Shown: in pieces, positions 1-64,000 of the stretch
How positions within the stretch are numbered: the stretch's first letter is position 1
Layout: the number at the start of each line of letters is the position of its first letter
From: a virus
DNA length: 64,000 nt
Virus record (IMG/VR): IMGVR_UViG_3300025679_000001
Location: 64,001-128,000 of that record
Strand: one strand, 5' to 3'
Program-made: the position numbers and the translations under genes
Notes under the pieces: generated by a model
What the model was told of the DNA's origin: nothing
What the model saw: only the letters and a program-made list of their open reading frames with translations
Databases searched by the model: none

Positions 1-150
1 GAGGGCGGTGATGAACCCGGCTTGCATCAGCATCGACATCTTAAACTTCGGGTCTGTAACGTCGACCTTCTCGTCGTCGACGGATCCCAGGAGAACAGAG
101 AGGTTCTTCCTGAAGCACGTTATCTCTCTCTCGTAGTCGTTCTGAGCCAT
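1..150 (-). CDS. Partial hypothetical protein, paralogue of the next gene
   Basis: The N-terminal 50 codons are visible, starting at ATG 150-148 and running off the window edge. The reading frame gives MAQNDYEREI... and then KMSMLMQAGFITAL, which parallels the adjacent gene (MNDYAST... and VMLSILVQAGMLTAL). The start overlaps the stop of the upstream gene (TGATG), so the two are probably translationally coupled. I do not recognise the family; it is probably a late, virion or accessory protein. Confidence 0.8.
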   Translation of the reverse strand, partial: MAQNDYEREITCFRKNLSVLLGSVDDEKVDVTDPKFKMSMLMQAGFITAL

Positions 151-551
151 CAGTGAACCTTTCCATTTGGCATGGTGACCGTCTCAAAGTCACCCATGGT
201 CGTCCCCACCGTATCACCCTTCGCCTTCAGGGCGTCCATGGTGTTGATGGAGACAGTGGCGAGGAGCTCCACGATCATCTCGTTTGCATCTGCGTCGCTC
301 AGTTCGCTCTGAGCGACGACGTTAGCTTTAATGTTGACAAAACACCCGACGAGCCCCGCGGCTACGCCCTTGACCAGCTCTTCGCCATTGACCTTCCCGT
401 CGCTCCTCTCACCGAAGTCCTCGAGGGCGGTCAGCATCCCGGCCTGGACTAAGATGGAGAGCATGACGTTCTTCTTGGAGAGCGCCTTCTTCTTGTTCTC
501 GTCAGTGAGCATTGAGAGCATGCGCTCTACAGTAGAAGCGTAGTCGTTCAT
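150..551 (-). CDS. Hypothetical protein, tandem paralogue pair
   Basis: Encodes 133 aa. ATG 551 is preferred over GTG 554 because GGAGG lies 7 nt upstream of the ATG. The N-terminal half shares a DYxxxxxxML...LVQAGMLTAL pattern with the truncated gene that follows, indicating tandem duplication. The middle is Ala/Val-rich and looks helical. A rho-independent hairpin sits directly before its ribosome site, so expression from upstream may be attenuated. Function unknown. Confidence 0.75.
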   Translation of the reverse strand: MNDYASTVERMLSMLTDENKKKALSKKNVMLSILVQAGMLTALEDFGERSDGKVNGEELVKGVAAGLVGCFVNIKANVVAQSELSDADANEMIVELLATVSINTMDALKAKGDTVGTTMGDFETVTMPNGKVH

Positions 552-563
552 CACAAATCCTCC

Positions 564-596
564 AAAAAAATGGCCCAGGTGTTTTAAGCCTGGACC
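564..596 (-). terminator. Rho-independent terminator after the endolysin gene
   Basis: On the minus strand GGTCCAGG, a 9-nt loop and CCTGGGCC (one G-T pair) are followed by a run of seven T. It ends the endolysin transcript but lies immediately before the GGAGG of the next gene. Confidence 0.75.
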
Positions 597-618
597 AGCG
601 CTATATACTAGCTAGTTG

Positions 619-632
619 GAGGTGTACACCTC
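619..632. promoter_or_regulatory. 14-bp perfect palindrome in the intergenic region
   Basis: GAGGTGTACACCTC is a perfect palindrome with no loop, between the endolysin stop and the terminator hairpin. A T-run follows on the plus strand. It could be an operator-like site; no partner protein is evident. Confidence 0.3.
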
Positions 633-646
633 TTTTTTTCTTCTCT

Positions 647-1798
647 CTAAAGTGGAAGATTGATCTTTCCTAGGAAGATTCCCTGTTCCTGGACCCTGCG
701 GTTGTGAAGCTGTGGCGACACTTCTAGCGGAGTACCCGGTCCAGCCGGCCTCCACTTGTCCCACATCAGGAAAGCGGCGGCCGCTCCCTGTACGTCGCCG
801 GCGTTGAGCTTGAGCGCGATAGAGGATCCAGCAAGCGCCCCGGTACCGACGTTCCAGGCGAAGATGCCGAGGGCGTCGAGTTGGTTCTGCGTAGGTTTCA
901 CCTTGAGTATCGATGAGAGGATGGTGTCGGACAGCTCGTTCATGGAGGTCTGGAACAGCGCGTCAGCGGCGGCTAGCGTCATCGTGGTGGCGCCGTCGAT
1001 CTTCATTCCCTTGAAGCCGTCGCGGAAGCCGTAACCGACGTGCCATATTCCGTTGAGGTCGTAGGCTGCCGAGCGGAAGCCCTCCATCTTCTTGAGAGTC
1101 GCTTCCATCGCCGGGGTGAACCCCATCGAGACGTGAGGAAGTTCTTGCGGTGGCTTTGGTACCTGCACTGGGTTGGTTCCGACTGCAGGCCAAACTTTAA
1201 CAGTCTGGTCGTGTCCCGAGTCGTTGATGTTGTCGAGCCAAGACTGCTTGTTTCCGGCGTTGACGCCAGGGCAATGCTTGTGAGTCGTCCGCGGGTCTTC
1301 CTTGTGAAGGTGAAACGTACTGTCCGACGCCACGTGACCGAGCATGTCGTACAGCGCTCGGATCGACTTGACGGCTACGTTCTTCATGTCGTCCGGGAAC
1401 GGCTGGAGGTCGAAGTCTCCCACCATCTCCATTCCCCAGAACGTAGAGTTCCAGGACGGGGAGTGGGTTCCAGGTAGCCAGCCGGGCCAGACCGTGTGGA
1501 TCATAGCCGGCATGTCTACGTTGCGAGCAACGTCGTGGTACGCCGGGGAGACCAGGAAGTGCGGGCCGCCGTTGAAGTGTCGAGCGACCCAGTCGACCGA
1601 CATGTTGGTGATGCGCTGGGCCGGGGTGATCTGAACGCCGTGGGCGTCGAAGCCGGGAAACACCATCTTTCCGGTGTTGTGCAGGACGAGGCCGGTAGGA
1701 CGCCAGGTTCCCATCTTGAGCGAGAGTTCATCCTTAACGTAAGTCACGAACTGTTCTACAGTGTAGGACTTACATAGGAGTCCGGACATTGAGGGCAT
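647..1798 (-). CDS. Two-domain endolysin: amidase plus GH24-type lysozyme
   Basis: 383 aa that would degrade host peptidoglycan at lysis. Residues 30-180 look like an N-acetylmuramoyl-L-alanine amidase of the T7 lysozyme/PGRP type. Candidate zinc ligands are H40 (VLHNTG), H165 and C176, with K174 matching the T7 K-x-C pattern. Residues 225-380 look like a T4/lambdoid GH24 muramidase, with E239 in MEGF, D247 in AAYDLNG and the terminal RRVQEQGIFL signature. The position usually held by the catalytic Thr (wTiGyG) is His253 (WHVGYG), and the following His is Phe. No signal peptide is obvious, so release would need a holin. Start: AAGGAGG 10 nt upstream, with TAATG coupling to the preceding gene. 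Confidence 0.9.
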   Translation of the reverse strand: MPSMSGLLCKSYTVEQFVTYVKDELSLKMGTWRPTGLVLHNTGKMVFPGFDAHGVQITPAQRITNMSVDWVARHFNGGPHFLVSPAYHDVARNVDMPAMIHTVWPGWLPGTHSPSWNSTFWGMEMVGDFDLQPFPDDMKNVAVKSIRALYDMLGHVASDSTFHLHKEDPRTTHKHCPGVNAGNKQSWLDNINDSGHDQTVKVWPAVGTNPVQVPKPPQELPHVSMGFTPAMEATLKKMEGFRSAAYDLNGIWHVGYGFRDGFKGMKIDGATTMTLAAADALFQTSMNELSDTILSSILKVKPTQNQLDALGIFAWNVGTGALAGSSIALKLNAGDVQGAAAAFLMWDKWRPAGPGTPLEVSPQLHNRRVQEQGIFLGKINLPL

Positions 1799-2091
1799 TA
1801 GGAGCGCACCTCCTTGGCTTTTCCGAGGGCTATGGCCGCGGCGGCGTTCAACTCGTCGTTGGCCTTGTTAGCCGCAGCGAGGACAGTCGTCAGTTGCGAG
1901 TTCTTAGACAGAAGGTCGGCGATGACGTGTTCGTCGCGCAAAGCTGCCTCCTTCAGGATGTCTAGGTGTGCGAGCAGTTCTTTTATCGCGTCCATGTGTG
2001 GTGCCTCATTTATGATGGTGTTGGGGGGAGTGGTGACCACCTTCGTCTGTGCGAAGAGGTTATTCAAGATTTTAGTAAGTATTGTGTTCAT
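1798..2091 (-). CDS. Coiled-coil protein upstream of the endolysin
   Basis: 97 aa starting at ATG 2091, with GGAG 7 nt upstream; the TTG at 2097 is too close to the promoter. Residues 30-90 are Ala/Leu/Asp-rich and strongly helical, as in a coiled coil. No transmembrane segment or lipobox is visible, so it is not an obvious spanin. It is driven by a TATAAATA late promoter and is coupled to the endolysin by TAATG. A lysis-linked or virion role is possible; function unknown. Confidence 0.75.
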   Translation of the reverse strand: MNTILTKILNNLFAQTKVVTTPPNTIINEAPHMDAIKELLAHLDILKEAALRDEHVIADLLSKNSQLTTVLAAANKANDELNAAAAIALGKAKEVRS

Positions 2092-2106
2092 GTTCAAGCT
2101 CCGACT

Positions 2107-2114
2107 TATTTATA
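2107..2114 (-). promoter_or_regulatory. T4-type late promoter TATAAATA
   Basis: The minus strand reads GAGTATAAATAAG 16 nt before the coiled-coil gene start, matching the T4 late promoter element recognised by gp55. It should drive the coiled-coil and endolysin pair. Confidence 0.75.
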
Positions 2115-2196
2115 CTCGCCTGCAGCTATGACATGAAGTCATGGCTACAGCAGCTAAATAAACGGTAAGCATCAGTACAGAACAGAAAGAAGAGAT

Positions 2197-2352
2197 ATGA
2201 TTAGGAGAGCACTAAGCAAGGTCAAGAAGTGGCGCAAAGTTCGTCAGAATATCAGCGAACTCCAGTCGATGACTGACCGTGACTTGGCTGACATTGGAAT
2301 CAACCGCTACGACATCGAGCGCCTAGTGCTAGGCGACCAGCGGGACAGATAA
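2197..2352 (+). CDS. DUF1127-type small basic protein
   Basis: 51 aa, one of the few plus-strand genes. It starts MIRRALSKVKKW and has the hallmark SMTDRDLADIGINRYDI of DUF1127/YjiS proteins in its second half, with an Arg/Lys-rich N-terminus. DUF1127 genes are abundant in Rhizobiales and other alphaproteobacteria, where some members bind RNA or modulate small-RNA and phosphate responses. A GCTAAATAAACG motif lies about 40 nt upstream and a strong terminator follows. A phage copy could divert host RNA regulation; that is inference. Confidence 0.8.
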   Translation: MIRRALSKVKKWRKVRQNISELQSMTDRDLADIGINRYDIERLVLGDQRDR

Positions 2353-2372
2353 CTCGCGACTAGACGCGACAA

Positions 2373-2401
2373 AGCCCAGGATCGCTCCTGGGCTTTTTTT
2401 C
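2373..2401 (+). terminator. Rho-independent terminator of the DUF1127 gene
   Basis: AGCCCAGG, loop ATCGCT, CCTGGGCT, then seven or more T on the plus strand. The CCCAGGATCGCTCCTGGG core recurs at 21536-21555. Confidence 0.9.
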
Positions 2402-2403
2402 GT

Positions 2404-2628
2404 TTACGACCAGATGGCGTGGCAGTCGGGGATGTGCTCGTCCTTGGTTAAAATGTGACCGTGCGTCTTCATGGTCCACAGATCCCAATCTTCGAGGTCG
2501 GACTCGTCAATGCGGAAAACACCAGCGACCCGATTTCCCGGAATCCCGCTCAGCGTGGCTAATACCCAGCGCCCACCTTTCTGAGCCCAGAGTGTTTTTC
2601 CTTCGAGCTTGTTCATGTCGTAGATCAT
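2404..2628 (-). CDS. Hypothetical protein
   Basis: 74 aa (MIYDMNKLEGKTLW...), with AGGAAG 6 nt before the ATG. Trp-rich and acidic in the second half, with no membrane segment or known motif. It follows an early-promoter gene on the same strand with 18 nt between them. Not recognised. Confidence 0.7.
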   Translation of the reverse strand: MIYDMNKLEGKTLWAQKGGRWVLATLSGIPGNRVAGVFRIDESDLEDWDLWTMKTHGHILTKDEHIPDCHAIWS

Positions 2629-2646
2629 TTTAATCTTCCTTTTTCA

Positions 2647-2862
2647 TTACTTTACTTGGACGATCTTGTCGTCCTTCATCCAGACCTGGGCGAAGAACTC
2701 ACGACCGGGTTCTTTCGTGAGGAAGGGGCGATGGGCGACGACGAGTTCGCCAGTAGACTTGTACTCAAGACCAAAGGCGCTAGTCTCAATATAGTTGAGA
2801 GGCTTCCCGATGCACTCCTTGAGTTCCTTCTTAGACTTATAACCAGTTACCATGAGCGTCAT
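2647..2862 (-). CDS. Hypothetical early protein
   Basis: 71 aa starting MTLMVTGYKSKKEL. The upstream ATG at 2877 lies inside the ribosome site (ATGGAGGAAC), so ATG 2862 with GGAGG 8 nt upstream is the likelier start. Basic N-terminus; not recognised. It has its own early promoter at 2888-2916. Confidence 0.75.
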   Translation of the reverse strand: MTLMVTGYKSKKELKECIGKPLNYIETSAFGLEYKSTGELVVAHRPFLTKEPGREFFAQVWMKDDKIVQVK

Positions 2863-2887
2863 GTTTAGTTCCTCCATTGTGATTCTA

Positions 2888-2916
2888 AATCTACACCATC
2901 AGGATGAAGATGTCAA
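2888..2916 (-). promoter_or_regulatory. Early sigma70-like promoter
   Basis: TTGACA, 17 nt, TAGATT, followed by the conserved AGAATCACAATGGAGG leader shared by several early genes here. Confidence 0.8.
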
Positions 2917-3213
2917 CCGTTCCTTGGCGAACTCCTTGAGCTCGGCGAGGGTGTTGAAGGTGCGGGTATAGCGCATCCAAGTGAAGCCACCTTTAGCTTT
3001 CACCACTTCGGGGTCAGTGTGATACTTAGCGAAGCGGAGAGTCAGAGGCTTGTGATCGCCGGTCTTGACCTTCGCGGGAACGTACTCGTCGTCGCACCTG
3101 ACGTCGAAGATCCAGTCGCCGCGCTCGTTCTCGGCGTGGGGCCAGCCGCGATTTTGAAAGCTGCGATAACGTCCGGTCGGGGCTTGGTCAGTGTGCCAGG
3201 TGATCTTCGTCAT
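2899..3213 (-). CDS. Hypothetical early protein
   Basis: 104 aa (MTKITWHTDQAPTG...). Contains a WPHAENERGDWIFDV segment and a C-terminal RTFNTLAELKEFAKERL helix. Soluble and basic; not recognised. Its early promoter and AGAATCACAATGGAG leader match those of the neighbouring gene. Confidence 0.75.
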   Translation of the reverse strand: MTKITWHTDQAPTGRYRSFQNRGWPHAENERGDWIFDVRCDDEYVPAKVKTGDHKPLTLRFAKYHTDPEVVKAKGGFTWMRYTRTFNTLAELKEFAKERLTSSS

Positions 3214-3237
3214 GATATTCTCTCCATTGTGATTCTC

Positions 3238-3266
3238 AATCTACAACATGAAGAGGAAGATGTCAA
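3238..3266 (-). promoter_or_regulatory. Early sigma70-like promoter
   Basis: TTGACA-N17-TAGATT ahead of the 3213 gene, same class as 2888-2916. Confidence 0.8.
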
Positions 3267-3284
3267 CTACTATTTTCGGACAGC

Positions 3285-3317
3285 AAAAAGGACCAGGAGC
3301 TGAGCTCGACTGGTCCT
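3285..3317 (-). terminator. Terminator of the tRNA-Glu/ncRNA transcript
   Basis: The minus strand reads AGGACCAG, a loop rich in AGCTC, CTGGTCCT, then TTTTT. It closes the unit that starts at the 4364-4392 promoter. Confidence 0.85.
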
Positions 3318-3321
3318 AAAT

Positions 3322-3396
3322 TGGAAGCGGGAGAAGGAGTTAAACCTTCCTCAAACGAGCTTATGAGACTCGCTGGATCATCGGATCGCTACCGCC
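3322..3396 (-). tRNA. Aberrant tRNA with CAT anticodon (Met or Ile2)
   Basis: 75 nt with encoded CCA. The acceptor pairs 6 of 7, and the anticodon arm CGAGT-CTCATAA-GCTCG is good. The D arm is a 4-bp GATC/GATC stem with a 4-nt loop lacking the GG dinucleotide, and the T loop is TTTAACT with T at position 56. Both partners of the usual elbow contact are therefore missing. It may be a degenerate or specialised tRNA. Confidence 0.6.
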
Positions 3397-3401
3397 AAAA
3401 A

Positions 3402-3476
3402 TGGTCCCCACGACCAGATTCGAACTGGCGTCCAAGGATTGAGAGTCCGAGTGTCCTTCCGGTAGACGACGTGGGG
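3402..3476 (-). tRNA. tRNA-Glu (CTC)
   Basis: 75 nt with CCA. Acceptor CCCCACG/CGTGGGG, Glu-like D arm (TCGTCTA-CGG-AGGACAC), anticodon loop CTCTCAA, T loop TTCGAAT. One mismatch in the anticodon stem. It lies directly 3' of the giant RNA, so processing at its 5' end would define that RNA's 3' end. Confidence 0.9.
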
Positions 3477-3479
3477 ATT

Positions 3480-4359
3480 AGTAGGGCGAGACTATCTTCC
3501 CTATTGTGCGTACTCCTTCGGGCATTATGCCGGATTTGCACTCCGGTTTCTCCCGACGTCCATCGACCTTTTGAGCCGTAGAGCAGCTGTGTCGCAGTTT
3601 TAGGTCATGCAGTAGACCGACGTACTCGAGCTCTCCGCCACCTCTGTCCACGCCAGTCTTTCAACTGTGAGTCCCCGCTAAGGAACTACGTAAACTCTTT
3701 GACGAACTAACCTCACCTTGCGGGATCAGTTAGACTGGATTGCTTGCGCCCCAGTTTTAGACACCTTTCACTCTAGTACCGAGATAGACTTTGCTGCACG
3801 GATTCGAACCGTAAAATCTTTTGTTCAATAAAAGATCACTTAACCACTAAGTGAGTTGGAACCTATTGAGACGTGCTATCTCAGTTGCGTCAGGACCTTT
3901 TGAACCCCAACATACAACACGCCTTCTTGCCTTTCACGGGCTACGCTACTGAGCACCTCTTCGCGAACCAGTCATCACTGCCAGGTTCAGCTTGAGAAGG
4001 GTCTCGCCCTCGGCAGCGAAGCCTCGGACTCTTTTGTGACCCCGGACGTTCTCGTTCAGATTCGGACGTTTGGTTAGTCAGCGCCGGCACCACCCGCTAC
4101 GTTCCCAGCCACGGTGGTTCCCCTTGCGGGCCACTGGGCGACTGGTCAGTCTGACTCGTCGTTATGCTTATGACCCAGCCTAGCGGCTGAGCCGGGTGTT
4201 GCCACCCCGAGCGTCCTATCGTAAACGGGTCATCCTTGCGGTGATGTGCTCACATAGACATAGAGCACTTTGGGTCGATCACTCGACTTATCCTTGAACT
4301 ACCCGAAGGTAGTCCCTCCTAGGCCTTGCGACCTAGACCGACGTCACGACGCCGGAGAA
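3480..4359 (-). ncRNA. Giant GNRA-rich structured RNA, GOLLD-like candidate
   Basis: About 880 nt with no open frame of note on the minus strand. The two ends pair over about 810 nt: TTCTCC-GCGTC near 4348-4359 with GACGT-GGAGAA at 3548-3560. Many hairpins carry GNRA or UUCG loops on the minus strand, for example CTAGGTC-GCAA-GGCCTAG, GTCGA-GTGA-TCGAC, GGGTG-GCAA-CACCC and ACTACC-TTCG-GGTAGT. A tRNA-like domain is embedded near 3791-3866. It has its own promoter (4364-4392) and sits inside a tRNA block. GOLLD RNAs are about 800 nt, phage-borne, tRNA-adjacent and sometimes enclose a tRNA, so this is the best class match. A new class is the alternative. Confidence 0.7.
3779..3884 (-). ncRNA. 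tRNA-like domain caged inside the giant RNA
   Basis: A 9-bp helix CTGAGATAG/CTATCTCGG encloses a D-like arm (CACT-TAGTGGTTA-AGTG), an anticodon-like hairpin with loop ATTGAAC on a 7-bp stem (the loop reads TGA after T33), and a T arm ACGG-TTCGAAT-CCGT. No acceptor stem can be paired at the usual place, so a free charged tRNA seems unlikely. Confidence 0.6.
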
Positions 4360-4363
4360 CTAT

Positions 4364-4392
4364 GTACTACACCAGGGACACGATGGTGTCAA
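4364..4392 (-). promoter_or_regulatory. Promoter of the giant RNA
   Basis: TTGACA-N17-TAGTAC on the minus strand, placing the transcript start near 4357, exactly at the closing helix of the structured RNA. Confidence 0.8.
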
Positions 4393-4413
4393 CCGTTAAG
4401 TGTAGAAAAAAAC

Positions 4414-4487
4414 TGGTACCCCGTCTAGGAATCGAACCTAGTTTGCCTCCATGTCATAGAGGAACCTTACCATCCGGTTCACGGGGT
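4414..4487 (-). tRNA. tRNA-Val (GAC)
   Basis: 74 nt with CCA. Acceptor ACCCCGT/ACGGGGT fully paired, anticodon loop ATGACAT, T arm CTAGG-TTCGATT-CCTAG. A T-run follows at 4404-4410. Confidence 0.85.
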
Positions 4488-4492
4488 ATATT

Positions 4493-4566
4493 TGGAGCGA
4501 GCGAAGGGAATCGAACCCTTGTCCACACGTTGGCAACGTGTGATTCTACCATTAAACTACGCCAGC
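4493..4566 (-). tRNA. tRNA-Gly (GCC)
   Basis: 74 nt with CCA and U73, as expected for Gly. Anticodon arm ACACG-TTGCCAA-CGTGT, D arm TAGTTTAATGGTAGAAT. One acceptor mismatch (position 3-70). Its first bases overlap the stop codon region of the GIY-YIG gene. Confidence 0.85.
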
Positions 4567-5186
4567 AAAAATTGTCTTCCTAATATATATCCAAGCGAAA
4601 TGTACAAGTCAACCTCATCAGCGCTTATTTTTATAGAACCTCTTTCGTTGGTCACCCACTTAGTTCCAAACTGTGAGTTTTTCTTTCCTGTCCTAAGTTT
4701 TGCCTTAACTGACATTAGTTTTTTAGTTCGTAGTGAATGAGTTTTTCCTTTGAAACTTCTGCCATCTCTATGACTACCATCACTGATAGCTTTATTCATT
4801 TTCCTCTTGAACTCTGGATCCTTCTGTTTTTCTATCAGTGCAGCGGCTGCGATCTTGATATTTTGTCTAGATGTTTCTCTCTTTTTTTCAGTATTGCTGA
4901 GACCATTTTCGTTGACATAACCCCATCCGTTTTTACCGCCTGGACACAGGTTGTAGGTCGTCTCGTCGATCACCACGAGCTCCTTCTCCTTAGCATTCAT
5001 ATCTTGTTCATTGTCGAAGACGAACAAGATCTCCTTCACGAAGTTCTCAGCCCCGCGCTTCTTAATAGCAAGTGTGATAAGCTTCCCAGATCCCATGTAA
5101 CCGTCTTGAAGATCTTTCGTCTGGTGCTTCCCAACGTAAGTCTTGCCGTTCAACTTGTTGGTGATGCGATAGATCGTGTAGTACAA
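4557..5186 (-). CDS. GIY-YIG (Seg-like) homing endonuclease
   Basis: 209 aa. The N-terminal GIY-YIG core reads YYTIYRITN...TYVGKH, followed by a conserved E/N region. The C-terminal half is Lys-rich with NUMOD-like repeats (KRKMNKAISDGSH, TKKLMSVKAKLR). The start is TTG 5186; no ATG/GTG precedes the GIY motif. The SD (GAAGG) is buried in a 16-bp hairpin whose other arm holds a TATAAATA late promoter, a layout known from T4 seg/I-TevI regulation. The 3' end overlaps tRNA-Gly by 10 nt, which points to insertion next to a tRNA gene. Confidence 0.85.
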   Translation of the reverse strand: MYYTIYRITNKLNGKTYVGKHQTKDLQDGYMGSGKLITLAIKKRGAENFVKEILFVFDNEQDMNAKEKELVVIDETTYNLCPGGKNGWGYVNENGLSNTEKKRETSRQNIKIAAAALIEKQKDPEFKRKMNKAISDGSHRDGRSFKGKTHSLRTKKLMSVKAKLRTGKKNSQFGTKWVTNERGSIKISADEVDLYISLGYILGRQFLLA

Positions 5187-5191
5187 CGGAC

Positions 5192-5238
5192 AACGCCTTC
5201 GTATAAACCCTGCTACAGGTTATTTATACGAAGGCGTT
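5192..5238 (-). promoter_or_regulatory. Late promoter inside an SD-sequestering hairpin
   Basis: A perfect 16-bp inverted repeat (AACGCCTTCGTATAAA/TTTATACGAAGGCGTT) with a 15-nt spacer that itself contains CCTG-CTA-CAGG. The TATAAATA late element (5221-5228) lies in the 5' arm and the SD in the 3' arm. Read-through early RNA would be shut; late RNA starting inside the hairpin would be open. Confidence 0.75.
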
Positions 5239-5245
5239 CTCGATG

Positions 5246-5316
5246 CTGCGGGACTAGGATTCGAACCTAGACTAGATGATTCAGAGTCAACCGTCCTACC
5301 GTTAGACGATCCCGCA
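5246..5316 (-). tRNA. tRNA-Gln (CTG)
   Basis: 71 nt without encoded CCA. Acceptor TGCGGGA/TCCCGCA with U1-A72 and G73, as in tRNA-Gln. Anticodon loop CTCTGAA, T arm CTAGG-TTCGAAT-CCTAG. Confidence 0.85.
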
Positions 5317-5333
5317 AAAAACTCGAAGTGAAC

Positions 5334-5361
5334 TATTTATACGGTTTTCCAGAAGTGTCAA
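5334..5361 (-). promoter_or_regulatory. Dual early/late promoter for tRNA-Gln
   Basis: TTGACA, 16 nt, TAAATA. The -10 is the tail of a full TATAAATAG late element. Confidence 0.7.
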
Positions 5362-5376
5362 CCGGCTAGGAACACT

Positions 5377-5544
5377 TTATTCTCGCCACGTTCTCAAGTA
5401 GCAGGCAACTGCGTCAAACTCTAATTCTACTTCGTACTTGTCGACGTAGTAGGTGTCGGTCTTAATCTTAACCTTGGTGTCTGCGGGATAGACTACAGTA
5501 CTCTTAGTCCTAGCGACTATCTTGCCGTCGTAGACGTAGATCAC
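5377..5544 (-). CDS. Small hypothetical protein, GTG start
   Basis: 55 aa (MIYVYDGKIVARTKS...), beta-rich with many Lys/Thr/Tyr. The GTG start overlaps the upstream stop (GTGA), and GAGG lies 7 nt before it, supporting coupled translation. Not recognised. Confidence 0.65.
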   Translation of the reverse strand: MIYVYDGKIVARTKSTVVYPADTKVKIKTDTYYVDKYEVELEFDAVACYLRTWRE

Positions 5545-5792
5545 GACTTGACCTCTGGCGGTGTTTCAGCGTAGACGCAGGAGACGGTGACGCCGTCCCA
5601 CTTGGCGCTAGGGTCGAAGCCGTTGTTTTTCGGGTTCGTCAAGAGGTAAAACTTAGCCTGTCTCTGAAGGCTCTGGGCCCTCTCAGCGCACTCCGTAGCC
5701 TGGTCCTCAAAGTTGAGGAGCGGATAGTCTTGTCGTTCAGACACCGCGTAGGGTTGTCCGGACAAGTAGAGGACGAGGAAAAGGTGCATCAT
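5541..5792 (-). CDS. Hypothetical protein with short hydrophobic N-terminus
   Basis: 83 aa (MMHLFLVLYLSGQPYAVSE...), with Cys at the ECAERAQSL and VSCVYAET positions. The hydrophobic N-terminus suggests export or membrane contact. It overlaps the AAA gene by 1 nt and the 55-aa gene by 4 nt, so all three probably form one operon. Function unknown. Confidence 0.65.
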   Translation of the reverse strand: MMHLFLVLYLSGQPYAVSERQDYPLLNFEDQATECAERAQSLQRQAKFYLLTNPKNNGFDPSAKWDGVTVSCVYAETPPEVKS

Positions 5793-7024
5793 CAGCTTTT
5801 GCTCTTAGCGAATACACTAGTGGCCGCCGCTATGAGATCCACACTGGAGTCAATGCTACCGACTGACTTGGCGGTGTTGGTCTCGTCGTAGTACGGGCCG
5901 TCGTCTTCGAAGAAGTTTTCGAGAGCGTTGAAGCCTATTTTACCATCATCGATGAAGTCGTAGACGCTGGAGGTTTCGACGTCGCGCCTGGTGAGAACCA
6001 CTTTAATGTCGTAGACTTTATTGCTGTTATTTCTGCCGTCGCGCGCCTTAACCTCGTAAGTAAACTGTTTCTTTTCGGTGTTCACGTCTACCAGGCGCTC
6101 CTGGTTGATCTTAACGCTGTGACCGTGTTTGTCCCAGTAGATGTTCTCACTGAGCGCAAAGGGGTTCTTATAGTAGAGGGTACGGACGTCGCCGTAAGTG
6201 TCGATTGCCAGTTTTCCGTTAACGAAGATCTCGACGTCGAAGTTCGCGCGGCCGTCGGACACGTCGATGTTAAGGTGACGGATAGACTTCGTCGCCGGCT
6301 CATCGAACCTGTTCATCTCCTCGACGATGGCCTTGAGGGAGTCAAAGTTGAGCTTCTGTTGAAGGGTCGTGACCTTCACCAGGTTTTCGAGCTCGTCCTG
6401 GTTCTTGAGGTTGTCCTTGGCATAGTTGCGGACGAACGTCTCTGAAACGCCAGCGTACTCGTAGTGATAGAAGAGTCTGCCGGGGCGATTGATAAAGTTG
6501 TTGTTGAGCAGTACAACCTCGTTCACCGTGAGGATGAACAGCTTCTTGGACGGAAAGACGCCGTCGAGCAGGGAGAGGATGTGTACCTGGTGATCCCTGT
6601 CGTAGACTTTCTCGAACTCGTCGAAGATCACCACGCACGGGTGGTTGATGCTGGAGATGAAGTCGTTGAAGCTAGGACCGTAGTACTGCGCGTTCACCAA
6701 GATGGTAGGGACTTTCTCCTTAGCTAGAAGCCTGGACACCAGCTTCGCCAACATAGTCTTACCACTGCCCTTCTCTCCGGTGAGCAGGACGCCTGTAGCA
6801 GCTTTGCGATCGTTAAACGTCTTGATGAGCCTCCTCGCCCTCTCCTCTACGTCGTCGTAAATCTTCGAAGGCAGGTCGAACTGTGAGACTTCTGTCAGAA
6901 AAAACCCTTCGTCAGGGTTAAACTCTACGGCGTAGACGCACGGTGGAAGGGCCTTGCTGACGCTGACCTCGTGCCTCGAGATCTTCGTCTTCCCGTCTGA
7001 GTTGATAAAATAGGAGTTGTTCAT
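5792..7024 (-). CDS. AAA+ ATPase
   Basis: 410 aa. Walker A GEKGSGKTML near residues 84-93, Walker B VVIFDEFEK near 133-141 and a sensor-like LTVNE. The C-terminal 180 residues form a beta-rich domain without known motifs. Similar ATPases occur in large T4-like phages, where their targets are unknown. GAGG precedes the ATG closely, and tRNA-Val lies just upstream, so tRNA and mRNA probably share a transcript. Confidence 0.85.
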   Translation of the reverse strand: MNNSYFINSDGKTKISRHEVSVSKALPPCVYAVEFNPDEGFFLTEVSQFDLPSKIYDDVEERARRLIKTFNDRKAATGVLLTGEKGSGKTMLAKLVSRLLAKEKVPTILVNAQYYGPSFNDFISSINHPCVVIFDEFEKVYDRDHQVHILSLLDGVFPSKKLFILTVNEVVLLNNNFINRPGRLFYHYEYAGVSETFVRNYAKDNLKNQDELENLVKVTTLQQKLNFDSLKAIVEEMNRFDEPATKSIRHLNIDVSDGRANFDVEIFVNGKLAIDTYGDVRTLYYKNPFALSENIYWDKHGHSVKINQERLVDVNTEKKQFTYEVKARDGRNNSNKVYDIKVVLTRRDVETSSVYDFIDDGKIGFNALENFFEDDGPYYDETNTAKSVGSIDSSVDLIAAATSVFAKSKS

Positions 7025-7047
7025 AGTTCATTTCCTCATGATAAAAA

Positions 7048-7123
7048 TGGTGTTTCCCCGCGGGTTCGAACCGCGCTCTCCCGGGTGTAAACCGGACGCC
7101 TTCACCCAGCTGACCCGGGAAAC
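7048..7123 (-). tRNA. tRNA-Val (TAC)
   Basis: 76 nt with CCA. Acceptor GTTTCCC/GGGAAAC, anticodon arm TCCGG-TTTACAC-CCGGG, T arm GCGGG-TTCGAAC type. Fully canonical. Confidence 0.92.
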
Positions 7124-7139
7124 TTGTACTCTCTGCGCT

Positions 7140-7168
7140 TATTTATTTCGTCTAAGCGTCGGCGTCAA
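7140..7168 (-). promoter_or_regulatory. Dual early/late promoter for tRNA-Val and the AAA gene
   Basis: TTGACG-N17-TAAATA; the -10 lies within the late-like AATAAATAAG. Confidence 0.65.
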
Positions 7169-7538
7169 CTGGAATCTTCTTCTCCTTCTTTGCTGTCTCA
7201 AGGATCTTCTCGAACACTGAGATGTCCGTCTTGATGTCAGTCTTGATCACCTTCTGGAAGAAGTGGGCGTTCACCCAGTTCTCTGGGTTGGTGTCTCCCT
7301 TGAAGTGAATCCAGAACTGATTCTCTTCGTGGGATTTGTCTTTTAGACGATCGTCCATAGCATCAAGGGGTAAGATCTTCATGAGATCGTCTATATGAGT
7401 GACGCCGTCGATCACGTACTGCCTGCCAGAGTACTTTATCATGAACATGAGTACTTCAAACGGGCTCATCTTTTGAGCTGAGCCATTTGGTATCTTTCCG
7501 ACGACTTCGTCCCCAACTACTAGGTTACACTTCATCAT
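7152..7538 (-). CDS. Hypothetical protein, paralogue of the next gene
   Basis: 128 aa (MMKCNLVVGDEVVGKI...). Shares GDxVVxKI near the N-terminus and a W...FFQKVI motif with the adjacent 104-aa protein, so the pair looks like an old tandem duplication. GGAG precedes the ATG pair; the start overlaps the upstream stop. Function unknown. Confidence 0.7.
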   Translation of the reverse strand: MMKCNLVVGDEVVGKIPNGSAQKMSPFEVLMFMIKYSGRQYVIDGVTHIDDLMKILPLDAMDDRLKDKSHEENQFWIHFKGDTNPENWVNAHFFQKVIKTDIKTDISVFEKILETAKKEKKIPVDADA

Positions 7539-7849
7539 GCAAACTCCGTTATCTTAGTAGTGTTCCTTTTCAGTATGTCCATGAGCATTCCCATCCCCAC
7601 GTCGCTTCCTTTGTCGACTACCTTCTCGAAATAGACTGAACCGAACCAGTGGTGACCCTCGATCTCCTTGAAGCGCGCATAGACGGCGTCATCTTTGATG
7701 AGCATACAGTTGCGGTAGATCTTCTTCAGCTCGCTGACTGTGCGAACCTCACTGACCGTAAAAACGTCACCCTTGTTGAACACGCATCCTAGCTGGTCTG
7801 TGTGCGAAATCTTGCACACCACCTTGTCTCCATACTTCCAGTCGATCAT
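7535..7849 (-). CDS. Hypothetical protein
   Basis: 104 aa from ATG 7849 (MIDWKYGDKVVCKISH...), with GAGGAG 8 nt upstream. Longer frames would run into the Pth2 gene. Contains WFGSVYFEKVV resembling its neighbour. Beta-rich, SH3-like in feel; no firm family. Confidence 0.7.
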   Translation of the reverse strand: MIDWKYGDKVVCKISHTDQLGCVFNKGDVFTVSEVRTVSELKKIYRNCMLIKDDAVYARFKEIEGHHWFGSVYFEKVVDKGSDVGMGMLMDILKRNTTKITEFA

Positions 7850-7860
7850 CCGCTGTCTCC

Positions 7861-8226
7861 TCAATAAAGCTTCAAGTGCTTGAAAGTCCCGATCTCGGTG
7901 TCCCAGATCGGGCCGATTCCTATGCACGTCAATGTTGGTTCCTTAAACACTGTGCGCCCGCTGTCAACTACTTTTCCGCAAGGAATCTTCATCTGGACAC
8001 ATGCGTCGAACACCTCGTTCAGCGCGTCTTCAGAGTCAACACCGAGGACGATCTTAGCCTCGTTCCCGTCTCCCGAGAGATAGTTCTGGAGCAGCTCTGC
8101 AGGGAATGACTTAGAATGCTCAGCCTTAAGTATCATCCTCACGGCGGCGTGACCGACCTGAGCTGCCAACTTTCCGGGAGGCATTTCAAGGTCGCGCCTG
8201 GCGACTATGTACATCCTACTGCTCAT
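7861..8226 (-). CDS. pth2: Peptidyl-tRNA hydrolase 2 (Pth2) family
   Basis: 121 aa, the usual size of Pth2. The N-terminus has VARRDLEMPPGKLAAQVGHA, matching the Pth2 DLxMxxGKxAAQxxHA signature with the catalytic Lys, and the C-terminus has VVDSGRT...PTLTCIGIGP...LKLY, matching DAGRTQ...T.laigP...LkLl. Pth2 frees peptidyl-tRNA and is the archaeal/eukaryotic type, not the usual bacterial Pth1. In this tRNA-rich phage it probably recycles stalled peptidyl-tRNAs. It overlaps the upstream DUF4031 gene by 4 nt. Confidence 0.88.
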   Translation of the reverse strand: MSSRMYIVARRDLEMPPGKLAAQVGHAAVRMILKAEHSKSFPAELLQNYLSGDGNEAKIVLGVDSEDALNEVFDACVQMKIPCGKVVDSGRTVFKEPTLTCIGIGPIWDTEIGTFKHLKLY

Positions 8227-8441
8227 TTTTCTCTAGCCCCTCGCGATACAGCGACTGCTCTCCACTCCTCGCTGAGGTCATAGTGGGGAACACCCTTCCT
8301 CGACTTCTCGAACCAGCACTTCTTAACACCGATCGAGAGAGCGAAGTCGTGGAGCTCATCGACGCTGTCAGCAGTGAGGTGACAGTACTTCTTGCGACCG
8401 TTAGGTCGTCGGTGTATAGCTGCGTCGACATAAGTAGTCAT
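8223..8441 (-). CDS. DUF4031 protein
   Basis: 72 aa. YVDAAIHRRPNGRKKYCHLTAD, DELHDFALSIG, KCWFEKS and PHYDLSEEWR follow the DUF4031 pattern, common in phages and bacteria with no assigned function. Coupled by ATGA to the Pth2 gene. Confidence 0.8.
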   Translation of the reverse strand: MTTYVDAAIHRRPNGRKKYCHLTADSVDELHDFALSIGVKKCWFEKSRKGVPHYDLSEEWRAVAVSRGAREK

Positions 8442-8444
8442 GAT

Positions 8445-8897
8445 TTAGTGCTTCGTGTCGGCGATCTTCTTCACGTTCTCCTGAATTAACTTCATGAGGT
8501 CTTCGGCGCTAGTGATGTTAGTGGCGTCGATGTGCACCACTTTGACATTTTCATCTTTCGACGTTCCTTTTGGTTTCTTAACTATCCCGGCGAGAACGTC
8601 TCTGATGGCGTTAATATCTTTGTTGATCTCTTTAGTGGATTTCGCAGCGTGTATCGACTGTTGAACCTTTTCAGCGTGAAGGTCGAGTACCTCTGCGATG
8701 AACGGGGCTTCTTTCTCGTGTTGAACCGCAGCCTTAGACATGAAGAGAAGAATACCGTCGAGCAGCTCCGACGCGCACTGCATGTGCTTGCGGAGATCGC
8801 TCTCGGACCCGCTCTCAGCCTTGAGAACGTCTAAAGCTCTATCGTGGAGACGGGTCATGTCGTCCATACTAGCAACAACTTTCTTGATGTTTACCAT
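8445..8897 (-). CDS. Hypothetical early protein, helical
   Basis: 150 aa (MVNIKKVVASMDDMTRLHD...). Predominantly helical with Lys/Glu-rich stretches and no membrane segments. First gene of the 8.9-7.5 kb operon that also encodes Pth2; early promoter at 8926-8954. Not recognised. Confidence 0.7.
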   Translation of the reverse strand: MVNIKKVVASMDDMTRLHDRALDVLKAESGSESDLRKHMQCASELLDGILLFMSKAAVQHEKEAPFIAEVLDLHAEKVQQSIHAAKSTKEINKDINAIRDVLAGIVKKPKGTSKDENVKVVHIDATNITSAEDLMKLIQENVKKIADTKH

Positions 8898-8925
8898 CCG
8901 TAGTCTCCTAAGTTTTCTAGAGACC

Positions 8926-8954
8926 TACATACACCAGTCTTCTCTAAGTGTCAA
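8926..8954 (-). promoter_or_regulatory. Early promoter of the Pth2 operon
   Basis: TTGACA-N17-TATGTA on the minus strand, divergent from the plus-strand nucleotidyltransferase gene. Confidence 0.75.
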
Positions 8955-8957
8955 ATG

Positions 8958-8968
8958 CTAAATAAACG
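8958..8968 (+). promoter_or_regulatory. Late-like motif CTAAATAAACG
   Basis: Same GCTAAATAAACG string as before the DUF1127 gene (2152-2164). It ends directly at the ATG of the next gene, so the transcript would be nearly leaderless. Confidence 0.45.
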
Positions 8969-9661
8969 ATGATCAGCACTTTTCTAGACTTTATGACTGA
9001 GAACTTTCGCTTTACGCTGAAGTATCACGAGAGGTTGAACCCGAAGCTCTGGAGCAAGAGAGGGTGGCTGAAGGACGACGTTCACGAGAAGCTGCTGACC
9101 CAGGCTGACGGTTTCATCGCCTTTTGCGAGATTCCAGAGAATCAGGTCAAGGACGTAGTGATCACCGGCGGGAACGTAAACTACAACTACACCAAGTTCA
9201 GCGACGTCGACGTTCACGTTCTAGTAGACATGAAGGGACTGGACTCCGAGGAACTCTATGACAAGAAGGTCGCCTGGAAGAACGAGCACGACGACGTCGT
9301 CGAGGGCTATCCCGTCGAGATGTACGCCGGCGACGCTTCCGAGGAGCACCCGAAAGGGCAGGGCTTCTTCTCCATCAAGAATAGTAGATGGGTCGAGTAC
9401 CCGAATCACATGGACCGGGTCGACGCGCTGGAGGACAGGTTCGTGATCGAGAAGATCCAGCACGCCATCCACTTCATCAGGTTCCTGGTCAGCAAAGGCA
9501 CGCTGGACGAGATCGAGGACTACAAGCACAAGCTTTTCCAAGCGAGGTCCTCTGGGCTGCACGACGGCGGCGAGTTCTCCCCGGAGAACGTGATGTACAA
9601 GGAGCTGCGCAACCGCGGCTGGATCGACAAGCTCAACGCCAAGTATCACTCCCTGAAGTAG
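8969..9661 (+). CDS. Nucleotidyltransferase (Pol-beta fold)
   Basis: 230 aa. TGGNVNYNYTKFSDVDVHVLVD has the G-G/S, then D-x-D layout of the Pol-beta nucleotidyltransferase superfamily, with further acidic residues around VEMYAGDASE. It may transfer nucleotides to RNA, small molecules or protein; the substrate cannot be read. The ATG has no SD and follows the promoter-like CTAAATA by only a few nt, so leaderless initiation is possible. Plus strand, convergent with the DUF6891 gene (stop codons adjoining). Confidence 0.75.
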   Translation: MISTFLDFMTENFRFTLKYHERLNPKLWSKRGWLKDDVHEKLLTQADGFIAFCEIPENQVKDVVITGGNVNYNYTKFSDVDVHVLVDMKGLDSEELYDKKVAWKNEHDDVVEGYPVEMYAGDASEEHPKGQGFFSIKNSRWVEYPNHMDRVDALEDRFVIEKIQHAIHFIRFLVSKGTLDEIEDYKHKLFQARSSGLHDGGEFSPENVMYKELRNRGWIDKLNAKYHSLK

Positions 9662-9946
9662 TTAATTCAGGTCGATCTTGATGCGCTGCTGTTCCGTTCC
9701 GTTCCAGTCGGTGGAGACGCCACACTCGTTCAAGACCTTAACGATCTCACTTCCGTCACCGCCCCAGCTCAGGTTGCACTTTCTATTGCGATCAAGCCGT
9801 TCGGCATCTTGCTTGTGGTAGAAGACGAACTTCTCAGTTCCTTCAGGAAGCGCGGCCAATGCGCAGCTGCTGCAGCACCAGAAGCGCTGCTTAGCGGCGT
9901 ACCCCTTCTTACGGAGCTCGCGAAATGCTTTGTTTAAGTTTGTCAT
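9662..9946 (-). CDS. DUF6891-like protein
   Basis: 94 aa from ATG 9946 (MTNLNKAFRELRKKGY), GGAGG 7 nt upstream. KQRFWCCSSC, FVFYHKQD, LSWGGDGSEI and a C-terminal DWNGTEQQRIKI match the DUF6891 pattern of bacterial proteins. The CC..C cluster suggests metal binding. The early promoter is at 9972-10000. Confidence 0.7.
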   Translation of the reverse strand: MTNLNKAFRELRKKGYAAKQRFWCCSSCALAALPEGTEKFVFYHKQDAERLDRNRKCNLSWGGDGSEIVKVLNECGVSTDWNGTEQQRIKIDLN

Positions 9947-9971
9947 GATAGTTCCTCCAATTGTGATTCTA

Positions 9972-10000
9972 GATCTACCACAATGTGAAGAAGATGTCAA
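9972..10000 (-). promoter_or_regulatory. Early promoter of the DUF6891 gene
   Basis: TTGACA-N17-TAGATC, followed by the shared AGAATCACAATTGGAGGAAC leader. Confidence 0.8.
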
Positions 10001-10004
10001 CCGT

Positions 10005-10142
10005 CTTTGGAGATGATCGTAGGGCTCGCAAAGCCCCTTGAGAGATGCAGCTCTCGTACTCACCGTGCACTGATGAGGTGCCATGTTCCGTGTCCATACG
10101 TTGCAATTGACGCTAAGGATCACGGAACGCTTGCACTACGAC
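10005..10142 (-). ncRNA. Candidate small RNA between two early promoters
   Basis: About 138 nt downstream of a clear promoter (10149-10177), with no convincing start codon/SD. Minus-strand hairpins: GTTCCGTG/CACGGAAC, GAGAG-CTGCAT-CTCTC and GGGCT-TTGCG-AGCCC. It may be an sRNA or a structured leader for the DUF6891 gene. Confidence 0.4.
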
Positions 10143-10148
10143 TATTAG

Positions 10149-10177
10149 ACACTAACCCAATTTCTCGGAAGTGTCAA
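10149..10177 (-). promoter_or_regulatory. Early-type promoter with no gene directly after it
   Basis: TTGACA-N17-TAGTGT on the minus strand, just 3' of tRNA-His. Confidence 0.7.
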
Positions 10178-10185
10178 CTGCTAAA

Positions 10186-10260
10186 TGGTACAGACTGTTG
10201 GATTCGAACCAACGCTTAGTGACTCACAATCACCCGTGCTACCGTTACACCACAGTCTGC
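10186..10260 (-). tRNA. tRNA-His (GTG)
   Basis: 75 nt with CCA. His-like D arm (GTGGTGTAACGGTAGCAC), anticodon loop TTGTGAG, T loop TTCGAAT, acceptor GCAGACT/AGTCTGT. Confidence 0.92.
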
Positions 10261-10266
10261 TTATTA

Positions 10267-10331
10267 TGGTCCCCGGGATCCCATCGCAAGGATCACTCAA
10301 CTGCATCGCCGTGAGCCCGCTCGGCTCGGGG
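10267..10331 (-). pseudogene. Degenerate tRNA-like element
   Basis: 65 nt ending in CCA with a 6/7-paired acceptor (CCCCGAG/CCCGGGG), a D-like arm GAGC/GCTC and a T-like hairpin GATCC-TTGCGATG-GGATC. No regular anticodon arm is found. Probably a decayed tRNA gene spaced like its neighbours. Confidence 0.4.
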
Positions 10332-10338
10332 TTATAAG

Positions 10339-10413
10339 TGGTGCCCGCAAGAGGAATCAAACCTCTCTCTGATGCTTACGAGGCAACTGCATCGTCGCCA
10401 ATGCTTTGCGGGC
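10339..10413 (-). tRNA. tRNA-Thr (CGT)
   Basis: 75 nt with CCA. Acceptor GCCCGCA/TGCGGGC, D stem GCAT/ATGC, anticodon loop CTCGTAA. The T loop TTTGATT has T instead of C56. Confidence 0.85.
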
Positions 10414-10419
10414 ATAGAT

Positions 10420-10497
10420 TGGTCAGCGTGGTTGGATTCGAACCAACGTTCAAGGATTCCGAGTCCTTGGGATGAAACCAGACTCTCGTACACGCTG
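10420..10497 (-). tRNA. tRNA-Pro (CGG)
   Basis: 78 nt with CCA. Acceptor CAGCGTG/CACGCTG, anticodon arm AAGGA-CTCGGAA-TCCTT perfect, T arm GTTGG-TTCGAAT-CCAAC. The D arm is irregular. Confidence 0.8.
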
Positions 10498-10505
10498 TTA
10501 TTCTT

Positions 10506-10579
10506 TGGCCCACGCACAAGGGAATTGAACCCAAGTCTCCAGTCGTACCGCTGTCGCTCTACCGTCGAGCTCTGCGTGG
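10506..10579 (-). tRNA. tRNA, anticodon probably ACG (Arg)
   Basis: 74 nt with G73-CCA. Acceptor CCACGCA/TGCGTGG and D arm GCTC-GACGGTA-GAGC are good, but the anticodon region (CAGCGGTACGACTG) pairs only CAG/CTG. The loop boundaries, and so the ACG reading, are tentative. Confidence 0.55.
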
Positions 10580-10586
10580 ATAAAAT

Positions 10587-10660
10587 TGGTAGTCAGTAAG
10601 AGAATCGAACTCTTGTTTCACGCCTATCAAGCGCATGCCCTGCCATTGGACGAACCGACA
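10587..10660 (-). tRNA. tRNA-Ile (GAT)
   Basis: 74 nt with CCA. D arm GTCC-AATGGCA-GGGC, anticodon arm TGCGC-TTGATAG-GCGTG, T arm AAGAG-TTCGATT-CTCTT. T1-T72 mismatch in the acceptor. Confidence 0.8.
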
Positions 10661-10669
10661 TCATAGAGT

Positions 10670-10854
10670 ATAGGTCACCTGGGAATCGAACCCAGTAGGC
10701 GGATCAGGCCTGTCTCCAATCAACTTCACCCTCGGTCCTGAGCACCACACCAGCGGGCGTGGAGGACGGGTATCGATCCCGTCGGTCTTGCGTCCTAGCA
10801 CCTCGGGTTCCTACCCCTCGGCCCGGGGATCGAACCCCGGAGTATGTGACCTAT
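10670..10854 (-). ncRNA. 185-nt structured element with tRNA-like ends
   Basis: A perfect 9-bp helix ATAGGTCAC/GTGACCTAT closes a region with a T arm CTGGG-TTCGATT-CCCAG in tRNA position next to the 3' strand, and two more T-arm-like hairpins (CCGGGG-TTCGAT-CCCCGG, GACGGG-ATCGAT-ACCCGTC). The inner helix GGGC/GCCC plus GAGG/CCTC suggests a second domain. No standard cloverleaf or intron boundary is evident. Confidence 0.45.
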
Positions 10855-10856
10855 GT

Positions 10857-10931
10857 TGGCGCTACGGACGGGAGTCGAACCCGCTTCCTTCCGGTTGACA
10901 ACCGGGTGCTCTACCGTTGAGCTTCCGAAGC
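10857..10931 (-). tRNA. tRNA-Asp (GTC)
   Basis: 75 nt with G73-CCA. D arm GCTC-AACGGTA-GAGC, anticodon loop TTGTCAA, T arm GCGGG-TTCGACT-CCCGT. One T-T acceptor mismatch. Confidence 0.88.
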
Positions 10932-10937
10932 ACGTAG

Positions 10938-11013
10938 TGGTGTCCGCTCTTGGACTCGAACCAAGATCTCTGGTTTTTCGGGCCAGCGCTAAGACCTCAT
11001 CAGCTAAGCGGAC
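10938..11013 (-). tRNA. tRNA-Phe (GAA) with C33
   Basis: 76 nt with CCA. Acceptor GTCCGCT/AGCGGAC, anticodon loop CCGAAAA on stem CTGG/CCAG. Position 33 is C rather than the near-universal U. Confidence 0.8.
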
Positions 11014-11018
11014 TAATT

Positions 11019-11094
11019 TGGTAAACCCAATCGGATTCGAACCGATGTCTCAAGGATTAAGAGTCCTGCGCCTTCACCACTGGGCCATGGGTCT
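11019..11094 (-). tRNA. tRNA-Lys (CTT)
   Basis: 76 nt with CCA. Anticodon loop CTCTTAA, T arm ATCGG-TTCGAAT-CCGAT, acceptor AGACCCA/TGGGTTT. Confidence 0.9.
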
Positions 11095-11119
11095 ATAGTG
11101 AAACTGTCTCCTTCTAGGA

Positions 11120-11193
11120 TGGTGCCGGCACAGCGAATCAAACGCTGGTCTGTCCCGTACCAAGGGACTGTACTATCACTGTACTATGCCGAC
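11120..11193 (-). tRNA. tRNA-Thr (GGT)
   Basis: 74 nt with CCA. Perfect anticodon arm GTCCC-TTGGTAC-GGGAC. D loop AGTGATA lacks GG and T loop TTTGATT lacks C56, as in the 3322 tRNA. Confidence 0.85.
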
Positions 11194-11200
11194 TTTATTA

Positions 11201-11284
11201 TGGGATGCACTACGCCTTGACCAGATGAGCGTACGCCGGGATTCATTGTGCGGTATGGAACCGCGTCCGACCTGACTAGTGCAT
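11201..11284 (-). pseudogene. tRNA-like element with CCA end
   Basis: 84 nt. Acceptor ATGCACT/AGTGCAT is perfect and followed by C-CCA. D-like GTC-AGGTCG-GAC and hairpin GCGG-TTCCATA-CCGC (CCA reading) are present, but there is no TTC-type T arm. Probably degenerate. Confidence 0.4.
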
Positions 11285-11290
11285 GTAACG

Positions 11291-11320
11291 AAAAAACCCC
11301 GGAACTTTCGTCCCGGGGTT
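11291..11320 (-). terminator. Rho-independent terminator upstream of the tRNA block
   Basis: The minus strand has CCGGGG-type arms (CCCCGG/CCGGGG) with a GA-CGAAAGTT loop, then TTTTTT. It closes the 11436 transcript just before the tRNA block. Confidence 0.8.
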
Positions 11321-11330
11321 CTTGTTCGAC

Positions 11331-11356
11331 GGTGAGGTTTTTAGCTTTACCTCACC
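11331..11356 (-). other. Perfect 8-bp hairpin at the end of the 29-aa ORF
   Basis: GGTGAGGT-AAAGCTAAAA-ACCTCACC on the minus strand; the stop codon of the small ORF lies in its loop side. It may stabilise the transcript end before the terminator. Confidence 0.45.
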
Positions 11357-11436
11357 TTGACCAACAGAAACCCAGGACTCGCCGTTGGATCTGTATGATC
11401 CTTCGGGGTCTTGCTAATGGGTTTAAAGTTAATCAT
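11347..11436 (-). CDS. Possible 29-aa protein
   Basis: MINFKPISKTPKDHTD..., with AAGGA 8 nt before the ATG, directly downstream of a strong promoter (11458-11486) and followed by a terminator. The tight promoter-SD-ORF-terminator layout argues for expression, either as a microprotein or as a small RNA. Confidence 0.45.
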   Translation of the reverse strand: MINFKPISKTPKDHTDPTASPGFLLVKVR

Positions 11437-11457
11437 ATTCTTGTTCCTTATAGTAGC

Positions 11458-11486
11458 TATTTAGGCTGCAATGCTGGCGATGTCAA
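11458..11486 (-). promoter_or_regulatory. Promoter of the 29-aa ORF
   Basis: TTGACA-N17-TAAATA, overlapping the stop of the upstream gene. Confidence 0.7.
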
Positions 11487-11910
11487 CTGTTTTTTTGCTA
11501 ATCTTTAACTTTTTTTCGCGGACCTTGCCGGTGGACTCCATCCACGTCTCGATCTGCTTGAGGACGTCGTTGAACTTCGCTCCGTAGTTGCCGCCGTACT
11601 TGTGAACGATCTGGGCGATCCTGTTAGGGTTCGCTGGGTTACCGGCGAGAGGCTGCTCGATCTTAGAGTAGGGGTAGCTCTTCAGGTACCCGTAGGCGAT
11701 GAGAGCGCTTCGTGCTTCTGAGGCTACGTCGTTCTTCCGGTGCTCGTAGAGTCCGAGGCGGATAGCAGCTCCTGTCTCGGTAACAGTCTGTCGCTCCCAT
11801 TCTCCGGTGCGCCTGTTCCATCGCTTGGACTTGAACTTCTTCTCCTCCTTGCGGATGATGCGGGTCTCGGCGGCGAGCGACATGATCTTAATCTTGATAT
11901 ACGTACGCAT
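11461..11910 (-). CDS. Hypothetical basic protein
   Basis: 149 aa (MRTYIKIKIMSLAAE...), Lys/Arg-rich, with RNRRTGEWERQTVTETG-like turns and AYGYLKSYPYSKIEQPLAG. AGGAG lies 8 nt before the ATG. A nucleic-acid-binding role is possible from the charge; no family is recognised. Confidence 0.65.
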   Translation of the reverse strand: MRTYIKIKIMSLAAETRIIRKEEKKFKSKRWNRRTGEWERQTVTETGAAIRLGLYEHRKNDVASEARSALIAYGYLKSYPYSKIEQPLAGNPANPNRIAQIVHKYGGNYGAKFNDVLKQIETWMESTGKVREKKLKISKKTVDIASIAA

Positions 11911-12024
11911 AGGTTTCTCCTTTTAATGCGCTTCTAGTTCATTACTACGTTAGTTCCAATAGAAGCGGAAGGAGGACCTGTTGCCTCGTATTCAATATGT
12001 GTTGAAAAGGTTTTTCATACCTTC

Positions 12025-12053
12025 TATTTAGGCCATCTTCGGTTGATTGTCAA
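12025..12053 (-). promoter_or_regulatory. Promoter with TAAATA -10
   Basis: TTGACA-N17-TAAATA within the last codons of the 12028 gene, about 110 nt upstream of the 11910 start. Confidence 0.65.
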
Positions 12054-12366
12054 CAGCCTCTTCGGCATAATCTTCGTCGGTGTACCAGCGAGCGTGCTCG
12101 TAATTCCAGTGGCGCCCGTCGTAGATCTTGATGTTGAAGAAGAACCATAGCACATGCAGCATGAAGCCGAGGCCCCCGTGGTCCACGCCGATCCACTGGG
12201 TATCGACCTCCACCTCAAAGAGGACGCTGGGCTTGAACAGGGAGATCTGGACCTCGAGACTCTTATTCTTCGTGATCCACCACGTCCTATAGAAGATGTC
12301 ACTCGACGACCGGACACCTTTGAACTTGTACCACGGGTTCAGGACTCTAAGTCTAGCCCAGATCAC
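12028..12366 (-). CDS. Hypothetical aromatic-rich protein
   Basis: 112 aa (MIWARLRVLNPWYKF...), rich in Trp/Phe/Tyr, with one possible transmembrane or amphipathic segment (GGLGFMLHVLWFFFNIKIY). Overlaps the preceding gene by 4 nt. Function unknown. Confidence 0.65.
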   Translation of the reverse strand: MIWARLRVLNPWYKFKGVRSSSDIFYRTWWITKNKSLEVQISLFKPSVLFEVEVDTQWIGVDHGGLGFMLHVLWFFFNIKIYDGRHWNYEHARWYTDEDYAEEAVDNQPKMA

Positions 12367-12656
12367 TGGTGCACCTCGATTGAGTCGATCATTCTGATGA
12401 GTTTAATCCAGTCCATTCTGGTGCGAAGCAATTTTAACTTGTTCCACCTCCCAAGAGATGTTGGGATTGCATGATAAGTAAATTTCTTTCCAGTCCAATC
12501 GACCCAGATCTTGTCAAATCGTTTTGAGTTGACCAGCGGCCATGAGTGCCACGGCACAAAATAGCGCAGCGCACTCCAGTCTTCAACACTTAGCATCACA
12601 CCTTCGGAAGAAAGGCTCGCAATCTTGGCTTCCCATGTTTGAGGTTTCACAGCCAC
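12363..12656 (-). CDS. Hypothetical protein
   Basis: 97 aa (MAVKPQTWEAKIASL...), Trp-rich (PWHSWPLV, IWVDWTGKKF). Possibly related in style to its downstream neighbour. No motif recognised; coupled by ATGA. Confidence 0.6.
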   Translation of the reverse strand: MAVKPQTWEAKIASLSSEGVMLSVEDWSALRYFVPWHSWPLVNSKRFDKIWVDWTGKKFTYHAIPTSLGRWNKLKLLRTRMDWIKLIRMIDSIEVHQ

Positions 12657-12662
12657 TAAAGT

Positions 12663-13151
12663 TTATGAGTTCGCGACCTCGAGTGCTTTTCGCTTGATGT
12701 CTTTAACAGTCTTGCTTATGTTCTTTGTGGAAGAGGGTGCCTTCTTGGCGATCAGCGCCCTGATACGTTTGGCCACGTTGAGTTCTGCCTGATGGCCGAT
12801 CGTGGCTCCATCGTACGCTCGTTCATGGAACAAGTGTCTCGCCTCGGTCTCTGTAAGGCCAAAAAATGCTTCGATAGCTTTCCAGCTTTTATGGCCTGCG
12901 TAGCATGGTTCAATGCTCGTCTCACTGGCATCAAACATCAAGTTGTCAGTAGCAAATTCGCCGCTTAAGCAAGCTAAGCCAACTGCACATGCCGACGTGT
13001 GGCAGATATTTTTTCGACGGTTCCAAAATGGGCCTTCTGTTTTAACTTTACCTTCGGTCCATTCGGAAAGGTTAAACTCCAATCCCAACGCAGCTGCTTT
13101 ATTGTTTTCGAGCAGGGTGGCTAACCGTGAAAGGCGATTTGCTTTGAACAT
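12663..13151 (-). CDS. Hypothetical protein with HTSACAVG motif
   Basis: 162 aa. HTSACAVGLACLSG and FFGLTETEARHLF recall a widespread phage/bacterial family with a C-A/S-x-G core and an FGL...EA..LF segment, of unknown function. The C-terminus is Lys-rich. GGAG precedes the ATG. Confidence 0.65.
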   Translation of the reverse strand: MFKANRLSRLATLLENNKAAALGLEFNLSEWTEGKVKTEGPFWNRRKNICHTSACAVGLACLSGEFATDNLMFDASETSIEPCYAGHKSWKAIEAFFGLTETEARHLFHERAYDGATIGHQAELNVAKRIRALIAKKAPSSTKNISKTVKDIKRKALEVANS

Positions 13152-13180
13152 TTTACTTCTCCATTGTTAAATCTTGTAGA

Positions 13181-13273
13181 TCACCAGTGCACCAATTTGT
13201 CGATGAAGTAGACGATCGCGATGACGCTAGCTGAGACGCCGAGTGCTGTAAAGACTGGATTAAGATCGCTCAT
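13181..13273 (-). CDS. 30-aa membrane microprotein
   Basis: MSDLNPVFTALGVSASVIAI... then VYFIDKLVHW, one transmembrane helix. The start overlaps the upstream stop (ATGA), which supports real translation. Confidence 0.55.
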   Translation of the reverse strand: MSDLNPVFTALGVSASVIAIVYFIDKLVHW

Positions 13274-13461
13274 CTGTTCTTTTCCGTGATGATGAGGCGC
13301 TTTCCGCCCCAGAGCATCTCTTCGTGCAGGTCAGCTGGGTTGTACAGCGTCACGAACTTCTCATGCTTCCACTCATTGGTGGCTTCGTCCTGACCCTGAA
13401 CCTCTACGACCACAACGTAGTTGTTGCCGTCGGCGTTCTCGATCCTTACTTTTTTCGTCAT
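13270..13461 (-). CDS. Hypothetical beta-rich protein
   Basis: 63 aa (MTKKVRIENADGNNYVVVV...), beta-strand rich, no motif recognised. AGGAA lies 6 nt before the ATG; lies between tRNA-Glu and the microprotein. Confidence 0.6.
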   Translation of the reverse strand: MTKKVRIENADGNNYVVVVEVQGQDEATNEWKHEKFVTLYNPADLHEEMLWGGKRLIITEKNR

Positions 13462-13478
13462 GTTCTTCCTTTCATAGT

Positions 13479-13552
13479 TGGCGGCCCTGGCGGGAATCGA
13501 ACCCGCGGTCTGGAGATTGAAAGCTCTTGCTTTGCCACTTAGCTACAGGACC
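13479..13552 (-). tRNA. tRNA-Glu (TTC)
   Basis: 74 nt with G73-CCA. Acceptor GGTCCTG/CAGGGCC, anticodon loop CTTTCAA in an imperfect stem, T arm GCGGG-TTCGATT-CCCGC. Its first base overlaps the stop of the upstream gene. Confidence 0.82.
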
Positions 13553-13851
13553 TAATTTATTGCCACCGCTGAAGGGCGGACGAAGACGTGTGTCACGAGC
13601 TCGCCGTACTGCCTTACAGTGGCGACGTACGTCAGGCCCTCGTCTTTTGGGAAGTCTGCTCCTCCGACTATTACGACAAAGTTAACAGTCTCTTTCTCTG
13701 TGATCGTGTCGTCCACGATGAACCACGCCACGATCTCCTCTTTAAAGCCAGTGTCAGGAATACCAAGTTTCGCTTGAACGCTGAGCAGTTTGGAACCGGC
13801 CGGAACCTCGACCTTTGCGTCTGCGCTCAGGTTGTACGCAAAGATCTTCAT
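13552..13851 (-). CDS. DUF7352-like protein
   Basis: 99 aa. MKIFAYNLSADAKVEVPAGSK, LLSVQAKLG, a VDDTITEKETVNFVVI strand and VATVRQYGELVTHVFV follow the DUF7352 pattern of small phage/bacterial proteins. Function unknown. Coupled to the following Tat-type gene by ATGA. Confidence 0.65.
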   Translation of the reverse strand: MKIFAYNLSADAKVEVPAGSKLLSVQAKLGIPDTGFKEEIVAWFIVDDTITEKETVNFVVIVGGADFPKDEGLTYVATVRQYGELVTHVFVRPSAVAIN

Positions 13852-14177
13852 GCGCCGAGCTCCGCCAAAGGAACGCGTTGGATGAAGCTCAAGTGGACGT
13901 AAGGCTTTTGCACCGGCTTATAAAAGATGTCCACGTTGAGCTCGCCTCTGGCTAGGGCGTCTAGACCATTGTTGGTCTCATCACAGAAGATGACGTACTC
14001 GTAGATCAAGCCCTCGCGCTGCATGCGCATATACTTGTCATGAAGATCGCCTAGTATCTTCTTGAGGTCGTCCTTGACGGACGACCGTCGTTCCGACGCT
14101 AGGAGGCGTGGGGCCGTGTAGGCCAGGGCGAGGGTCGCCATGGACCCGATAAAGAATTTACGCCTGCTTAAATTCAT
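13848..14177 (-). CDS. Tat-like exported protein with tail-sheath C-terminal motif
   Basis: 109 aa from ATG 14177 (GGAG 6 nt upstream); longer frames cross tRNA-Tyr. Starts MNLSRRKFFIGSMATLALAY, a plausible twin-arginine signal. The remainder reads YVIFCDETNNGLDALARGEL and VDIFYKPVQKPYVHLSFIQR, resembling the C-terminal domain of contractile-tail sheath proteins (vCDetNN...vdiyikP...in.i.l.f). An exported sheath-like mini-domain could act at the envelope; that is inference. Confidence 0.65.
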   Translation of the reverse strand: MNLSRRKFFIGSMATLALAYTAPRLLASERRSSVKDDLKKILGDLHDKYMRMQREGLIYEYVIFCDETNNGLDALARGELNVDIFYKPVQKPYVHLSFIQRVPLAELGA

Positions 14178-14199
14178 GACGAACTCCATAACAAAAATT

Positions 14200-14291
14200 T
14201 GGTGGGCCCGTGAAGAATTGAACTTCTTGCCTGCAAGAGGAGAGCGTTTACAGCGCTCCGGTGTCACCAAACACCCTTACGTAACGAGCCC
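14200..14291 (-). tRNA. tRNA-Tyr (GTA)
   Basis: 92 nt, class II with a long variable arm, CCA encoded. Anticodon arm GAGCG-CTGTAAA-CGCTC, T arm GAAG-TTCAATT-CTTC. Confidence 0.88.
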
Positions 14292-14296
14292 ATATT

Positions 14297-14371
14297 TGGT
14301 TGCGTAGAGAGGAATCGAACCTCTGACCGCTGGGGAATGAACCCTGCAAGCTACCACTGCTACACCACGCG
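14297..14371 (-). tRNA. Initiator tRNA-fMet (CAT)
   Basis: 75 nt with CCA. All three bacterial initiator marks are present: C1-A72 mismatch (CGCGTGG/CTACGCA), three G-C pairs below the loop (GGG-TTCATTC-CCC) and an A11-T24 pair in the D stem. The loop has T37 C38 instead of A37 A38. Confidence 0.85.
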
Positions 14372-14387
14372 TTAAACTGGTCAAAGC

Positions 14388-14416
14388 TATTTATACTAAC
14401 TTCGGGAAGGTGTCAA
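14388..14416 (-). promoter_or_regulatory. Dual early/late promoter of tRNA-fMet/Tyr
   Basis: TTGACA-N17-TAAATA, with the -10 inside a full TATAAATAG late element (14388-14395). Confidence 0.75.
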
Positions 14417-14855
14417 CCGTGAAGTACTCGCGGCCGTCGCCGTGTCCGAACACTCTTGGGTCCTCGTGCATCTCGATGAACGCGTGATAGTGAGGAAGCA
14501 GGTCCAGGGTGATCCGGTCGATGGCCCAGGTCTTCCCGTTTCGAGTCCTCAGCTTTATGAACTCGATCGCGTCTTCGCGGCTGACAGGGACACTCTTCTC
14601 GAAACTCGTGGTCTCAAGGTCACCTTCGTCCTGTGGACCGAACAGCTCGCCGGAGACGCTGACGTTCCTGAACTTCTGCCCAGAGAAGTAGATCGGCCTG
14701 AATGACACCTCATAGCGGAGGGTGTTATGATTCCAAATATATGCTCGGGTGATTATTCCTCTTACGAGGTCAGTCTCTCTCGGTGACGAGAACGCCGGGA
14801 GAACTGAGCTTAACGCCATCGCCGCGATCCCTATCAGTAAGTTTCTTCTCTTCAT
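14391..14855 (-). CDS. Tat-like exported hypothetical protein
   Basis: 154 aa from ATG 14855 (CGGAG 7 nt upstream). N-terminus MKRRNLLIGIAAMALSSVLP looks like a twin-arginine signal. The mature part is beta-rich (SFRPIYFSGQKFRNVSVSGE, FIKLRTRNGKTWAIDRITLD). It pairs with the 13848 gene as a second short exported protein. Function unknown. Confidence 0.65.
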   Translation of the reverse strand: MKRRNLLIGIAAMALSSVLPAFSSPRETDLVRGIITRAYIWNHNTLRYEVSFRPIYFSGQKFRNVSVSGELFGPQDEGDLETTSFEKSVPVSREDAIEFIKLRTRNGKTWAIDRITLDLLPHYHAFIEMHEDPRVFGHGDGREYFTVDTFPKLV

Positions 14856-15033
14856 GATAAACTCCGTTGTTTCTAGTCCACTGGTAACCGAATTTCTCCG
14901 TGAGGTAGGCGATAGCCTGCCACTCTTCAGGAGCGTACTCGCTGTCCTTCTCGAGCACGATGGTGTCATTGATGACGACTATCTCGTTCCTGTAGAGGAA
15001 ACTCGTGGCCGCTTCTTCGCTGTCGAACGTCAT
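14770..15033 (-). CDS. Hypothetical protein
   Basis: 87 aa (MTFDSEEAATSFLYRNEIVV...). The start is coupled by ATGA to the upstream cupin-like gene. Its last 28 codons overlap the signal-peptide region of the 14855 gene, an unusually large overlap. Not recognised. Confidence 0.55.
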   Translation of the reverse strand: MTFDSEEAATSFLYRNEIVVINDTIVLEKDSEYAPEEWQAIAYLTEKFGYQWTRNNGVYHEEKKLTDRDRGDGVKLSSPGVLVTERD

Positions 15034-15662
15034 GTCAGCTCCTTGTAGAGTCGCTCGATCCTGCCGAGGAGCTCGTCCTTGGGGATCACCTTGGAATAGG
15101 GGCAGTAGGGAGGAGACTTGACGTCCCTCACTACTTTGGCGGCTGACTTGTCTCCCATCTTAAGTAACGCGGTGATGCAGCCTTCAGGACCGGGGAGGAC
15201 TCGATGGAACGCGTCCCTGTTCATCCAGTACGTGCTTCCTTTAGTCATACGCGTCGAAGACAGCAAGAGAGGTTCGTTGACTTGGTGAACGAGAACGTCC
15301 TCGTCTGGTTTACCAGGCGCGCACATGGTCTCGTACACCCCAAGACCCTCTGGTTCAGATTCCATCTCAAACATCCTAGTAGTTACCTGGTACACCTCGT
15401 TGCCGAGAGACCCACCGATGATCTCAGAACTGAAGTTCTGTCGATGACTGTGAACCTCTTCGGGCGGAAGCGTGGCCCCGAGCTCTGGGTCGTAAAAGTG
15501 CATCGCTGCTCCCCAACCCAAAGGCATATCGGTAAAGCGAAACTTGATGAAGCCGAGACCGAAGTAGAACGGCTCTTCTCTGTGCTGATGATCTAAGAAC
15601 TCTTCGAAGGTTTGTGGAAGCCCACCCACCGGTACCCTAATGATTCCCACGTCGTCCTCCAT
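15030..15662 (-). CDS. Cupin-like protein
   Basis: 210 aa. EEVHSHRQNFSSEIIGGSLG resembles cupin motif 1 (HxH...E...G), and AFHRVLPGPEGCITALL resembles motif 2. This suggests a metal-binding beta-barrel, perhaps a dioxygenase or sugar-related enzyme. ATG 15662 has no SD; GTG 15650 has GGAGG 5 nt upstream and may be the true start. Confidence 0.6.
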   Translation of the reverse strand: MEDDVGIIRVPVGGLPQTFEEFLDHQHREEPFYFGLGFIKFRFTDMPLGWGAAMHFYDPELGATLPPEEVHSHRQNFSSEIIGGSLGNEVYQVTTRMFEMESEPEGLGVYETMCAPGKPDEDVLVHQVNEPLLLSSTRMTKGSTYWMNRDAFHRVLPGPEGCITALLKMGDKSAAKVVRDVKSPPYCPYSKVIPKDELLGRIERLYKELT

Positions 15663-15667
15663 GATGA

Positions 15668-15746
15668 TGGTATCGCCTGCTGGAGTCGAACCAGCCTATC
15701 GGGCTTATGAGACCCGCGCTGAAAGCCGATCCAGCACCAAGGCGAC
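15668..15746 (-). tRNA. tRNA with CAT anticodon (elongator Met or Ile2)
   Basis: 79 nt with CCA. Acceptor GTCGCCT/AGGCGAT, anticodon arm CGGGT-CTCATAA-GCCCG, T arm GCTGG-TTCGACT-CCAGC. Met and lysidine-modified Ile cannot be separated by eye. Confidence 0.85.
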
Positions 15747-15763
15747 ACACTGTGTGTCGAGGC

Positions 15764-15792
15764 TATTTATTCTAGTCGTCGGTGAGTGTCAA
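15764..15792 (-). promoter_or_regulatory. Dual early/late promoter of the 15668 tRNA
   Basis: TTGACA-N17-TAAATA within AATAAATAG. Confidence 0.7.
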
Positions 15793-16031
15793 CAGCTAAG
15801 GCTAATGAGTTGCTTCGCGTAGTTCTTGACGTAGGACTCAGCGTTCTTCATCGAGCGCCAGTCTGACGGGGTCGACGGGAAAACCACGACCCTGGTGTGA
15901 CACTCGGCCCGAACCATGAGCCACATCTTTAGGGAAATGTGGCCCGACTTAGTCTCTGAGACGGAGTAGTCTCTCCCGTCCCAGTACTTCGTCACGATGA
16001 CTAGAATTTGTTTCTCGATCTTGCGGTGCAT
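15789..16031 (-). CDS. Hypothetical early protein
   Basis: 80 aa from ATG 16031 (MHRKIEKQILVIVTKYWDG), GGAGG 8 nt upstream. Its stop lies inside the next promoter. Basic, mixed alpha/beta, not recognised. Confidence 0.65.
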   Translation of the reverse strand: MHRKIEKQILVIVTKYWDGRDYSVSETKSGHISLKMWLMVRAECHTRVVVFPSTPSDWRSMKNAESYVKNYAKQLISLSC

Positions 16032-16057
16032 GATCAGTTCCTCCAATTGTGATTCTA

Positions 16058-16086
16058 GATCTACCACATCAGGAAGAGGTTGTCAA
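16058..16086 (-). promoter_or_regulatory. Early promoter
   Basis: TTGACA-N17-TAGATC with the shared AGAATCACAATTGGAGG leader. Confidence 0.8.
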
Positions 16087-16791
16087 CTACAAATTTATGA
16101 TGAGAGGACTGTACTGGTCAAAGTTGGCCTCCCCGGGATAACCCCTGGGATGGCAGATAACCCTGGTCCTTCCTATCATGTAGTCGCACGAGTCGTGGGT
16201 GTGACCGTGGATCCAGAGGGTGGGTGGGTGCTTCATGTCGAGGATGAAGGCGTCTAGCTCGTTGTGAAAGTACTTGTTGTAGGGAGACCCGATGAACCTT
16301 TTTGAGGCGCCCCGCATGGACGGGGAGTGGTGGGTCACGACCACGTCAGTAGGGTTGTTCGCGATGAACGCCAGGTCGGACTCGAAGCACGATCGGTAGG
16401 ACGGTTCGTCGTCCCCGGCGATGTACCTGGTGTCCACCAGGCCGGAGTCGTACCCTTCCCAGTCCGTTCCAGTCATCTTGGTCCACAGCGTGGCGCCCGC
16501 GATCCTGAGCTCGTCGGACTTGCCTATGTTTCGCCACGCCAAGAACTGACCGTCGCCGGGCTTCGGCATAGCGCTGCCATAGTAGTCGTGGTTACCCATC
16601 ACTGAAGCGTACCCTGCCGGGAACAGCGATCGCCAGTACTCGCGCATCTCTGGGTGCGGGTGAACGTCGCCAGCGTCGATCGCGTGCATTCCTTCGCTCT
16701 CTATCGTCTTGAAGACGCCGCCGCTGGTCCAGTCGCCTACGATCCCACTGTCGTGGTCTAGGTGAACGTCGGAGAATACCGCTAGCTTCAA
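16087..16791 (-). CDS. Calcineurin-like metallophosphoesterase
   Basis: 234 aa with the full dinuclear-metal motif series: FSDVHLD, AGDVH, GNHDYY, VVTHHSPS and HGHTHDS. It would hydrolyse phosphoesters; the substrate (nucleic acid, nucleotide or protein) cannot be told. Not the gp47 homologue, which lies at 54.0 kb. Overlaps the upstream membrane gene by 4 nt. Confidence 0.88.
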   Translation of the reverse strand: MKLAVFSDVHLDHDSGIVGDWTSGGVFKTIESEGMHAIDAGDVHPHPEMREYWRSLFPAGYASVMGNHDYYGSAMPKPGDGQFLAWRNIGKSDELRIAGATLWTKMTGTDWEGYDSGLVDTRYIAGDDEPSYRSCFESDLAFIANNPTDVVVTHHSPSMRGASKRFIGSPYNKYFHNELDAFILDMKHPPTLWIHGHTHDSCDYMIGRTRVICHPRGYPGEANFDQYSPLIINL

Positions 16792-16994
16792 CTAAACATC
16801 GCCGCTATGAGCGCTAGGAGACCGACCACCAGTAAAATGGCGATCACGAGGGCGAACCCGCCGTAGAATGGTAGGAGGACTAGCCACCAGGACCAGTCGA
16901 TGTACCCAGTCAGCTTCAGCACCACGAAGGCGACGCCTAGTAGCCCGAAGACCCCAATGCCGCCGCCACCGACAGTGTTGTTGTTCTCACTCAT
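16788..16994 (-). CDS. Small transmembrane protein (Fragile-X-F-like phage family)
   Basis: 68 aa with a Gly-rich start and two transmembrane segments (GVFGLLGVAFVVLKLTGYI, WWLVLLPFYGGFALVIAILL). The KLTGYIDWSWWLVLLP block matches small phage proteins that databases label transmembrane Fragile-X-F. Role unknown. Confidence 0.65.
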   Translation of the reverse strand: MSENNNTVGGGGIGVFGLLGVAFVVLKLTGYIDWSWWLVLLPFYGGFALVIAILLVVGLLALIAAMFS

Positions 16995-17015
16995 ATCAAT
17001 ACTCCTTTAGAAAAT

Positions 17016-17092
17016 TGGTGCTCTGTGTGAGACTCGAACTCACAGGATGACGATTCTGAGTCGTCAATGTCTACCATTTGCATCAACAGAGC
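17016..17092 (-). tRNA. tRNA-Leu (CAG), short variable loop
   Basis: 77 nt with CCA. Leu-like D arm (ATGCAAATGGTAGACAT), perfect anticodon arm GACGA-CTCAGAA-TCGTC. The variable loop is only about 5 nt instead of the class II arm normal for Leu. Confidence 0.82.
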
Positions 17093-17105
17093 CTTCATTA
17101 CAATT

Positions 17106-17179
17106 TGGAGCGGGGTACGAGACTCGAACTCGTTTCTCCAGCTTGGAAGGCTGGTGCACAGCCTATGTGCCAACCCCGC
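17106..17179 (-). tRNA. tRNA-Gly (TCC)
   Basis: 74 nt, U73-CCA. Acceptor GCGGGGT/ACCCCGC, anticodon arm CCAGC-CTTCCAA-GCTGG, T arm ACGAG-TTCGAGT-CTCGT. Fully canonical. Confidence 0.93.
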
Positions 17180-17186
17180 TTTATTT

Positions 17187-17263
17187 TGGTGTGAGTGAGG
17201 AGACTTGAACTCCTAGGACCGCGGCTCTCGACCGAGGATGTCTACCGATTGCATCACACTCAC
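17187..17263 (-). tRNA. tRNA-Leu (GAG) with C33
   Basis: 77 nt with CCA, closely similar to the 17016 tRNA in the D arm and length. Anticodon arm CTCGG-TCGAGAG-CCGCG places GAG at 34-36 and C at 33. Short variable loop. Confidence 0.75.
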
Positions 17264-17275
17264 GTGATTATAGTA

Positions 17276-17356
17276 AGGGCCGCCAGCTGGAACTGACACT
17301 TCACACCGAGGCTTCCAGACCTCGGATATATAACCTCTCCACTCCGGGAGAGACCC
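17276..17356 (-). tRNA. tRNA-Ser-like (GGA)
   Basis: 81 nt without encoded CCA. Acceptor 6/7 paired, stem CCGAGG/CCTCGG around an 8-nt loop TCTGGAAG, T arm GTCAG-TTCCAG-CTGGC with a 6-nt loop. The reading GGA is the most likely. Confidence 0.55.
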
Positions 17357-17362
17357 TCTTAT

Positions 17363-17437
17363 TGGCTGAAAGAGAAGGACTCGAACCTTCATTTGCCTCA
17401 TTAACAGTGAGGGGCATTACCGTTATGCTATCTTCCA
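17363..17437 (-). tRNA. tRNA-Asn (GTT)
   Basis: 75 nt, G73-CCA. Perfect anticodon arm CCTCA-CTGTTAA-TGAGG, T arm GAAGG-TTCGAGT-CCTTC. Confidence 0.92.
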
Positions 17438-17444
17438 TCATATA

Positions 17445-17514
17445 TGGAGCGCGGAGGTGGATACGAACCACCACAAACCCCGTTGGGGTCGCTCTTCATT
17501 TAAGCTACCCGCGC
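17445..17514 (-). tRNA. Short tRNA-like gene, anticodon not assignable
   Basis: 70 nt, U73-CCA. Acceptor GCGCGGG/TCCGCGC and T arm GGTGG-TTCGTAT-CCACC are good, but the middle forms ACCCC-AAC-GGGGT with a triloop, the D loop lacks GG and the variable loop is missing. Confidence 0.5.
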
Positions 17515-17521
17515 AAAACTT

Positions 17522-17612
17522 TGGTATGCGGTCAGGGACTCAAACCCCGTCGAGGCTCCTGTCCGGAGCAAATGATTTATAAGGTCACTCTACACGTTCC
17601 GTGCCACCGCAT
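17522..17612 (-). tRNA. Class II tRNA, Leu-like body, anticodon reads TAT
   Basis: 91 nt with CCA, long variable arm GCTCC-GGACA-GGAGC, acceptor ATGCGGT/ACCGCAT. The best anticodon arm is GTGAC-CTTATAA-ATCAT (31-39 mismatch). TAA (Leu) with an inserted T is the alternative. T loop TTTGAGT. Confidence 0.6.
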
Positions 17613-17622
17613 ATTCTATTGG

Positions 17623-17651
17623 TATATATACGCCTCACTAGCCAATGTCAA
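17623..17651 (-). promoter_or_regulatory. Promoter of the 17.0-17.6 kb tRNA block
   Basis: TTGACA-N17-TATATA on the minus strand directly upstream of the class II tRNA. Confidence 0.8.
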
Positions 17652-17898
17652 CCGTCTCTGCGCTCTTTTTTCCAACTTCTTCGGCGTGGTGCCAGACACC
17701 GCGAACGGGATCGCGTTCCTCCACGATCTTATAGATCTTGCCGTTCACTCTCTCTGTCCAGCGCATGACGCAAGGGCAGAGCGGGTCACTACCCTGTGGA
17801 CCCATGCAACCGCAAGCTTCGCTGATAGGTCTCGGCCTAGAGAGAAACTGTCTAACAGCTTGAAGTTGATCGGCGGTCTCTGTAAGTATACTATTCAT
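17638..17898 (-). CDS. Hypothetical Cys-rich protein
   Basis: 86 aa with CGCMGPQGSDPLCPCVMRW in the middle, a possible metal site, followed by a beta hairpin. The last codons overlap the tRNA promoter. Not recognised. Confidence 0.65.
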   Translation of the reverse strand: MNSILTETADQLQAVRQFLSRPRPISEACGCMGPQGSDPLCPCVMRWTERVNGKIYKIVEERDPVRGVWHHAEEVGKKSAETVDIG

Positions 17899-18124
17899 TG
17901 TCGTTACCCCAGTCCAGCCGCTTAGGACTCAATATGAACCACATGTTGACGAGAATCCAAAACAGCACGAACAGCATTGTGCCAGGTTCATATCCCAGAT
18001 TAGTGCTTGGAGGAAAGCCGCCGATGCACAGGTCTCGCGCTGCCTCAAAAGCGACGGCTGCGTCTATGATCACGCACAGGACCCACATGACGTCACGGGT
18101 TGTTTTAGCTACAATCTTAAGCAT
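17891..18124 (-). CDS. Small membrane protein
   Basis: 77 aa from ATG 18124 (GAGGAG 8 nt upstream). Two transmembrane segments: VMWVLCVIIDAAVAFEAA and PGTMLFVLFWILVNMWFI. Early promoter at 18147-18175. Role unknown; inner-membrane exclusion-type proteins often look like this. Confidence 0.65.
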   Translation of the reverse strand: MLKIVAKTTRDVMWVLCVIIDAAVAFEAARDLCIGGFPPSTNLGYEPGTMLFVLFWILVNMWFILSPKRLDWGNDNE

Positions 18125-18146
18125 TTCTAAACTCCTCTTCCTTAGT

Positions 18147-18175
18147 TCTTTATCACCGTCAACTGCGATTGTCAA
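18147..18175 (-). promoter_or_regulatory. Early promoter of the 18124 membrane gene
   Basis: TTGACA-N17-TAAAGA. Confidence 0.75.
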
Positions 18176-18176
18176 T

Positions 18177-18245
18177 AGAGAGGCCCTGAACACCGGGGGC
18201 GGGTGACAGGGCCTCAATCCACGGCTCCACGATTCGGGAGCCTAT
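18177..18245 (-). other. Two strong hairpins in the intergenic region
   Basis: AGGCCCTG/CAGGGCCT (8 bp, 18-nt loop) and GGCTCC/GGAGCC (6 bp) in the 120-nt gap after the AAA remnant. No T-run follows, so they may be RNA-stability elements rather than terminators. Confidence 0.4.
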
Positions 18246-18293
18246 CACGGACGGGGGAAAACGAACTAAAGCCCGCCCGAGATCCTAGCGTTG

Positions 18294-18698
18294 TTAAACG
18301 GTCTCGTCGTGAATCTCTGAGACCTTGCGACTGACAATCATGAAGGCTTCAGAGCTCTCGACTGGCGGGACGTTGGTCAGCAGATTCTTCCACACTTCGT
18401 AGAACACCTCGGCGTCAGACATCAGCGCTTTCTTCTCTGAGAGAAGAGCGAGGTGCTTAGCCATGCCATAGGCCTGGACTGCGAGGTCCTTGCCAGTGAT
18501 CTTCTCGCGCTCGCCCTGCAGCATCGCGATCTTGGCGCGCTCCACAGCTTCACGGATGGACGCCGGTGTCTGCCCTTCGAGCGAGTCGCCAGCCTCCTTC
18601 AGATCTTCAGCGGAGTCGAGAAGAGCCCCGGCGTACTTGCGGAGGAGCTTCTCGACGGTGGCAGTGTCAGGGAGTTCGAGTGAGATGATCGCGTCAAA
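18294..18698 (-). pseudogene. C-terminal remnant of an AAA ATPase
   Basis: About 134 codons reading FDAIISLELPDTATVEKLLRK, GQTPASIREAVERAKIA and so on, typical of the sensor/lid end of AAA ATPases. No Walker A/B exists upstream in frame; that space is occupied by another gene in a different frame. It looks like a deletion scar. Re-initiation as a short protein is possible. Confidence 0.55.
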
Positions 18699-19000
18699 GC
18701 GGCCTTGGCGTTGGCCTTGTCTCGTGCCGCGATTCGAACAGCCTCGGCCGCCTTGAACGTGTCGTACGACTCTTTGATCGAGCCCACGAGCCCGGCAATA
18801 ACCACCGGCTGGACGAGGATCAGGTTGTCGCACCCGATCTTCTTGGCAACATCCTTCTTGTAGTAGCGCCACATTGCAACCTCGTCGTCGGTCAGGTCGA
18901 TGCCCTCACCGTCGTCCATGATGTGATAGTTGTAGTCGTAATCACCATACTCGCCAGTAGTGGCCGTCTCGAACACCTTGAAGATGCGGTACTTTCCCAT
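18599..19000 (-). CDS. Hypothetical protein with probably altered C-terminus
   Basis: 134 aa from ATG 19000 (MGKYRIFKVFETATTGEYGD...). Residues up to about 100 (AARDKANAKAA) look natural. The last 30 (SSHSNSLTLPPSRSSSASTP) are low-complexity and antisense-like where the frame overlaps the AAA remnant. Weak SD. Probably truncated by the same rearrangement. Confidence 0.5.
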   Translation of the reverse strand: MGKYRIFKVFETATTGEYGDYDYNYHIMDDGEGIDLTDDEVAMWRYYKKDVAKKIGCDNLILVQPVVIAGLVGSIKESYDTFKAAEAVRIAARDKANAKAALTRSSHSNSLTLPPSRSSSASTPGLFSTPLKI

Positions 19001-19002
19001 GA

Positions 19003-19362
19003 TCACACCAGCTTTTTCGGGTCAAAGTCCGGTGGCGTCCATGATTTCTGCTTCGCCGCCTGAACCTTGCCGTCGAGCCAGTACTCGCGCCAGACATCTC
19101 CGGACTCTTCGCCATCTCCGTCAAGCTGGAAAAGAATCTTCGGCCACTTCTTAGAGAGAGCTTTCATGTTCTCGCCGTGATCGTACCACTTAGCCTCGTC
19201 GAGATCCAACACGTGTGGGGTTGTACGATGCTCGTGGAACTGGTAACTAGTGATGGCCTCGAGCTCGAGCTTTATGCGCATAAACTCGTCCTCCGAGTTG
19301 TGGACCGTGTGGCCTTCTGGCATGTGATTCATGTGAAGCTTGAATTTTGTATAGTAACCCAT
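19003..19362 (-). CDS. Conserved hypothetical phage protein (MGYYTKF family)
   Basis: 119 aa (MGYYTKFKLHMNHMPEG...) with KWYDHGENMKALSKKWPKI, FQLDGDGEESGDVWREYWLDG and FDPKKL. Similar small proteins occur in many phages, with no assigned function. GGAG precedes the ATG. Confidence 0.7.
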   Translation of the reverse strand: MGYYTKFKLHMNHMPEGHTVHNSEDEFMRIKLELEAITSYQFHEHRTTPHVLDLDEAKWYDHGENMKALSKKWPKILFQLDGDGEESGDVWREYWLDGKVQAAKQKSWTPPDFDPKKLV

Positions 19363-19374
19363 GCGTATAAACTC

Positions 19375-19494
19375 CTAGTGTGAGAGACCGCTAGCGATCA
19401 TCCCGATGAAGATAAGGCCAAAGGCCAGGGTGAACCTGCCGGCGAGCATGGAGACCATGACGCCGGCAAATGTTGCGTAAATTACGAAGGTCAT
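19375..19494 (-). CDS. 39-aa membrane microprotein
   Basis: MTFVIYATFAGVMVSMLAGR then FTLAFGLIFIGMIASGLSH, two hydrophobic stretches. ATGA overlap with the DUF932 gene stop and close spacing to the next SD support expression. Confidence 0.55.
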   Translation of the reverse strand: MTFVIYATFAGVMVSMLAGRFTLAFGLIFIGMIASGLSH

Positions 19495-20411
19495 TTCGCC
19501 ATCGCGCAGGCTATGGCCATCGCCCGGTGCTTGAGCTTGGACCCGGAACCGTAGATCGCCGATTCTGCGCGGTTCTCGGTGGTCTTGCCCATCTCGTGGT
19601 CGACGATGTAGGTGACCGCGTTGAAGAGGTTCCAGAACGTACCGGGAGCGAGGTCGTGACCTGGCTGAGTCTCAGCGAGCTCGATCGCCCGCTTGAACTG
19701 CTTACCGGGCTGGTTCTTCTTCTTGGCGTCTGACGTGCGAGGGAACACCGTGGAGAAGAACTCTTTCATCATCTCGGGGGTGTAAGCTTTCGCGGCCAGG
19801 AACTTAGCCTGCTCCTGGTAGATCAAGACCTGCTCGGCGGCGACTCCCATCATCTTCATGACTTCGTTGGTGTCGAACTCTCTGCGATGGTCGATCTTGG
19901 CGACGTTAGCAGAGATGTTGCGTGTCATCCCGTTAGCGCAGACCAGGCGTTCCGAGTGCTCGTCGATGCGGATGCGCCAGCCGTAGCGATGGGGGTTCGT
20001 CAGCATGATGTAACTGTCAACAATGTCGTTCTTGACCACTTCGTAGGTCTTGTACTTGGCCTTGATCCACACCAGTTCGCCGTCATGATAGCTTCCGGCG
20101 GAGTGCATGCTCATATCTCCAGCGGCCGTGAAGCCGTCGAAGAGAGAGAACGCTTCGTGGTTCTGAACGTGCTTCCAACCAGACGTGATAGTGGTCAAGA
20201 GCTTGTTGTCCGAGTCGCGGAAGAGACCCTTGATAGGAATCTTCTCCTGCTTGGACTTGATATTCACGAAGGCCTGACGGGCAGTCACCGTCCAGTCAAG
20301 CTTCGCCTTCTCCATCAACTGGGTAGGCGTGAGGTCGGCGTTAACGGCCGCAGCTTTCGCGCGAACCTTGCGAATGCCCTCAGCTTTTTCAAGAATTGCA
20401 GTCGTATTCAT
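19491..20411 (-). CDS. DUF932 protein
   Basis: 306 aa, the usual size for the DUF932/phage-plasmid protein family. Recognisable blocks: TSGWKHVQNHEAFSLFDGF, GELVWIKAKY, LTNPHRYGWRIRI, RLVCANGMT and LFNAVTYIVDHEMG near the end. Function unknown, though often early-expressed in phages and plasmids. Early promoter at 20450-20478. Confidence 0.82.
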   Translation of the reverse strand: MNTTAILEKAEGIRKVRAKAAAVNADLTPTQLMEKAKLDWTVTARQAFVNIKSKQEKIPIKGLFRDSDNKLLTTITSGWKHVQNHEAFSLFDGFTAAGDMSMHSAGSYHDGELVWIKAKYKTYEVVKNDIVDSYIMLTNPHRYGWRIRIDEHSERLVCANGMTRNISANVAKIDHRREFDTNEVMKMMGVAAEQVLIYQEQAKFLAAKAYTPEMMKEFFSTVFPRTSDAKKKNQPGKQFKRAIELAETQPGHDLAPGTFWNLFNAVTYIVDHEMGKTTENRAESAIYGSGSKLKHRAMAIACAMAK

Positions 20412-20449
20412 TTTAGTCCTCCAGTCCGGGTGATTCCGGCATTACGATA

Positions 20450-20478
20450 CTTCTACTACATTACGTAGAAGATGTCAA
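20450..20478 (-). promoter_or_regulatory. Early promoter of the DUF932 gene
   Basis: TTGACA-N17-TAGAAG. Confidence 0.75.
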
Positions 20479-20705
20479 TCTAAAATTGTAAGAGTCGACA
20501 GCTTGAATATCATGTCACCGTTGTCGACCGTGTAGCCTCCGTCAGCTTGCACGTGATCCTCCCATTCAAGCTCGAAGCCAAGAATTTCATCTACGTGGCT
20601 CTTAGCCAGCTCTATGTTCTGGTGTACAGTGACGTCGTCAAGATCTTCATCGTCAGCGTCGTAGCAATGAATCTGGCATACTATAGGATTACCCTGAGCG
20701 GTCAT
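20475..20705 (-). CDS. Hypothetical acidic early protein
   Basis: 76 aa from ATG 20705 (MTAQGNPIVCQIHCYDADD...); the ATG at 20720 sits in the SD. Strongly acidic (DADDEDLDDVTVHQN), which suits a DNA-mimic or inhibitor role, but this is only compositional. Early promoter at 20732-20760. Confidence 0.65.
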   Translation of the reverse strand: MTAQGNPIVCQIHCYDADDEDLDDVTVHQNIELAKSHVDEILGFELEWEDHVQADGGYTVDNGDMIFKLSTLTILD

Positions 20706-20731
20706 GTTTAGTTCCTCCAATTGTGATTCTA

Positions 20732-20760
20732 GATCTACTACAACATGAAGAAGATGTCAA
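20732..20760 (-). promoter_or_regulatory. Early promoter of the acidic protein gene
   Basis: TTGACA-N17-TAGATC with the shared leader. Confidence 0.8.
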
Positions 20761-20769
20761 CCGGTTATT

Positions 20770-20895
20770 TTAGGGGTTTTCGGTGACACAAAAGTCCAGA
20801 CTGTGCTTCTCCAAGCACTCGCTCTGACTTGACGAGTCGACTAACATGATGACGAGAGCGCAAGCTAACAGGATAGCGGCGGCAATATATTTCAT
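20770..20895 (-). CDS. 41-aa exported or membrane microprotein
   Basis: MKYIAAAILLACALVIMLVD then a Ser/Cys-containing tail ending CVTENP. GGAGG lies 8 nt before the ATG. Looks like a signal anchor or small lipoprotein-like peptide with two tail cysteines. Confidence 0.55.
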   Translation of the reverse strand: MKYIAAAILLACALVIMLVDSSSQSECLEKHSLDFCVTENP

Positions 20896-21009
20896 AAGAA
20901 GTTCCTCCATTACATAGTAAATATACTACCACATAACGCTAAAGAAGTACACTAGAAATGAAACGCTGCCTAAATAGATGGTAAACCAACGGTTAACGGA
21001 GAAGCACCG

Positions 21010-21513
21010 ATGTTCGGACACGAGAGTCCACCTGGCGAAGCCTTCGTCGTCCTACGGGCTATAGAAGAACTCGATAAGAAGATCAACAAGATCCACGGGC
21101 AACTCCACCTACTAATCAACCTCCAACTAAAGGAAACGAAACGAATGTCACAAGACCTCTCTGCTATCCAAGCCGCCGTCGACAAGGAGACTGCGGTCAC
21201 CACGTCAGCCATCGCGCTGATCAACGGCATCGCTGCTAAGCTGGTCGACGCTGCTGCTGAGATCGCGGCTGCTGGCGCTGACCCAGCTGTCGTCGCCAAG
21301 CTCGCCGCTGACCTGTCTGCTCAGGCCGACTCTCTCGCAGCCGCTGTAGCCGCCAACACCCCGGCTGCTCCAGTAGTCGCTGCTCCGACCCCAGTGCCAG
21401 AAGCTCCAGTAGCTGAAGCTGCACCAGCAGTTGAAGCCCCAGTGGCCGAAGCTGCACCGGCTGATGCTCCAGTAGCCGATGCTCCTGTGGCCGACGTTCC
21501 TGCCGCTTCATAA
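21010..21513 (+). CDS. Ala/Pro-rich protein with internal start
   Basis: 167 aa on the plus strand. Residues 1-45 are a helical coil; an internal ATG at 21145 (MSQDLSAIQAAVDKE) with its own AAGGA could yield a second 122-aa product. The latter matches a small phage family (DPAVVAKLAADL, SLAAAVAANTP). The C-terminus is APVAEAAP-type repeats. A GCCTAAATAG late-like motif precedes. Possibly a virion decoration or linker. Confidence 0.7.
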   Translation: MFGHESPPGEAFVVLRAIEELDKKINKIHGQLHLLINLQLKETKRMSQDLSAIQAAVDKETAVTTSAIALINGIAAKLVDAAAEIAAAGADPAVVAKLAADLSAQADSLAAAVAANTPAAPVVAAPTPVPEAPVAEAAPAVEAPVAEAAPADAPVADAPVADVPAAS

Positions 21514-21530
21514 GCTTACTCGTCAAAACA

Positions 21531-21560
21531 AAAAGGCCCAGGATCGCTCCTGGGCCTTCG
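21531..21560. terminator. Terminator between convergent genes
   Basis: GGCCCAGG-ATCGCT-CCTGGGCC. The minus strand has TTTTTGTTTT after it, so it mainly ends the 22117 transcript, but it also faces the plus-strand gene. Same core as 2373-2401. Confidence 0.75.
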
Positions 21561-21574
21561 TAGTTTCTGGACTC

Positions 21575-22117
21575 TTACTTGTTCTTATTAAAGACCGCTG
21601 GGTAGATGATAGAAGTGCCATCAGTCTCAAAGATGCCAGCAATTCTGAGCTTAGAGAGGGTGTTCTTTACGGTGTGGCTGGAGAAGCCGCGGTTCATCAT
21701 TTTGGTATAGAACGCATGGTACCCCTTCCGGTCTCCCCCAAGGAAACCGTTGTTCTCGGTCAGAATCATCTTAGCCACGTCCTTAGACGTGTGACTCCCG
21801 TTCATTCGGAAAGCACTAGGGCTCGTAAACTTTCTGTTGGTCTTATTGATGAACAATGGCTTGGTGCGCTCACGGTCCTGTACCATCATCTCGACGAGGT
21901 CTCTAGTTTCCCCTTTAGAGTCTATGGAAGTTTTAGAAGTCGTCGTTGCTGACGTTGTAGAGTTGTTAGCAGAAGCCGACTCGGTGACTTCTGCACCCTT
22001 GCCTAACAATGGAGAACGAGTCACGCTGATTCCGGCGTCGTTGATGGCGTCCAGAAGTTTCATGACGTTGGAATTGTTGGAGTCGACGATAAAGGAGTAC
22101 TTATATTTCTTAATCAT
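21575..22117 (-). CDS. Hypothetical protein
   Basis: 180 aa from ATG 22117 (MIKKYKYSFIVDSNNSNVM...), GAGAGG 8 nt upstream. A Ser/Thr-rich linker (residues 45-65) joins an N-terminal domain to a C-terminal winged-helix-like region (GYHAFYTKMMNRGFSSHTVK, LSKLRIAGIFETDGTSI). DNA binding is plausible from that pattern. Not recognised. Confidence 0.6.
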   Translation of the reverse strand: MIKKYKYSFIVDSNNSNVMKLLDAINDAGISVTRSPLLGKGAEVTESASANNSTTSATTTSKTSIDSKGETRDLVEMMVQDRERTKPLFINKTNRKFTSPSAFRMNGSHTSKDVAKMILTENNGFLGGDRKGYHAFYTKMMNRGFSSHTVKNTLSKLRIAGIFETDGTSIIYPAVFNKNK

Positions 22118-22262
22118 GTAGGTTCCTCTCATTATAAAATGAGGGAGAGGCGGCCGCCTCCCCCAGCCCTCAACGACAGCTATTGGTCCAGGACCGCACC
22201 ATCGCACTTTTGGTATCGTTATCTCCGCCAGAAATCCTGGAATTCTTGGGTTCGTAACGAAT
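22118..22262 (-). other. Structured 145-nt leader or small RNA
   Basis: Downstream of a clear promoter (22269-22297) and before the 22117 gene. Contains a GC-rich palindrome GAGGCGGCCGCCTC and TCATT/AATGA just before the SD. It could control translation or be an independent small RNA. Confidence 0.4.
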
Positions 22263-22268
22263 GTCCGA

Positions 22269-22297
22269 CCTATAAAACCAATAACAGTGGATGTCAA
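22269..22297 (-). promoter_or_regulatory. Promoter of the 22117 leader
   Basis: TTGACA-N17-TATAGG, overlapping the end of the metalloprotease-like gene. Confidence 0.75.
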
Positions 22298-22812
22298 TAG
22301 GTCAGTTGCGCGAGGGTCCAGCGGGCCCCAACATGACCGCACTTCTTTATCCACTGTAGAATCAGACCAGTCGACCTACCATGGGCTTCTATCTCCCAGG
22401 GTAAGTCCCAATATGTGTCGTCGAGCTTCTTTTCGTTGATCTTTTGTCCCATGAAGAAGTAAGTGTTCTTCTCAGTCCGGTGAGAGTAGAGTTCACCCTT
22501 GACCCACTGCTTGACGTGGACTATCTCGTGAGCTATAGAGTGTAGGATGTTCATGAACGTCTGGTCCTTCGTCTCTATCTCGACGGTGAACACACGACCC
22601 CTCTTGTGCTTGTCCTCCCAGACGCCGAATCCTAGAGAACCGGTGCGCTCAAACAGCATAGCGTCGAGGATGAGAGTGATCTCCACGTTGTTGAGCGTCC
22701 TCTTCGATACGAACTTGATCATGACCCACTCGATGAACTCCTTCACTAGTTCGATCTGCTTGGCGGTCAAGTACTCCTTCCCGCCATTTCTTGAACGAAC
22801 GTAGATCTTCAT
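22294..22812 (-). CDS. HExxH zinc metallopeptidase-like protein
   Basis: 172 aa. HSIAHEIVHVKQWVKG carries HExxH, and WEIEAHGRSTGL further on provides a candidate third ligand Glu, as in gluzincin-like or M78-like peptidases. It may cleave a phage or host protein; the target is unknown. Directly downstream of gp41 with a 4-nt overlap. Confidence 0.65.
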   Translation of the reverse strand: MKIYVRSRNGGKEYLTAKQIELVKEFIEWVMIKFVSKRTLNNVEITLILDAMLFERTGSLGFGVWEDKHKRGRVFTVEIETKDQTFMNILHSIAHEIVHVKQWVKGELYSHRTEKNTYFFMGQKINEKKLDDTYWDLPWEIEAHGRSTGLILQWIKKCGHVGARWTLAQLTY

Positions 22813-24191
22813 TTGAACTTCTTCACCTTGTCTCTCTGGCTTCCTCCGACGAACCCCGGTTTAGGCTGAACGTTGATCGGCGGCTGCTGGCTCAGTCGCT
22901 GGGCTGAGTCCTCAAGGTTGTACAGGCGCTGCTTGTCCTTGTCGACGCCGATGACGAACTTTCTCAGCTTAGCCGCGTTGTCGTGACGGTTCTTGAGTTG
23001 CTTGACCATGAACTGGTTGAGCTTCTCCAGGTCAGGAGACGAGATGATGGCGTACATCAGGTCGGCGGTGAACGGGATGCCGATCGACTCAGATGTGTTA
23101 GTCATCTCTACGTCAGACGAGGCCATGCCCTCCCTGTTCAACTGCGTGGCAGTGACGACCACGGTGTTCGTCATGACTGCCAGTCCCCTCAGCTCTTCGG
23201 CGACTGCCTTGACGACCGTGAAGGAGTTGCCGTCGGACGATTTCACGCGGGAACTGTTGCACAGGTTGACGTAGTCGATGTAGATGATGTCAGGTTTGAA
23301 CTTCTTCTTGAGCCACAGTTCGGCTATCAGGGCCTTGAAGTGCCCAACGTGTGCGTTGGCGGTCGGGTACTCCTTTACCACGAGCTTGCCGACGGTCTTC
23401 TGCTTTATCCTGTCGATCCGCCTGAGGAAGTCGTCCTTGTCGATAGCGGCGAGCTCGTCAGTGGTGAGGTCTAGCAAGTTAGCGTCAATGCGCTCGGAGA
23501 TCTTCTCCTCAGACATCTCGAGAGTAATGTAGAGGACGTTTCTTCCAGACACTAAGTTGTACGCCGCCTGGTGACACATCACCAGAGACTTGCCGACGTT
23601 GGTTCCGGCTATGATGACAGTCAGAGACTTCCTGGGCTGGCCGCCCTTAGTGATGCGGTTCAGGTACTCGATGTCGTAGGGGATGCGCTCGTGCTTGGCG
23701 TTGTAGAAGTCGTGGCGACGGGCCGCGTCCTCAGTGTAGTCGTGACCGATGTACTCGTCAAAGCAGACGGCCAGCGCCTTGGACAGGATGTCGGGGATCG
23801 CGTCCGGGGTCTTCTTGGAGTTCTTATCGGTGATGATCTCGTTCGACTCGACGAGGGCGTTGTAGATAGCCTTCTCCTTGCAGAACTTCTCGGTCGTGTC
23901 GACGAGCCAGTCGACCGACGTGGAGGAGTCTACAACCATCGACTCGATCGCCGAGCGAACCTCCCTGTACGTGTGTTCGTTTACGTCGGTCCTGTTGTCG
24001 AGGTCGACCTTCAGCGCCTCCTTTGATGGTGCTGTGCCGTACTTCTCGGAGTAGTCGCTGATTAGCTTGTAGAGGACCCGGTTGGACCCAGAAGAAAAGT
24101 ACTCCCCCTTAAGATAGGGGAGTACTTTCCTCATATAAGGCTCGGTCGTCGTCAAGTGCGACAGGATCGTCAATTCAATATCTTGTTCCAT
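22809..24191 (-). CDS. 41: Replicative DNA helicase, gp41-like
   Basis: 460 aa, close to T4 gp41. Walker A AGTNVGKS (residues 195-202), TLEMSEEKISERI, Walker B DIIYIDYVNL, and TATQLNREGM followed by a switch-like SESIGIPFTADLMYAI, all typical of DnaB/SF4 helicases. It would unwind DNA at the fork as a hexamer, normally with primase gp61, which I did not find here. First enzyme after UvsX and a small gene. Confidence 0.92.
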   Translation of the reverse strand: MEQDIELTILSHLTTTEPYMRKVLPYLKGEYFSSGSNRVLYKLISDYSEKYGTAPSKEALKVDLDNRTDVNEHTYREVRSAIESMVVDSSTSVDWLVDTTEKFCKEKAIYNALVESNEIITDKNSKKTPDAIPDILSKALAVCFDEYIGHDYTEDAARRHDFYNAKHERIPYDIEYLNRITKGGQPRKSLTVIIAGTNVGKSLVMCHQAAYNLVSGRNVLYITLEMSEEKISERIDANLLDLTTDELAAIDKDDFLRRIDRIKQKTVGKLVVKEYPTANAHVGHFKALIAELWLKKKFKPDIIYIDYVNLCNSSRVKSSDGNSFTVVKAVAEELRGLAVMTNTVVVTATQLNREGMASSDVEMTNTSESIGIPFTADLMYAIISSPDLEKLNQFMVKQLKNRHDNAAKLRKFVIGVDKDKQRLYNLEDSAQRLSQQPPINVQPKPGFVGGSQRDKVKKFK

Positions 24192-24208
24192 CCGGAACTA
24201 CGTCCAAT

Positions 24209-24448
24209 CTAACTTAGTTGGCCGACCGGCCAGATCACTATTACCTTGTGCATGTTCCTGAGAGACTCTTCGTCCTCAACGTCTGTCTCATTGATGAGGG
24301 TCCCGTCATTGTCCAGCCACATGACCCCGAAGTCCTCCTCGGCGTCGTAGGCTGACTGGTCCACCGAGTCACCGACCATGATCCTAGTACTGTCGTCGTA
24401 CTTGTTGAGTAGTCTCTTCAGCGTTCCGACAGTCAGGAACCAGCTCAT
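24209..24448 (-). CDS. Hypothetical protein between uvsX and 41
   Basis: 79 aa (MSWFLTVGTLKRLLNKYDDS...). The VGxLKxLLxxYDDxTxIMVGDS pattern is a common small phage domain of unknown role. Overlaps the uvsX stop by 4 nt; probably co-translated. Confidence 0.7.
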   Translation of the reverse strand: MSWFLTVGTLKRLLNKYDDSTRIMVGDSVDQSAYDAEEDFGVMWLDNDGTLINETDVEDEESLRNMHKVIVIWPVGQLS

Positions 24449-25533
24449 TCTGCTTCTGCTTCGGCGTTGAGCTCGGCGATCTCTCCGACAGAGGTGTCGT
24501 CGTTCTTGCCGTAGGAGAACTCCTTCTTGACACCCTCGTTGATCTTATCGAGAACGTCCTTGGTGAAGAACCTCTCCGGCTCCCTGTAGATCTGCGTACC
24601 GAAGTGTTTGGAACCGTCTGGCATCTCGAACCTGGTGCTCACTTTCTTGAAAACCTTGTAGCGCTCAGCCATGTCGAGCAATCCGTAATATCTATCAAGA
24701 CCCTGGTCGTAGGTCAACAACACGTCGACCCTTTTGTTCTCTCTAGCCAGCCTGTTCTTAAACGCTTTGACGTGAACTATGTTGCCCACTACCTGCCTGT
24801 CTGCACCTTCGCCCTCGGTGACCTTAGCTTTAGAGAGCATGAGGATGGTGTCCGAGGCGAACACTAGACCGCCGCCGCCGCCCATCACTTGGGGATTGTA
24901 CTTGTCCATCGTCGCGTAGGTGTGGTTTGTGATGATCATCGGGATCCCAGCTTTGGCCATCCTGAGCCTGAGTGCCCTGAACGCTCCCCTGATCTCCTGG
25001 GAACGAGTGAGGTCCTTCTTGTCGTTACCCTCGGTGATGTCGGTGATCTCCTTAGTGGTGGAGAGCATGCCGAGCGAGTCGAGCACCAGCATGAGGGGAG
25101 GACGCTCCTTCCGAGGAGTCTCGATGTACTTGTTCAGGAGGACCATAGCCTTGGTCCTGAACTCCGATATGGTAGTCGGCTCGCCGAGCATCACCCTAGA
25201 AACGTCAATGCCGCGCTCGGCCATGTCGGCCTTGTTCACCGCACCCTCGGTCTCGTAGTACATGATTCCAGCGTCATTGTACTGCTGCTGGTAGTTCTTC
25301 ATGATTCCCATAGTGAAGAAGGACTTGCCGGTGGTGGACTCACCTGCTAGGGCGATAGCCTTGTTGTTGTGCATCCCGCCGAAGATGTCAGCTGAGATGA
25401 CTGCGTTCATGACGTAGGAACCAGTGTCGATGTAGCCGGTGAACTCGCCGGCGCCGAGTCCGTCCTCCATCATGGTGACCATGTCATCCTTGATGTTCTT
25501 GACCATGTTCTTAAAAAAGTCGTTAGTAGGCAT
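24445..25533 (-). CDS. uvsX: UvsX, RecA-like recombinase
   Basis: 362 aa (T4 UvsX about 390). Walker A AGESTTGKSF at 63-72, Walker B LMLVLDSLGML, and loop-2-like VMGGGGGLVFASDT. Forms ATP-dependent filaments on ssDNA for recombination-dependent replication, with UvsY (55284-55718) as partner. The acidic C-terminus (NAEAEAE) is normal for this family. Confidence 0.95.
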   Translation of the reverse strand: MPTNDFFKNMVKNIKDDMVTMMEDGLGAGEFTGYIDTGSYVMNAVISADIFGGMHNNKAIALAGESTTGKSFFTMGIMKNYQQQYNDAGIMYYETEGAVNKADMAERGIDVSRVMLGEPTTISEFRTKAMVLLNKYIETPRKERPPLMLVLDSLGMLSTTKEITDITEGNDKKDLTRSQEIRGAFRALRLRMAKAGIPMIITNHTYATMDKYNPQVMGGGGGLVFASDTILMLSKAKVTEGEGADRQVVGNIVHVKAFKNRLARENKRVDVLLTYDQGLDRYYGLLDMAERYKVFKKVSTRFEMPDGSKHFGTQIYREPERFFTKDVLDKINEGVKKEFSYGKNDDTSVGEIAELNAEAEAE

Positions 25534-25846
25534 GTTCTCTCTCCGCTCTCTCGATCGCTTCTTCTATCCTGCGCTTCGCTATGTCCGTAGCAGACCTGTT
25601 CGGGTAGGATTTGCGCTTAGGTATGTAGGCCCTGAACGCCATATCGTCGAGTGGATTGTGAAAGTGATAGAACCACTCTCCAGCTACGTTCTCGATCCAA
25701 CCCTTGCACTGTTTCTGCTTACCCGGAGCAGTGTGAAGATTGTACCAGGCGGTGTCGAGGTAGTCAGCGTGAATCCACCTAGAGAGGCCGTTTGGCATCT
25801 TAACGTAAAGGCGACGCTTCTTGTATTTGTTAATGTCATAAGCCAT
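25523..25846 (-). CDS. Hypothetical protein upstream of uvsX
   Basis: 107 aa (MAYDINKYKKRRLYVKMPNG...), basic and aromatic, ending in a charged helix (IEEAIERAEREHAY). Overlaps the uvsX start by 11 nt. Not recognised. Confidence 0.6.
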   Translation of the reverse strand: MAYDINKYKKRRLYVKMPNGLSRWIHADYLDTAWYNLHTAPGKQKQCKGWIENVAGEWFYHFHNPLDDMAFRAYIPKRKSYPNRSATDIAKRRIEEAIERAEREHAY

Positions 25847-25850
25847 GATC

Positions 25851-26318
25851 TTATCTCGCGTTGAGTAGTGTTAACGTTAGTAGTATCGCCTCTTCCATAT
25901 CGTGGACCACGTAGGTGGAGAGACCGTGGACGAAGGCGTGATCGTGGGGGTCGTCGGAGAACCCCTCCGTCATCACGGTGATGATAGGAATACGGTAGGC
26001 GTCCGCCCAACCGAACTCCACCATCGACCCGATTGAAACCCGCTTACACCCGCGAAGGTCAGCAACCATCGCGCCACACGACTTGACGTCGTTGCGATCT
26101 CTATTGATGATCGCCTTGTCGGTGGCGATCACGTTATCATATCCCTTGGCCTCTATGATCTGGGCTCTGTTCTCTAGGAAGAATATCTTACCTCGCATCG
26201 GGGAGAGTGCCTCGACCTTGTGTTCGGCGAAGCGCCTGACGAGCTCCTCGCGCTCTTCTGTCGCCTGATCGTAGGTGAGCCCAGTGATCGGGCCGCATAG
26301 GTAAACGGTCTTGTTCAT
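25851..26318 (-). CDS. Nucleoside 2-deoxyribosyltransferase-like protein
   Basis: 155 aa. YLCGPITGLTYDQATEEREE and GSMVEFGWADAYRIPIITVM match the N-deoxyribosyltransferase fold (CGP...; S..E.G.A.a...Pi). It may exchange or hydrolyse nucleobases; in phages such enzymes may serve nucleotide salvage or counter-defence. The exact reaction is not readable. Confidence 0.75.
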   Translation of the reverse strand: MNKTVYLCGPITGLTYDQATEEREELVRRFAEHKVEALSPMRGKIFFLENRAQIIEAKGYDNVIATDKAIINRDRNDVKSCGAMVADLRGCKRVSIGSMVEFGWADAYRIPIITVMTEGFSDDPHDHAFVHGLSTYVVHDMEEAILLTLTLLNAR

Positions 26319-26364
26319 GGTTTAGTTCTATACAAGTAGCAGCTGTACAGTAAACTATGCCGCT

Positions 26365-28854
26365 TCAAAAAAAGTTCAACAGTGAAGCTTTTTTAGTGTG
26401 CTGCCAGCCGATGACGCCAGTGACTATCTCGAGGGGATCTAGGAAGGTCTTAGTGAACTGAGTGTCGTAGTCGATGTACTTCTCCATGCCGAGTTCAGGC
26501 GGCAAAACGTAGGCTACGGCTAGGATGTCGTCTCCCATCGGGTTGTGCTTGTGCATCCTGCAGAACCTGATCTTGTCGCCGTCCTGTATGAGGTCGTACT
26601 TTCTTTCCAGGCCGGCACTCACTATAGCCCTGTTGTAGTTGATGCAGGCCCTAGTGTGCTGGGGAGTACCGAGCTTACACTGCCAGTCGGGGGTCGCGTA
26701 GTCAGATATTCCATTGACTCCCCTCGGCGCTGATACTTCCTCGAACCGCATCTTTGAGAACTCAGTCTTGAACTCCTTGACGAACTGTTGCAGTTCCTGC
26801 TCAGTGCCGTGGAGTAGGATCTTCATGGCGGTCTTGAGCTTCTCCCTGCAGACCGCAGGGGTAGACGACTTGACGAGCTCTAGGCCGGTAGCCTTGATCC
26901 TGTCTTTTTCTGGAACAGTGTCTCCCTCGACGTCGAGGGCGTTCATGACGTACTTCTTTTTAGCAGTAAAGACGGCGACGTCCGCAATCGTCTCCCGCTT
27001 CATCTTGAGCTTGGTGTCGTCGAACGCGTTAAGAGTGCGGCACCACTTCTTGGAGATGTTGTTGATCTCGGGTTGGATCCTCTCCCTGCAAGCGCGGTCG
27101 AGAAAGTCGACGACGTCAGCCGTCAACTCGCTAGAAACTTGACCGTACACCTTTTCGACCAGCGTGTCCAGCGTGACGTAGACTGAGTCAGTGTCGATAG
27201 CTATGACGTAATCGACGTCAGTAGTGTTGAGGATCCTGTTGAAGTAGACGTTGAGCTCCCTGGCCATGTACCTGATCGCGTACTGGCCCGACAGAGTGAT
27301 CGATTCTGCCAGCCGCATGTCGAACCACAGGAACCACTCGTTAGCCATAGCACCATAGCCGGAGTTGAGGGCGTACTTCAGTGCCAGTTGGAAAGCGTTG
27401 AGAGCTGCTATGAGCTTCTTGAGCTCCTCAGTCTGTTCCTTAGAGTACTTCTTCTTCGCGTCCTTCAGTTCGTTGTTCTTGACGACGTCGCGCTTGGCGT
27501 AAATCGACTCCATGATCTCAGCGAAGAACCCCTGCTTGTCTTTCCTGAAAGTGTACCCGGCGGCCGACGTCGAGTACTCGCCGACGGGCATCTTTCCGTC
27601 CAGTATCTCGTCGACCGTGAAGGTCTTCTCTAGCATCCCGACGATGGTGTCAGTAGAGATGTTGAGGGCCATCACCAAGTGAGGGTACAGTGAGTCGAAG
27701 TCGAACGATACGACCCATCGGTGCTTTCCCTTCTGGGGTTCCTTTACGTAACCGCCTTCAAAGCTAGTCTTAGTGACTTTCTTCTTGAACGGGACGACTA
27801 TCTTTTTAGACATGAGCCAGTTGTGGATGAGTGACTCCCAAGGCTTCACCGTGCCGAGAGCGTCCTCGTAGTTGACTTTAAACAAGTAGCCGGCCGCGCA
27901 GACTAGGCTGAGAAGGTTGAGCTTCTCGTCGATCTTCTCGACCAGTACGATGTCCTGAACGTTGTAGTCGATGAACTTCTGGGGGTTTTCTGTGTAGAGG
28001 TTAGAGAGCGTCCCCACTTCTGAGTAGTCGAGCTTCTTGCCCACTTCCTCGTCCTGCGCCACCGAGTCGAGCCTGTACGATTCTCGAGTCTTGTAAGTGA
28101 ACTTCTTGTAGAGCCTCATGTAGTCGAGGACGCTGATTCCCTTGATGTCGAACGTCTGGTTCTCACGACCCATCATGGTGACGGACCGCTCCTCGATTAG
28201 TCCCCAGGGAGAGAGCGCTGAGGACGAACCGGGTCCAAACACTCGTTCTATCCTGTTGATTAGGTACGGGATGTCGAACATGTCGATGAACCACCCAGTA
28301 ACGATGTCTATGGGGTGGGACGCCCACACTTCGATGAACCTCATCAAGAGCGCCTTCTCGTTGGTGCACTTGACGTAGACCATGTCTTGAACCTTGGACT
28401 TAGAGACGTCGTAGTCGATCTCGGAGAACACGTACGTCTTGCCTCGTATCTTCACGGCGATTGACGTTATTCGGTTAGCCGCAGTCTTAGCGTCCGGCTT
28501 CGACCCGGACATCTCTACCTCGATGTCGATCCACGCTACGCAGATCTTCGTAAAGTCAAACTTGACTTCTCCTGGGTACATGTCGTTGATCGCTGGGAGC
28601 GCAAAGTTAGTAGCGCCGAAGAGTTCGACGTTGTCGACTCCTTCGTTCAGTTTTTGGAACTCTCGGGCTTCACCGACTTTGTCGAACTGGATCTTCTCGC
28701 ACGGCTCACCGTAGATAGTCGTATACTCGCCGTCTGGGTTCTTCCTGAACAGGTAGGGGCGAATGCGAACCTTCTGGTTCCTGTGTTGCCCGTCCACGAC
28801 TTGCCTGAGGAGCAGCTGACCCATGTGAGTGTAGAAGTTGGTGTAGAAGCGCAT
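26365..28854 (-). CDS. 43: DNA polymerase, gp43-like (family B)
   Basis: 829 aa (T4 898). Exonuclease motifs: AWIDIEVE (D110, E112), TGWFIDMFDIPYL, and YNVQDIVLVEKID. Polymerase motifs: FDFDSLYPHLV (A), KYALNSGYGAMAN (B), YVIAIDTDSVYV (C) and TAKKKYVMNALD. Exo II has Phe where T4 has Asn (TGWNIE). The C-terminus KKASLLNFF resembles the T4 clamp-binding tail. Main replicative polymerase, with gp45, gp44/62 and gp41 encoded nearby. Confidence 0.97.
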   Translation of the reverse strand: MRFYTNFYTHMGQLLLRQVVDGQHRNQKVRIRPYLFRKNPDGEYTTIYGEPCEKIQFDKVGEAREFQKLNEGVDNVELFGATNFALPAINDMYPGEVKFDFTKICVAWIDIEVEMSGSKPDAKTAANRITSIAVKIRGKTYVFSEIDYDVSKSKVQDMVYVKCTNEKALLMRFIEVWASHPIDIVTGWFIDMFDIPYLINRIERVFGPGSSSALSPWGLIEERSVTMMGRENQTFDIKGISVLDYMRLYKKFTYKTRESYRLDSVAQDEEVGKKLDYSEVGTLSNLYTENPQKFIDYNVQDIVLVEKIDEKLNLLSLVCAAGYLFKVNYEDALGTVKPWESLIHNWLMSKKIVVPFKKKVTKTSFEGGYVKEPQKGKHRWVVSFDFDSLYPHLVMALNISTDTIVGMLEKTFTVDEILDGKMPVGEYSTSAAGYTFRKDKQGFFAEIMESIYAKRDVVKNNELKDAKKKYSKEQTEELKKLIAALNAFQLALKYALNSGYGAMANEWFLWFDMRLAESITLSGQYAIRYMARELNVYFNRILNTTDVDYVIAIDTDSVYVTLDTLVEKVYGQVSSELTADVVDFLDRACRERIQPEINNISKKWCRTLNAFDDTKLKMKRETIADVAVFTAKKKYVMNALDVEGDTVPEKDRIKATGLELVKSSTPAVCREKLKTAMKILLHGTEQELQQFVKEFKTEFSKMRFEEVSAPRGVNGISDYATPDWQCKLGTPQHTRACINYNRAIVSAGLERKYDLIQDGDKIRFCRMHKHNPMGDDILAVAYVLPPELGMEKYIDYDTQFTKTFLDPLEIVTGVIGWQHTKKASLLNFF

Positions 28855-28899
28855 GATCTATAGTAATCCATCGGAGGAGAGATGAAAACGGCGCGTCCC

Positions 28900-29415
28900 T
28901 TATTTTTTAAAGACGTCTTCCATCTTTAGGATCTGAACGCTGACGTCCGACCTTTGGTCGTCACCGGTGAATTTACCACCAGTCTGAGGCTTATCGCTCA
29001 CCATAGCTAACCCACCATCCTTGACTGCTTTTTTAACCTTAGCAGCTAGGGCAGCGTTGTCGGCGGTGTATGGAAGTCTGTAGCCGCGAGGAGCGTTCTC
29101 TCCGGAGTAGCCGAAGGACGTAGTTGGGTTTAGCACATCGAGGAAGCTGCGCTTCTCTTCTGGTTTCTCGAGCACCCAGATGTAGACGGAGCCTGAATCC
29201 CCAGCTGTCGGGGCAGAGATCTGAGACGCTATGATGACGCCTGGGCGAGGCTTGTCGGTGCTGGGCCAGCCTCGAAAAGTGTCCATCGAGGACCATACAC
29301 CCATCGACATGTAGAAAGCTCCGGCGACGACCACGGCTTTAATAAGATAGTGACCGCTGACCCAGAAGAGGAGGGCTGAGACGAGAGCGGCGTAAAATAT
29401 CGCGTAGAATATCAT
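28900..29415 (-). CDS. Membrane protein, third gene of the TolQ/R-like cassette
   Basis: 171 aa. Two N-terminal transmembrane segments (FYAIFYAALVSALLFWVSG, YLIKAVVVAGAFYMSMGVW) then a soluble domain with SVYIWVLEKPEEKRSFLDV. Overlaps the TolR-like gene by 4 nt, so it is probably part of the same complex. No family recognised. Confidence 0.65.
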   Translation of the reverse strand: MIFYAIFYAALVSALLFWVSGHYLIKAVVVAGAFYMSMGVWSSMDTFRGWPSTDKPRPGVIIASQISAPTAGDSGSVYIWVLEKPEEKRSFLDVLNPTTSFGYSGENAPRGYRLPYTADNAALAAKVKKAVKDGGLAMVSDKPQTGGKFTGDDQRSDVSVQILKMEDVFKK

Positions 29416-30044
29416 GGTGTTGGTGGCGACTCCTGACTCTGCTGTATGTGGTCGCCTACGATCTCAGCGGGTTCGTCCCACGTTCTCGTGACGTTTCCAG
29501 TTGCGTCTAGGCTGAACCTGAACGCTGTCTGCTCCTCGCCCTTGTTGGTGAACTCGAGCTTCTTAGTGGCGATGTCAGTGTAGACTGGGTTCACCTTCAC
29601 TAGCGACACGATTACCGGCACTCCAGTTGAGCAGTCCTTGCTCATCCTGTAGAAGTGGACGTTGACGATGAACTCGCCTGGCACGTTACCACGCAAGGTC
29701 CAGTACTCGACGTTGTGCTCGTTCGTATATTCAATACCGTTCATTACTACCGACTCACTGACGCGCCCAGTATCGTCGTGGTCGAGGTGCATCAAGCCGG
29801 CGTCCTTGTGGTTCCACCACGCGACGCTGCCATCTGGCCCCTTGACCCACAGGTCCATGTCGCAGTCCATCTTGTCGGGCCACTTGAGGCTGACTACTAT
29901 CTCAGCCTTCGACTCGATCCCGTCCTTCTTTGGTGCGACTGGGTTGACTATGAAGAGCAGTAGGATGAAGAGTACGAACAGGTTCATCTGCCCCGAGAGG
30001 AGCATGTCGATGAAGCTGGTTCGGGTGTCTGTTTCATGCTCCAT
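29412..30044 (-). CDS. TolR/ExbD/MotB-like membrane protein
   Basis: 210 aa. The N-terminal FIDMLLSGQMNLFVLFILLL then FIVNP has the Asp at the head of a single transmembrane helix, like ExbD, TolR and MotB (DxxLxLLxxF). The outer domain contains CDMDLWVKGPDGSVAWWN and LRGNVPGEFIVNVHFYR, similar to DUF2135-like beta domains. It would pair with the TolQ-like gene upstream (11-nt overlap) as an ion-driven motor. Confidence 0.65.
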   Translation of the reverse strand: MEHETDTRTSFIDMLLSGQMNLFVLFILLLFIVNPVAPKKDGIESKAEIVVSLKWPDKMDCDMDLWVKGPDGSVAWWNHKDAGLMHLDHDDTGRVSESVVMNGIEYTNEHNVEYWTLRGNVPGEFIVNVHFYRMSKDCSTGVPVIVSLVKVNPVYTDIATKKLEFTNKGEEQTAFRFSLDATGNVTRTWDEPAEIVGDHIQQSQESPPTP

Positions 30045-30552
30045 CGTTCATCCTGAGGGAGTAGTCCACGATGTACGCCTGGACAGACAGTAGGATAGTT
30101 CCGGTGATACCGGACGCGGTGGCGAAGAGAGCAGCAGCCCAGTTCTGCCCGACGATCGGGATAAGCTGGGGAAGGACCGCTGCGTTAGAGAAGTCCCTGC
30201 CGACGAAGGCGTTGTGAAGCATGGCTATGAAGCCGTACGTCGTCCCGGCCAGTCCTAAGTTGAGCAGGTTGGACGAAGTAAACCAGGCGAAACCGAGGCG
30301 ACGCTTATATACTTTGGAACCAAGGTGCCTGAGCGTCGCGCTAGAGTCGATGTTGTACGCGATGCTACCGACCGCTAAGCTCGCGCCGAAGAACCAGAGC
30401 CCGATGATCCTGATGACGTAAAACTCGTCAGCCGCTATGGCCATCGAGACGACGCCAACGTGTGTCAACCACGCGAAGCCGGTGACGACGAGGGCGAAAA
30501 AGATTAGCCACGAGACGAACGGTCGCCTGCCGACAAAGTCCATAAAGTACAT
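30034..30552 (-). CDS. TolQ/ExbB/MotA-like membrane protein
   Basis: 172 aa with four hydrophobic segments. LGLAGTTYGFIAMLHNAF and AALFATASGITGTILLSVQA match the two conserved pore helices of the MotA/TolQ/ExbB family (LGLLGTvxG...; A...ALxtTaxGL...). Lies between regA-side genes and polymerase in the replication core, an unexpected site. Role inferred only from fold and pairing. Confidence 0.7.
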   Translation of the reverse strand: MYFMDFVGRRPFVSWLIFFALVVTGFAWLTHVGVVSMAIAADEFYVIRIIGLWFFGASLAVGSIAYNIDSSATLRHLGSKVYKRRLGFAWFTSSNLLNLGLAGTTYGFIAMLHNAFVGRDFSNAAVLPQLIPIVGQNWAAALFATASGITGTILLSVQAYIVDYSLRMNDGA

Positions 30553-30560
30553 GATAACTC

Positions 30561-30842
30561 CTAGTTGAGCGCTTGGGTGCTGAACGCGTTAACGTTCTGG
30601 TGAAATGCTACGTTAACGGTGTCTGCTGCCCTGAACACGGCCTCGGCTGAGATCATCTGGAAAGCAGTTGGATTTTTCTTATCGACGATCTTGACGAAGA
30701 TCTCGCCGGACGTGTTGTCTTTATAAATCGAGAGCGAGAGGTCGGAGTCCTCGATGAGTCTAGCCTTAGCATTGATCTCGTCCTTAACAGTTCCTGCCGG
30801 CTCTGGGTCGGTGCCGAAGATCTTCTTAACTAAAGCTCTCAT
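30561..30842 (-). CDS. Hypothetical protein downstream of regA
   Basis: 93 aa (MRALVKKIFGTDPEPAGTVK...), mixed alpha/beta. Overlaps the regA end by 17 nt. Not recognised; analogous in position to T4 43.1-type small genes. Confidence 0.6.
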   Translation of the reverse strand: MRALVKKIFGTDPEPAGTVKDEINAKARLIEDSDLSLSIYKDNTSGEIFVKIVDKKNPTAFQMISAEAVFRAADTVNVAFHQNVNAFSTQALN

Positions 30843-31248
30843 CCTTTGGACCTTTCTTCTTGCCTACTTCGTATTTAGCTTTAAACTGCCAGTCACCCTT
30901 CACCTTGTCTTTGTGTGACACTATCTTAAACTGGCTCGGAGCGATCCTGTTGTCGCACATCTCTGGAGTAATGAGAGTGCACAGTCCCCAATGATCTAGC
31001 AAGTACGCTATGGTGTTCCTGCGGGCGACGTCTTCGTCAGTCAAGGTCGAATCTTTACCATCAAGGATGAACAACTCCTTGAAGTGAACGATGTAGTAGC
31101 GCTGACGCTTGTGAAGGATGTGGCACGTCTGCGTGAGGATCTTCTGCCCTTCCTTCTCGGAAGCTATGCCTATCCTCGTGAGCGTTTCTTTGATGACGAG
31201 AAATGCTTCTCGGTCACTCAGCTCCACCTCCACCAGATCGTCCATCAT
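30826..31248 (-). CDS. regA: RegA translational repressor
   Basis: 140 aa (T4 122). LVIKETLTRIGIASEK, LTQTCHILHKRQRYYIVHFK and RRNTIAYLLDHWGL closely follow T4 RegA. Binds early mRNA start sites to shut off translation, including clamp-loader mRNA in T4. Overlaps the gp62 gene by 35 nt. The C-terminus is longer and Lys-rich. Confidence 0.93.
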   Translation of the reverse strand: MMDDLVEVELSDREAFLVIKETLTRIGIASEKEGQKILTQTCHILHKRQRYYIVHFKELFILDGKDSTLTDEDVARRNTIAYLLDHWGLCTLITPEMCDNRIAPSQFKIVSHKDKVKGDWQFKAKYEVGKKKGPKDESFS

Positions 31249-31639
31249 TTTCTATTCTTCTTATTATTTCGTCTGTGTCAGCCTTGGGAAGGATTCTGAG
31301 CACTTCCCTAGCTCTGGTCGTATTTATCCCATACCACTTTCTGATAGCCTCCACTGCGTCCTTCTGGTCAGGCTTGTTCCACGGCGATCTCCTGTTTCTC
31401 GCCGGTACCGAGTAGAGGTAGTAGTCATGCTGGAGCTGCTTGTCGAGGCTGCTCATCGAGTTGACCTCGTTGGCGTAGAGTATCGTGTCGACGTACATAC
31501 CGAAGTGCTTGTTGGTGAGCCACGGTGAATAGTTGGTCAGCGGGTGTCCAGACCTAGAGAGGTCGGTCTTTCGCTGGGACACGTCGTGGATGAAGTCGAA
31601 CGACGACGCCTTCTTGCCCTGCGTTATTCCCTGGGACAT
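31214..31639 (-). CDS. 62: Clamp loader small subunit, gp62-like
   Basis: 141 aa (T4 187). SFDFIHDVSQRKTDL, SPWLTNKHFGMYVDTI and LDKQLQHDYYLYSVPAR match the gp62 pattern of T4-like phages. Acts with gp44 to load gp45. Position between 44 and regA is the T4 order. Confidence 0.88.
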   Translation of the reverse strand: MSQGITQGKKASSFDFIHDVSQRKTDLSRSGHPLTNYSPWLTNKHFGMYVDTILYANEVNSMSSLDKQLQHDYYLYSVPARNRRSPWNKPDQKDAVEAIRKWYGINTTRAREVLRILPKADTDEIIRRIENDGRSGGGGAE

Positions 31640-31749
31640 TACTCGCTGCCGCCGAAAAATATCATGAGCATGCAGATGAAAACGATAGCCCAGGCGATGG
31701 AGTTGAGACCATCGCCGACGGTGGCTCCATCAGCGAGAACGTGTATCAT
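31639..31749 (-). CDS. 36-aa membrane microprotein between 44 and 62
   Basis: MIHVLADGATVGDGLNSIAW then a hydrophobic helix ending FFGGSE. The ATG overlaps the gp44 stop (ATGA) and its TAA overlaps the gp62 start (TAATG), so ribosomes can pass straight through. Not part of the T4 operon. Confidence 0.55.
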   Translation of the reverse strand: MIHVLADGATVGDGLNSIAWAIVFICMLMIFFGGSE

Positions 31750-32678
31750 TTGAACGACAACTCCATCATGCACTCCGTCAGGAACGCGGCCGTGTTGATC
31801 TCCTGGTCGGCGACGTGGGCTGACCTCTCCTGGTACTTGGAGATGAGGAGAATGAGCATCGGTACCGAGTCCTTGACGTAGAGTTCGCGTGACAGGTCGT
31901 AGAACTCCCTCATCAGGCTCGCTGGGTCCTGATCGGAGTGCTCGGCGACCCACTTGATGACGTCGCCGTGGACCATGGTCTTCATGATCTTGACGAGCTC
32001 CGACACGTCAGTCTGAAACTTGGCGAGCATGCCGGAGTCGATCTTTCCGTTCTTCGAGTAGAATTGGAGCTCGTTGATAGTCTTACGCCAGTCCGGGTAG
32101 TACTTGAAGATCACTTCGTTGAGCGCGTTCTTGTCGTAGGGCACGCCCTCGGCGTCGAGAATGCCCTTTGATCTTCCTGAGAACGCCATCATAAGGTCGG
32201 GACCCTCACTGGACTGTGGAGTGAAGTCCACCTCCACGAGTCTCGACTTGAGCTCCGGCAGGATCCTGTTCGGGTAGTTGCACGTCAGTATGAAGCCGCA
32301 GTTGGTCGAGTAGGACTCGATGAAGTTCCTGAGCGCCGGCTGCGTGGAGTTTATGTTGAGGTAGTCTGCCTCGTCGAGGATGACGTACTTGCGCCCCCCG
32401 GAGAACGACACCGAGCTCGCGAACTGAGTGACCTCGGTGCGGAGAGTGTCGATGTTTCCGTAGAGCGAGGAGTTGAGCATCAGGTAGTCGAGACCCATCT
32501 CCTCGAGCATGGCCATAGCTACAGTAGTCTTGCCCACGCCTGCTCTGCCAGTCAGCAGTAGGTTCGGGACGTTCTTGTCCGCGATGAACTTCTGGAACTT
32601 AGTCTTTAGTCTCGGAGGCAGGACGCAGTCCTGAACTCTCTTCGGGCGGTATTTCTCCACCCACAGTGTTTCTTTCAT
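31746..32678 (-). CDS. 44: Clamp loader ATPase, gp44-like
   Basis: 310 aa (T4 319). WVEKYRPKRVQD, Walker A TGRAGVGKTT (43-52), Walker B YVILDEADYL (98-107), sensor FILTCNYP and SRLVEVDF. Loads the gp45 clamp with gp62. GAGG sits 6 nt before the ATG, inside the end of the previous gene. Confidence 0.96.
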   Translation of the reverse strand: MKETLWVEKYRPKRVQDCVLPPRLKTKFQKFIADKNVPNLLLTGRAGVGKTTVAMAMLEEMGLDYLMLNSSLYGNIDTLRTEVTQFASSVSFSGGRKYVILDEADYLNINSTQPALRNFIESYSTNCGFILTCNYPNRILPELKSRLVEVDFTPQSSEGPDLMMAFSGRSKGILDAEGVPYDKNALNEVIFKYYPDWRKTINELQFYSKNGKIDSGMLAKFQTDVSELVKIMKTMVHGDVIKWVAEHSDQDPASLMREFYDLSRELYVKDSVPMLILLISKYQERSAHVADQEINTAAFLTECMMELSFK

Positions 32679-32955
32679 CTATCGCCTCAATCATAATGTC
32701 ATAAGTGAAGAACATCGGTTGTCCAATGAACTCGGTCCACTCTGGGTTATGTCCTAAAAGTTTTCCGGTATATGTGAACTCGATGTCGTTAGTATGCTTT
32801 AACTGGGAGTTACGAGCTACCCTGTTTATCATCCATTCTATTAGTCCTGCATCTCCGTCAACAACGCTAGAGATCATAGAGTTCTCTTTCCCCATTCCGA
32901 AGAGCTCTCCTGGCCGGAAGTTGTAACTCCTACAGTATGAAACGTTATACTTCAT
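32599..32955 (-). CDS. Hypothetical protein between 45 and 44
   Basis: 118 aa (MKYNVSYCRSYNFRPGELFG...). Residues 1-92 look like a normal domain; the last 26 codons overlap gp44. Overlaps the gp45 stop by 4 nt. The T4 rpbA position is similar, but I see no RpbA similarity. Confidence 0.6.
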   Translation of the reverse strand: MKYNVSYCRSYNFRPGELFGMGKENSMISSVVDGDAGLIEWMINRVARNSQLKHTNDIEFTYTGKLLGHNPEWTEFIGQPMFFTYDIMIEAIDERNTVGGEIPPEESSGLRPASETKD

Positions 32956-33611
32956 TCGGCGGCTAGCGCCGGGATCCAGTAGGAAACGTCATCTGACTCG
33001 AACTTAACGTAGGCGGTGTGCAGCTTGAGAACATAGTTCCTGTCCATCAGCTTCAGCGACGTCTTAGGAACCCTAACGAAGAACGGGGTCTCGCTGCCGT
33101 CGTTAGAGAGCTTGAACAGGTACGTGTCCTTGGAGCTGTTCTTTAGGTCTTTTGAACCGACGTACACTCCGTCCTTCTCGACGGAGAACCACACTTCGGA
33201 CAGGTCAAGGACGCTGATAGCCTTAATGGTGTTGTTGATCTCTTCGAACGGAAGGGTGACAGACTTCATAGCTTCTGGAACGGACGGGTCCTTGTCAGGA
33301 GCGCCCTTGATAAGCGTTTTCTCGCCGAGAGTGTACTGAATCTTCCTGCCGCCTGACGAAATCACCGCGTGGGTGTCAGTGAACTCGATGTCTGGGTCGC
33401 TGCCACCCTTGAACAGGGAGAGCACACCCAGTAGCTTCTTGAGGTTGGAGATCCCGATCTCCTTCTCGAAGTTCTCCTCGATCTTGGCCGAGGCGTAGAT
33501 GTCGAGCACCAGGGTCCCGGTACGCAGTACATTCCCGGGCCTGATGACGATAGACTGGTTGATGCCGGAGAAGTTGTTTAGAACCTCCATGGTCTTGTCG
33601 CTGATTTTCAT
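32952..33611 (-). CDS. 45: Sliding clamp, gp45-like
   Basis: 219 aa (T4 228). MKISDKTMEVLNNFSGINQS and IRPGNVLRTGT match the T4 clamp N-terminus; the rest is the two-domain beta pattern. Processivity factor for gp43 and, in T4, activator of late transcription through gp33/gp55. Confidence 0.93.
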   Translation of the reverse strand: MKISDKTMEVLNNFSGINQSIVIRPGNVLRTGTLVLDIYASAKIEENFEKEIGISNLKKLLGVLSLFKGGSDPDIEFTDTHAVISSGGRKIQYTLGEKTLIKGAPDKDPSVPEAMKSVTLPFEEINNTIKAISVLDLSEVWFSVEKDGVYVGSKDLKNSSKDTYLFKLSNDGSETPFFVRVPKTSLKLMDRNYVLKLHTAYVKFESDDVSYWIPALAAE

Positions 33612-33695
33612 TATGAACCTTCTTAACGTTTAAGCAATAGTGTCTGTTATTGACCAGTGTTGGCCTCGTTGTAAACTGCGCGGCTTAAAAATATG

Positions 33696-34577
33696 TTATC
33701 CTTCTTTGCGCCTCTTAAACTTGGACGGGTCAGCAGTAGCGGCCGCGCCGATCGAGGCTAGCGCCGGCAAGTAACCTCCAAATATGTACGACCCGGCGTG
33801 TGTCAGCTTCATCCACGGGCAGATGCCGATCTTTGACCCAGCCTTGTGCATGTTCTGACAGAACCAGTAGTCCTCTGAGAGGTAGCGCTTGGTCGGAGGG
33901 TCGATCTCGGCCTGAAAGTACATGCCGATCTCGCGAGAACCGTCGAACGCCTCAGAGCGAACGTGGTCTGGCTTGTACATGATGTCGCGACCGACGGACT
34001 TCATGAACTCGAGGTACTTCGGGAACACTGCCTTCTTGATCATCATGAACCCAGTACCGATCTCCAGCACCTGGGCCGGACGGTCGAGAGGAATACTGTT
34101 AGGTGCCCCAGGACCGATGATGGGGTTGAAGACGAAGTCTCCGACGAAGTCCTCGAGCTTGTTCGGGTCCTCGTCCGCTACTCCCTTGTCGACGGCCATC
34201 TTGATCTTTTCCCAGGAGATGTTCTTCTTGGGGTACACCGCGCCGAGGACGTCGAAGTCCTTGTACTCGCCAGTGTCGTCCATCAAGGCTAGGAGCGTGA
34301 TGACGTCCTTGGGCTCGAAACCGATGTCCGAGTCGATGAACAGGAGATGTGTAAAGTCGCTCCTGATAAACTCATCGACGCAATAATTGCGCGCCCTCGT
34401 GATAAGGGATTCATTGAAGAGGAAGTAGCTCTTCATCTCGATGCCGAGTTTGACACACTCGGCTGTTAGGTCCGCGATGGACCTGGTGTACATGCCGTGG
34501 CACATTCCACCGTACATTGGTGTTGCGACGAAGAGCTTCTTCTTACGAAGCTCCTCCACCGCGATCTTGATCTCCAT
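33696..34577 (-). CDS. GT-A-type glycosyltransferase
   Basis: 293 aa. LFVATPMYGGMCHGMYTRSI, LFNESLITRARN, and the metal-binding LLFIDSDIGFEP (DxD) fit a GT-A glycosyltransferase, with EDYWFCQNMHKAGSKIG later. Possible acceptors are hydroxymethylated DNA (gp42 is nearby) or a structural protein. Overlaps the DUF3310-like gene by 35 nt. Confidence 0.8.
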   Translation of the reverse strand: MEIKIAVEELRKKKLFVATPMYGGMCHGMYTRSIADLTAECVKLGIEMKSYFLFNESLITRARNYCVDEFIRSDFTHLLFIDSDIGFEPKDVITLLALMDDTGEYKDFDVLGAVYPKKNISWEKIKMAVDKGVADEDPNKLEDFVGDFVFNPIIGPGAPNSIPLDRPAQVLEIGTGFMMIKKAVFPKYLEFMKSVGRDIMYKPDHVRSEAFDGSREIGMYFQAEIDPPTKRYLSEDYWFCQNMHKAGSKIGICPWMKLTHAGSYIFGGYLPALASIGAAATADPSKFKRRKEG

Positions 34578-34860
34578 GAGCGTCCGCTCCCTTTATTTTG
34601 TCCAGCTCCCATAGCATGAACATTGCGTAGTGAATGATCTTCAGCAGGTCCTTCCTGTTGAGACCGTCCTTCTTCCCGAAACGGAAAGCATACTTGATGA
34701 TGGACGATGCGGCAAAGTGCATGATCATGCCGCCCGCCGCTATGAGGTCCATCGCTTGAACGTTGTCGACACCGACGTAATGGGCGTCATACGTAGAGTC
34801 TACATAGCTCTCTAACTCCTTGAGGATCTTGTCTTCGCTGTACTTATACTTTATCACCAC
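34543..34860 (-). CDS. DUF3310-like protein
   Basis: 105 aa. The SIIKYAFRFGKKDGLNRKDL then KIIHYAMFMLWE pattern matches DUF3310 (n.iKY..R.g.K....DL.K...Y), common in phages and sometimes called nucleotide kinase without proof. Function unknown. Confidence 0.65.
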   Translation of the reverse strand: MVIKYKYSEDKILKELESYVDSTYDAHYVGVDNVQAMDLIAAGGMIMHFAASSIIKYAFRFGKKDGLNRKDLLKIIHYAMFMLWELDKIKGADAHGDQDRGGGAS

Positions 34861-35060
34861 TTCTCAGACTCCAGGTAGCTTAAGAACATTATGTGACGTG
34901 GCTTATGCATCTTACATTCCGTTCGAGCCCAGAAACCTCTTACTTCTGATGTTCCGTTGAACACAGTAGTCACAGGAACAAAACCGTTCGTCCCATAGCC
35001 CATCATCGCCTTCACGAGGTCGTCTAAAGAGGAAAAGTAGAACTTGTCACCGTGCTGCAC
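34854..35060 (-). CDS. Hypothetical small protein
   Basis: 68 aa (MQHGDKFYFSSLDDLVKAMM...), with TECKMHKPRHIMFL near the end. Overlaps the next gene by 7 nt. Not recognised. Confidence 0.6.
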   Translation of the reverse strand: MQHGDKFYFSSLDDLVKAMMGYGTNGFVPVTTVFNGTSEVRGFWARTECKMHKPRHIMFLSYLESEKW

Positions 35061-35062
35061 TT

Positions 35063-36322
35063 TTAAGCCACAGCCTTCTCAGTGTCAACGGCACCGTCGA
35101 AGAACGATGACAGCGACGTGGTCTTCTGCACCATGTTCCTCACCTCGAACTTCTTGGCCGGGTTGTACGAGTAGACGCTGCCTGAGATCCACTCCCTCTT
35201 CTCTGGCTCCTCGAGACACACTCTAACCTCAGACGCCATGTCCTTGGCGGTGATCACGGGAACGTTCTGGCAGATGTGGTTGTAGGAGCGCTTCGGGTTG
35301 AGGAGCTCGAAATCCTGGGGAAGTCCCATGATGGCCATGGCCTCCCTGTACGAGATGTAGCGATCCTCCGTGGGGTGAGCGAGCATAGTGGGATAGTGTC
35401 CGACGAAAGCTCCGATGTAGTTCTTCGGGAGGACGGTGCCCCTCCTCATCAGCTGGCCGCCGGCCTTGAGCTTAGCGTCCATGGCCAAGCACCTGTCAGC
35501 CTCCTTGACGTAGCCATTAGCCCTGAACCACTTCTCAACCTGGAGGTAGTCGTGACCCTGGTCCTCGATGATGCACATCACGTCGTTGTTGCGCACTGGC
35601 ATACCCTCGTACATCGTCTCCATGTACTCACGATGGGTCTTGCCCCCAGCTATGACCTCGAGGATGTAGCGATAGTAGGGGTCGTCCTTGGAAGGTGTCT
35701 TAGGGTTGATCGGCTCGGTCTGAGAGTTACCCTGCACCCCGGCGATGAACTTCTCGATCGACTCATAAGGCCTGTCGAAGTAGTTGAACACTGGAGCCTT
35801 ATCGCCCTTCCAGAAAAAGAAGAAGGAGCGGTTGCGTACCTGAGGGAGCCCGTGAAGGAGAGACCTAGTCTTGTAAAACGAGGCAGTGTAACCGTGCTCA
35901 GCCGCGATCTTGACGAGATTAGCTCGAACTTTGTCACCCATGGCGGACATCAGTGTCGGGGCGTTCTCGCCCCAGTAGACCCGAGGACCTATCGTGCCGA
36001 GTGCGTATTCTGTGGACTTGTACATCCAGTCGTTGGCTCCTTGGTCTGCAGAAGCGTTGACGTTGAGCTGAGAGAGGCCTGCGCAGGGACATACGCTGGA
36101 GAGTGAGTCGACCTTGGTGCTGAAGGACGGGGTGCCGGACTCGACGAAGTGATATGGTACATCGTGGCCCCTAATGTTGTTCAGGTAGTTGACTATGTGG
36201 GAGTCGTTGTTCTTGAACGGTTCGTAGGACAGGATGTAAGACGGCGGGGCGTTGTCGAAGGCCTGCATTGTGCCGATGGTCTCGCCACCGATGAGTGGAA
36301 TGATAGAGGCGTGTGTTGTCAT
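35063..36322 (-). CDS. Cytosine-C5 DNA methyltransferase
   Basis: 419 aa. Motif I-like LIGGETIGTMQAF, motif IV VCPCAGLSQL with the catalytic Cys, ENAPTL (motif VI-like), TRSLLHGLPQVRNRSFFF (motif VIII) and ICQNVP (motif X-like). Transfers methyl to cytosine C5. PCAGLS replaces the usual PCQ-F/P context. The C-terminal SLSSFF (403-408) resembles a clamp ligand. No restriction partner is seen. Confidence 0.87.
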   Translation of the reverse strand: MTTHASIIPLIGGETIGTMQAFDNAPPSYILSYEPFKNNDSHIVNYLNNIRGHDVPYHFVESGTPSFSTKVDSLSSVCPCAGLSQLNVNASADQGANDWMYKSTEYALGTIGPRVYWGENAPTLMSAMGDKVRANLVKIAAEHGYTASFYKTRSLLHGLPQVRNRSFFFFWKGDKAPVFNYFDRPYESIEKFIAGVQGNSQTEPINPKTPSKDDPYYRYILEVIAGGKTHREYMETMYEGMPVRNNDVMCIIEDQGHDYLQVEKWFRANGYVKEADRCLAMDAKLKAGGQLMRRGTVLPKNYIGAFVGHYPTMLAHPTEDRYISYREAMAIMGLPQDFELLNPKRSYNHICQNVPVITAKDMASEVRVCLEEPEKREWISGSVYSYNPAKKFEVRNMVQKTTSLSSFFDGAVDTEKAVA

Positions 36323-36324
36323 GT

Positions 36325-36561
36325 TTATCCTGCGTTGAACGAGGCTAGGATGATCCCGGCCTCCGTCCCTTCCTTGGCTTCGCCGATCTCCTCGACTTCT
36401 ACCTGGTCTGGCCTACTGACCCAGGCACTGTACGTATCACCCCAATCGCGAGTGCTTGGGGTGATATGTCGAGCCTCATCCTCCGTGTTAGCTGCAACTA
36501 TGGCGCTGTCGTAGGTGTCATATCCTCTGTTCTTGTCCTGTGATATTCTCCAGAGTTTCAT
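36325..36561 (-). CDS. Conserved hypothetical phage protein
   Basis: 78 aa. MKLWRISQDKNRGYDTYDSA, EDEARHI and a terminal GIILASFNAG are a recurrent pattern in phage genomes, with no known function. Overlaps the upstream glycosyltransferase stop by 4 nt. Confidence 0.7.
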   Translation of the reverse strand: MKLWRISQDKNRGYDTYDSAIVAANTEDEARHITPSTRDWGDTYSAWVSRPDQVEVEEIGEAKEGTEAGIILASFNAG

Positions 36562-37799
36562 GAGAAGAAGTTCCCTAAGCTAGTCACTACCTTCGGCGCT
36601 GGCTTCTGGGTGTTCTTGACGGTGTCGAGGATAGTACGGATGATGATGTCGTTGTTAGCCTGGGCCTTCCAGTACTCGAACGCCATGTGACGCCACTCGT
36701 CGCGCATGACAGGATCCTTGGATAGTGTCAGCATCAAGTCAGCGCACTTCGCCAGGCTGTCGAGAAGAGGTCCGTCGTCATTCACCCACACGGTACCAGT
36801 GTTCTTGTCCTGGATGAACAAGTTGCCGGTCTTGCGATGGTGAACATTCTGGCCAAAGTGGTAGTGGAACAACGGCACTGTTCCCGCCGCCACACACTCA
36901 GCGTGGCAGTTCTCGATGTTCTTGCCGTACATCGACGCCTTGAGGTGATAGAGGTTGGAGCCGAACCCGGACTTGGACATGCGCTCGAGCATGTCGGAGT
37001 TGTTGAACTGGGGATAGCAGTACGCAGGCTCGTCGATCTTCTCTTCTCCGTGGACGAAGGGATTCTTAGCCCTGAAGTGGTCCCTCAAGATCCTGGGTTT
37101 TTGGAGTCCATGACCGTCGTGATAGAGAATGATAGCATACTGCATCGACGCCTCGAGACCCTCGAGGATGGTGATGAAGCCTCGCTTCCTGAGCTCTAAG
37201 TTGTGAAAGTCGATGAGGTCAGTCGGTCCCTTCCACTGGGCGGTCCTGCCGATCCACCTGATGACGTTCCCTCTCGTCTCCTCAATGGGCTTCCAGTACT
37301 TGGCCCTGGTGTCATCGAACCCGTAGCCGACGAGCCCCATCTCGACGAGTGGGGTGTTGATCTCGGACTTTCGCATCCAGTCGCTGAGTGCACCGTTCGC
37401 CGAGTGGGTGATGATGAGGTCGACCTTCCTGAAGTAGATCTCGATCGAGGAGTTGTCGTGGAGCGTCTTGTAGGAGTGGTCGTGGTGTACAGCGACCTTC
37501 TTCACCTTGACGTCGTCGAGGAGTCGCACGAAGTTCTTGATGCAGTTCTCGGGGTGCTTCTTCGAAGGGATCGAGTAGAACATGACAACGTCGAAGGTGT
37601 TGAGGTGATCGACGAGAGGCTGGTACGCCGCGTCGTCGCCGAGTGTGATTGGGGTGTACTCCAGGTTGTTCGATCGCGACCACTTCTTGTCGATCGTCCC
37701 GAACACCTCTAGGTTCTTGTAGTACTTCTTGAACTCTATGGCGCACCGGGTGACACCGCAGCCTTCAACGCCCTTGCCTAGGATTATCGCTATCTTCAT
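36558..37799 (-). CDS. GT-B-type glycosyltransferase with clamp-like tail
   Basis: 413 aa from ATG 37799 (upstream TTG possible). MKIAIILGKGVEGCGVTRCA, RWIGRTAQWKGPTDL and ECVAAGTVPLFHYHFGQN follow the GT-B architecture of phage alpha-glucosyltransferases. With gp42 nearby, glucosylation of 5-hydroxymethylcytosine is the likeliest reaction. The protein ends SLGNFFS, like the polymerase tail. A late promoter lies at 37822-37829. Confidence 0.78.
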   Translation of the reverse strand: MKIAIILGKGVEGCGVTRCAIEFKKYYKNLEVFGTIDKKWSRSNNLEYTPITLGDDAAYQPLVDHLNTFDVVMFYSIPSKKHPENCIKNFVRLLDDVKVKKVAVHHDHSYKTLHDNSSIEIYFRKVDLIITHSANGALSDWMRKSEINTPLVEMGLVGYGFDDTRAKYWKPIEETRGNVIRWIGRTAQWKGPTDLIDFHNLELRKRGFITILEGLEASMQYAIILYHDGHGLQKPRILRDHFRAKNPFVHGEEKIDEPAYCYPQFNNSDMLERMSKSGFGSNLYHLKASMYGKNIENCHAECVAAGTVPLFHYHFGQNVHHRKTGNLFIQDKNTGTVWVNDDGPLLDSLAKCADLMLTLSKDPVMRDEWRHMAFEYWKAQANNDIIIRTILDTVKNTQKPAPKVVTSLGNFFS

Positions 37800-37821
37800 T
37801 CTCAACACCAATGTTCTGAAC

Positions 37822-37829
37822 TATTTATA
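37822..37829 (-). promoter_or_regulatory. Late promoter TATAAATA
   Basis: ATATAAATAG on the minus strand, 23 nt before the glycosyltransferase start. Confidence 0.65.
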
Positions 37830-37881
37830 TGGCTTCTCAGACGGTCTAGGAAATCCGCGACATATTTCGCGTCATTTGGTT

Positions 37882-38538
37882 TCATACTGACGATGAGAAT
37901 CCTTTGACTATGCACCATCTTATTCCTACCTCGTCCAACAGGACCTTCGTCTTCTCGAACTCGTCCTTCCATTTGTCCTGAACCTCGCCTTCCGGTAGAC
38001 ACATCACTACGGTGTCGACTCCAGTCTGCACTACACCCTTGGCGCAGTTGCAGCACATCGGGAGACCGTAGACGTAGAGCGTCGTCCCCCTCAGGGTTAC
38101 CCCGAGGTAGCCAGCGTTGTACACAGCGTTGAGCTCTGCGTGAACGGTGTAGGCGTACTTCGTCTCCTTGTCCTCGAGTCGCTCCTTGCTGTCCTTGAAC
38201 TTTCTAGGAAACCCGTTCCACCCCTGAGAGATGAGGTGGTTCTGCTTGTCGACTATCACCGCACCAACCTGGGTGCTGGGATCTTTGGACCAAGTCGACA
38301 CAGTGTAGGCCATGGTGATCCATCGCTGGTCCCACTCGTTAAGATGACTTAGGCGAACATCATTGCGTCGGTCGACAGAGAACTCCCACCCCATGAACGT
38401 AACGTTGTGCATTGAATCAAAAGCAACGACCCCGCCGGTAGATAAGACAGCAGGTGCTGCTCCAGATAACCTAGCACAGTTGCACTTCGGTTTCTCACCG
38501 CACGGACACATCGTAAAACTAGTATTGATGTCGGTCAT
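37882..38538 (-). CDS. cd: dCMP deaminase
   Basis: 218 aa (T4 Cd 193). Zinc motifs TVHAELNAV (HAE) and PMCCNCAKGV (C..C), with PSTQVGAVIVD upstream. The N-terminus has an extra Cys cluster (CPCGEKPKCNC), as in T4 Cd, which binds a second zinc. Converts dCMP to dUMP and feeds dTMP synthesis. ATGA coupling to gp42. Confidence 0.9.
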   Translation of the reverse strand: MTDINTSFTMCPCGEKPKCNCARLSGAAPAVLSTGGVVAFDSMHNVTFMGWEFSVDRRNDVRLSHLNEWDQRWITMAYTVSTWSKDPSTQVGAVIVDKQNHLISQGWNGFPRKFKDSKERLEDKETKYAYTVHAELNAVYNAGYLGVTLRGTTLYVYGLPMCCNCAKGVVQTGVDTVVMCLPEGEVQDKWKDEFEKTKVLLDEVGIRWCIVKGFSSSV

Positions 38539-39200
38539 AAGAAATGGTACTCTGGGTCGATGTGGTGAAAGTGGGACTCGTAGAAATGTAGTGAACCGGC
38601 GAACCAGTAGATATTTCCGACGCCTACTCCGAGGTCAGAAGCTAGACGGTGCTGAACCTTGCTCTGCCACGCCCAGTCGTTCCTGTACCCGTGATAAGCG
38701 TCGTTGCTCCTCATACTCACCACGACGTCTAGCGCGTCGTCTCGCACCAGGTACTGGACAGTGTTGGTGCACATGAAGTCCTGCATCCCGCCAGCGTTCT
38801 GGTCAACGTGCATGGTGGGGCGGGTGTAGATCATGACGCCTCTCCTGGAAGTAGTATCTTTCTTTAGTTCTGCCAGGACGCTCTCGTACTGCTTGCCGTT
38901 CTTCTCCGACCAGATCGCCCAGCCGTAGTTTGAGTTTATCACGCCGCCCGGGGTTGCTACTTTCTTCCAGATAGCAGGCGGACCGCCTGGGATGTCGTTG
39001 ACGTTGAGCGACTGGGACTCATACCAAGACAGCTCCCTGGCTATGTAGTCGTCGTTCGGCTCGCCAAAGATAGTGGGTTCGTCAGCCAAGAAGCACGCCG
39101 GGGCGATCTCGATCGTCTTGACCCCTGACGGCAGGGTGACGAACTTCTTCTGCTGGAGGTTGTAGCTAAAGATCGCGCGAATGTCGTTTATGTCGTACAT
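38535..39200 (-). CDS. 42: dCMP hydroxymethylase, gp42-like
   Basis: 221 aa (T4 246). VKTIEIAPACFLADEPTIFG, INSNYGWAIWSEKNGKQY, TSRRGVMIYTRP, FMCTNTVQYLVRD and VGNIYWFAGSLHFY follow T4 gp42 closely. The thymidylate-synthase Asn that selects dUMP is Asp (GYRNDWAWQ), as in T4 gp42. Makes 5-hydroxymethyl-dCMP, so the virion DNA probably contains a hydroxymethylcytosine derivative. Confidence 0.95.
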   Translation of the reverse strand: MYDINDIRAIFSYNLQQKKFVTLPSGVKTIEIAPACFLADEPTIFGEPNDDYIARELSWYESQSLNVNDIPGGPPAIWKKVATPGGVINSNYGWAIWSEKNGKQYESVLAELKKDTTSRRGVMIYTRPTMHVDQNAGGMQDFMCTNTVQYLVRDDALDVVVSMRSNDAYHGYRNDWAWQSKVQHRLASDLGVGVGNIYWFAGSLHFYESHFHHIDPEYHFL

Positions 39201-39261
39201 TATGTTCCTTAATGTCTCTTATGTCGTACACTAACCTCTTTAGTGTCTAACGTAGTGTACA

Positions 39262-39363
39262 TTATCTGTCGTCTGAGAGCGCGTTCAGGACGACAAAAAC
39301 AATAGCTACTAAAATAGCGACTGCTACTAGGACTGCTAGGACAGTTAAGATTGTTACAAACAC
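39262..39363 (-). CDS. 33-aa membrane microprotein, GTG start
   Basis: MFVTILTVLAVLVAVAILVA then IVFVVLNALSDDR, a single Val/Leu-rich helix. GGAG lies 7 nt before the GTG. Confidence 0.5.
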   Translation of the reverse strand: MFVTILTVLAVLVAVAILVAIVFVVLNALSDDR

Positions 39364-39367
39364 TGTG

Positions 39368-39829
39368 TTACTCCTTGGTTAAAATTATGTCGTTACGCGG
39401 TAGTGCATCCATCGTCACCTCTCCGCCGAAGCCGACGAAGCCACTTGACGCACTGCTTATCATTAGGTTACCGGACGCTACTACGGGTTTCTTCTTGTTG
39501 AACATGTCTTTAGAAGGGTCTTGTCCGTCCATCTTTCCGCGAGCGTAGGAGACCGCGAAGCTGAGGTAGTTGATGGCGTCCTTGAGAGTGTCTTCGATCG
39601 ACTCGAAGTTGGGCTGCTCGCCGGACTCCGTCAGAGACCTGTAGCGGATGATCTTCTGGTGAACCATGTCCATGATGGTCTGCACCCCGTGAGGGTAGTG
39701 GTCGGCCTGTCGGATGGTAGAGTTCGGGTTCTGGTAGTCCTGGCCCTTCTTAACCTGGAGTGCGATGCACTCGCGCAGGACCTTTATGGACTCGCTCTCT
39801 GGAGAGGCGGTAGTGGTATTCTCTGGCAT
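39368..39829 (-). CDS. DUF1599 / nucleotide-modification-associated domain 1-like
   Basis: 153 aa. VKKGQDYQNPNSTIRQADHY, MDMVHQKIIRYRSL and ESIEDTLKDAINYLSFAVSY match the KgxDYxxx...Ki.R...ES..DtllDl.nY pattern of DUF1599. The domain is linked to phage nucleotide modification operons. This fits the neighbouring gp42 and glycosyltransferases. Confidence 0.75.
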   Translation of the reverse strand: MPENTTTASPESESIKVLRECIALQVKKGQDYQNPNSTIRQADHYPHGVQTIMDMVHQKIIRYRSLTESGEQPNFESIEDTLKDAINYLSFAVSYARGKMDGQDPSKDMFNKKKPVVASGNLMISSASSGFVGFGGEVTMDALPRNDIILTKE

Positions 39830-39941
39830 GCTTGTTCCGTAACGCGCTAGCGGTCACGAGCGCCGCCGCTACGAAGCAGAATAATACGCAACCTGTACTA
39901 AAGTAAACTGTGTAGCTGAAAAGAATACCGTTCTTGAGCAT
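39750..39941 (-). CDS. Possible small membrane protein
   Basis: 63 aa with one transmembrane helix (STGCVLFCFVAAALVTASAL). The start is coupled to the upstream stop (TAATG), but the last 24 codons overlap the DUF1599 gene, so the end is suspect. Confidence 0.45.
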   Translation of the reverse strand: MLKNGILFSYTVYFSTGCVLFCFVAAALVTASALRNKHAREYHYRLSRERVHKGPARVHRTPG

Positions 39942-40219
39942 TATGTTCGAGAGTCTTGAACGTGATCGACCAAGAGTAAGAACGTGTAGGGCTCACAGAT
40001 CACGATGTCCATCTCATAGGAGTCACGAAGCTGCGTGATGGCTGTGCGCTCCATACCCGCTATCTTGCGATCGTCGGAGCACTTAAACTTCCCTCCTGAG
40101 ACGAGAACGTCGTAGATTCTACGGATCCTACTCCCGAGCGCCGGCGCGCGCCGGCGCTCAAATGGGACCTTACCCTTCATTATCATCTTGATCTGGGTAA
40201 CGCTGTAACCGCGCATCAT
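39941..40219 (-). CDS. Hypothetical DNA-binding-like protein
   Basis: 92 aa (MMRGYSVTQIKMIMKGKVPF...). Short helices around SVTQIKMIMKG and RTAITQLRDSY suggest helix-turn-helix. Its Arg/Ala stretch RRRAPALGSR is encoded by a perfect 24-bp palindrome. GGAGGGAG precedes the ATG; early promoter at 40243-40271. Confidence 0.6.
   Translation of the reverse strand: MMRGYSVTQIKMIMKGKVPFERRRAPALGSRIRRIYDVLVSGGKFKCSDDRKIAGMERTAITQLRDSYEMDIVICEPYTFLLLVDHVQDSRT
40136..40159. repeat. 24-bp perfect GC palindrome
   Basis: GAGCGCCGGCGC followed by its exact reverse complement, inside the coding region of the 92-aa protein. Confidence 0.9.
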
Positions 40220-40242
40220 AGTCTCCCTCCGTTATGATTCTT

Positions 40243-40271
40243 AGTCTATCACATCACGCGGCCCGTGTCAA
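40243..40271 (-). promoter_or_regulatory. Early promoter
   Basis: TTGACA-N17-TAGACT ahead of the 40219 gene. Confidence 0.75.
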
Positions 40272-40910
40272 TAAATCTTTCTTCTTTAAAGTCAACGCCT
40301 TCACGGTCTTGTTCTCCCACATTGGGTGAAAGCGTGGGTTGAGCTGACAGTTGTCGGGAAGGTACCGCTTGTAGTTTTCGGACCACGGGTCGCCGTGATA
40401 GTCGTAGATCACGTGGTTCGCCGGTCTGCGGGCTTTCCTAGAGTCGCTCCTATAGGACTCCATAGCTATGATCGCGTGAAAGTCGACTGGCCATGCTGCG
40501 TCGTCGCCTCGGCGCAAGGAGCCGGCGTGACCTATCACCAGGAAGCCCAACTGGGCGAGCTTGACGAGCTTTTCGTACTGCAAAGTCGGCAGGTTGAACT
40601 GTGTGTTCCGGTTGGACTGATTCTTAGCGTCGAGCTTATGGCCCTTGTACTCGCAGTCGTACGCCCAGGTGTTCTGGTCGTAAGGGTCGATGCCGATCTT
40701 GTAGTGGTACGGAACACCGAGTGCCTGGCACATCGCCATCTCAGTGATGTAACCCGGTTTGCAATGAGAGTAGACCTGTCGGAGAGTGCGGCCTAGTGGA
40801 GTCCTCTTGTGAATGTCTTCAGAGACGTCGAAGAGGAACTGACGATTCCTGATTGTTCTCTCGAGGTAGATGGTCTCTTTAAAGAGGATGCGACCCAACT
40901 CGTCGATCAT
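40254..40910 (-). CDS. Hypothetical protein, possible PD-(D/E)xK-like nuclease
   Basis: 218 aa. YKIGIDPYDQNTWAYDCEYK then HKLDAKNQS gives D...(14-20)...DxK spacing like PD-(D/E)xK folds, but the motif is loose. His/Tyr-rich later segments. No family recognised; nuclease is a guess. Confidence 0.5.
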   Translation of the reverse strand: MIDELGRILFKETIYLERTIRNRQFLFDVSEDIHKRTPLGRTLRQVYSHCKPGYITEMAMCQALGVPYHYKIGIDPYDQNTWAYDCEYKGHKLDAKNQSNRNTQFNLPTLQYEKLVKLAQLGFLVIGHAGSLRRGDDAAWPVDFHAIIAMESYRSDSRKARRPANHVIYDYHGDPWSENYKRYLPDNCQLNPRFHPMWENKTVKALTLKKKDLLTRAA

Positions 40911-40913
40911 CGT

Positions 40914-41222
40914 TCATATCACCCTGATCCCGCGGGAGTCGGCCCAGGAGTAGAGGGACGAGAGCGCGCTGTTGAGGGCATCTACCCCTCTCACGCGGTT
41001 GTCTCTGATATTCCGGAAAGCGTCGATGACTTCGTCAGGAACGCCACCGAACGAGAGCAGGACGCCGACCATGCCGTCGGCAGTGAGGATGTCGTCAGTC
41101 TCATTGTTTGTGTCAGAGAACAGGTGAGCGATCTTAAGGACTACGGCCTGGTCACTGCGAGCTATCTCCATTTCCTTAACCTCGGTCAGTGAGCCGATCA
41201 AGCGCTCGCCGAAGGTGGTCAA
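40914..41222 (-). CDS. Hypothetical protein
   Basis: 102 aa (MTTFGERLIGSLTEVKEMEI...), helical, acidic. ATGA overlap with the HD hydrolase gene stop. Not recognised. Confidence 0.6.
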   Translation of the reverse strand: MTTFGERLIGSLTEVKEMEIARSDQAVVLKIAHLFSDTNNETDDILTADGMVGVLLSFGGVPDEVIDAFRNIRDNRVRGVDALNSALSSLYSWADSRGIRVI

Positions 41223-41788
41223 GAGGACACCTTCGCGAGGTCGATGTCGAACTCACGAATGAGCTTAGTGTGCTGCTCCTCTACATCTCGGTTAAGCTTC
41301 GTCCCAACGGTCTTACTGAGGAGAGGGATAAGATAACCCATCTCCTTCATGTACCTCGGCGCGAACCCCTGAGGGTCCTGGGAGCAGATGTCCTGGCTGT
41401 TAGACATGATGTCAGCGAGCTTGATCATCTGGACCTCCTTCGACTGCCTCGACAGAAACTCGGCGTCCTTGCGCTTCCTGAACGCGCGGTTGCCGTCTCC
41501 TGGGGAGGAAGCGTGGGTCAACCCGATCACGTAGGACGCGATGACGTCGCCGAACACGTTCTTGATCTCGTCGGGGGTAGTGTTGGTGTCCTCGATCGTG
41601 TCATGGAGGAGGGCCGCAGCCACCATCTCGGTGAGAGTGTCGTAGTCGGAGCAGTACTCAAGGACTGTCGTAGCTACGACCTCGCAGTGAGAAGTAAAGT
41701 AGTCTTCTCCAGAATACTTTCTGACGTGCCCAAAGTGAGCATTGGCGCCAAACTCTCTGGCTTTCTGGATGGTCTGAATGTTGATCAT
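41219..41788 (-). CDS. HD phosphohydrolase, SpoT/Mesh1-like
   Basis: 189 aa. AHFGHVRKYSGEDYFTSHCE, VAAALLHDTIEDTNT (HD...ED) and MIKLADIMSNSQD match the hydrolase domain of RelA/SpoT and stand-alone Mesh1/SAH proteins, including the N in LADxxxN. No synthetase domain. It could hydrolyse (p)ppGpp, or NADPH as some Mesh1 do, and so dampen the stringent response. Confidence 0.8.
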   Translation of the reverse strand: MINIQTIQKAREFGANAHFGHVRKYSGEDYFTSHCEVVATTVLEYCSDYDTLTEMVAAALLHDTIEDTNTTPDEIKNVFGDVIASYVIGLTHASSPGDGNRAFRKRKDAEFLSRQSKEVQMIKLADIMSNSQDICSQDPQGFAPRYMKEMGYLIPLLSKTVGTKLNRDVEEQHTKLIREFDIDLAKVSS

Positions 41789-41794
41789 TTGATT

Positions 41795-41823
41795 CCCGTA
41801 CCACAGATTAAAGTAAATGTCAA
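41795..41823 (-). promoter_or_regulatory. Early promoter of the HD hydrolase gene
   Basis: TTGACA-N17-TACGGG. Confidence 0.65.
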
Positions 41824-42281
41824 TCCAGTATGCTCAAGAACCTGTGAGCAGCTTCATAATGAAGAGGAAACGCCCAGTCGTCGGGGTTCCCCGCGGTCTG
41901 AAGGAACAAGAACTGTGAAGCTTCGCCGGGGTGTGAGATTTCGACCCTCTTCGAAGCCACCGCCGCCCCAAAAATAAGGTTGTGCCCATAACTGTCAGTG
42001 ACTAACTTTCCAATCTGAACAGGTTCTTTATCAAGAACAAAGCCAGTCTCCTCGAGAACTTCTCTAGCGACGGCTTCCTGCCAAGTCTCACCCCTCATGT
42101 GGAAACCGCCGGGGAGGGCGATCTTACCCTTCCCAGGCTCAGTGTTTCTTCGAATCGCGAGGAGGCCTGCGCTCTCAAAGCCGGTTGGGTCTACTACTGT
42201 CACTAACCCGACGCACACCGTGGCGGCGTTATCGTAGACAGGGCTTCCGTCTTTACGGAAAGCTACTGGTTCGTCGTTCAT
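41820..42281 (-). CDS. Nudix hydrolase
   Basis: 153 aa. Complete Nudix box GGFHMRGETWQEAVAREVLE then ETGF, preceded by KGKIALP. Hydrolyses nucleoside diphosphates linked to X; substrate not readable (ADP-ribose, NADH, capped RNA or damaged nucleotides). Early promoter at 42288-42316. Confidence 0.9.
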   Translation of the reverse strand: MNDEPVAFRKDGSPVYDNAATVCVGLVTVVDPTGFESAGLLAIRRNTEPGKGKIALPGGFHMRGETWQEAVAREVLEETGFVLDKEPVQIGKLVTDSYGHNLIFGAAVASKRVEISHPGEASQFLFLQTAGNPDDWAFPLHYEAAHRFLSILD

Positions 42282-42287
42282 CTTACA

Positions 42288-42316
42288 CCACTATCACATT
42301 CTGTAACAAGTGTCAA
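42288..42316 (-). promoter_or_regulatory. Early promoter of the Nudix gene
   Basis: TTGACA-N17-TAGTGG. Confidence 0.75.
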
Positions 42317-42321
42317 TAGCG

Positions 42322-42354
42322 AAAAAAACCCTGGCAAGAGTGATTGCCAGGGTT
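42322..42354 (-). terminator. Rho-independent terminator
   Basis: AACCCTGGCA/TGCCAGGGTT (10 bp, 8-nt loop) then TTTTTTT on the minus strand, after the 42362 gene. Confidence 0.92.
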
Positions 42355-42361
42355 GAGATGG

Positions 42362-42604
42362 TTATAATGTGGTCTTGTCAATGTAGTAGATGACCCAAAC
42401 ACCATTACTAATTGGGTGACACCCAATTGGCAGGGTTTTTTTGAGCCAGGCGTTAGGGATTACATGATGAGACAGGTGTTCTTGGGTGGCTGGGAGGATC
42501 TTAGATTGGTCAGGGGTTGAGATGATTGTCGTGGTGTCAAATTGGTTGGCACCGTAATTGAATATAATAAGACCGAGATTGTGTGTTGTATTGTGTGTTG
42601 TCAT
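42362..42604 (-). CDS. Hypothetical moron-like protein
   Basis: 80 aa (MTTHNTTHNLGLIIFNYGAN...), Thr/His/Asn-rich and visibly more AT-rich than neighbours. It has its own promoter (42629-42657) and terminator, a self-contained unit typical of a moron. Not recognised. Confidence 0.65.
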   Translation of the reverse strand: MTTHNTTHNLGLIIFNYGANQFDTTTIISTPDQSKILPATQEHLSHHVIPNAWLKKTLPIGCHPISNGVWVIYYIDKTTL

Positions 42605-42628
42605 GATGTTCCTCCTGTGAACAATTAT

Positions 42629-42657
42629 GTTCTACCACATCATGAGGTAGTTGTCAA
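42629..42657 (-). promoter_or_regulatory. Early promoter of the 42604 gene
   Basis: TTGACA-N17-TAGAAC. Confidence 0.8.
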
Positions 42658-42680
42658 CCGCTCATCATCTCTCTCCATGA

Positions 42681-42917
42681 TCAAATGTCGCTGGCGTTGC
42701 GCGTCCTCTTGTAGTCCTGGCCGCGCTCGTTTAGTTCAGACCACGTCTTCGTAACGTCACTCCTGACCTCCTCGACCACGAAGACGTCGTCGTCTGGTTC
42801 GTCCTTGAAAGAGGCTGTATTGCCTTTGATCGCGAGATCGCTCTCGATCCACGCTACGTGCTTTGCGTCGGTCTTCGTGTTTCGAAGGGTGCACTGCTTG
42901 TACGTTGTGTCGTTCAT
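42681..42917 (-). CDS. Hypothetical protein
   Basis: 78 aa. HVAWIESDLAIKGNTASFKD then FVVEEVRSD, a small beta-rich fold seen in phages (W...G....dd.....V..V). Lies just 3' of tRNA-Trp. Function unknown. Confidence 0.6.
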   Translation of the reverse strand: MNDTTYKQCTLRNTKTDAKHVAWIESDLAIKGNTASFKDEPDDDVFVVEEVRSDVTKTWSELNERGQDYKRTRNASDI

Positions 42918-42934
42918 GATCTACTCTCTCGAAT

Positions 42935-43008
42935 TGGCACGTGCTGTAGGAATCGAACCCACGTTAACGGTGTTGGAAGCCGCAGTTCTACCATTGAACT
43001 AAACACGC
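42935..43008 (-). tRNA. tRNA-Trp (CCA)
   Basis: 74 nt, G73-CCA. D arm TAGTTCAATGGTAGAAC is Trp-like; anticodon loop TTCCAAC on stem GCGG/CCGT puts CCA at 34-36. A shifted reading as Gly TCC pairs worse and conflicts with G73. Confidence 0.8.
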
Positions 43009-43009
43009 A

Positions 43010-43097
43010 TGGCGGAAATGTGAGGTATCGATCCCCAAGCGCTTACGCGCTCCACTCCGTTTCCAACGGAGGGTGATCCCTGATCACTTAACTTTCC
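43010..43097 (-). tRNA. tRNA-Ser (GGA)
   Basis: 88 nt class II with G73-CCA. Anticodon arm CTCCG-TTGGAAA-CGGAG is perfect; variable arm AGCGC-GTAA-GCGCT. T loop ATCGATA and two acceptor mismatches. Only one base separates it from tRNA-Trp. Confidence 0.8.
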
Positions 43098-43102
43098 AAA
43101 TA

Positions 43103-43189
43103 TGGCGGAGAGCGGAGGACTCGAACCCCAGACGCGTGGCGTCCCTTTCCGCTTCGAACGGGAGGCTGTACCTAACAGCTTCACTCTCC
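43103..43189 (-). tRNA. tRNA-Ser (CGA)
   Basis: 87 nt class II, G73-CCA. Acceptor GGAGAGT/GCTCTCC, anticodon loop TTCGAAG, T loop TTCGAGT. Confidence 0.85.
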
Positions 43190-43201
43190 AAAAACTCGTT
43201 G

Positions 43202-43209
43202 TATTTATA
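43202..43209 (-). promoter_or_regulatory. Late promoter TATAAATA before the Ser/Trp tRNAs
   Basis: ATATAAATAC on the minus strand, directly after the 43211-43238 hairpin. Confidence 0.6.
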
Positions 43210-43210
43210 T

Positions 43211-43238
43211 CGGAGGGGCGAACGGTGCCGCCCCTCCG
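43211..43238 (-). terminator. 10-bp GC hairpin after the 43251 gene
   Basis: CGGAGGGGCG/CGCCCCTCCG perfect stem, 8-nt loop. The following ATATAAATA is AT-rich but not a T-run, so the terminator call is moderate. Confidence 0.6.
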
Positions 43239-43250
43239 TAGATAGTCAGC

Positions 43251-43535
43251 TTAGAGACACTGCTGTCCGGTAAGGTTACCGTGAACGACGCCGACGGCAG
43301 ACCCAGCAGCGGTACCGATGAGGGTACCTCCGATGAAGTACGGGGCGCCGTAAGCTACGACTGCACCAAAACCGCCAGTGAGGAGACCGAGGGCCGCTCC
43401 GACGAAGATCAGAGGAACCTGACCTGCCGCGCACGAAGGAATAAGCTGTACCTTCTTGGCGGAAGCGTCAGCGGTGGAAACCATAGCCGATGCAGCGATG
43501 AGGGCTGCGACGCCCAGCGTTAAGAACTTTTTCAT
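43251..43535 (-). CDS. Exported glycine-zipper-like protein
   Basis: 94 aa. Signal peptide MKKFLTLGVAALIAASAMVS with an ADASA cleavage site. The mature part has Gly-rich hydrophobic repeats (LGLLTGGFGAVVAYG, GGTLIGTAAGSAVGVV), like glycine-zipper envelope proteins, and two Cys. It may insert into the envelope, as in exclusion or lysis control. Confidence 0.7.
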   Translation of the reverse strand: MKKFLTLGVAALIAASAMVSTADASAKKVQLIPSCAAGQVPLIFVGAALGLLTGGFGAVVAYGAPYFIGGTLIGTAAGSAVGVVHGNLTGQQCL

Positions 43536-43573
43536 ACTAGTTTTTTACTCCTTGTTTGTTTACTAGGGGTGCA

Positions 43574-43603
43574 GCTATACACTACTTGCTGCGGGGGTGT
43601 CAA
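43574..43603 (-). promoter_or_regulatory. Early promoter of the exported protein gene
   Basis: TTGACA-N18-TATAGC. Confidence 0.65.
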
Positions 43604-44160
43604 CCGCCGTATTTCCTACGACGCTTGAGCTTAGACGCGGACAGCTGTCTGATGGTCTGTCCGTTCTTAATCTCGGCGGAGCGCTGCTTGATCTCTGCGA
43701 ACTTGTCGGCGCAGAAGGAAGCTGCCGGCGAGTTCGGCTTGATCATCGGTATGACGTTGCAGGTCGCCCTGATGTAGCCGATAGCCTCGTTCATGACGAT
43801 GTTGGAACCGTGCATCGCGGAACCGTTGATGTCGAGGTGAACCTCGAAATGGCGGTCGCCGAACGAGTCCTTCAGCCTCATGCAGAGGTCAGCGATCTTG
43901 TAGACCTCAGTCATCAGGCGCATGCGGGGCGCGTTCTTGTTCTTGTCGTAGTCGACCTCACGGACGACCTCGCCGAAGACTCGGCAGCCGTTCTTACCGT
44001 TGATGTGGACGACGGCGCATACTGCGTAGTCGGCGTACCAGACTCCACGCACCTTGTGGCGCTCAGAGTCGCCGCCGATGTAGATCTTGGTCTCCGGGGA
44101 CTGTGCCCTGATGAAGTCCATGACCTCCTCGTCGTTCATCTTCTTTCTGAAAATGCTCAT
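43600..44160 (-). CDS. RNase H-like protein (YkuK/DUF458 type)
   Basis: 186 aa from ATG 44160 (GGAG 7 nt upstream). KIYIGGDSERHK, CRVFGEVVREVDYD, RLMTEVYKIADL and HFEVHLDINGSAMHGSN match the predicted RNase H-like fold of DUF458 proteins (IGxDSQ...; EV.iDiN....S). Acts perhaps on RNA or structured DNA; not the T4 Rnh family. Confidence 0.7.
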   Translation of the reverse strand: MSIFRKKMNDEEVMDFIRAQSPETKIYIGGDSERHKVRGVWYADYAVCAVVHINGKNGCRVFGEVVREVDYDKNKNAPRMRLMTEVYKIADLCMRLKDSFGDRHFEVHLDINGSAMHGSNIVMNEAIGYIRATCNVIPMIKPNSPAASFCADKFAEIKQRSAEIKNGQTIRQLSASKLKRRRKYGG

Positions 44161-44171
44161 GTTCTCTCTCC

Positions 44172-44828
44172 TTACTTCCAGAGGAGATCGAACCTCCCCT
44201 TCATAATCTCGCTGCACCTTCCGGACTTGCCGGTTCGGTGATCTTCGACCAAGTTGTCCCTAAAGCGGTACGTCCTGATCTTGTCTCCGCGCATCCCAGA
44301 CCCGATCTGGTTAGCTCTCGAATTATTTATCGCGTCGTGGTGGTCTCTCGCCATGGCGCCTCCTATTCTCTTCTCCATCTCTCGTCTAGCCTCGCGAAGA
44401 TTGTCCTCGCGATTCCTGGACGAAGCCGTCACTACTGTTCCGGAGGGGACGTGCGTCATCCTGACTGAGCACTGCTTCTTGTTTCGGTGCTGTCCTCCGG
44501 CTCCAGTCCCAGAAAAGTAATCTATTCTGAGATCATTGTCAACCAGTCCAGTGACTGCTTTTTCTCCGGCGACGTACGCCACCGTCACGGTGCTAGTGTG
44601 GACGCGACCTGACCTCTCGTTCGCTGGAACTCTCTGGATCCTGTGACCACCGGACTCCTGAGAGAGGTCCTTGTCGACCTCAGCCTTCCAGAACCCAGGT
44701 CTGGTCTCCACGACCCGGTGCTTTCAGGAGAAGCGCTCGAACATCCTCAAGTAAGCGTCGGCCAGCTCGCTCACGAACAGCTTGGCGTCGTCCCCGCCCT
44801 CGGCGGCCCTGATCTCTATGTGTCCCAT
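44172..44828 (-). CDS. Class I release factor-like protein with in-frame UGA
   Basis: ATG 44828 with AAGGA upstream. Frame: MGHIEIRAAEGGDDAKLFVS and so on to FERFS, then TGA (44724-44726), then KHRVVETRPGFWKAEVDKDL. It continues in the same frame with QESGGHRIQRVPANERSGRV, HTSTVTVAY and the catalytic GTGAGGQHRNKKQ, ending with RTYRFRDNLVEDHRTG. The codon-recognition domain is absent. Both sides of the UGA belong to one RF domain, so UGA readthrough, RF2-style autoregulation, or a disabling mutation are the options. Confidence 0.8.
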
Positions 44829-44829
44829 T

Positions 44830-45054
44830 TTATAAGTCCTTAGCTGGTGTCCTCGTCGTGTCGAGCTCAAAGTACTCGCTCGTCCCGAACAGGATGTTGT
44901 ATACGTTAGGCTTCCCGATCTCTGAGAGAAGACGATTGACGATCATTGCTGAGATAGACCCGATTCTATCGTCGTCGTTCTCTCGCTGAGCAAGGTCGTT
45001 GAGCGTCGAGATGACTTCACTCTTCGATATAGGGTGTTCCGTTAAGTTTCTCAT
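44830..45054 (-). CDS. Hypothetical protein
   Basis: 74 aa (MRNLTEHPISKSEVISTLND...), helical, acidic. GAGAAG precedes the ATG. It overlaps the zinc-binding gene by 38 nt and is adjacent to the release factor gene. Not recognised. Confidence 0.6.
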   Translation of the reverse strand: MRNLTEHPISKSEVISTLNDLAQRENDDDRIGSISAMIVNRLLSEIGKPNVYNILFGTSEYFELDTTRTPAKDL

Positions 45055-45274
45055 GTCGCTTCTCTCTTATGGGGGCGCCTTCTACTTCTCTTCGGTGTCC
45101 GCACGCCCAACGGCACGAGCACGACTGAAAGTTGTCTGCTCTTCTCTGAACACTGCGCTCGACCCACTCTGCGTCTTCTTTGTATGGCGTCTGTATGTTC
45201 TTTATGATGAACCTAGCGTGGTTCTCCATGCGCTTCCTATGATGGCGCCTGTGAGCCCTTGTTCTGTCTCTCAT
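45017..45274 (-). CDS. Small Cys/Arg-rich zinc-binding-like protein
   Basis: 85 aa. Very basic N-terminus, then RADNFQSCSCRWACGHRREV and a REKRHEK end. This CSC..(x)CG.rR..g...qEk pattern is a widespread small phage/bacterial family, probably zinc binding. Nucleic-acid contact is likely from charge. Confidence 0.65.
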   Translation of the reverse strand: MRDRTRAHRRHHRKRMENHARFIIKNIQTPYKEDAEWVERSVQRRADNFQSCSCRWACGHRREVEGAPIREKRHEKLNGTPYIEE

Positions 45275-45336
45275 CTTGTCCTCTATCGTGAGGTACCGCC
45301 CTATGCGGCACGCTCATAGTAGAGTGTTCTTTATAC

Positions 45337-45645
45337 TTAGCCATGCTTGTTACCAAAAACTTCCGTTACTTTCCCGTAAACGTTATCCGTCCAACCGTTA
45401 GTGCCGCCGTGGTTGTTTCCGATCAGCACCAAGCCTTCCTTGCTGATGTTCTTCACGAGGTGGGTGTAGTACCTATTACCTACCTTAGCGTAGACTATGT
45501 CACCGATCGAAACGTCCTTGAGCTCGCACGGACTCAGTTCGTGCTCCTGGCCGGACTTGATCAGAGGAGTCATAGAATTCCCCTTCTCGGACGTCACGAA
45601 CGTCTCGCCGGACTCAAGTCGTTTTCTCTTTAAGTTCTCACCCAT
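45337..45645 (-). CDS. S26/S24-type peptidase-like protein, SipW-like
   Basis: 102 aa. EKGNSMTPLIKSGQEHELSP (Ser in GNSM), VSIGDIVYAKVG and YYTHLVKNISKEGLVLIG follow the Ser/His layout of SipW/ER-type signal peptidases (SM.P.l..Gd...; tHrv). No membrane helix is present, so it may be soluble or inactive. A role in protein processing is possible. Confidence 0.6.
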   Translation of the reverse strand: MGENLKRKRLESGETFVTSEKGNSMTPLIKSGQEHELSPCELKDVSIGDIVYAKVGNRYYTHLVKNISKEGLVLIGNNHGGTNGWTDNVYGKVTEVFGNKHG

Positions 45646-45662
45646 GTATCACCCATAGTTCA

Positions 45663-45798
45663 CCATTTTCGTTAGGACTCACAGAATGCTCGCAGGGAAT
45701 TGAACCCTGTCTGGTCTACCATGAGCCCAGTGCAGCCGTTACACCTCTCGACTCTCTTTCTCGGACGGCCGTCCGATAGCGAGTCCTAACGAAAGTGG
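45663..45798 (-). ncRNA. tRNA-like element inside a 17-bp helix
   Basis: TTTCGTTAGGACTC at 45667-45680 pairs exactly with GAGTCCTAACGAAA at 45781-45794, and CCA/TGG extends it past one mismatch. Inside: hairpin CGGAC-GGCC-GTCCG, D-like arm GTGT-AACGGCT-GCAC, CTGG/CCAG with a 12-nt loop containing CTCAT, and T arm CAGGG-TTCAATT-CCCTG. No acceptor stem. Confidence 0.5.
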
Positions 45799-45884
45799 CG
45801 GAGAACTGAGATCCCGACTCCCAAGCCGTTTCCGGCTCGAATCGCTTAGCAAGCGTTCCCCGCACCCTGGCGAGTTAGCTCTCC
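45796..45884 (-). tRNA. tRNA-Ser (GCT)
   Basis: 89 nt class II, G73-CCA. Acceptor GGAGAGC/GTTCTCC, anticodon loop TTGCTAA, variable arm AGCCG-GAAA-CGGCT. T loop TCGGGAT is atypical. Its CCA doubles as part of the 45663-45798 helix. Confidence 0.78.
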
Positions 45885-45903
45885 GTTCCACTATTTAGTC
45901 GCT

Positions 45904-46140
45904 TCAGAGGCGATCCTGGTAGTCCGCGACGAAAGCTTCGGCGTAGACGTTCGGGTCCACTCCGATGATGTTACAGAAACTGATCGCGTCGTCCATCAGG
46001 ACGTCCGCTTCCGTCTGGTAGTTGAAAAAAAGGTCGGACAGCTGAAGGTCGGTAAGCGTTACTTCAGCAGGAAGTGGTTTAGGTGCCGGAGTTGGTGGGA
46101 CTACGGCGGCGTTCGGGTCTACTTTTGGGGCTGTTCCCAT
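45904..46140 (-). CDS. Pro-rich small protein, N-terminal duplicate pair
   Basis: 78 aa from ATG 46140 (GGAG 8 nt upstream). MGTAPKVDPNAAVVPPTPAP linker, then an acidic helical domain (FNYQTEADVLMDDAISF). The first residues are shared with the 46176 gene (MGTAPKTDP). Function unknown. Confidence 0.65.
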   Translation of the reverse strand: MGTAPKVDPNAAVVPPTPAPKPLPAEVTLTDLQLSDLFFNYQTEADVLMDDAISFCNIIGVDPNVYAEAFVADYQDRL

Positions 46141-46175
46141 GTTCATTTCTCCTTCGTTTCTAAGTTTCCGAGTTT

Positions 46176-46313
46176 CTAGGCTTCCGACTCCTCGGTAGCC
46201 AAGTCGTCGGCAACATCTTCTTCGAGCTGGTCCTCTTCTTCGTCAGCGCGTACTGGCGCTGGTGGAACTTCTGGAACAGACTGTGTTGGGTCGGTCTTCG
46301 GTGCAGTGCCCAT
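46176..46313 (-). CDS. 45-aa acidic protein sharing the MGTAPK leader
   Basis: MGTAPKTDPTQSVPEVPPAP then a strongly acidic tail (DEEEDQLEEDVADDLATEES). GGAG 8 nt upstream, the same start context as its neighbour. Promoter at 46359-46387. Confidence 0.6.
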   Translation of the reverse strand: MGTAPKTDPTQSVPEVPPAPVRADEEEDQLEEDVADDLATEESEA

Positions 46314-46358
46314 GTTCATTTTCTCCTTTTCTAGGGTTTGTTTACTCTAGTAGTTGGT

Positions 46359-46387
46359 CAGTTACACTATATTTTAGCCAATGTCAA
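46359..46387 (-). promoter_or_regulatory. Early promoter of the MGTAPK pair
   Basis: TTGACA-N17-TAACTG. Confidence 0.7.
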
Positions 46388-46463
46388 CTTTTTTTGGAAC
46401 CTTTTGGGCTCTAGGTGATTCAATGGTAGTCAGAACAACTGGCGTTAAAAAGGAAATGTTATT

Positions 46464-46685
46464 ATGAACATCAAGAACAACTTAAAGAATAAGATAGCCG
46501 AGGTAGGGGTTAAGGACCCTGAAAAGACGTCGGTGGACGGTTTCAACCTTATCGGGTATGATCCTAACAGGCGTACCCGCTTCTGGATCGTTCAGAAAGC
46601 GGCCGGTAAGAAGTATCACGAGAGCAACCTCTTTGTAGCAATGAGGTGGAAGTCCAGTAAGGACCTAACTGCGTCTACGATCTAG
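46464..46685 (+). CDS. Hypothetical plus-strand protein
   Basis: 73 aa (MNIKNNLKNKIAEVGVKDPE...), basic, with RTRFWIVQKAAGKKYHESN. AAGGA 10 nt before the ATG. Overlaps the MazG-like gene 3' end by 11 nt (convergent). Not recognised. Confidence 0.6.
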   Translation: MNIKNNLKNKIAEVGVKDPEKTSVDGFNLIGYDPNRRTRFWIVQKAAGKKYHESNLFVAMRWKSSKDLTASTI

Positions 46686-46920
46686 TACCGTCTCTAAAGG
46701 CGCGCGCCGTGGCGTCCTTCATCTTCACCAGTTCTCCTAAGCTGATGTTATGGTTCTCCACGGCGTAGGCCTCTATAGCTCCTATGAGATCCGACAGCTC
46801 TATAAGAGCCATCACTGGGTTGTTCTGCCTCACCGCGTCCTGAAACTCCTCGAACTCCTCCCGGATCTTCGAGCGCTGGCCGAGCACACCCTTCTCGATA
46901 CTCGTTACGTGATAGCCCAT
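46675..46920 (-). CDS. MazG-like pyrophosphohydrolase-fold protein
   Basis: 81 aa. SKIREEFEEFQDAVRQ (EExxE/D), ALIELSDLIGAIEAYA and KMKDATARAFRDGTR fit a small all-alpha NTP pyrophosphohydrolase (E.EE..E; D..gA). It could clean up nucleotides or act on alarmones. Confidence 0.75.
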   Translation of the reverse strand: MGYHVTSIEKGVLGQRSKIREEFEEFQDAVRQNNPVMALIELSDLIGAIEAYAVENHNISLGELVKMKDATARAFRDGTRS

Positions 46921-46922
46921 CG

Positions 46923-47072
46923 CTATAGGTCCTCTCGCTTCAACATGTTACACTTCGAACACTTATAGATTACTACCAGCCCAACTACTGCTCCGCTGCC
47001 GTTGAGTAAGTTTTCTTCTCGGTACGTGTACCAGTCGTGACCCCACAGCATGTGCCAGAAAAACTTGATCAT
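46923..47072 (-). CDS. 49-aa protein with CxxC
   Basis: MIKFFWHMLWGHDWYTYREE, a hydrophobic GAVVGLVVIY stretch and a CSKCN end. The ATG overlaps the stop of the synthetase-like gene (ATGA), supporting expression. Unknown role. Confidence 0.5.
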   Translation of the reverse strand: MIKFFWHMLWGHDWYTYREENLLNGSGAVVGLVVIYKCSKCNMLKREDL

Positions 47073-47620
47073 CTTTTCAACAGCCTCGAGAAGCGAGGTT
47101 CAGCCAGTCCGGTGCCATAGGTCCAGTCGACGAAGTCGCACGTCCTCTCCCCGTAGGATCCTACCTCTACGCCCTTGTAGTATAGGTCAGCTGTGTCCTC
47201 AGTGACGCCGTAGCCGGTGATCGTAGAGCCACCGACGCTCTTCATGAAGTCCCTGGCGTCAGACATGAGGTGAGAGTAGCAGCGCCTGTCCTTCCCGTAG
47301 GAGATCAACTCGTTCTTTAGGAAGTACTTGGTGTGCGTCGAGTCGAACGAGTCGTTCCTCATACATGGCGTGATCGTCTGGAATGTGCCGGACTCAGGCA
47401 AGTGCCCTTTGTTGATGAGGTAGAGGAATCCCTGCTCACCGGACGCCACGAAAGACTTGATCTTCTCCTCGGAGTCCTTCTGGACTATGAACTCGGCCGA
47501 GTGGTGAGGCTTGGTGATCTTAGAGATGGCCGGAGTGACGAGCCACGGAGCCTCGATGCGCTGGTAGCCTCGAGCCTCGTAGAACTCGACACTCTTGGCT
47601 AGAAGGTTGTAGGAGATCAT
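47069..47620 (-). CDS. Truncated class II aminoacyl-tRNA synthetase-like protein
   Basis: 183 aa. GYQRIEAPWLVTPAISKI resembles the motif 1 end, FQTITPCMRNDSFDSTHTKY with KNELISYG resembles motif 2, and WTYGTGLAEPRFSRLL resembles motif 3 (GxGxxxxR). No anticodon-binding domain. Could be a synthetase paralogue that aminoacylates or adenylates another target, or a remnant. Identity of the amino acid cannot be read. Confidence 0.6.
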   Translation of the reverse strand: MISYNLLAKSVEFYEARGYQRIEAPWLVTPAISKITKPHHSAEFIVQKDSEEKIKSFVASGEQGFLYLINKGHLPESGTFQTITPCMRNDSFDSTHTKYFLKNELISYGKDRRCYSHLMSDARDFMKSVGGSTITGYGVTEDTADLYYKGVEVGSYGERTCDFVDWTYGTGLAEPRFSRLLKR

Positions 47621-47799
47621 TTCTTACTCGATAAGTGTAGGGACACGATGTGTGTTCGAAGACGCATCACTTCGTCGAAGAGGCGCTTAACATCTCCTGC
47701 CGAGGCGTACTGCCATTTGTTCTTGGCGAGCTTTTCGATTGTTTCTTCGAGAGTGGGCGTCTTGAAGTCAATACCCTTCTCTTCGTCATCTTTTTTCAT
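47617..47799 (-). CDS. Hypothetical small protein
   Basis: 60 aa from ATG 47799 (MKKDDEEKGIDFKTPTLEET...), helical. The only SD (GAGG) lies within the 3' acceptor strand of the adjacent tRNA-Arg, so tRNA processing would remove it. ATGA overlap with the synthetase-like gene. Confidence 0.6.
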   Translation of the reverse strand: MKKDDEEKGIDFKTPTLEETIEKLAKNKWQYASAGDVKRLFDEVMRLRTHIVSLHLSSKK

Positions 47800-47801
47800 A
47801 A

Positions 47802-47883
47802 TGGGCCTCACGGCAGGACTCGAACCCGCGTTTTCATTCCATCTACCTTTTTCGACGTTCGTAGCGTCGAGGGATACGTGAGG
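47802..47883 (-). tRNA. D-armless tRNA-Arg-like (ACG)
   Basis: 82 nt, C73-CCA. Acceptor CCTCACG/CGTGAGG and T arm GCGGG-TTCGAGT-CCTGC are regular. A perfect hairpin TCGACG-CTACGAA-CGTCGA gives ACG. Only TCCC lies where the D arm should be, and a 22-nt linker follows. Confidence 0.6.
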
Positions 47884-47911
47884 ATCTATACGGCCAGTCA
47901 ATCAATGTCAA
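47883..47911 (-). promoter_or_regulatory. Promoter of the tRNA-Arg / 47799 unit
   Basis: TTGACA-N17-TAGATC (or N15-TATAGA) on the minus strand. Confidence 0.7.
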
Positions 47912-47920
47912 CTGGCAAGA

Positions 47921-47995
47921 TGGTGGAGAATATCGGGAACGATCCGATGTCTACCGCTTGCAAGGCGGGTGCTCTCCCAATTGAGCTAATTCCCC
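47921..47995 (-). tRNA. tRNA-Ala (TGC)
   Basis: 75 nt with CCA. D arm TAGCTCAATTGGGAGAGC, anticodon arm CCCGC-CTTGCAA-GCGGT. T loop ATCGTTC is unusual. The upstream gene's stop lies within its 5' end. Confidence 0.85.
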
Positions 47996-48183
47996 GGGTC
48001 TTTTACGTTCCTCGCCTTAAGAGGAGGTTCGTACTTTTTAGTTCTCATGACTTCGGAGAGTTCTGCGTCTCTCTTTGTCCGCTCGAAGTTCATGTCATAC
48101 TTCAAGTCCGAGAGACGGTTGATCCTCACGAGCCTGAACGCTACACCCATGTATTCGGGCGAGAAATTACTAGTCATAGCCAT
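47986..48183 (-). CDS. Hypothetical basic protein
   Basis: 65 aa from the second ATG of the run (GGAG 6 nt upstream). FRLVRINRLSDLKYDMNFER then a Lys-rich tail. Its end overlaps tRNA-Ala by 10 nt. Not recognised. Confidence 0.6.
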   Translation of the reverse strand: MAMTSNFSPEYMGVAFRLVRINRLSDLKYDMNFERTKRDAELSEVMRTKKYEPPLKARNVKDPGN

Positions 48184-48199
48184 CATAAACTCCAAAAAT

Positions 48200-48273
48200 T
48201 GGAGTTACCGGAAGGAATCGAACCTTCATAGGAGGATTTGCAATCCCCAGCGTAACCACTCCGCCACGGCAAC
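48200..48273 (-). tRNA. tRNA-Cys (GCA)
   Basis: 74 nt, U73-CCA as expected for Cys. D arm GCGGAGTGGTTACGC, anticodon loop TTGCAAA, T arm GAAGG-TTCGATT-CCTTC. Confidence 0.9.
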
Positions 48274-48276
48274 ATT

Positions 48277-48355
48277 TGGTGATTCCGACAGGACTCGAAC
48301 CTGCATACAACCGCTTAGAAGGCGGAGGCCTGTGTCCAGCTCGAGCCACGGAACC
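48277..48355 (-). tRNA. tRNA-Arg (TCT)
   Basis: 79 nt with CCA. Anticodon arm CCGC-CTTCTAA-GCGG, T arm GCAGG-TTCGAGT-CCTGT; D loop is large. Confidence 0.85.
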
Positions 48356-48361
48356 ATATAA

Positions 48362-48384
48362 ACCCGGGGCTGATGACCCCGGGT
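48362..48384 (-). terminator. 8-bp hairpin before tRNA-Arg
   Basis: ACCCGGGG/CCCCGGGT with a 7-nt loop; followed by TTATA rather than a T-run, so it may be a leader structure or weak terminator. Confidence 0.45.
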
Positions 48385-48451
48385 CTTAGATTTGCCAGCG
48401 CCTTGCGGGTCTCAATAGTGCCCTCCCGAAAGCGATAGCAGTAGTTACTGT

Positions 48452-48480
48452 AGTATATATAAGAAAATCTAGGGTGTCAA
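48452..48480 (-). promoter_or_regulatory. Promoter of the Arg-Cys-Ala tRNA unit
   Basis: TTGACA-N17-TATACT, followed by a leader of about 60 nt with a hairpin. Confidence 0.8.
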
Positions 48481-48483
48481 CTG

Positions 48484-49122
48484 CTAAAACGACAGTTTCC
48501 TGTCCCTCATCGCCCACTCAGCGTAGTCCGCCTTGACGTCTACCCAGATCAATCGCGTCTGTGGTTTACTTTGAGTCTTGTTCCACACCATGACGTTGTA
48601 GTCGATGAAGCCTCCGATTGGTTTCTCCCAGTACGCCTCGTCGCAATTAACGCGCCCGTAGATCATACAATAGGATGGTGGGACCTCCTGAAAGAGACCT
48701 TTGCCTCTCCTGGTAGACTGAAGATAGCTGTGCCTCAGGAACAGAGCGAGTGTCTTGCAACTCGACGCAGCCCAGTGTCTGATGATCTTCTCTGGGATGT
48801 TATCCGCGTAGGGTGGATTTGTGATCACCGAATCGTACTTAGAGTAGTCGTGATCTAAACAGTCGATGCCGTACGTGACTGGTTGAGTCTTGTCGTAAAG
48901 GTAAGTGTGCAGATCGTAGGATGTTACCTGATCGCCCATTCCTGAGGCGAGCCAACCTTTTCCAGCGCACGGTTCGAGTATCTGTCCTGGCTCGATGTTC
49001 AGGATTCGAAGTTGCTTGACTATCGAGTAGCCGACAAAAGGAGGAGTGGGATAGTAGTCGTTCTTGACACGTCCTTCAGTCTTCGCTCTTATGTGTATGG
49101 TGGCCACTCTAGAAGTCGACAC
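48484..49122 (-). CDS. DNA N6-adenine methyltransferase-like protein
   Basis: 212 aa. DYYPTPPFVGYSIVKQL, ILEPCAGKGWLASGM (SAM site), SVITNPPYADNIPEK (NPPY). This is the N-6 adenine methyltransferase pattern of small phage enzymes. No endonuclease partner is visible; orphan modification is likely. Confidence 0.82.
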   Translation of the reverse strand: MSTSRVATIHIRAKTEGRVKNDYYPTPPFVGYSIVKQLRILNIEPGQILEPCAGKGWLASGMGDQVTSYDLHTYLYDKTQPVTYGIDCLDHDYSKYDSVITNPPYADNIPEKIIRHWAASSCKTLALFLRHSYLQSTRRGKGLFQEVPPSYCMIYGRVNCDEAYWEKPIGGFIDYNVMVWNKTQSKPQTRLIWVDVKADYAEWAMRDRKLSF

Positions 49123-49543
49123 CGAAGTCGAAGTCGAGCTGGAGCGCAGCGTTGAGCGTTCCTAAGTTGTCCTCGTGAACCGGAGCTTCCCACCCTTCAG
49201 GCTTTACTAAGTCTGGGAGTCCTAAAGGATTCGGTCTGGACGCCTTGATGCCGACCTCCTTAGACATGTTGGCCTCGTGAACCCTGTTCCACGCAACGTC
49301 AGCGTCAACGTGCATGAGGTCTAGCGTCCCGATAGCGACGACGCAGAGATCGATGAGGGAGTCCACAACGCCGTCCCCGTCCTTCTCGTCGATAGCATCA
49401 CCCATCTCAGTCAACTCCTCCTTGAGAAAGTCGAACCTAAACTCGAGCATCTTCCTGAGGCTCTGCGGATCGAGCGCGTCGACCTTGTCGTGAAAGCCGT
49501 AGTGAAGGTGCATTTCGTGAATGTCTTGTGTCCATGAGCTCAT
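49109..49543 (-). CDS. MazG/PRA-PH-like nucleotide pyrophosphohydrolase
   Basis: 144 aa. FRFDFLKEELTEMGDAIDEK, VVDSLIDLCVVAIGTLDLM and VHEANMSKEVG match the phage PRA-PH/MazG-like group (EE..E; DaL.Dl...GT). The C-terminus LQLDFDFGVDF recalls T4 clamp-binding tails (SLDFLFG). Helps control nucleotide or alarmone pools. Confidence 0.78.
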   Translation of the reverse strand: MSSWTQDIHEMHLHYGFHDKVDALDPQSLRKMLEFRFDFLKEELTEMGDAIDEKDGDGVVDSLIDLCVVAIGTLDLMHVDADVAWNRVHEANMSKEVGIKASRPNPLGLPDLVKPEGWEAPVHEDNLGTLNAALQLDFDFGVDF

Positions 49544-49552
49544 CCGAGCCTC

Positions 49553-50143
49553 CTATCTTGCTAGTTGTTTATTCTTCTGTCGTACAGTGTCCTCGAGCGT
49601 CATCTGAGTCTCTGCGGAGTCAAGGATCTGACTCATCGTCTTCTTCTCGAGCTTCGTCGGTTCACCGCCGTTCCTCTTGAGGAGCTTGTCCCAGCGCTTC
49701 TTGGACATGAAGTCCTGCTTGGCGATAGTCTTGCCGTCGAGGTGGTCTATCTCGTGCTGGATGACCCTGGCGGTGAAGTCCGAGAATTGCTTCGTCTCGA
49801 CGACCCCGTTCGGCAGCGCATAGCGGACGCGTATCAATCGAGCCCTCTTCACTCGCACCACTAAGCCCGGGTAAGTTAGGCACGCTTCTTCTAGCGTAGA
49901 AGTTTCGTCGGACGCAGAGACTATTCTTGGGTTGAAGAGTACGCCAATAGGGTTCGACCCCACGGCTATCACCCTATAAGGCAGGCCGACCTGCGGTGCG
50001 GCGAGGCCTACTGCCCTGTGCGCAGCTAATGTCTCACCTAAGTTTCTGGCCAGTTCTATCGGGTCGACGTCTCCGCCGAAGTCGAAGTCGCTAACTCCAG
50101 AACTAATGATGGGGTCGTCGTGTCTGACGAGGTCTAGTATCAT
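49553..50143 (-). CDS. def: Peptide deformylase
   Basis: 196 aa from ATG 50143 (coupled ATGA to the exonuclease stop). Motif I VGLAAPQVG, motif II LEEACLTYPG, motif III VIQHEIDHLDG supply the Gln, Cys and HExxH metal site. Removes N-formyl groups from nascent proteins. A long C-terminal tail (MSKKRWDKLLKRNGG) follows. Fits the translation theme with tRNA-fMet. Confidence 0.95.
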   Translation of the reverse strand: MILDLVRHDDPIISSGVSDFDFGGDVDPIELARNLGETLAAHRAVGLAAPQVGLPYRVIAVGSNPIGVLFNPRIVSASDETSTLEEACLTYPGLVVRVKRARLIRVRYALPNGVVETKQFSDFTARVIQHEIDHLDGKTIAKQDFMSKKRWDKLLKRNGGEPTKLEKKTMSQILDSAETQMTLEDTVRQKNKQLAR

Positions 50144-50670
50144 TTTCCCAGCGCCTCCCCAAGGCACCTGACCTGCGTCCTGCAGTCGTCGAGCGCGTTG
50201 TGGTGGGTCCCGTCCTTCGGTTGGGCGTGCCAGTCGTAGCCGAGGACGTTGTAGGCGGTGCGGAAGTCGCGAACGTCCATGAAGTGCCAGGGGTAGCGCA
50301 TGCCGCAGAAGTTGTAGGCCGTCTCTAGGATAGGAAGGTCAAAGGCTGCACCGTTGGCCCAGATGTTCTTGCCACCGACCCTGAAAAACCAGTCCTTGAG
50401 ACTAGTCAGCGCCTCTGGAAGAGGGAACTGGTTCGACTGGAGGTCTGCCCAAGCCTGGGGATCTTTCTTCGACCACCAGTCGAGCGTCTTCTGGTCGACC
50501 GCAAGGCCGACCTCTTCGCAAGAGCTCCTGGTGACGTTGGCCAAGAAGGTGTTCTCGGAGACTGTGAAAGTGTGGTAGTCGAAGGCTACCGCGCCGATAG
50601 AGGCTATGACGGACCAGGGCTTGTTTCCTAGCGTCTCGATGTCGATCATGATGTCCATACTGTAGTCCAT
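50140..50670 (-). CDS. DexA-like 3'-5' exonuclease
   Basis: 176 aa from ATG 50670 (an ATG 12 nt further in is possible; no clear SD). IMIDIETLGNKPWSVIASIG (DxE), DWFFRVGGKNIWANGAAFDL and HHNALDDCRTQVRCLGE (HxAxxD) form a DEDDh exonuclease. T4 DexA degrades DNA with 3'-5' polarity. Lies immediately after a strong terminator. Confidence 0.85.
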   Translation of the reverse strand: MDYSMDIMIDIETLGNKPWSVIASIGAVAFDYHTFTVSENTFLANVTRSSCEEVGLAVDQKTLDWWSKKDPQAWADLQSNQFPLPEALTSLKDWFFRVGGKNIWANGAAFDLPILETAYNFCGMRYPWHFMDVRDFRTAYNVLGYDWHAQPKDGTHHNALDDCRTQVRCLGEALGK

Positions 50671-50673
50671 AAC

Positions 50674-50704
50674 AAAAAAAAGCCGGCGAGTATACCGCGC
50701 CGGC
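50674..50704 (-). terminator. Rho-independent terminator
   Basis: GCCGGCG/CGCCGGC stem and eight T on the minus strand, between the 50724 gene and the exonuclease. Confidence 0.9.
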
Positions 50705-50723
50705 CGAAATAATTGTGTGTAGC

Positions 50724-50975
50724 TTAGACCTTTGGAGCCGGGGCTACTGTTGAGTCTACCGGAGCAGTCGCGGAGATCAGGCTGGTAAAGCCACCGAGCC
50801 CCTTGAGGATCAGGTGAGAAGCTCCGACGATCACCGTGACGACACCGAGAGTCTGTGCGTTCAGGAAGGGTACAGAGCAGTTCGCGCCAGTAGAGTCGCA
50901 CCCAAAGAATAGGGTCGCGGCACCGACGACGGCCGTGAAGATGGCGATCAGGGTACGGATCAGGTTTGCGTTCAT
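50724..50975 (-). CDS. Small membrane protein, holin-like candidate
   Basis: 83 aa with two hydrophobic segments (LIRTLIAIFTAVVGAATLFF, TLGVVTVIVGASHLILKGLG) and an Ala/Pro tail. Late promoter immediately upstream (51002-51009) and terminator downstream make it a one-gene late unit. Two-helix holin is possible, but nothing proves it. Confidence 0.55.
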   Translation of the reverse strand: MNANLIRTLIAIFTAVVGAATLFFGCDSTGANCSVPFLNAQTLGVVTVIVGASHLILKGLGGFTSLISATAPVDSTVAPAPKV

Positions 50976-50996
50976 GTTTTAGTTTCCTTGTTTGGT

Positions 50997-51413
50997 CTAG
51001 CTATTTATAGAGGCGCGTTTCCTGAGGTCGGTAGTACTCCAACCGTGGGCTCTAGATGTATATCTAAGCTCTGGACCGGGGTTGTTCTGGTCGGTGTAAA
51101 TGTCGCTCCCGGTGAATAACTTCCCGTGATATTCCCACCCGATGAATCGAAGGTGTTTCAAGGGAAGCATCTTCAGGAGTCGGTAGAGATCAGCTTCGGA
51201 CTCGTAAGGGATGATCCTGTCGACCCACCTGACGGCCTCGAGCTGGACGTATCTCTCGAGAACGGTTTGCACCGGTTGGTTCTTCTCTGGGCGGTCTGGG
51301 ATTCCAGTCTGAAGACCAACCCAGAGCTCGTCGCAGTTCTGGCGGGCGAACTTGAGCATCTCAACGTGCCCGGCGTGAAGCAGGTCAAAAGTTGAGCAGG
51401 TAAAACCGATCAT
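50997..51413 (-). CDS. Cytidylyltransferase-like nucleotidyltransferase
   Basis: 138 aa. FTCSTFDLLHAGHVEMLKFA (HxGH) and HGWSTTDLRKR (STT..R) are the signatures of TagD/glycerol-3-phosphate or related cytidylyltransferases; FIGWEYHGK and DRIIPYESEADLY fit too. Would make a CDP- or NDP-linked compound, perhaps for modification or capsule-like sugars. Confidence 0.85.
   Translation of the reverse strand: MIGFTCSTFDLLHAGHVEMLKFARQNCDELWVGLQTGIPDRPEKNQPVQTVLERYVQLEAVRWVDRIIPYESEADLYRLLKMLPLKHLRFIGWEYHGKLFTGSDIYTDQNNPGPELRYTSRAHGWSTTDLRKRASINS
51002..51009 (-). promoter_or_regulatory. Late promoter TATAAATA
   Basis: CTATAAATAG overlapping the cytidylyltransferase stop, upstream of the holin-like gene. 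Confidence 0.75.
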
Positions 51414-51428
51414 GATGAATCTTCCGTG

Positions 51429-51662
51429 TTAACGTTTTGTTACGGCAGTCGTGAACTCTTCTAGGTTCTCCGGAGACTCATCCCCGTCGACCTCTTTAAG
51501 GAGCGTCGGCTCAGGGACGGCCGAAGTGAACTCTTCTAACTGCTGGCGCGACTCATCGTAGTCGTCGAAGCAGGGACGGATCTCGCCGCTGAAAGCCTTA
51601 CCGCACTTGTCGCAGTAGTTCTCTCCTGATGGTTGTTTGGTAACTCGACAGTTTGTTCTCAT
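51429..51662 (-). CDS. Hypothetical CxxC protein with internal repeat
   Basis: 77 aa. NYCDKCGKAFSGEIRPC suggests a zinc knuckle; LEEFTSAVPEPT and LEEFTTAV form a short internal repeat. A CATAAATA late-like motif lies at 51681-51688. Unknown function. Confidence 0.6.
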   Translation of the reverse strand: MRTNCRVTKQPSGENYCDKCGKAFSGEIRPCFDDYDESRQQLEEFTSAVPEPTLLKEVDGDESPENLEEFTTAVTKR

Positions 51663-51672
51663 GTAGGTTCCT

Positions 51673-51909
51673 TTATAAGATATTTATGTCAGTTCCATCG
51701 CACCACGAAAGATCTTTAGTCTCCTCGTCTTGGATGAGAACTCTATACGTGGGGTTGTCCCAGTCGTAGCTGTGAAACAAAGCTGTATCATAGATCTTCC
51801 CGTGTACCCATCGGAAAAATCTGTTGGGACCCTCATACTTCTTAAGCTTATAAGAAGGGATGGCCTGAACGACTGTTACCTCTCTTCCGTCAACTAGCGC
51901 CTTTGTCAT
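51673..51909 (-). CDS. Hypothetical protein downstream of 46
   Basis: 78 aa (MTKALVDGREVTVVQAIPSY...), beta-rich, aromatic. ATGA-type overlap with the gp46 stop. Not recognised. Confidence 0.6.
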   Translation of the reverse strand: MTKALVDGREVTVVQAIPSYKLKKYEGPNRFFRWVHGKIYDTALFHSYDWDNPTYRVLIQDEETKDLSWCDGTDINIL

Positions 51910-53579
51910 ACTGATACTATCCTGCTGAAGTTGCCTGCTTTTTCGAACTTGATCACTCGGTCGAACTTGTCGAAGATCTGGTCTGTCCTGTGAGAGATGA
52001 TGAACGTGTTGGTCCCAGTCACGAGCTTAGACATCATCGCAGTAAAGTCCTCCACTCCAGCCGAGTCGAGGCTCGAGTCGAAGATCTCGTCCATGATCAC
52101 GATGTTGGTAGCCGCGGTGTTTCTCAGCTTCGCGATGGCCCGCCAGGTGAACAGCAGTGCCAAGTCGATCCTCATCTTCTCTCCCTGTGAGAAGCTGTGG
52201 TAGGTGAAACTGTCCCTGTGCCTCGATAGGATCTTCTCGTTGAACTCGTCGTCGAGCTCGAAACTGACGAAGAAGTCTAGTGCGGCCAAGTACTTGTTGA
52301 TCAACTTGTTGACGACTGGGATGTACTGTCGGACGATCATGGCCTTGACGCCCGAGTCCTTGAGGAGCTCAGCTACTACGTCCTCGACCTCCCTCTCCCT
52401 AGTGAGGACTGCCCTAGACTTGTCGAGGACGTCGAGCTGCGACGCATAGTCGGAGTCGTCGACCGGCTTCTCGATCCTGACCTGCTCGAGCTCAGCCTTC
52501 AGGTTCTTAAGGTCCTTGGTGTGCCCCATGATCATGTTCTTAGTCAAGGCGATGGAGTTGTTGACCGCTTCGAGCCGGCTCTTCTCCTTCTTCCACTTCT
52601 CTTCTTCGTCGAGCAATACAGTGCGACGAGTTTCTAGTTCGCTCTTCTCAGCGTTTAGTCCGGCGACATCGCGCTCTATGTCTTTGAGAGAGGAGTGCTT
52701 GTGTCCTGCGGTGATGCTCTGGCTGCACGTCGGGCACTCGTCGTTCTTGGAGAAGAACGACAGCCGGTCCCGGTGAAACTCTATCTGGCGGTTAATGCCA
52801 CTGAGCTTTCCCTGAACGCTATTGATCTCGTCCCTAGGGTCAGCACTAAGGTTCTTCTCGATGTCCTGTTTAGCCTCAGTCATGTTGATGCCGTCGTCGA
52901 CAAGCTTGTCGATCCTCGACTCCGCCACTTGGATCTTCCTGAGACGCTCCTCTATCATCTGACCCTTGTACATCTTCTGTACTCCGGCGAGCCTCGACAA
53001 TGGGTCTCGCTTAGCGTTCGCCTCGATCAGGTCCTTAGCCGTGCTAGACACCTTGGTCTTGAGGAGGTTGTTCATTGAGCTGATGATCTTAAGGTCGAGG
53101 ATGTCCTCCATGACTTCTCTGCGGTGCCCCTTCGGCAGGTCCATGAAGGGAACGAACGAGGCGGCGCCGAGGACCACCACCTGCATGCAGGCGCGATGAT
53201 TCATCTTGATGACGTTGCGCTCGAAGTACTCCTGGAGGTCGGCTACTGAACCGTGCTGGTCGAGAGCCGAGCCGTCCTGGAACACTTCAAAGACGTTAGG
53301 CTTCATTCCTCGCCTGACCGTGTACGAGACGTCACCGATCTGAAACTCCAGTTCGATCAAGCAGTCCTTCTGGTTGATGGTGTTCACCATCTGCGGTTTA
53401 GTGACGTCCCTGTATGGTTTACCATAGAGCGCCAATGACAGGGCGTCGAGCACAGTCGTCTTGCCGGCACCGTTGTCTCCGACTATGAGCGTCGTTCCTG
53501 GAAGGGAAAGGTCTATCTCGGTGAAGACGTTACCGGTCGACAGTAGGTTCTTCCAGCGAATGCGTCCAAATTTCAACAT
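51906..53579 (-). CDS. 46: Recombination nuclease ATPase, gp46-like (Rad50/SbcC)
   Basis: 557 aa (T4 560). Walker A GDNGAGKTTVL (35-45), coiled coils around the zinc hook ECPTCSQSI, signature FSQGEKMRIDLAL and Walker B VIMDEIFDSSLD. Works with gp47 to resect DNA ends for recombination-dependent replication. Confidence 0.95.
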   Translation of the reverse strand: MLKFGRIRWKNLLSTGNVFTEIDLSLPGTTLIVGDNGAGKTTVLDALSLALYGKPYRDVTKPQMVNTINQKDCLIELEFQIGDVSYTVRRGMKPNVFEVFQDGSALDQHGSVADLQEYFERNVIKMNHRACMQVVVLGAASFVPFMDLPKGHRREVMEDILDLKIISSMNNLLKTKVSSTAKDLIEANAKRDPLSRLAGVQKMYKGQMIEERLRKIQVAESRIDKLVDDGINMTEAKQDIEKNLSADPRDEINSVQGKLSGINRQIEFHRDRLSFFSKNDECPTCSQSITAGHKHSSLKDIERDVAGLNAEKSELETRRTVLLDEEEKWKKEKSRLEAVNNSIALTKNMIMGHTKDLKNLKAELEQVRIEKPVDDSDYASQLDVLDKSRAVLTREREVEDVVAELLKDSGVKAMIVRQYIPVVNKLINKYLAALDFFVSFELDDEFNEKILSRHRDSFTYHSFSQGEKMRIDLALLFTWRAIAKLRNTAATNIVIMDEIFDSSLDSAGVEDFTAMMSKLVTGTNTFIISHRTDQIFDKFDRVIKFEKAGNFSRIVSV

Positions 53580-53581
53580 GC

Positions 53582-54010
53582 TTACTTAGCGCCTGGGACG
53601 ATCGTCTTCGCCATCGCAGCAGTATCGACCACGATCTCTTTCTCTCCGAGCTTGAGGTCCGAGACGTCGACGCCGACCATCTCCGCCACCTTCTTGATCA
53701 AGTCGATCTTCTCGTCGAGCTCACAGTGAGGCTCGTTGTTGTCCGCGTCGTACTTCAGGGCACGTTTGACGAGCTTCTTCATCTCCTCCATGTCGGCCTT
53801 CAGCTGGACCAGAAGACCGTTGTTCGTCTCGATCGCTGTGCGAAGCTGGTCTACCTGCCACGCTGAGGCCGCCGTTAACAGGGGCGATATACTGGTAGGA
53901 CTGATATAACCCGGCGCCAGGAACCCCGGCGTCACCGTATTCGGCGATGTAGTAACGTATTCGTTGATCTTATCGCGATAGTGGTCCATGACCATCGATA
54001 CTGTGCACAT
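53582..54010 (-). CDS. Hypothetical protein between 46 and 47
   Basis: 142 aa (MCTVSMVMDHYRDKINEYVT...). Residues 60-90 form a coiled coil (WQVDQLRTAIETNNGLLVQL). GGAG about 10 nt upstream of the ATG. An insertion between 46 and 47 relative to a simple pair. Function unknown. Confidence 0.65.
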   Translation of the reverse strand: MCTVSMVMDHYRDKINEYVTTSPNTVTPGFLAPGYISPTSISPLLTAASAWQVDQLRTAIETNNGLLVQLKADMEEMKKLVKRALKYDADNNEPHCELDEKIDLIKKVAEMVGVDVSDLKLGEKEIVVDTAAMAKTIVPGAK

Positions 54011-54016
54011 GCTTGC

Positions 54017-55081
54017 TTACTCCATTGTTTCTGAGTGTAGGTACCTGACCAACTCTTTGGCCATGTTAGAGAGCTCAGGCCTTCCTGACCTGTCTATCAT
54101 CTGTTCGAGCAGGGCTATCGTGTCCGACACTTCCACCATGATCTCCTCGTCGGAGATCTCGTCAATATGGTGATGGTCGTCGACGATCTTCAAGTCTCCC
54201 ACACTAGCCTCTAGTCTGTCAACAACGCGGTCGTAAAGAACGTCGTCGGTCTTATTCTTGATGATGAGCTTGACGAACTTGTTGTTGGCCCTTGCTTCGG
54301 ACACAGTCTTGAGGATGTCGTCCGGGCTGTTCTCGACGTCGTCGTAGACTATCTTGGCGAAGTTCTCGAACGGGTTCGCGATGAACTCCGTCTCCAGCGT
54401 CTCTGTGTCCAGGACGGTGAAACCCCTCTCGTCGTCGTAGTCGCTCCACGAGTACTGGGCAGCAGCACCGACGTAGCGGATGTTACCCTTCACCGAAGGG
54501 GTGTGGAAGTGTCCTGACAAGCAGAGTTCGAACTTCCTGAGGTCCGAGGGCTTTATCCGGCCGTGTCCGGGAATCCCCTTGTGGAAGTCGAAGCCGTCGA
54601 CGTCGAGGTGGCCGAGCAGGACCCTAGCTTTAGAAGTCTCGATGGCCTCAGCGTACTTCAGTTGCTCCTCGTCGTCCTTGGGGATGTAGGGGAACATTAT
54701 GACTCTCAGTCCTTCCAGCTCGACGTCAACTGGGTCCTGGTAGAACCTAAACCCGTGACGATGTCCGTACATGATCACTGGAGAGTTGAGGTCGTTAGTA
54801 TTCTTGAAATACGTGTCGTGGTTTCCTATCACGAAGCGCACGTCGTAGTTTCCGTTGATCATGGGTTCGATCATGTGCTTACGAGCGAGAGCGGCTATGC
54901 TGAAGTTGACGAACTTCCTGCGGTCGAAGACGTCACCGAGATGAACTATCGTGGTGATCTTGCGGCGCTCCAACTCCGGGAAGAACACCTCGTCGAAGAA
55001 CTTAGCAGTCGACTCGGCAACTGGCAAGAGGTCGTTCCTGATTCCCCAGTGGGTGTCGGCGATGATCGCGATCTTACTCAT
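54017..55081 (-). CDS. 47: Recombination nuclease, gp47-like (Mre11/SbcD)
   Basis: 354 aa (T4 339). IADTHWGIRND, HLGDVFDRRK, VIGNHDTYF, LLGHLDVDGF and CLSGHFHTP form the five phosphoesterase motifs. Nuclease partner of gp46. Confidence 0.95.
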   Translation of the reverse strand: MSKIAIIADTHWGIRNDLLPVAESTAKFFDEVFFPELERRKITTIVHLGDVFDRRKFVNFSIAALARKHMIEPMINGNYDVRFVIGNHDTYFKNTNDLNSPVIMYGHRHGFRFYQDPVDVELEGLRVIMFPYIPKDDEEQLKYAEAIETSKARVLLGHLDVDGFDFHKGIPGHGRIKPSDLRKFELCLSGHFHTPSVKGNIRYVGAAAQYSWSDYDDERGFTVLDTETLETEFIANPFENFAKIVYDDVENSPDDILKTVSEARANNKFVKLIIKNKTDDVLYDRVVDRLEASVGDLKIVDDHHHIDEISDEEIMVEVSDTIALLEQMIDRSGRPELSNMAKELVRYLHSETME

Positions 55082-55282
55082 TTAGAATCGATCGGCGTTA
55101 ATTAGACTGATGATCTGGTCTGGGGTCTCCTCGACCTCTGATAAGACTTTCCCGATCGTTATCACAGTACATGTGATGTCACCATACTTTATAGTTCTCA
55201 TAGTAGAGATGTGTTCGGGGTTGACGTAGAATTTTTTCTTGTTGATGCCGTCCGTATTGTACGTAAGCTTAATAAAAAACAT
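55082..55282 (-). CDS. FlbD-like small protein
   Basis: 66 aa. FIKLTYN..KKFYVNPEHIS and ITIGKVLSEVEETPDQIISL follow the FlbD/small flagellar-like pattern (IkLT..ng....vNp..I; G....V.Es..eV...I). Phage copies are of unknown role. Confidence 0.6.
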   Translation of the reverse strand: MFFIKLTYNTDGINKKKFYVNPEHISTMRTIKYGDITCTVITIGKVLSEVEETPDQIISLINADRF

Positions 55283-55283
55283 G

Positions 55284-55718
55284 CTATGCTCCTGACTTAA
55301 ATTTCACCCAGTCAATCGCGGACTTGATCGCGAAGTTCCTGTTCATCACCATTCTCACTATCGAGTCGAGGACGTCGACCTTCTCTTGCTGCAAGGCTAT
55401 CCTCAACTTGAGGTCGATGACGTCACGGTCAGCGGCTATCGCATTATTTAGGTCCTCCTTGAGGAACCTCCTCGGTTCAGGCTCCCAGCCGCGGCGCTTG
55501 AGCTCCTCCTCGGGCATCTTTCCGGAGAGTCTGTCGATCTTAGCGGTCCTCAATTCGTCATGCTCGTACTGCAGTCGCTTAAGGATCATCCTCTCGTCGG
55601 ACATCATGCGAAGGTACTTAGCGTGAAGGACTGGAATAGCCCTAGCCTCACGGTCGAGTTCCAGTTCGTCGATCGCCGAGTCCTTGGCCCAAGAACTATG
55701 AATGTCATCTAGTTTCAA
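55284..55718 (-). CDS. uvsY: UvsY recombination mediator
   Basis: 144 aa (T4 137). IDELELDREARAIPVLHAKY, KIDRLSGKMPEEE and a C-terminal RNFAIKSAIDWVKFKSG match T4 UvsY (RGFAIKHIQDMRAFEAG). Loads UvsX on ssDNA. ATGA coupling with the small gene upstream. Confidence 0.88.
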   Translation of the reverse strand: MKLDDIHSSWAKDSAIDELELDREARAIPVLHAKYLRMMSDERMILKRLQYEHDELRTAKIDRLSGKMPEEELKRRGWEPEPRRFLKEDLNNAIAADRDVIDLKLRIALQQEKVDVLDSIVRMVMNRNFAIKSAIDWVKFKSGA

Positions 55719-55927
55719 TCACATCTCCAGTCGCCAGGCTTGTTAGGAATGAGCCACTTTTGCTCGAACACCTTGTTTTCGGAGCAAACGTAGTAGACGC
55801 ACTTCTCGTCCTCGGAGTAGTGGAAGATGTAGGAATGCCCGTTGAGGTTCCAGTAGTTCTCCAAGATCGTCTTCTCGTTCACTATTTCTGCTCCCCACTC
55901 TTGATCCTGTTGCTCTTGGTCTTCCAA
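55715..55927 (-). CDS. Hypothetical protein
   Basis: 70 aa (MEDQEQQDQEWGAEIVNEKT...), acidic with a CVYYVC core. Start overlaps the gp55 3' end by 46 nt. Not recognised. Confidence 0.6.
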   Translation of the reverse strand: MEDQEQQDQEWGAEIVNEKTILENYWNLNGHSYIFHYSEDEKCVYYVCSENKVFEQKWLIPNKPGDWRCD

Positions 55928-56460
55928 GTCGAGGTCTTCGCAGCCTTCTTCTCGTCACTGGTTCGCTCAAAGCTCTCTACTAGAGACATCATGTAGGGGT
56001 TCGTCAGGATGTCGGTGAGTGGCATCTCCTCTTGGGAGCCGTGCATCGCAGCTTCTACGCCAGGTCGCGCAAGCTCGGCGACTCTAAACTTCCCGACGAG
56101 GTGCTCCTTCTCCTTCTGGATCCTACGGATGAAAGCGTAGTAGATGCAGATGGAGAAGTAGCCGAACGGGTTGGTAGACTTGTCGACGTCGAAAGAGTAC
56201 GCGGCGGCCACTGCGTTCAGCATCCCATCGCCCCTCATCTCGTCGTTGAAAGTGTAGCGCGAGAAGTTATACTTCGTCGCCATCCTGTCGGTGATCTGCT
56301 TTATCGCGAGCGCTATGTAATCGGGGACCCGAGGGCGCTCCTTACCGGCCGCAGTAGCCTCGTCCCTCACGACCCTCCACTTGACCAGTGCGGTGTACAG
56401 GGACTTGTTGTCGATGTAGTATCGATCCTTGTTAGATTTCTTTGGTGTCATCCGACACAT
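55882..56460 (-). CDS. 55: Late sigma factor, gp55-like
   Basis: 192 aa (T4 185). YIDNKSLYTALVKWR, DYIALAIKQITDRMATKYNF, DEMRGDGMLNAVAAAYSFDV and NPFGYFSICIYYAFIRRIQK parallel T4 gp55. Directs RNA polymerase to TATAAATA promoters, many of which occur in this window. The T4 C-terminal clamp-binding SLDFLYE is missing; this protein ends NRIKSGEQK. Confidence 0.93.
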   Translation of the reverse strand: MCRMTPKKSNKDRYYIDNKSLYTALVKWRVVRDEATAAGKERPRVPDYIALAIKQITDRMATKYNFSRYTFNDEMRGDGMLNAVAAAYSFDVDKSTNPFGYFSICIYYAFIRRIQKEKEHLVGKFRVAELARPGVEAAMHGSQEEMPLTDILTNPYMMSLVESFERTSDEKKAAKTSTWKTKSNRIKSGEQK

Positions 56461-56543
56461 CCTTATGTTGATTAGTTTCTAACTAAATTCTTACTGAACG
56501 AACACCGCGCGTGCAAATAAAGTAAAAAAGTAAGCTCTCGTTG

Positions 56544-56572
56544 TTGACACGACCTCCGGAAGGGCCTATGCT
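56544..56572 (+). promoter_or_regulatory. Plus-strand promoter facing uvsW antisense
   Basis: TTGACA-N17-TATGCT in the 190-nt gap between 55 and uvsW. No plus-strand gene follows, so the product would be a small RNA or uvsW antisense RNA. Confidence 0.65.
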
Positions 56573-56650
56573 ATAAGAGCTGCTGCCGTACGGCCATCAA
56601 TAATACTACTATCCATTACCTGAAATACTGCTATTAGTTGACTACGAAAC

Positions 56651-58156
56651 TTAGATCCTTACCTGATCCCAACTGTACTCAAATCCCTCTTTGGCATAGA
56701 CCTCGCACCTGATCATAGCGTGCTTCCAGCAATAGTTGTCGTGTCTCTTCCACACTAGGTCGTCGACGAGGTCGTAGAAGTGGCAGACGTCCTTGCCCTC
56801 CATCTTCCTGATCCCCCTGCCGACGCTCTGCAGGACCCTGATGCTCTGCTTCATCGGGAAGCCGAAGACCACGTTCCTGATGTTGTTGACACTCATTCCT
56901 TCTGAGAACGTGCCGAGTGACGCCCAGACCTGGTTGTCGTCGCTGACCTCCATGAGCTTCTGGATGGCGATTCGCTCGTCCCCGCCTACAGCCCCGTAAA
57001 CCAGCGAGACGTTCTTGTGAGGGAACAACTCCTTGGCCCTCTCGTACATCGGGATCCCGAACGCCTCGTTCCTGTTGAAGAGTATGAGGGTGTTTCCCTC
57101 GAGCGTGTCGATGAGCTTCAAGATGAAGTTGCGGCGGCGCTCGTGAGTGATGACATGTTCCACCTCCTCCGAGTAGTCCATAGGACGAGGGTTGCCCCGC
57201 TCGTTGGTGCCGAACTTGGCGCACAGCTTCTTGTCCTCGTCAGGGTAGACCAGCCTCGTCATGTGGAACACTGGCTTCGCGACGGTCCCGTCCGCGATCC
57301 TCTCCGCGTTCGAGCTGACGCGGACGATCGGCCCGAAGATCCCTTTGAGGATCATGGCGTTGACCTTGGACCCGTCGAGAGTTCCGGTGAACCCGAAGCG
57401 GTAACGGTTGTTCTTCCACATCTCTGCGATCTTGATGAACGCTCCGGAGTCCCACGAGTGTGCCTCGTCTGCGATGATGCAGCCGAAGTTTTCGAACCAC
57501 TTCTGATCAGCGTTCTGCGCGCTCTGCCAGGTGGAGACCAACACTTCAGACTCGACGCCGGTCGCCCGTGTGTCTCCGTCGCCGACGCCCTTGACTATCG
57601 TCTCACCGTCGGAGTATTCTTCTATGTCGTCCACGGCCTGCTTCACCAGGTTTGTTCTGGTCGTCAGGACTAGTGTCGGCTTGTTAGTCTTCTCAGCGTA
57701 CCAGCGGGCCAGCAGGTAGATCATCAGGGTCTTGCCGGAGCTCGTGGAACTGAGGAAAACGTGACGCTCGCCCCTCACCGCTTGAAGGAAGGCGTCGTGC
57801 TGGTAGTCCCTCACCGTCTTGTCGTTGGCCTTAAGAGCGCTGGAGGCCCACGCTGCGAGAAAGTCGTCCGACTCACCTGAGCCGACAGGGACCAATCCCT
57901 TCTCGAAGTGGACAGTGTAGCGCCGCGCACGGCAAAACTCGTAGATCTCGCTGATGAGCCCCCTGTACATGATAGGCTTCATCGGCTTGAACAGTTCGAT
58001 CTTTCCGTCCCAGAAACCGGCCCTCACTTTAGGGTGCCACTTAGCGTTAGGGATCTCGTACTTAAACTCGTCAGCCAGCTCTTGGGCTATGGAGGGCTCA
58101 GTGACGATCTTAACGTGGACCTCGTTCACCCCGAATACGTTTACGTCGCGCAGCAT
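56651..58156 (-). CDS. uvsW: UvsW helicase
   Basis: 501 aa (T4 503) from ATG 58156 (AGAGGG 8 nt upstream). Walker A STSSGKTLMI, IIADEAHSWDS, FGFTGTLDG and LQSVGRGIRKMEG are the SF2 helicase motifs. Unwinds R-loops and branched DNA, switching origin to recombination-dependent replication late. A CATAAATA late-like promoter lies at 58180-58187, fitting late expression. Confidence 0.95.
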   Translation of the reverse strand: MLRDVNVFGVNEVHVKIVTEPSIAQELADEFKYEIPNAKWHPKVRAGFWDGKIELFKPMKPIMYRGLISEIYEFCRARRYTVHFEKGLVPVGSGESDDFLAAWASSALKANDKTVRDYQHDAFLQAVRGERHVFLSSTSSGKTLMIYLLARWYAEKTNKPTLVLTTRTNLVKQAVDDIEEYSDGETIVKGVGDGDTRATGVESEVLVSTWQSAQNADQKWFENFGCIIADEAHSWDSGAFIKIAEMWKNNRYRFGFTGTLDGSKVNAMILKGIFGPIVRVSSNAERIADGTVAKPVFHMTRLVYPDEDKKLCAKFGTNERGNPRPMDYSEEVEHVITHERRRNFILKLIDTLEGNTLILFNRNEAFGIPMYERAKELFPHKNVSLVYGAVGGDERIAIQKLMEVSDDNQVWASLGTFSEGMSVNNIRNVVFGFPMKQSIRVLQSVGRGIRKMEGKDVCHFYDLVDDLVWKRHDNYCWKHAMIRCEVYAKEGFEYSWDQVRI

Positions 58157-58179
58157 CACTAACACCCTCTTACGGTGTT

Positions 58180-58187
58180 ATTTATGC
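58180..58187 (-). promoter_or_regulatory. Late-like promoter of uvsW
   Basis: GGCATAAATAAC on the minus strand, one base off TATAAATA. Confidence 0.6.
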
Positions 58188-58205
58188 CTCGTTAAAACGG
58201 TCTAT

Positions 58206-58616
58206 TCAGTGCAGCTTCTTGTTCTTCATCTCAGTGAGGTCGAGGGCTGCCATCTGCGCTGCCAGCATCTCACCCGACTTTATGAGAACTGACCTGAAGC
58301 CGGAGATGCTGTTCTCGTCGAAACACTTGCTGACATTCTCCACCAAGGTGTCCATAGAGTCAATGCAGGCCTGAAACTCTTTGCCGCGCGGGTCGTTCGA
58401 CAAGAACTTCTTCAGGTTCTCGACCATTTCTACCTGCTCTCGAACGGCATCCTTAGCCCTGACCAGCAGCTGGGACGTGAGCGACTGGAACTGCTTCTCG
58501 TCCTCCAGCTGTATCTTTTTCAGCTCGGCCGGGAGATCGATAATGTGACTCCACCTCTCTCCTAAGCTAGCCAGGGTGTAGATGAGTAACTGCTTGATCT
58601 CTGGGTTTACTTTCAT
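58206..58616 (-). CDS. Hypothetical helical protein
   Basis: 136 aa from ATG 58616 (MKVNPEIKQLLIYTLASLGE...), GAGAGAG upstream. All-helical with an HIIDLPAELKKIQLEDEKQF coil. Lies between the tail-tube-like gene and uvsW; a chaperone or regulatory role is possible. Not recognised. Confidence 0.65.
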   Translation of the reverse strand: MKVNPEIKQLLIYTLASLGERWSHIIDLPAELKKIQLEDEKQFQSLTSQLLVRAKDAVREQVEMVENLKKFLSNDPRGKEFQACIDSMDTLVENVSKCFDENSISGFRSVLIKSGEMLAAQMAALDLTEMKNKKLH

Positions 58617-58648
58617 GGCACTCTCTCTAACACACTCACTGGAGGATG

Positions 58649-59191
58649 TCAACTGCCTGAAACTGTGCCGCCCTTGGTCGAGACGAGGGTAAAGTGCCTG
58701 AACACGAACGAGGCCGAGACGTCCATGGGAACTATCCCGCTGTTGCGGGTGGTGAACGTGAGGTCCGAGATCGAGGTTATCCACGCGTCCTGGAACGTGA
58801 ACGTGATGTTGGGGTTGGAGGCTGAGTCTTCTATGATCACTGATATGTCTGAGAGGACGCCGGAGCCGGTGATTCCCTGCGCCCTCAGCGCGGCGAACTG
58901 CGAGTACGAGTTCGGGTAGGTGAGGCCCACCGCCCAGTTGTAGAGCTCCATGTAGTTCTTTAGGTCCTCGTCCACTTTGAACTGGACGTCTAGGGTTCCC
59001 CTGGTGAGGGACTCTCCCGGGAGCGGGATGTTGTCGAGCTCAGTCTGAAAGTTGGCTTGTCCGACGCGTATCGACGGGATCACGATGTCCTGAAGAAGGA
59101 ACACCGTCGTCGGAGCCCTCCTCAGCACCATCCTGGCGCCGTTCTGCGGAAGCCCGTTGATGTTGAGAGGTTGGCTGGAGAGAGCCGTCAT
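58649..59191 (-). CDS. Tail tube-like structural protein
   Basis: 180 aa. The beta-rich sequence with PSIRVGQANFQTELDNIPLP, LDVQFKVDEDLKNYMELYNW and FQDAWITSISDLTFTTRNSG fits the fold shared by tail-tube, tube-initiator and related tail proteins of T4-like phages. The exact T4 counterpart is uncertain. Confidence 0.65.
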   Translation of the reverse strand: MTALSSQPLNINGLPQNGARMVLRRAPTTVFLLQDIVIPSIRVGQANFQTELDNIPLPGESLTRGTLDVQFKVDEDLKNYMELYNWAVGLTYPNSYSQFAALRAQGITGSGVLSDISVIIEDSASNPNITFTFQDAWITSISDLTFTTRNSGIVPMDVSASFVFRHFTLVSTKGGTVSGS

Positions 59192-59661
59192 TTAGCCTCG
59201 CTCTGCGTAGGCTGCTTGACTGCTATAGTCTGAGTCGTCCAGAAGAGCGGTCCCCAGCAGTCGTGGTAGAACGTGATCATCATCGGTGAGTCCTTGAACG
59301 TCGACGGCGCAGCCATCACGACGGTGGACTCCCAGGACCCTACGGTCCTCGTGCGCTTGACTTCTTCTCCAGAGAATGGGGTGAAGACGTCGAACTGCGT
59401 CCAGTACTTCCTCGCGGTGTTGACCGACCAGACTGAGGCGACGATCTTGCAGTCTCTCACCTTGTCGTAGAGAAACGTGATCTCTACGCGATCGTCGACG
59501 GTGGCCTTCCTAGAGACGATCTCGAAGTTCTTGATCACTGGAAAGTAATCCCCTTCATAATTCCCTATGTTAGGAATCATCACGGTGAGCGCTAGAAGAA
59601 TCGGGAACACCGCCCATTGGACTACGAAGTTCTTGACTGCTAGCGACACGATTGCTTTCAT
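59188..59661 (-). CDS. Membrane-anchored hypothetical protein
   Basis: 157 aa from ATG 59661 (coupled ATGA). N-terminal transmembrane helix VVQWAVFPILLALTVMIPNI, then a beta-rich domain (RVEITFLYDKVRDCKIVASV). It is paired with the holin-like gene, so a lysis or envelope role is possible. Confidence 0.6.
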   Translation of the reverse strand: MKAIVSLAVKNFVVQWAVFPILLALTVMIPNIGNYEGDYFPVIKNFEIVSRKATVDDRVEITFLYDKVRDCKIVASVWSVNTARKYWTQFDVFTPFSGEEVKRTRTVGSWESTVVMAAPSTFKDSPMMITFYHDCWGPLFWTTQTIAVKQPTQSEAK

Positions 59662-60044
59662 TCTGCTTTTTTCTCTATCCTGATCTCCGAGAAGCGTGTC
59701 CAGATGTCGTCGAAGACGCCGAGTACCGAGACGCCGAGGAACGCAAGCACCAGAGTGTTGACCCTCCACAGTGAGTCCGCCGATGCTATCTCAGCGATGC
59801 CTGGGACCTGAATGCCGTTACCGAATATAGCTACTCCCATTCCAGCCGCGACTGTGATGAGACCCTTCTTAAGAGGGTTTTGGGCGACCGACCACCTGAG
59901 CAGGCCGCCGATCAGACCGATGATCGCCGCGCCGACTGGGTCCGGCGGGAGCCACGTGATCGGCAACAGCGCTGCCGCCAGGACGATAGCGGCTTGCCAG
60001 GTGTTCTTGACTATGATAACTGAGATAGATCCGAGCAAGCTCAA
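59658..60044 (-). CDS. Holin-like membrane protein
   Basis: 128 aa from TTG 60044 (AGGGGGAAG upstream). Three or four hydrophobic segments (TWQAAIVLAAALLPITWLPP, GAAIIGLIGGLLRWSV, LVLAFLGVSVLGVFDDIW) with KKGLITVAAGMG. This resembles phage holin families. Late-like CATAAATA at 60073-60080. The endolysin is 58 kb away in this window. Confidence 0.6.
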   Translation of the reverse strand: MSLLGSISVIIVKNTWQAAIVLAAALLPITWLPPDPVGAAIIGLIGGLLRWSVAQNPLKKGLITVAAGMGVAIFGNGIQVPGIAEIASADSLWRVNTLVLAFLGVSVLGVFDDIWTRFSEIRIEKKAE

Positions 60045-60082
60045 TTCGACTTCCCCCTAACGGTGTGTGAGCTATTTATGGA

Positions 60083-60111
60083 TTGACAGAATCACGAGAA
60101 TGATGTATTGT
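60083..60111 (+). promoter_or_regulatory. Plus-strand promoter of the AT-rich moron
   Basis: TTGACA-N17-TATTGT; the start codon of the next gene must lie after about 60118. Confidence 0.75.
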
Positions 60112-60132
60112 TTGGATCATTCTGAGGGTGAG

Positions 60133-60441
60133 ATGAAAAAACATTTGGGACAGACGATTGAATTATTTCCACCGACACTGGCGTATCCGACCCCCAAAGG
60201 TGTAAAGGCTGGAATATATGATGACGAAGTAGTTTCTATCGTCTACTACGAAAAGCCTTATTATATCGGATGGAAGTGCACTTTGTTGAAAAATGGCAAG
60301 CTCGAACACCCAGCATACAAAAGACCGCTGAAGTCAAATGATCCGCGCCTTTTCAAACCAAAAGGTGCCAACAAACTGTCAGATCCAACAGCAATGATCA
60401 AGAAAGACTCTCATTGGAGCTTCAAGAGAGCTCCATTATGA
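60133..60441 (+). CDS. Hypothetical AT-rich moron protein
   Basis: 102 aa from ATG 60133 (GAGGGTGAG upstream); earlier ATGs lie within the promoter. MKKHLGQTIELFPPTLAYPT then KAGIYDDEVVSIVYYEKPYY. Composition is clearly more AT-rich than the flanking late genes and it runs against them, so it was probably acquired. Function unknown. Confidence 0.7.
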   Translation: MKKHLGQTIELFPPTLAYPTPKGVKAGIYDDEVVSIVYYEKPYYIGWKCTLLKNGKLEHPAYKRPLKSNDPRLFKPKGANKLSDPTAMIKKDSHWSFKRAPL

Positions 60442-60737
60442 GTAACGTGAGTCATCCTACGATCAAGAAGGAATCAAAAGAAGTCAGCGCAGCGAACTGG
60501 GAGATGTTCGACGATCTTCCTGTTGAGCTCAAACGAGTCCTGGCGTCGTCTCCGTTCAACTGGAGCGTGAGAGCTTTTCATGTTCTGTACTTTATCAACA
60601 AAATGCACGTGAACCGGATCGTGGACCTGATCATACACTTAGACGACATTGCCTCTAACGACTGGATCTGTAAGGACGACTCACCGTGCCTGCTGACCAG
60701 CGTGCCTGTATTGAGAAGTCGATACAGGACTGCTTAA
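60438..60737 (+). CDS. Hypothetical moron partner protein
   Basis: 99 aa from ATG 60438 (ATGA overlap with the previous gene). NWEMFDDLPVELKRVLASSP and FNWSVRAFHVLYFINK recall short bacterial proteins of DUF6525 style, but I am not sure. Convergent with the HNH gene, overlapping 4 nt. Confidence 0.6.
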   Translation: MSNVSHPTIKKESKEVSAANWEMFDDLPVELKRVLASSPFNWSVRAFHVLYFINKMHVNRIVDLIIHLDDIASNDWICKDDSPCLLTSVPVLRSRYRTA

Positions 60738-61501
60738 ACGTTCTCATTCGCTCTCTTGTTATCCCAGTACTTCTTGCGAGCTTCGGCCATCTTCTTCTTA
60801 GTTTCTTCTGAACGGGTCTTACCGACCCAGTGAGAACCGAAACCAGAAGCCACGATCTTGGCTTTGTGGGCCTCGGAGAGAGGTTTTCCAGTGAGAGCAA
60901 CAGAGATCTTCTCGCCTCTGGCGGCCATAGTCTCTGGCGTCATCACGTCCGCGTGCTTCTTTCCTGTCATGCCGGTATGGCGACCCTCGGCGTGGGCCAA
61001 CTTGAGGGACTCTGCTCTCTTTGCTTTAGTGGCGTCTGACGGCTTGACGCCGAGATGTGCTTGACGGAGAGCTTCCTTGTGCTCGTCGGAGAACTTGACG
61101 CCCTTCTTAGTGGCTGAGATCTTGGCGCCTCTGCTAAGATCTCCACGAACTGCTTCTGAGAGTGCTTTTCTAGCTCTCTCATATTCTAATGGTGACCAAG
61201 ATCTCCTACCACCTGCAGTAGTAGCCATGTTATTAAGGGCATACAGCATCTTTTTCTGATGTTTCCCTGAGGTGAACTTAATCAGCAACCAATGACACAC
61301 GAAATGTTCTTTTGCCGTAAGAAGAACAGTGTCTTGATTCGGCTCAAACAATGCCAATGGATAGATGTGATGAGACTCAAAATAGAGGTTAGAACTTTTC
61401 ACCCTAGACTGAAACAACGCTTGGTGAATGATTCTAAAGTACTTTCTCATGTACTTGTTGTCGGCGAATACGTTTGCGAAATTCTCAAGTTTTTCTTTCA
61501 T
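60734..61501 (-). CDS. HNH homing endonuclease with NUMOD3 repeats
   Basis: 255 aa. HNH core FESHHIYPLALFEPNQDTVL...EHFVCHWLL, then repeated NUMOD3-like modules (KKGVKFSDEHKEALRQAH, GKPLSEAHKAKIVA, GKTRSEETKKKMAEAR). A mobile free-standing endonuclease sitting immediately 3' of the capsid gene, a common insertion spot. Confidence 0.88.
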   Translation of the reverse strand: MKEKLENFANVFADNKYMRKYFRIIHQALFQSRVKSSNLYFESHHIYPLALFEPNQDTVLLTAKEHFVCHWLLIKFTSGKHQKKMLYALNNMATTAGGRRSWSPLEYERARKALSEAVRGDLSRGAKISATKKGVKFSDEHKEALRQAHLGVKPSDATKAKRAESLKLAHAEGRHTGMTGKKHADVMTPETMAARGEKISVALTGKPLSEAHKAKIVASGFGSHWVGKTRSEETKKKMAEARKKYWDNKRANENV

Positions 61502-61513
61502 ACATCATCCTAT

Positions 61514-61544
61514 AAAAAAAACTCCGGGGAAGTAAACCCCGGAG
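61514..61544 (-). terminator. Terminator of gene 23
   Basis: CTCCGGGG/CCCCGGAG with TTTACTT loop, then eight T on the minus strand. Confidence 0.93.
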
Positions 61545-61579
61545 CTATTTAACAGACAATTATGACTGAATTGTGTCTT

Positions 61580-62947
61580 TTAAAGGATGTTGTCGATCAG
61601 GATACGCCTATAATAAAGGTTGGAGTCCTTGGTGAGGGTCAGTGCCATGTTGCCGACCGCACCGTTCTGCCTGCCCAGAGAGAATGGGTTCTGAGCCATC
61701 GCATACCTTGTCTTGAAGGCGATGTTCGGCTGGTGGGTTGCAGGATCGACGACCCTTGAGAATTGCAGCGGAACGTAAGGGCAGTAGTAGATGCCGGCGT
61801 CCATCGGGCCTGTGCCCTTATAGCCGAGAGTCAGGTAGTTGCCCGTGGTGTATGGGTCGATGTAGACCCTGTAGCGCTTCATTGCGACTCCGGCGAATGT
61901 GTTGCCGGTGTCGTCGACCGCCAAGCCTTCGTTGTTGAGGGCAGGTGTGTAGTCGAGGACTCCCGCCATCTGGAGGGCGGATGCCACGTTGGACGAGCAG
62001 ATGATGATGTTAGCCTTACCGCGCCTAGTGTCCTTCGCGACTTGGTTAGCTTCGAGGTCGAGGAAGAAGCAGAGGCCTTTCAGCTTTTCACCCAGCCACC
62101 TACCGTTGGAGTCGGTGTCGAGGTCGAAGCGTCCGACCGTGGTCGTGCCAGTGGTCGCACCGCGTACGGCGGTGATGTTGATCGTGCGGATGAGTTCGCG
62201 GTTGATGTCGGAGACGATCTCAGTGGAGAGGATCTCGGAGAGGAGCTTTTCAGCGTCCATACCGTGAACCTTCTGAAGGTCGTGCGCGAGTTCTACCGAG
62301 TATTGAGCCTTGAGTGCGCGGCCACCAGGAGAGACCGTCATACGGTCGATGGTGAACGACATTTCAGGGAACGCTGCGGTGTTAGAACCGAGGGACTCGA
62401 GCGATGACGTTGACATTCCAGCGCCATAGTTGTAGAGGCCAGACTGCGCGAGGTTAGAGGTGGTGGTCGAGTTACCTGGGAAGGTACCGACGTTCTTGTG
62501 ACCCTGTGTGTTGGCGTTGTCCACGATGGTGGACCATGAGGTGTCCGGCTCTGCGTAGAAAGCTTCGTTACCGGAGTTGTTACCGTAGAGTGCGCGTAGG
62601 GCGAAGACCAATCCGGAAGGACCGTTCATCGGCTGAACACCTGCGATGTCGTAGGCCATGAGGTTAGGCATGGAACGACGGAGCATGGTGATCAGGATAG
62701 GATCCTGGTACTGCACCTGGCCGGAGCCGAAGTTGTTGGTCGGGGCGTCTTCGAACAGTGACATCGGAGACATACCGCGCTGAGACTTCATCTCAGAGAC
62801 AGTGTTCTCGATGATCTGTGCTAGACCACCGCGAGCCCATTCGCTCTTGATGGCTGGGAGGTTAGGAGCATCGATGATGTCCTTCCACTTCTCGACGAGC
62901 GACTGGTTGATGCCATACTCGCCAGTCTTTGCAGTTGTTGCGTCCAT
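61580..62947 (-). CDS. 23: Major capsid protein, gp23-like
   Basis: 455 aa (T4 521). FEDAPTNNFGSGQVQYQDPI, MLRRSMPNLMAYDIAGVQPM and NGPSGLVFALRALYG match gp23. In T4 the N-terminal part is removed by prohead protease gp21; that site is not certain here. Main head shell protein; late-like AATAAATA at 62989-62996. Confidence 0.97.
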   Translation of the reverse strand: MDATTAKTGEYGINQSLVEKWKDIIDAPNLPAIKSEWARGGLAQIIENTVSEMKSQRGMSPMSLFEDAPTNNFGSGQVQYQDPILITMLRRSMPNLMAYDIAGVQPMNGPSGLVFALRALYGNNSGNEAFYAEPDTSWSTIVDNANTQGHKNVGTFPGNSTTTSNLAQSGLYNYGAGMSTSSLESLGSNTAAFPEMSFTIDRMTVSPGGRALKAQYSVELAHDLQKVHGMDAEKLLSEILSTEIVSDINRELIRTINITAVRGATTGTTTVGRFDLDTDSNGRWLGEKLKGLCFFLDLEANQVAKDTRRGKANIIICSSNVASALQMAGVLDYTPALNNEGLAVDDTGNTFAGVAMKRYRVYIDPYTTGNYLTLGYKGTGPMDAGIYYCPYVPLQFSRVVDPATHQPNIAFKTRYAMAQNPFSLGRQNGAVGNMALTLTKDSNLYYRRILIDNIL

Positions 62948-62988
62948 TTTATAGTTTCTCCCTTAGGAATTTTTTTATTTCTTACTGT

Positions 62989-62996
62989 TATTTATT
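62989..62996 (-). promoter_or_regulatory. Late-like promoter of gene 23
   Basis: CGAATAAATAACAG on the minus strand, 41 nt before the start. Confidence 0.65.
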
Positions 62997-63022
62997 CGAA
63001 GGCAATCTTCACTGCCGTCGGG

Positions 63023-63775
63023 TTATTGGCGACTCTTAAAGCCCTTTAGAATGTGTGCTACCATCGGGTCACCGCTCTGAACAACCTTGGAGCCCGAAGC
63101 TCCTTCGTTGATCTCTCCGCCGTCCACTGGGTTTCTATTCTGCTCCGTGATCGGCGCCTTGAAGAGGGTCTCCTTCAGGGAGGAGAGCTTCTTCTTAAAG
63201 TCTGCGGCGTCCTTGAACCTTACGTTCTCGGCGAGCTCCTTGAGTTTAGCCGCTTGGGTGTCTGGTAGGCCGGCAGCAGCTTCTGTGACTGACTGTTCGA
63301 CCTGCCTCATCTCCTCGCGCTCGGCGAGGGCGATGTTCTGGTTGATCTGCTCGTTCAGCTTAGACGTGAGTTCCTCGTTGCGATCAGCCAGGCTCTCGAG
63401 GATGCCTTCGGCCTCTTCAGGAACTTCTAGGTTGTGCTCGACGAAGAGGTTAGCCAGACCGCCCATGAGCGACTCTGCCATGTCGACCTTCATCGAGGAC
63501 TCGATGGCAATCTCGTTCTCGCTGAGCCACTCTTCTGCTACGTAGGACACGTACCTGTCAAATGCGTCTTCCAGGAGGGCCGAAGCTTCTGTCAAGCGCT
63601 CTTCGACGATGTCGTCGATAGTAGAGTCGATCTCCTCGATCATCTGCTGGGCCTTGGCCTCTACGGCTGCCTCGAAGATCGTCCTAACGCTCTCCTTGGC
63701 TTCATCGGAGGTGTTCTCGTTGAAGAGCACCGAGAGGTCGGCGTTCTCCTCGATCTTCTTTTTTTCGTCAGCCAT
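63023..63775 (-). CDS. 22: Prohead core scaffold, gp22-like
   Basis: 250 aa (T4 269), acidic and helical (FNENTSDEAKESVRTIFEAA, VLLEDAF-type repeats, KLNEQINQNIALAEREEMRQ), directly upstream of 23 as in T4. Internal scaffold degraded during head maturation. Confidence 0.9.
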   Translation of the reverse strand: MADEKKKIEENADLSVLFNENTSDEAKESVRTIFEAAVEAKAQQMIEEIDSTIDDIVEERLTEASALLEDAFDRYVSYVAEEWLSENEIAIESSMKVDMAESLMGGLANLFVEHNLEVPEEAEGILESLADRNEELTSKLNEQINQNIALAEREEMRQVEQSVTEAAAGLPDTQAAKLKELAENVRFKDAADFKKKLSSLKETLFKAPITEQNRNPVDGGEINEGASGSKVVQSGDPMVAHILKGFKSRQ

Positions 63776-63807
63776 TGTAAGTATCTCCTATTGGAATCTG
63801 TTACGGG

Positions 63808-63815
63808 TATTTATT
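63808..63815 (-). promoter_or_regulatory. Late-like promoter of gene 22
   Basis: CAAATAAATACCC on the minus strand, 33 nt before the start. Confidence 0.6.
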
Positions 63816-63827
63816 TGTTAGTGATTT

Positions 63828-64000
63828 TTAGGCTTTGAGGCGGTACTCGGCCTTGTCGATACCAAGGTTCCGCTTCTCCCACTTATCGTAGTGTTTGGTC
63901 GCGGCCTCACCGTTCTGGTTCTTTTCTCTCTGGCCCTTGGCGAAGTGGTTTTGCTGGTTCAGAGTGGCCTTCCTGACGTAGCGCTTGAGGAGCTTGTCAG
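63828..64000 (-). CDS. Partial protein upstream of 22
   Basis: C-terminal 56 codons (DKLLKRYVRKATLNQQNHF... ending AEYRLKA) enter from the window edge. Very basic, like small head-region proteins. Not identified; it is not the gp21 C-terminus as far as I can tell. Confidence 0.6.
   Translation of the reverse strand, partial: DKLLKRYVRKATLNQQNHFAKGQREKNQNGEAATKHYDKWEKRNLGIDKAEYRLKA

Follow-up and report, generated by a model that had tools for sequence, protein, structure and literature searches.

A divergent GOLLD RNA of a T4-like phage and a truncated tRNA-like core in the linkers of its relatives

A minus-strand region of some 880 nt among the tRNA genes of a virus record raises two questions, namely to which class of RNA it belongs, and what role a tRNA-like element within such an RNA could have. 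GOLLD RNAs often exceed 800 nt, and the 5' domain, which precedes the 3' domain, is the less conserved of the two. They are found in phages and prophages near tRNA genes, a variable linker in the 3' domain sometimes carries a tRNA, and their expression goes up in phage lysis. An earlier note on this DNA, made from the letters alone, had guessed that the region encodes a GOLLD-like RNA, and had proposed a comparison with the GOLLD and ROOL covariance models and a test for covariation.

Class and folding of the RNA

The window, by which we mean the whole 64,000-nt stretch of DNA analysed, was searched with the Rfam GOLLD covariance model (RF02032), and the minus strand was matched over the full length of the model, positions 1-416, with 140.1 bits and an E-value of 9.8e-39. 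When the search was extended to the entire record of 175,763 bp, this GOLLD was the one match (E 3.1e-40). No match to the ROOL model was obtained in the window at E-values up to 10, and other Rfam classes gave matches at chance level only, such as a permuted tmRNA with 18.7 bits over tRNA-Val. The score of 140.1 bits falls short of the Rfam gathering score for GOLLD, which is 150, and complete homologues above the cut-off score 157-308 bits. These above-cut-off GOLLDs align with the window RNA across both halves, and are found in records having the same AAA ATPase as the window phage. A profile of 86 related RNAs, from which the window RNA had been left out, aligned to positions 4299-3516 with an E-value of 1.8e-54. 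The guess at the class was thus borne out. A conserved coding frame was absent, and the longest minus-strand ORF in 4357-3477 was of 57 aa, in agreement with the lack of a minus-strand ORF that the earlier note had remarked on. The region is almost certainly a non-coding, divergent GOLLD RNA. A new class of giant RNA unrelated to GOLLD would be in keeping with a score below the gathering cut-off, but the full-length match (E 1e-38) and the homology to above-cut-off GOLLDs refute it in practice, and we regard it as barely conceivable.

The setting is that of a phage, with 25 tRNAs in the window and, in the virus record, gp23 and T4-like replication genes (the T4-like markers being gp23, UvsX, a DnaB-type helicase and DNA polymerase). 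Among named phages, blastn with the window region and with the GOLLD of one relative (L109) returned tRNA matches only, or none. RF02032 had no match in LP65, K, Lb338-1, vB_OspM_OC, Pumpernickel, Mel-JY01, DLP_6, Cr30, RHph_I1_18 or Atu_ph07, a result of the tool that does not prove absence.

The 5' domain lies outside the Rfam model (Table 1). A profile of the 5' halves of GOLLDs from other large phages, built without the window, had its sole window match at 4298-4005 (E 1.8e-10). The consensus fold of 30 sequences, including that of the window, contained 89 pairs, 77 of them with compensatory change, and the number of double-changed cells was 567 against 153 in shuffles, with every slid control far lower. 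The covariation that had been proposed as a check is therefore present, and the structure of the 5' domain is under selection. In this alignment the window row kept 52 of 77 scored pairs and ranked next to last in the set, as is expected when a divergent RNA is aligned by sequence. Similarity of the 5' domain to that of another GOLLD group (L002-L060) was weak and local, and the cage cap may therefore differ from the one in that group.

Two structural claims of the earlier note fared less well. A helix joining the two ends of the RNA over about 810 nt proved to be at chance level: the best candidate, UCCGGCGUC with GACGUCGGG, has 9 pairs over a span of about 805 nt, and the longest helix between shuffled ends averaged 9.1 pairs. 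Pairing between the two ends was not seen in the base-pair probabilities, and part of the 3' segment of the candidate sits, in the GOLLD model, in another conserved hairpin. We therefore rejected the end-to-end helix. The enrichment in GNRA/UNCG hairpins was confirmed, with four having stems of at least 4 bp compared to a shuffled mean of 0.64, but the count of at least seven was not reached with stems of this length. The folding energy of the minus strand was unexceptional (z -1.48).

Table 1. Predicted features of the GOLLD locus in the window
Feature	Position	Strand	Basis and remarks
Predicted GOLLD RNA	3477..4357	-	About 881 nt; RF02032 and homology over both domains; both ends inferred
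3' domain (Rfam RF02032, GOLLD)	3483..3927	-	Covariance model match
5' domain, outside the Rfam model	3960..4357	-	nhmmer homology and covarying consensus fold
tRNA-like core	3797..3854	-	D arm 3854-3836, anticodon arm 3834-3818, T arm 3813-3797; no acceptor stem
Promoter	4364..4392	-	-35 TTGACA 4392-4387, 17-nt spacer, -10-like TAGTAC 4369-4364
tRNA-Glu(ctc)	3402..3476	-	ARAGORN and Rfam; directly downstream of the GOLLD RNA
Probable further tRNA, anticodon cat	3325..3397	-	Cloverleaf-like fold; Rfam tRNA-clan 19.3 bits, sub-threshold; assignment inferred
Probable intrinsic terminator	3285..3317	-	AGGACCAG...CUGGUCCU, then U5

The transcription unit

The strong promoter that had been noticed ahead of the RNA was located as a sigma-70-like TTGACA-N17-TAGTAC element, in which the -35 hexamer is perfect and the -10 hexamer is weaker. 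TTGACA-N17-TAG occurs at 14 sites in the window, compared to about 0.5 expected for both strands of 64 kb, and 13 of the 14 are on the minus strand, which is the gene-bearing strand. A recurrent phage promoter of this kind has the form TTGACA-N17-TAGAT(T/C) on the minus strand, for example at 2888-2916, 3238-3266, 9972-10000, 16058-16086, 20732-20760 and 47883-47911. Upstream of the GOLLDs of relatives, TTGACA-N16-18-TATAAT was found with a score of at least 11/12 in 52 of 89 cases, and in 0 of 89 shuffled sequences.

At the other end, a tRNA-Glu had been placed at the 3' edge of the RNA, and it is indeed there, 6 nt past the end of the GOLLD match at 3483 and just beyond the region that the earlier note had delimited. 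A second tRNA-like cloverleaf, missed by ARAGORN, follows in the same presumed transcript as the GOLLD RNA. The terminator region (3275-3325) folds with -17.5 kcal/mol (z -3.16). We placed the 5' start of the RNA at 4357 from the position of the -10 hexamer, and its predicted 3' end at 3477 from the expected RNase P cleavage at tRNA-Glu. A minus-strand transcript would thus run from its own host-type promoter to the terminator, taking in GOLLD, tRNA-Glu and, probably, a second tRNA, and an RNase P cut at tRNA-Glu would release the GOLLD 3' end.

Other elements of the tRNA-rich region were seen alongside. ARAGORN gave no identity to a tRNA at 13479-13552(-), the anticodon loop of which (ttca) has 8 nt. 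The ORF of a GIY-YIG (SegE-like) endonuclease (4557-5186, minus strand) has its stop codon within the tRNA-Gly gene at 4493-4566, and genes for a PTH2 peptidyl-tRNA hydrolase (7861-8226, minus strand) and a nucleotidyltransferase-fold protein (8969-9661, plus strand) are also present.

The tRNA-like core in the linker

GOLLDs of large phages were gathered from IMG/VR using a search pattern located outside the linker, so that the retrieval did not select for a tRNA-like core. A strict parse for a D arm, an anticodon arm and a T arm succeeded in 80 of 100 distinct linkers compared to 4 of 2000 shuffled ones, and most of the unparsed linkers visibly contained the same element with altered loops. 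The core was missing in at least four relatives (L110, L119, L190 and L192), and it is therefore not essential to GOLLD RNA; the linkers of these four, which belong to the same clade, have other short hairpins in its place.

The cores were set against the ordinary tRNAs of these phage loci, of which 945-952 could be parsed. All of the outer three acceptor pairs were formed in 7/80 cores and in 816/952 ordinary tRNAs, while the inner four pairs were formed in 73/80 and 811/952, respectively; the stem of the cores thus consists of the inner 4 bp, and not of the seven pairs of a tRNA. A 3' CCA was encoded in 2/80 cores as opposed to 932/945 free phage tRNAs. The anticodon was NUU in 66/80 cores and 95/952 tRNAs (p 3e-45, a value that overstates independence because the counts come from related sequences), and about 17% of core anticodons were other than NUU. 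Most NUU loops of the cores read CUNUUAA, and some core anticodon loops are 8-9 nt long. Position 57 was A in 60/80 cores compared to 115/952 tRNAs. Among NUU anticodons, a purine was present at position 39 in 58/61 cores and 3/64 tRNAs, the loop-closing 31-39 pair being reversed in the linker cores.

When 60 linkers were aligned, each of the four helices covaried, with 97-100% of cells paired, and compensatory change was nil in the outer three acceptor pairs. The elbow bases A14, G18, G19, T54, T55, C56 and A58, together with the D, anticodon and T arms, were present in 60/60 aligned relatives, an invariance that is limited to the aligned set, which omits 13 of the 73 non-redundant linkers, among them some whose D, T or anticodon loops are changed. 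For 58 of 60 cores the best other core was at least as close as any free phage tRNA, which argues that the cores form one lineage and rules out repeated fresh capture of tRNAs. Judged on this sequence evidence, the linker element is a conserved tRNA mimic and not a tRNA gene. The earlier note had added that GOLLD RNAs sometimes enclose a tRNA; this applies here too, except that the enclosed element is a tRNA-like core that is truncated, and not a tRNA.

Variants were observed within the clade. In the cores of L117, L139, L153, L174, L218 and L230, G18 and G19 are lost and the T arm is changed, and the NUU loop is kept. L114 has an intact tRNA-Gly(tcc), at 1419-1492, between the GOLLD 3' domain and an apparent terminal helix. 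L245 and L257 carry a GOLLD with a tRNA-like core that has a Gly anticodon. Their contigs had been binned into Hyphomicrobiales MAGs, a hint that some members of the clade have alphaproteobacterial hosts; a search of 199 Hyphomicrobiales genomes found GOLLD in these two contigs only.

The core of the window RNA itself is more degraded. The Rfam tRNA model gives 16.8 bits at 3797-3852, which is weak by itself. A model of the linkers of relatives, built with the window excluded, gives 27.9 bits (E 1e-4) at 3786-3866, and since ordinary window tRNAs also score with this model, the specific evidence is the homologous linker position with its aligned flanks. In the nhmmer alignment to the cores of relatives, the acceptor 3' strand and an A-rich spacer are deleted from the window core. 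G18, G19 and the T loop (UUCGAAU) are retained, U8 and A14 are not, and the anticodon is UGA in place of NUU (loop AUUGAAC). Energy folding alone did not predict a cloverleaf for the window core and preferred another structure. With no acceptor stem or U8, a UGA anticodon and no predicted cloverleaf, the core in this branch may be changing its role or decaying. The core of a close relative, L278, is also altered, with a non-standard D arm and the T loop UGCGAAU; its GOLLD is followed by tRNAs Gln, Val and Glu. This near GOLLD relative (L131/L278, IMGVR_UViG_3300031949_000049) and the record with the nearest DNA polymerase (58%; L258, IMGVR_UViG_3300031949_000018) are contigs of one metagenome, and possibly belong to one phage related to that of the window.

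Possible roles and relation to known systems

The locus is best explained, with a probability of about two in three, as the GOLLD RNA of a T4-like phage, from a family in which the linker carries a tRNA-like core. The solved GOLLD structure is a 14-mer RNA cage with a disordered linker inside (PMC12286853). By homology the 3' domain, and probably also the 5' domain, would form such a hollow homo-oligomeric cage, and we consider assembly of this kind by the window RNA probable. The linker inside the cage would then present the tRNA-like core in this clade. The shortened acceptor stem would keep RNase P and the aminoacyl-tRNA synthetases from treating the core as a tRNA, and the GOLLD RNA would stay uncut with the elbow and anticodon loop retained. 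In the lineage of the window the mimic would be reduced to three arms.

Many elbows and NUU loops that can be neither charged nor cleaved would occupy a host factor recognising tRNA-Asn/Lys, for which the anticodon nuclease of a defence system is a candidate. One defence nuclease has two substrates that match the NUU loops, and a change at position 39 protects tRNA-Lys from it (PMC12409363); the NUU loops and the altered position 39 of the cores match these features, and led us to favour, among the possible uses, that of a decoy which is tethered to the cage and engages host factors that bind or cleave tRNA. We offer this tentatively, as the link of the cores to anticodon nucleases is one of resemblance. 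More broadly, the GOLLD cages of large tRNA-rich phages could be counter-defence devices that capture anticodon nucleases or other tRNA-targeting effectors, each chain displaying inside the cage a mimic of tRNA-Asn/Lys that could not be charged, processed or cut. This generalisation is speculative, and we think it unlikely.

That the cores are ordinary embedded tRNA genes, processed out to supply translation, might be supposed from the many tRNAs that phages of this kind carry and from the annotation of several cores as tRNA-Lys, -Glu or -Asn by ARAGORN. However, the outer acceptor pairs are near chance, CCA is absent in 78/80, some anticodon loops have 8-9 nt, and the window core has no acceptor stem; in addition, the product of a mycobacterial pseudo-tRNA within a GOLLD was not detectable (PMC6582537). 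A functional embedded tRNA was rejected on the acceptor stem and CCA, and this possibility is very unlikely. The absence or alteration of the core in some relatives, its degradation in the window and L278, and AT-rich linkers without a core in GOLLDs of the other group would fit a captured tRNA gene that decays without function, in a cage that works without it. For the window's own branch such decay is plausible. For the clade as a whole it is rather unlikely, as it does not lead one to expect a uniform 4-bp acceptor stem, or strong compensatory change in four helices and near-invariant elbow bases across 60 divergent sequences, and the similarity within a single lineage excludes repeated fresh capture.

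Two further roles would leave the core selected. The self-complementary UUAA of the anticodon loops could kiss between chains in the cage, making the core an assembly element with the function of GOLLD residing elsewhere; symmetric kissing loops exist elsewhere in GOLLD cages (PMC12286853), and CUNUUAA is found in most NUU loops. We consider this improbable, because about one fifth of the loops, including the AUUGAAC of the window, are not self-complementary, kissing does not need a conserved D-T elbow, and the solved cage has a disordered linker. Alternatively, the core may bring parts of the translation machinery to the cage, for instance ribosomes or enzymes that modify tRNA. Both of these read the elbow and the anticodon loop, which the core preserves, and according to work cited in PMC12286853 GOLLD binds ribosomes in pull-downs, but an acceptor end for delivery by EF-Tu is lacking, and recruitment appears doubtful.

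Embedded tRNAs in GOLLD were noted before (PMC12286853), and earlier accounts of the linker tRNA speak of an occasional cargo or of a pseudogene. The pattern of truncation and NUU bias appears to be new: a literature search did not find a description of a clade-wide, covarying, acceptor-truncated and NUU-biased GOLLD core, the 2009 description of GOLLD, which may note some of this, lying outside the search. The 2025 cryo-EM paper called the function of GOLLD unknown, and an RNA-only cage is known for one member (PMC12286853). With a selected mimic in one large phage clade, it becomes a specific question which tRNA-binding protein recognises the core, and another whether the phage needs it against tRNA-targeting defence. 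A conserved, disabled tRNA copy facing the interior of the cage would thus suggest a route to testing the purpose of GOLLD cages. It also calls for caution, as tRNA finders annotate GOLLD linker cores as real phage tRNAs.

Compared to known systems, the window RNA shares with GOLLD RF02032 the full-length match of the 3' domain, a variable 5' domain, a length of about 880 nt, a place beside phage tRNA genes and the position of the linker; it differs in being divergent (140 bits), in the acceptor-less tRNA-like core of its linker, and in a 5' domain distinct from that of the L002-L060 group. GOLLDs of the latter group have no tRNA-like core, and some are downstream of tRNA-Met, as is env-38. 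With the env-38 14-mer nanocage (PMC12286853) the RNA has in common its class and the linker position, which is inside the cage in env-38; however, the env-38 linker is short and disordered, and assembly of the window RNA is a prediction. ROOL is likewise a large phage RNA near tRNAs and forms an RNA cage, but lacks a match to the window RNA in sequence or structure. The tRNA-Lys of T5, in its encounter with AriB of PARIS (PMC12409363), resembles the cores in that phage-encoded tRNA-Lys/Asn anticodon arms are changed at position 39. The phage tRNAs that evade AriB are working replacements for cleaved ones, whereas the GOLLD cores should be unable to act as tRNAs. The mycobacterial GOLLD pseudo-tRNA (PMC6582537) is, similarly, a predicted tRNA-like element inside a GOLLD for which a separate product was not detected; it was reported as a single pseudogene, whereas the element described here is clade-wide and covarying, with a 4-bp acceptor stem and an NUU bias.
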